A stretch of 5,834 bases of DNA, taken from positions 1 through 5,834 of the forward strand of contig JAEOUK010000256.1 in the NCBI GenBank assembly GCA_016839385.1. The letters run 5' to 3'. Source of the DNA: Promethearchaeota archaeon (GTDB lineage Archaea; Asgardarchaeota; Lokiarchaeia; Sigynarchaeales; MK-D1). A model generated the notes under the pieces. That model was given only the letters and a program-made list of their open reading frames with translations. It did not search any database and had not been told where the DNA came from. Both the position numbers and the translations under genes were made by a program. How positions within the stretch are numbered: position 1 is the first letter of the stretch; each line of letters starts with the position of its first letter. This document shows, piece after piece, positions 1 to 5,834 of the stretch.

Positions 1-1
1 A

Positions 2-283
2 AATTACTTCCAAGATGCGTTATACTTATTGAATTCTTCTGAACCTTTTAGTAATATTGGGCATCCTGACTTAATTCCTCCTGACATCTACTCTCTTAAA
101 TGTAAACAAATATTTGCTGCAAGTCAGAAAGCTTGGATAATTGCGACAATTGATTGGATCGAAACGGATTTTGAAGATGATGACGTTTCTGCAACAAAAA
201 TTGAGATTTCTGACGAATTATTTGATACGTTATGTAAAGCGATAATGGTTGCAACAAATTCAATAACTTTCTCAAAAGAATAG
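2..283 (+). CDS. C-terminal part of an unrecognised acidic protein (5' end outside window)
   Basis: The frame is open from the first full codon at base 2 to the TAG stop at 281-283, with no stop upstream, so this is probably the 3' end of a gene that begins outside the window. A TTG at 29 could serve as a start, but nothing resembling an SD precedes it. About 93 residues are visible. They include a Gly-His-Pro-Asp-Leu-Ile-Pro-Pro-Asp stretch, then an Ala/Trp-rich helix (AWIIATIDWIE), a very acidic turn (DFEDDD) and a final predicted helix that ends in SKE. No membrane segment or cysteine cluster is seen. I do not recognise the family. Amphipathic helices separated by an acidic loop suggest a small soluble helical domain, which is inference only. 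The cupin gene follows about 65 bases later on the same strand. Confidence 0.6.
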   Translation, partial: NYFQDALYLLNSSEPFSNIGHPDLIPPDIYSLKCKQIFAASQKAWIIATIDWIETDFEDDDVSATKIEISDELFDTLCKAIMVATNSITFSKE

Positions 284-300
284 CTCACATATTACAACCA

Positions 301-318
301 CAACTTTTTCATTTCTTT
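301..318 (+). terminator. T-rich tract after the partial gene
   Basis: A pyrimidine-rich stretch with a T5 run and further T3 groups begins about 18 bases after the stop at 283. Archaeal RNA polymerase can terminate at such U-rich stretches without a hairpin. It is weaker than the T8-T9 runs after the later genes, and read-through into the cupin gene is possible. Confidence 0.25.
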
Positions 319-337
319 ATGTATACTTGACTATGCA

Positions 338-342
338 AGGTG
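338..342 (+). promoter_or_regulatory. Shine-Dalgarno site deciding the cupin start
   Basis: AGGTG lies five bases before the ATG at 348 and is complementary to the anti-SD core of archaeal 16S rRNA (CACCU). This spacing selects ATG 348 over the in-frame TTG at 327 and ATG at 333, both of which lie upstream of the SD itself. It is the clearest SD in the window. Confidence 0.6.
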
Positions 343-347
343 TTAAT

Positions 348-617
348 ATGGTAAAATTCGAAAAACGAAAACCTACAAAAGAAGAAATAGAAAAAATGAA
401 ATCTTGGCCTACTTGGGAAAGTCCTTTACCTCCAGGATTTGACTGGGAATATACAGGAGTGGAAACTTTTTTTGTACTTGAAGGAGAGGCAGAAATTGAT
501 TCGAATGGAGATAAAATCAACTTCGGTCCCGGAGATATGGTAATAATTTACCCCGAAACTGGAAAATGTCATTGGAAAGTCAAGAAACAAATAAAAAAAC
601 ATTATAATTTCGAATAA
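348..617 (+). CDS. small single-domain cupin, DUF861 / EutQ-like type
   Basis: This is an 89-residue protein made of one small beta-barrel. The N-terminus is lysine- and glutamate-rich. It is followed by a Trp-Pro-x-Trp-Glu segment (20-24), a Phe-Asp-Trp motif (31-33), the conserved ETFFVLEGE strand (39-47), the FGPGD turn (59-63) and a final C-H-W-K-V ... KHYNF block (74-88). This order is typical of stand-alone DUF861 cupins, related to the C-terminal domain of EutQ and to ureidoglycolate-type cupins. The classical HxH of cupin motif 1 is absent; Glu39, Glu45 and His75 are the possible ligands left, so metal binding is uncertain. No signal peptide is seen, so it is cytosolic. The substrate is unknown; many such proteins are uncharacterised. 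The start at 348 is chosen for its SD. T-tracts follow the gene, so it is probably monocistronic. The family call is fairly sure, the function is not. Confidence 0.8.
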   Translation: MVKFEKRKPTKEEIEKMKSWPTWESPLPPGFDWEYTGVETFFVLEGEAEIDSNGDKINFGPGDMVIIYPETGKCHWKVKKQIKKHYNFE

Positions 618-626
618 TAATCCTTA

Positions 627-656
627 TTTTTTTTGTAGTTTGCAAATCCTTTTTTT
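627..656 (+). terminator. double T-tract terminator after the cupin gene
   Basis: A T8 run at 627-634 and a T7 run at 650-656 lie 10-40 bases after the cupin stop, with no strong hairpin. Paired oligo-T runs are the typical archaeal termination signal. They separate the cupin gene from the promoter of the next gene. Confidence 0.55.
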
Positions 657-662
657 CTAAAT

Positions 663-683
663 TTGTCCAAACACATAAATACT
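663..683 (+). promoter_or_regulatory. putative promoter of the 719 acetyltransferase gene (TTGTCCA plus TATA-like box)
   Basis: TTGTCCA (663-669) is followed by a TATA-like stretch, ACATAAATACT, at 673-683. A start of transcription about 26 bases after the box would fall near 704, giving a leader of about 15 bases that still includes GAGGG before the ATG at 719. The same TTGTCCA plus ACATA arrangement recurs before the next acetyltransferase gene. The transcription start is inferred from spacing only. Confidence 0.45.
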
Positions 684-698
684 TTTAAAACAATTGAA

Positions 699-712
699 CC
701 CTTTATAGAGGG
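699..712 (+). promoter_or_regulatory. SD-like GAGGG within a small inverted repeat
   Basis: GAGGG (708-712) sits six bases before ATG 719 and is a plausible ribosome binding site. It forms one arm of CCCTT-TATA-GAGGG, a 5-bp stem with one G-T pair. If transcription starts upstream of 699, the SD would be paired in the RNA. If it starts near 704, as the TATA spacing suggests, only a DNA-level symmetry remains. Confidence 0.35.
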
Positions 713-718
713 ATTACC

Positions 719-1540
719 ATGCAGGTAGAAAATCAGAAGATTCTTGATGCCATCGAATCTTCCTTGTACTTAATGGAGGGGGTAGAAGGCGTATTTAAAA
801 GGTATATTCATCCATCATTGAAGGGATATATTTGGAAAGATCTTGATTTTGAGGAATATAATCAAGTTGGGAAGGTAAGATTAACCAAAGATAAAGTAGA
901 TGGAACTATCAGTGAAGTAATTAATACTTATTCAAGTCTAGGTTTAACAAAAATCGGATGGTTTATTAGTCCTCAATCTACTCCGAAAAATCTTCCAGAA
1001 GTACTGAAACAGTATGGATTCTCCAAAAAGGAAACCATTTGGGGTATGGTAAGACCTACTGATGAACCAATGGATTTCTCAATCTCTGAAGAATTTGATT
1101 TTAAGGAATATCGAGGAGCAGAAGAGATATTACCATTATACGATAATCCCGTGAACTTAAGAAATATGGAAATTTCGTATGGGATGCCTGAGGGATCTGC
1201 TGATATTTTAAAAATCGGTGCTGTGGGTTTAATGCAACTTGATAATACTGTATATCTTGCATTTGATAAAATCACTAATGAAATGATCGCATTTGGTGGG
1301 CTAACTTATATTCCACACACTACGATGGGATTGTTAAGTGGCGCAGCAACCATGCCAGAATACAGAAATAGAGGTATTTATTCTAGTATGCTGAAATTAC
1401 GTTTTGAAAGAGCGAAATCGGATAACATTTCTCATCTAATTATCCAAGCAAAAGAACATACTTCTGCTCCAATAGCCGCTAAATCTGGATTCGAAAAAGT
1501 ATGTGAAATTCCCTTTTATGTTTGGAATAAAAATAAGTAA
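719..1540 (+). CDS. GNAT-family N-acetyltransferase with degenerate N-terminal half
   Basis: This 273-residue protein is expected to transfer an acetyl group from acetyl-CoA to an amine; the acceptor is unknown. The C-terminal GNAT fold (about 120-273) has a substrate-side strand (about 177-195), then motif A at 205-233 with the pyrophosphate-binding loop R-N-R-G-I-Y (216-221), and motif B with SAPIAAKSGFEKV (249-261). These are the usual CoA-binding elements. Residues 1-115 contain a WFISPQSTP segment (81-89) followed by L-x-x-Y-G-F and W-G-M, resembling the N-terminal half seen in many two-part GNAT proteins, in which the first fold has lost its CoA loop. No membrane segment is visible. ATG 719 is supported by GAGGG six bases upstream. 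The gene has its own likely promoter and a T9 terminator, so it is probably transcribed alone. The family is clear; protein versus small-molecule acetylation cannot be told. Confidence 0.85.
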   Translation: MQVENQKILDAIESSLYLMEGVEGVFKRYIHPSLKGYIWKDLDFEEYNQVGKVRLTKDKVDGTISEVINTYSSLGLTKIGWFISPQSTPKNLPEVLKQYGFSKKETIWGMVRPTDEPMDFSISEEFDFKEYRGAEEILPLYDNPVNLRNMEISYGMPEGSADILKIGAVGLMQLDNTVYLAFDKITNEMIAFGGLTYIPHTTMGLLSGAATMPEYRNRGIYSSMLKLRFERAKSDNISHLIIQAKEHTSAPIAAKSGFEKVCEIPFYVWNKNK

Positions 1541-1546
1541 GATCAC

Positions 1547-1560
1547 TTTTTTTTTCTTTT
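1547..1560 (+). terminator. T9 tract terminator after the first acetyltransferase gene
   Basis: A T9 run followed by C and T4 starts seven bases after the stop codon. No hairpin is needed in archaea. It indicates that the downstream acetyltransferase gene, only 57 bases away, is not simply co-transcribed. Confidence 0.6.
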
Positions 1561-1563
1561 CTA

Positions 1564-1580
1564 TTGTCCATAACATATAG
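1564..1580 (+). promoter_or_regulatory. putative promoter of the tandem acetyltransferase gene (TTGTCCA plus TATA-like box)
   Basis: TTGTCCA (1564-1570) followed by a TATA-like TAACATATA (1571-1579) matches the layout before the 719 gene. Transcription would begin about 22-27 bases after the box, near 1598-1603, right at the preferred ATG. This would make the message leaderless or nearly so, and argues against the upstream ATG at 1583. Confidence 0.4.
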
Positions 1581-1597
1581 GAATGGGATTTCTGAAT

Positions 1598-2581
1598 ATG
1601 GAAATTAAACGATTAAACCCGAATAACCATGATCATATTTGCATAATTCATAATAAGGCATTTTCTGAATTGATTGCAACTTTGGGACTAATGTTCGGAT
1701 ATCAAAGAATATCATCCAACGATGTAAAAAAATGGATAGAACACGAAAATAGTACAATATTAGTTGCGTATGAAGATTTGAATCCATTAGGATACATTTA
1801 TTTCCAATTTGAGAATCGAAAAGGAAAAAATACTATGGTAAAGCAAGCAGTTGTAGTAGAAACAATGGAAGGACGTGGTCAGAGTAGAATTGCCGTAATT
1901 CCAGAAAAAAGAAGACAGGGAATTGCCACAAACTTCTTAAAAAATATGATACGCATTGCTGAAGACTCAAATATGGATGCAATAGTCGTGTATTCCTACA
2001 ATCATAATCATATAATGAACCATATTTTACATAAATTCGGATTTTCCCATGAACCAATATTTTATTATTCCTCATTTTCGGAGGAAAAACCATTTGTTCA
2101 TGACTCTGTTTTAGCAGAATATGATTTATCTAAAGATATCGATTTAGAAGACAACAGAGTCCATGAAAATCTGCTCATACGTGAATATCATGAAAATGAT
2201 TTCCCAGATATTCAACAGATTTTTTCAGAATGTCGACCAGATATGATAGAATTTTTGGGGAAAGAAGATGTTGGGACATTTTGGTTAGAACAGAATTGGG
2301 CAGCAAAAACACTCGTAGCTGAATATTGTGGAGAAGTTGTTGGGTGTATGGAATATAATGAAGTTGGTATAATTGGAATTCCTGGAGTAAAAAATGCCGA
2401 CCAAAACCGAGGAATTGGGACCAGATTACTTATTGAATTACTAAAGAATATGAAATTAAACGGATTCAAAAAAGCATTAGCAAATACTGGTATAATTCTA
2501 CCTAATGCAATAAAATTATATCAAAAATTAAATTTCGACACTTCGCGAGAATTATGGGCTTGGGTAAAAATTTTAAAATAA
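1598..2581 (+). CDS. tandem two-domain GNAT N-acetyltransferase
   Basis: This 327-residue protein is made of two GNAT folds. Domain 1 (about 1-175) carries motif A, I-A-V-I-P-E-K-R-R-Q-G-I-A (98-110), with the CoA pyrophosphate loop RRQGIA, and a motif-B-like NHILHKFGF (141-149). Domain 2 (about 190-327) carries GVKNADQNRGIGTRLL (263-278) with loop QNRGIG, and NAIKLYQKLNF (303-313). Both loops look intact, so either or both domains could bind acetyl-CoA. This differs from the 719 product, in which only the C-terminal fold is intact. In known tandem GNATs one half is often structural or two acceptors are used; which applies here is unknown. ATG 1598 (MEIKRLNPNNH) is preferred because GNAT domains normally begin this way and the TATA spacing fits. 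ATG 1583 would add five residues, but its purine tract is only about two bases from it. The gene converges on the MFS transporter gene. Confidence 0.85.
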   Translation: MEIKRLNPNNHDHICIIHNKAFSELIATLGLMFGYQRISSNDVKKWIEHENSTILVAYEDLNPLGYIYFQFENRKGKNTMVKQAVVVETMEGRGQSRIAVIPEKRRQGIATNFLKNMIRIAEDSNMDAIVVYSYNHNHIMNHILHKFGFSHEPIFYYSSFSEEKPFVHDSVLAEYDLSKDIDLEDNRVHENLLIREYHENDFPDIQQIFSECRPDMIEFLGKEDVGTFWLEQNWAAKTLVAEYCGEVVGCMEYNEVGIIGIPGVKNADQNRGIGTRLLIELLKNMKLNGFKKALANTGIILPNAIKLYQKLNFDTSRELWAWVKILK

Positions 2582-2586
2582 GTAAT

Positions 2587-2597
2587 TTGACTGTCAA
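2587..2597. other. TTGAC-T-GTCAA inverted repeat between convergent genes
   Basis: The 37-base gap between the stop codons at 2581 and 2619 holds a perfect 5-bp inverted repeat with a one-base centre. Neither side has a long T-run, though the flanks are T- and A-rich. It may help end both transcripts or be chance. Confidence 0.25.
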
Positions 2598-2618
2598 TCA
2601 AAACTTGGTTTCAATTAT

Positions 2619-3920
2619 TTATTCGTCAAAAATCCCTAATTTTTCTTTCCTAACATAATCAAAGTGGTATTTAAGTAGAATTCCTATTAATATGATCAAC
2701 ACGCCTATCAGGAATACAAAAACATATACAAAATCTATCTCAAATAAGAATCCAGCAATTATAGGAGGTATGCCAAATGAGAAACCAATATAGACTTCAG
2801 ATAACATCGTATATTTTGTAGTATTTCGTGCTTTTCCTTTGTCTAATACGATTCTCTGTGCAACACCCTGAATTATGCCAAAAAATAGACCACTGACGAT
2901 ATTAAGTATTGATATGATAATGATATAATCACTTGGATTCAATAAACTGAATATTATAAGTGTAATGCTGCTACTGAGTAAGAACAAAACAGCAATCCAG
3001 TACCCGTATCGTTTTTTTTCATATTTTCGAATTATTTGTAATCCTGCCATTTGAAGTAATTGTTGCAGTAAAACAATCCCATATACCCAAAAACTTGCCT
3101 CATTTGCCATCTCAAGAAAATATGGTAAAGTAAATCGATAAATAGACTTAATAGATGCAAAATAGATTATTCCTCCCATACACATTACAAGGGGAACGTA
3201 CAATAATGATTGTTTTGTGGAATTAGTATATGGAGCTTTCTCGGGATTTTTATATTCCTCCCAATCTTGTGGAGTCAACTTTAAACCATGTACAACAACA
3301 GCTCTTTTATTTCTGATGAAAAATCTTTCTGATGGTTCTAAAAAGAATACGAAAAAAATTGATATGACTGCAATTCCAACAGAAATTATCATCCCAATAA
3401 AGTCATTTGTAAAAAATACAATGAGATTACCTGCACCAAACCCTAAAATCAACCCAAAATTCCATGAATAATTAAAAATTTTGAGAAATTCAATATTTCG
3501 TTCCTCTTCATGATAGAATTTTTCCCAATATGTTATATAATTCCAAATATTTGGCCAAAAAGCGCCATTACTAATCCCTTCTATGGTACGAAAGAGAATA
3601 AGAGCAATAGGATTTGATATCACTACTGTTAGAAATAACATTGAAGTGGTAATACACCAAGAAAGGATGATAACTTTTTTCAATCCGATTTTTTTACTTA
3701 GAAGTCGTCCCAAATATGGCCCTGCAACATAACTGATAGAGGCAATTGCTATTATGAATCCATTGATATTTGCATCTAATTTTCTATCAAATATTAAAAA
3801 ATTTGGTAAAGCAACATCATAGATAGCATAATAGAAAGTTCGGAGGAAGCTTATAAGAAATAAAGGCCAAAATCGGTAATTACGATGAAATTCATTTGTT
3901 AAATTTTTCCGATTGCCCAT
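2619..3920 (-). CDS. major facilitator superfamily (MFS) transporter, 12 transmembrane segments
   Basis: This 433-residue polytopic membrane protein probably moves a small molecule across the cytoplasmic membrane by a proton- or solute-coupled mechanism. Hydrophobic helices lie roughly at 17-43, 53-71, 83-101, 104-128, 150-170, 174-194, 238-256, 276-297, 306-327, 331-352, 375-393 and 396-417. This is the 6+6 layout, with a charged central loop at 195-237. The loop after helix 2 has a weak MFS motif A, G-R-L-L-S-K-K-I-G-L-K-K (71-82); the usual Asp is replaced by Ser75. The helix 4 segment E-G-I-S-N-G-A-F-W-P (114-123) is typical of the drug/sugar-type MFS groups. Cytosolic ends are Lys/Arg-rich, as the positive-inside rule predicts. 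The start is the first ATG, with no SD. The substrate cannot be inferred, and the neighbouring acetyltransferases do not settle it. Confidence 0.88.
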   Translation of the reverse strand: MGNRKNLTNEFHRNYRFWPLFLISFLRTFYYAIYDVALPNFLIFDRKLDANINGFIIAIASISYVAGPYLGRLLSKKIGLKKVIILSWCITTSMLFLTVVISNPIALILFRTIEGISNGAFWPNIWNYITYWEKFYHEEERNIEFLKIFNYSWNFGLILGFGAGNLIVFFTNDFIGMIISVGIAVISIFFVFFLEPSERFFIRNKRAVVVHGLKLTPQDWEEYKNPEKAPYTNSTKQSLLYVPLVMCMGGIIYFASIKSIYRFTLPYFLEMANEASFWVYGIVLLQQLLQMAGLQIIRKYEKKRYGYWIAVLFLLSSSITLIIFSLLNPSDYIIIISILNIVSGLFFGIIQGVAQRIVLDKGKARNTTKYTMLSEVYIGFSFGIPPIIAGFLFEIDFVYVFVFLIGVLIILIGILLKYHFDYVRKEKLGIFDE

Positions 3921-3925
3921 ATTTT

Positions 3926-3980
3926 AAGTCTCGACTTTTATTAGTTGATACTAAAATGATTAAATTTTCATTTTTAAATT
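3926..3980 (-). promoter_or_regulatory. likely promoter region of the MFS gene with inverted repeats
   Basis: Read on the minus strand, two TATA-like stretches precede the ATG at 3920: TAATAAAAG (3943-3935) and AATTTAAAAA (3980-3971). The second would give a leader of roughly 30 bases; the first is too close for anything but a leaderless start. Two inverted repeats overlap or flank them: AAGTC-TC-GACTT (3926-3937) and AAAATGA-N8-TCATTTT (3953-3974). They are placed where a transcription regulator could block or recruit the basal factors. No SD is visible. The AT-rich composition makes chance matches likely. Confidence 0.3.
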
Positions 3981-4004
3981 AATGAGATTTTGGATATCTT
4001 GAAC

Positions 4005-4022
4005 TCAATCGATTGAATCGAT
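4005..4022. repeat. 12-bp perfect palindrome plus AATCGAT direct repeat
   Basis: TCAATCGATTGA (4005-4016) is a perfect palindrome. AATCGAT occurs at 4007-4013 and again at 4016-4022, nine bases apart. The site lies 85-102 bases before the transporter start on the minus strand. A dimeric regulator binding here is possible, but no regulator gene is in the window. Confidence 0.4.
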
Positions 4023-4659
4023 AAATTCGCTGATTATCTGAATTTATTTAAATATTATCATGAAATTTATTTATTTTATATTAAATATGCAATCTCATTT
4101 AATTGATATACAATGTAGTTTTCGCTTTCTTATCCAGAAAAATGAACTTGATCAACAAAATCGTCCCATTGATCTCAAAATAGACAAATTTGAAATTATG
4201 GATCAAATTTTGGACAAGAATTTCTTCAATTGGTGGACAAACTTTTTCTCTAAGAAAACAGATTTCCACTAAGATTTAGAATCATCTGGAAGAATTATAA
4301 TAGATCTACTATATTTGGACAAAAATACAAAATATTCAAATGAAAAATCTTAGATTTTTTACTTAAATCAGATTCCTGGCATTTCAAGGAGAATGATGGA
4401 AAACATTTTTTCCGAACTTCCTTAAGAGCTGGTTAATAATCGGGGGAATTTTTTTATGTTTTTTTTTGATTCACCATCAATTTTTTTTGTATTAATTTTC
4501 AAACCCGATCTTATTAGGACTTTTTACTTACAAAAAACTGGAGATAATCTTCTATATCTCAAATATTTTTCATCTAACGAATTGGGGCGTATCTAAACCA
4601 CTCTCGAAACGAAATAATCATTCCTCTTTACACTTAACTGGGAGTTTCAAGCAATCTAA
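4023..4659. other. long AT-rich gap without a convincing gene
   Basis: No protein gene is supported here. The longest frame (4060-4272, +, 70 codons) has no SD, no recognisable motif and biased AT-driven residues. What the region does hold: three copies of TGGACAA (4211, 4234, 4316); a palindrome AAAAATCT-T-AGATTTTT (4343-4359); a cluster of T-runs (4448-4488); and a distant stem pairing 4434-4444 with 4504-4516. No tRNA, rRNA, CRISPR or transposase remnant was seen. It is probably regulatory or noncoding, or the relic of a lost gene. Confidence 0.5.
4434..4516 (+). other. long-range inverted repeat enclosing T-tracts
   Basis: TAATAA-TCGGG (4434-4444) pairs with CCCGA-TC-TTATTA (4504-4516): 11 base pairs with a two-base bulge around a 59-base interior. 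The interior has T7, T9 and T8 runs (4448-4454, 4459-4467, 4481-4488) and a small TTGAT-TCACC-ATCAA stem (4466-4480) directly before the T8. It could be a structured terminator region for an unseen + strand transcript, or a noncoding RNA. A chance origin cannot be excluded. Confidence 0.3.
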
Positions 4660-4668
4660 TTTATATAG
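4660..4668 (+). promoter_or_regulatory. TATA-like box before the hairpin RNA candidate
   Basis: TTTATATAG at 4660-4668 is one of the best TATA-like matches in the window. A start about 26 bases downstream, near 4690, falls just before the long stem at 4697. A second TATA-like stretch, TTTATAATA (4688-4696), would start transcription inside the stem. Confidence 0.4.
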
Positions 4669-4689
4669 ATTTATAAGTTCAGAACACTT

Positions 4690-4790
4690 TATAATAATAG
4701 GAATGCAAAAGAATCTTTTTGGCCATTCTTAATTTCCTCCGCATAAAAATTAATTTGGTAATTTTTTTTTGCATTCCTATCCTTTTTTTT
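4690..4790 (+). ncRNA. candidate structured small RNA or leader, long nested hairpin ending in T8
   Basis: Bases 4697-4710 (ATAGGAATGCAAAA) are perfectly complementary to 4767-4780, and the stem extends through 4711-4713/4764-4766 with one G-U and two A-U pairs, making 17 bp. Inside, 4722-4725 pairs with 4756-4759 (four pairs, one G-U), and 4729-4735 pairs perfectly with 4747-4753 (seven pairs). The apical loop is 4736-4746, CCUCCGCAUAA. A T8 run (4783-4790) follows two bases after the stem, and a TATA-like box lies about 30 bases upstream. Together these suggest a transcript of about 100 nt with defined ends. The loop matches the anti-SD core, so pairing with GGAGG-type ribosome sites is conceivable. 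Alternatives are a leader or attenuator of the DUF1848 gene 28 bases downstream, a terminator, or a small non-autonomous mobile element; no target-site duplication is seen. No known RNA family is recognised. The 5' end is inferred. Confidence 0.45.
4783..4790 (+). terminator. T8 run directly after the long hairpin
   Basis: A T8 run preceded by CC follows the base of the 17-bp stem, an arrangement resembling an intrinsic terminator on the + strand. The other flank of the hairpin is not T-rich when read on the minus strand, so orientation is +. It would end a small RNA or attenuate transcription into the gene at 4818. Confidence 0.5.
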
Positions 4791-4804
4791 ATAGTCAACC
4801 ATCT

Positions 4805-4820
4805 CATTTGATTTCAAATG
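4805..4820. promoter_or_regulatory. inverted repeat ending on the DUF1848 start codon
   Basis: CATTTGA-TT-TCAAATG is a perfect 7-bp inverted repeat with a two-base centre, whose last three bases are the ATG at 4818-4820. No SD is present. A TATA-like TTTTTATAG (4785-4793) would start transcription near 4815, giving a leaderless message; the repeat would then act as a DNA operator. With a longer leader it would instead hide the start codon in a short hairpin. Confidence 0.4.
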
Positions 4821-5681
4821 GATCCAGTAAAATCTTCTATTATTTCTTGCTCTCGTCGGACAGATATTCCAAGTTTTCTAATGGATTGGGTAGTGGATAA
4901 AATGAAAAAAAAGAGTGTAGAAGTGGTCAATCCGTTTAATCAGAAAGTTTCAATAGTTTCTTTAGATCCCTATGATGTTATTGCATGGGTATGGTGGAGT
5001 AAGAACTTTCAGCCATGGATTAACTCATATACAAAAGCTCCAAGATTATTTACTCAATATCCTATTCATTTATTTAATTTCACAATTAATTCAGTTTCAG
5101 AACTGGAATCTGGTTTAAACTTGACACTAAAAGAGAGATTCTCACAACTGGAATGGTTGGTTGACACTTTTGGAGTAGATCATATCCAAGTCCGTTTTGA
5201 TCCAATTGTATTTTACAAGAAATCAAGTCAAGAGGTTATTTTCAACAATCTCTCTGATTTTGAACACATAATTTCCGAAATTTCAAGTTTAGGAATAAGG
5301 GAATTAATTTTTTCATTTGCTCAAGCATATTCGAAAGTAAAGAAGAGAATGCTTCATAGGGGAAAAACGATCCTAGAGTTAACTGAACTACAAAAAAAGA
5401 AAGTAATTGACTCCTTAATAGCAAAAACTAATCAAAATAAAATTAATCTTTCTGCATGTTGTCAGTCTGAGTTAGTAGGATACAAAGGTATAAAACAATC
5501 ACATTGCGTTAATGGAGAATTAATCCAAAGACTTTCAAAAGGAAAGCTTACCTTGATAAGAGATTCGGGCCAAAGAGAACATTGTGGTTGCCAAAAATCA
5601 AAAGATATTGGAGGATATACTGGAATCTTCAAATGTAAACATAATTGCGATTATTGCTACGCAAATCCTACTAGAAAATAA
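4818..5681 (+). CDS. DUF1848 family protein with C-terminal CX3CX2C (radical-SAM-like) motif
   Basis: This 287-residue soluble protein matches the DUF1848 family over its whole length. Landmarks in order are: S-C-S-R-R-T-D-I-P (10-18) at the N-terminus, NPFN (38-41), WWSKN (59-63, usually FWTKN), V-R-F-D-P-I (125-130), A-C-C (213-215), H-C (229-230), R-E-H-C-G-C (253-258) and the terminal C-K-H-N-C-D-Y-C-Y-A-N (273-283). The three cysteines 273, 277 and 280 have the CX3CX2C spacing that holds the 4Fe-4S cluster of radical SAM enzymes, but at the C-terminal end instead of near the N-terminus. Cys214, 215, 230, 256 and 258 could hold a second cluster or metal. No function is established for the family to my knowledge; a redox or radical SAM-type enzyme is inference. 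ATG 4818 places the conserved SRRTDIP block at the usual N-terminal distance. The stop abuts the stop of the minus-strand frame. Confidence 0.9.
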   Translation: MDPVKSSIISCSRRTDIPSFLMDWVVDKMKKKSVEVVNPFNQKVSIVSLDPYDVIAWVWWSKNFQPWINSYTKAPRLFTQYPIHLFNFTINSVSELESGLNLTLKERFSQLEWLVDTFGVDHIQVRFDPIVFYKKSSQEVIFNNLSDFEHIISEISSLGIRELIFSFAQAYSKVKKRMLHRGKTILELTELQKKKVIDSLIAKTNQNKINLSACCQSELVGYKGIKQSHCVNGELIQRLSKGKLTLIRDSGQREHCGCQKSKDIGGYTGIFKCKHNCDYCYANPTRK

Positions 5682-5834
5682 TTATTTTTCCCCATCAGAG
5701 TTCTCAAAATCTTTACCAAGAATCGAATCCATTTTTTTCTTAAACGCTGCTTTGGAGGAAGTTTCCTTTTGCTCTTCATTTTCTGAGCTAGAATTTTCAC
5801 TAATAGTTTTAGCTTGTTTATCTTGATCCTTCAT
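5682..5834 (-). CDS. short charged, probably disordered protein (or C-terminal tail of a longer one)
   Basis: Reading the minus strand from the ATG at 5834 gives 50 residues to a TAA at 5684-5682. The first 30 are almost all Lys, Glu, Asp, Gln, Ser, Asn and Thr (MKDQDKQAKT..., then SENSSSENEEQKETSS). A short basic, mildly amphipathic segment follows, KAAFKKKMDSILGKDF (28-43), and then an acidic end. No family is recognised. The ATG is the last codon in the window, so it may be the true start or an internal Met of a longer protein. The composition is coding-like and unlike the opposite-strand frame in the same bases, which is hydrophobic and looks like its shadow. The stop codon abuts the DUF1848 stop with no bases between. 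The call rests on composition alone. Confidence 0.5.
   Translation of the reverse strand: MKDQDKQAKTISENSSSENEEQKETSSKAAFKKKMDSILGKDFENSDGEK

Follow-up and report, generated by a model that had tools for sequence, protein, structure and literature searches.

Is the hairpin that precedes the DUF1848 gene in this Lokiarchaeia DNA a leader of that gene or a small RNA in its own right, and what might it act on? The stretch analysed, here called the window, is 5,834 nt long; its genes encode a cupin protein, two GNAT proteins, an MFS transporter and DUF1848. A preliminary description had placed a nested hairpin with a 14-bp perfect stem, a TATA-like box and a T8 run ahead of DUF1848. The stem is present, with 50 nt between 17-nt arms that are complementary at 16 of 17 positions (94%), the inner pairing of TTAATTT with AAATTAA also folds, and the T8 run lies where it had been placed (Table 1). 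The promoter assignment needed a shift: the proposed box, TTTATATAG, was found at 4660-4668, but relatives retain the box that follows it, TTTATAAG. Folded as RNA, positions 4660-4800 reach -25.3 kcal/mol (z -3.12) and positions 4694-4794 a z of -4.35, with 0/200 shuffles as low in either case; the reverse strand of 4640-4800 folds less strikingly (z -2.37, 6/200 shuffles as low).

Table 1. Features of the predicted small-RNA locus, in window coordinates
Feature	Positions	Strand	Basis or remark
Predicted small RNA, ~95 nt: terminal stem, internal loop, inner stem, apical loop, U-run	4697..4790	+	Fold, relatives and TATA spacing; predicted ends
TATA box TTTATAAG	4670..4677	+	Kept in L051; one base changed in L001
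Outer stem 5' arm, ATAGGAATGCAAAAGAA	4697..4713	+	GGAATG conserved; bases below GGAATG covary
Outer stem 3' arm, TTTTTTTGCATTCCTAT	4764..4780	+	
UUGGCCAU, complement of start codon and next codons (AUGGCCAA)	4719..4726	+	
Inner stem 5' arm	4729..4735	+	Covarying
UUUCCUCCGCA, apical loop and some closing bases	4733..4743	+	Complements GGAGG motif preceding histone genes
Inner stem 3' arm	4747..4753	+	
T8 run, probable U-tract terminator	4783..4790	+	
DUF1848 gene (PF08902), neighbour outside the small-RNA unit	4818..5681	+	

Addressing the first part of the question, a cis leader or terminator of DUF1848 is suggested by the window itself, in which the T8 run ends 27 nt ahead of the DUF1848 start codon. 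The relatives point elsewhere: DUF1848 flanks the hairpin in only 3 of 33 loci, and among 29 DUF1848 loci, a few of which end short upstream, only L001 matches the hairpin model. The DUF1848 protein of the window is closest to those of Lokiarchaeota (66% in L001). In L051 the hairpin lies ~220 nt from DUF1848 and in L052 (G002) it is elsewhere. Neighbours vary, with an ETF-alpha/ferredoxin-like ORF, recognised by eye, in 18/33 loci. The leader reading of the preliminary description is therefore dropped, and its proposal to judge the pairing in relatives that keep DUF1848 relied on the wrong gene.

We traced the hairpin through related genomes with sequence searches, covariance models and a structural pattern. 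BLAST and nhmmer located it in L001, before DUF1848; model R1 gave a third hairpin in G020 (L051) and model R2 a fourth in G002 (L052), adjoining another gene. Weak R1/R2 matches read on the matched strand have the same architecture in G038, G063, G068, G071 and G011, and such matches lie on the same strand as the structural-pattern hairpins, including those of G038 and G068. Over the 83 genomes of the class, R1 recovered few of the later members, mostly weakly. The structural pattern GGAATG..TCCTCC..CATTCC, which holds these three elements fixed, occurs at 51 places in 48/83 class genomes (reversed-pattern control, 1 place); setting aside by eye G017 (two places), G049, G083, G084 and one of two places in G076 left 45 places in 44 genomes. 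Model R3, built from 46 hairpins with no histone gene included, was run on 37 of the 39 class genomes without a structural-pattern member (not G081 and G083), plus G014, and added eight hairpin genomes (G008, G026, G027, G028, G030, G046, G052 and G055).

Overall, structural pattern and covariance models place the hairpin in 52 of 83 Lokiarchaeia genomes, usually as a single copy. Across the phylum, with stricter filters, R3 matched 53/227 genomes at E<=0.01, 52 through the hairpin and one, G007, through a histone start; at this threshold no genome outside Lokiarchaeia among the 227 matched. Because the genomes are related, independent events are fewer than these counts. There are 53 hairpins in the 52 genomes, only G063 having two; a further hairpin, built on a different stem, occurs in G046. 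An inverted-repeat mobile element was rejected on this ground, as multiple copies per genome were not seen, and chance is contradicted by the shuffles and the reversed-pattern controls. We regard it as scarcely credible that a DUF1848 leader or terminator, a mobile-element repeat or chance accounts for the hairpin.

The outer stem is 96.8% paired with double changes in 4 of 11 pairs, a level that 0/500 shuffles reach, and two pairs of the inner stem have double changes among the window, L001 and L051; the compensatory changes that the preliminary description had proposed to look for thus occur in both stems. Main-lineage members typically read GTAGTGGAATG...UUUUAGCC(C)AUAAUUUAUUCCUCCAC...CAUUCCAUUAC, followed by a U run. 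Many of them have, by eye, an extra 5' hairpin (AGAAAAUUUCGAUUUUCU or similar), which folds in all three members folded whole; in these three the apical loop of the small RNA exposes CUCCAC. Two further hairpins (G007 L377 and G046 L376) keep the same loop on different stems, which argues that the loop is the working part and the stem a holder.

The small-RNA gene is predicted to have its own promoter and terminator signals, a TATA/BRE-like motif and a T run. The TATA region aligns among the window (TTTATAAGTTC), L001 (TTTTTAAGTTC) and L051 (TTTATAAGTTA), with TTT(A/T)TAAGTT upstream common to all three; given the usual archaeal TATA-to-start spacing, the retained box would put the transcription start at the foot of the stem. 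A BRE+TATA-like motif, defined by a pattern composed after the sequences had been seen, is present upstream in 40/53 member sequences, compared with 2/53 on the opposite strand and 56/2000 random places, and in 38 of the 40 it lies 61-68 nt before GGAATG. A run of at least five T follows the stem within 28 nt in 52/53. Rfam yielded two sub-threshold matches in the window, neither at the hairpin, and no match at E<=1 in L188, L195, L201, L180 and L052, so the earlier statement that no known family is recognised stands for the six members tested. Compensatory pairing, TATA box, T run and the Rfam result support the possibility, raised in the preliminary description, of an undescribed small RNA; that the hairpin marks a small RNA gene, conserved within a single class of Asgard archaea, is a well-supported prediction from sequence.

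Addressing the second part of the question, we identified histone translation starts as the putative partners. The exposed window loop UUUCCUCCGCA, together with UUGGCCAU, is complementary to such starts, and the complement of the loop resembles a ribosome-binding motif followed by a start. We searched two hairpins against their own genomes (G001 and G020). In G001 the top match other than the hairpin itself is antisense to a histone start (E 0.0086, 22/24 bases), belonging to a gene that encodes a lysine-rich tail; the top match in G020 falls at the start of a same-type histone, again antisense (E 6.4e-4). The G001 hairpin also matches a histone start in G002. The first R3 run returned 23 rows (8 hairpins, 13 antisense histone starts and 2 hairpins with other stems) and the phylum run 59 (53 hairpins and 6 histone starts); in the checked rows of this hairpin-only model, histone starts were the sole non-hairpin matches. 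Searched in the 83 genomes, GGCCATN{3,14}TTTCCTCCG occurs at five places, namely two hairpins, histone starts in G020 and G029, and one place in a GC-rich genome (reversed control, 1 place). The exact two-part target pattern GCGGAGGN{2,15}ATGGCCAA matched hairpins alone in G001 and G020, and pairing with histones is therefore imperfect; the complement of the start codon (CAT) is present in 41/53 hairpins and is not retained throughout. In both G001 and G020 the hairpin is on one contig and the histone start on another, and no histone occurs among the 14 largest clusters of flanking ORFs (at least 70 residues) at 33 hairpin loci. The histones read are those of related genomes and not of the window's own genome, and no 16S 3' ends were recognisable in the loci fetched. 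It is well supported by these comparisons that a conserved, exposed loop segment complements histone ribosome-binding regions.

Another reading takes the opposite strand as the functional one, either as a short leader ORF or as a sense mimic of a histone start: this strand reads GGAGG, spacer, ATGGCCAAR, it also folds, and a run of at least five A, a possible reverse-strand terminator, precedes the stem in 31/53 members. However, 12/53 lack the ATG, and the distance from ATG to GCATTCC is 20, 17 and 16 nt in the window, L001 and L051, which therefore have no one common frame; a reverse-strand mini-ORF was rejected for these two reasons. The promoter-like motif, moreover, favours the + strand, and we consider a functional reverse strand very unlikely.

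Several comparisons bear on whether the complementarity is specific to histones. The motif [CT]GGAGGAA precedes 24/31 histone genes in eight genomes with the hairpin and 0/21 in seven genomes without it, counted in a fixed 160-nt stretch ahead of the profile match. The true start falls outside this stretch in L074, L084, L085, L087 and L088, and L074, L085, L087 and L088 lack the motif on separate reading. The histone-profile matches used were 30 of 51, those with loci. The seven loci without the motif in hairpin genomes comprise two that read GGAGGAT (L080 and L100), three without GGAGGA (L081, L082 and L098) and two that gave no clear reading (L149 and L157). Six genomes have the histone motif with no hairpin found (G005, G042, G043, G053, G057 and G067), which may reflect absence of the hairpin, another stem or an incomplete assembly. 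A search of 12 genomes with GTGGAGGAATN{0,14}ATG gave 96 rows at 89 distinct places, against 5 places for the reversed control. The 89 places, 84 of them fetched and five being hairpins known from the structural pattern, comprise 34 histone starts (3 of which include a short insertion), 9 hairpins, 35 places inside ORFs by a mechanical test and 11 others. As background, in 400 kb of G010, 0/290 ORF-called genes have GTGGAGGAAT and 16/290 have GGAGG.

Duplex energies were computed for 27 histone starts chosen from eight genomes and for background starts from G001 and G010, with 60-nt stretches throughout. Paired with the loop of their own genome, 18/27 histone starts beat all 573 background starts and 25/27 fall within the best 15; L081 and L098 are unremarkable, and the other seven of the nine that do not beat the background are within the best 15. 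Shuffled loops reached the observed mean duplex energy in 0/200 cases in each of five genomes.

The loop and the histone motif also appear to vary in concert. In the main lineage, histones mostly have GTGGAGGAAT and loops read AUUCCUCCAC; in G001, G020 and G002, CGGAGGA is found in 7/10 of the histone starts read, and the loops read CCUCCGC. Main-lineage loops favour the histones of their own group (-27.8 vs -17.5 kcal/mol), and G001-group loops hardly do so (-25.3 vs -24.1 kcal/mol). The loops of G026, G027, G028 and G030 also read CCUCCGC, and the single G026 histone seen reads TGGAGG, which could offer no better than a G-U pair. Taken together, these sequences are suggestive of a loop and histone motif that differ together between two genome groups. 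This bears on whether the RNA might act as a decoy for GGAGG motifs in general, with histones prominent merely because they have the strongest such motif. Genes other than histones do carry the motif, and GTGGAGGAAT was seen at the start of an HTH regulator in three genomes (L259, L266 and L281) and of an actin in G079 (L304). Against a decoy, bases beyond GGAGG match the loop, GTGGAGGAAT in one group and CGGAGGAAA in the other, changing together with it, and most histone starts out-pair every background start; we judge a general decoy unlikely.

Since its exposed bases complement histone start sites, the hairpin RNA probably controls histone amount. We propose, with considerable confidence, that it is a trans-acting antisense RNA that would mask ribosome-binding sites in most histone paralogs, with repression as the probable outcome. 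Specifically, the predicted gene would be transcribed as a small structured Lokiarchaeia RNA, in which the terminal and inner stems would hold out a CCUCC loop. Loop and flank would pair in trans with the initiation regions of histone mRNAs, covering a Shine-Dalgarno-like motif, the spacer and in many cases the start codon. Such pairing would block ribosome access and lower histone synthesis, and several paralogs could be set at once.

To our knowledge, how the amounts of Lokiarchaeia histones are set has not been described. In eukaryotes, U7 snRNA pairs near the 3' end of histone pre-mRNA and acts in its processing; the hairpin RNA would resemble it as a small RNA pairing with histone messages, and we claim no homology. 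Closer in mode is sRNA162 of Methanosarcina mazei, which, in the excerpted text, acts in trans on the MM2441-MM2440 mRNA and masks a predicted ribosome-binding site (PMC3510493). The hairpin RNA would likewise be an archaeal trans-acting small RNA with a single-stranded part over such a site; unlike the hairpin RNA, sRNA162, which we liken by description, has three stem-loops and homologs in two close relatives only (PMC3510493). DsrA, as described in the excerpts, pairs at the start of the Escherichia coli hns mRNA and represses a nucleoid-structuring protein (PMC4231754); it differs in being bacterial, in pairing just past the start codon, in also activating sigma S and in targeting an unrelated protein family (PMC4231754). 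By analogy, sRNA162 and DsrA/hns may serve as precedents for masking of a ribosome site.

The direction of the effect could be the opposite, with the RNA activating or stabilising the histone mRNAs that it pairs with. The complementarity would be identical, and PMC12993045, in the part consulted, describes Shine-Dalgarno sequences as rare among Lokiarchaea, which means that the motif could be something other than a ribosome site. However, the bases that would pair include the ribosome-binding motif and, in many cases, the start codon, and such pairing most likely represses in sRNA162, by the excerpts of that account (PMC3510493). Activation is quite unlikely, and repression by masking is the reading that we carry forward.

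More broadly, Lokiarchaeia have at least five groups of histone paralogs inherited from their ancestor, according to the excerpted text of PMC10919886. It seems to us about evenly balanced whether a single small RNA governs the dosage of most Lokiarchaeia histones by pairing directly with a motif that these ancient paralogs have in common, which would give Asgard archaea an RNA-based level of chromatin control; where Shine-Dalgarno sequences are hardly used, the motif may persist mainly as a landing site. Histones are DNA-packaging proteins. If the proposal is true, one RNA complementary to most of their start sites would count both as an RNA that regulates archaeal histones and as a regulatory small RNA conserved among Asgard archaea, the relatives of complex cells. 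Among the papers listed from the literature covered, with preprints and most subscription papers outside its scope, no example of either was recognised; the literature search found no paper on a Promethearchaeum transcriptome, and the excerpts of PMC7015854 and PMC6412873 hold nothing bearing on a small RNA acting on histones.

Among viral contigs, GGAATGCAAAAGN{0,12}TTTTGGCCAT gave no match and ATAATTTATTCCTCCAC matches 44 contigs; two viral contig pieces match R3 weakly (L402 11048-11116 and L421 998-1084, E 0.013 and 0.018). The HTH protein in L259 has weak MarR/TrmB-like Pfam matches, below cut-off. Five histone genes (L231, L232, L283, L288 and L290, in G010, G008, G011 and G013) contain short insertions, sized by eye at a few tens of nt, that follow MAKKV or MAKKKHS or sit near HAGRKK, with the remainder readable in another frame or past stops; these are possible short introns in archaeal protein genes. 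In the window, positions 4500-4690, ahead of the hairpin, give a good alignment with L051 and a poorer one with L001, and no gene was recognised there. Further upstream, L001 retains most of TTAAGAGCTGGTTAATAA (4422-4439), and L051 has it in inverted orientation at the equivalent position (about 1217-1236); this putative element is possibly an orientation-independent binding site.
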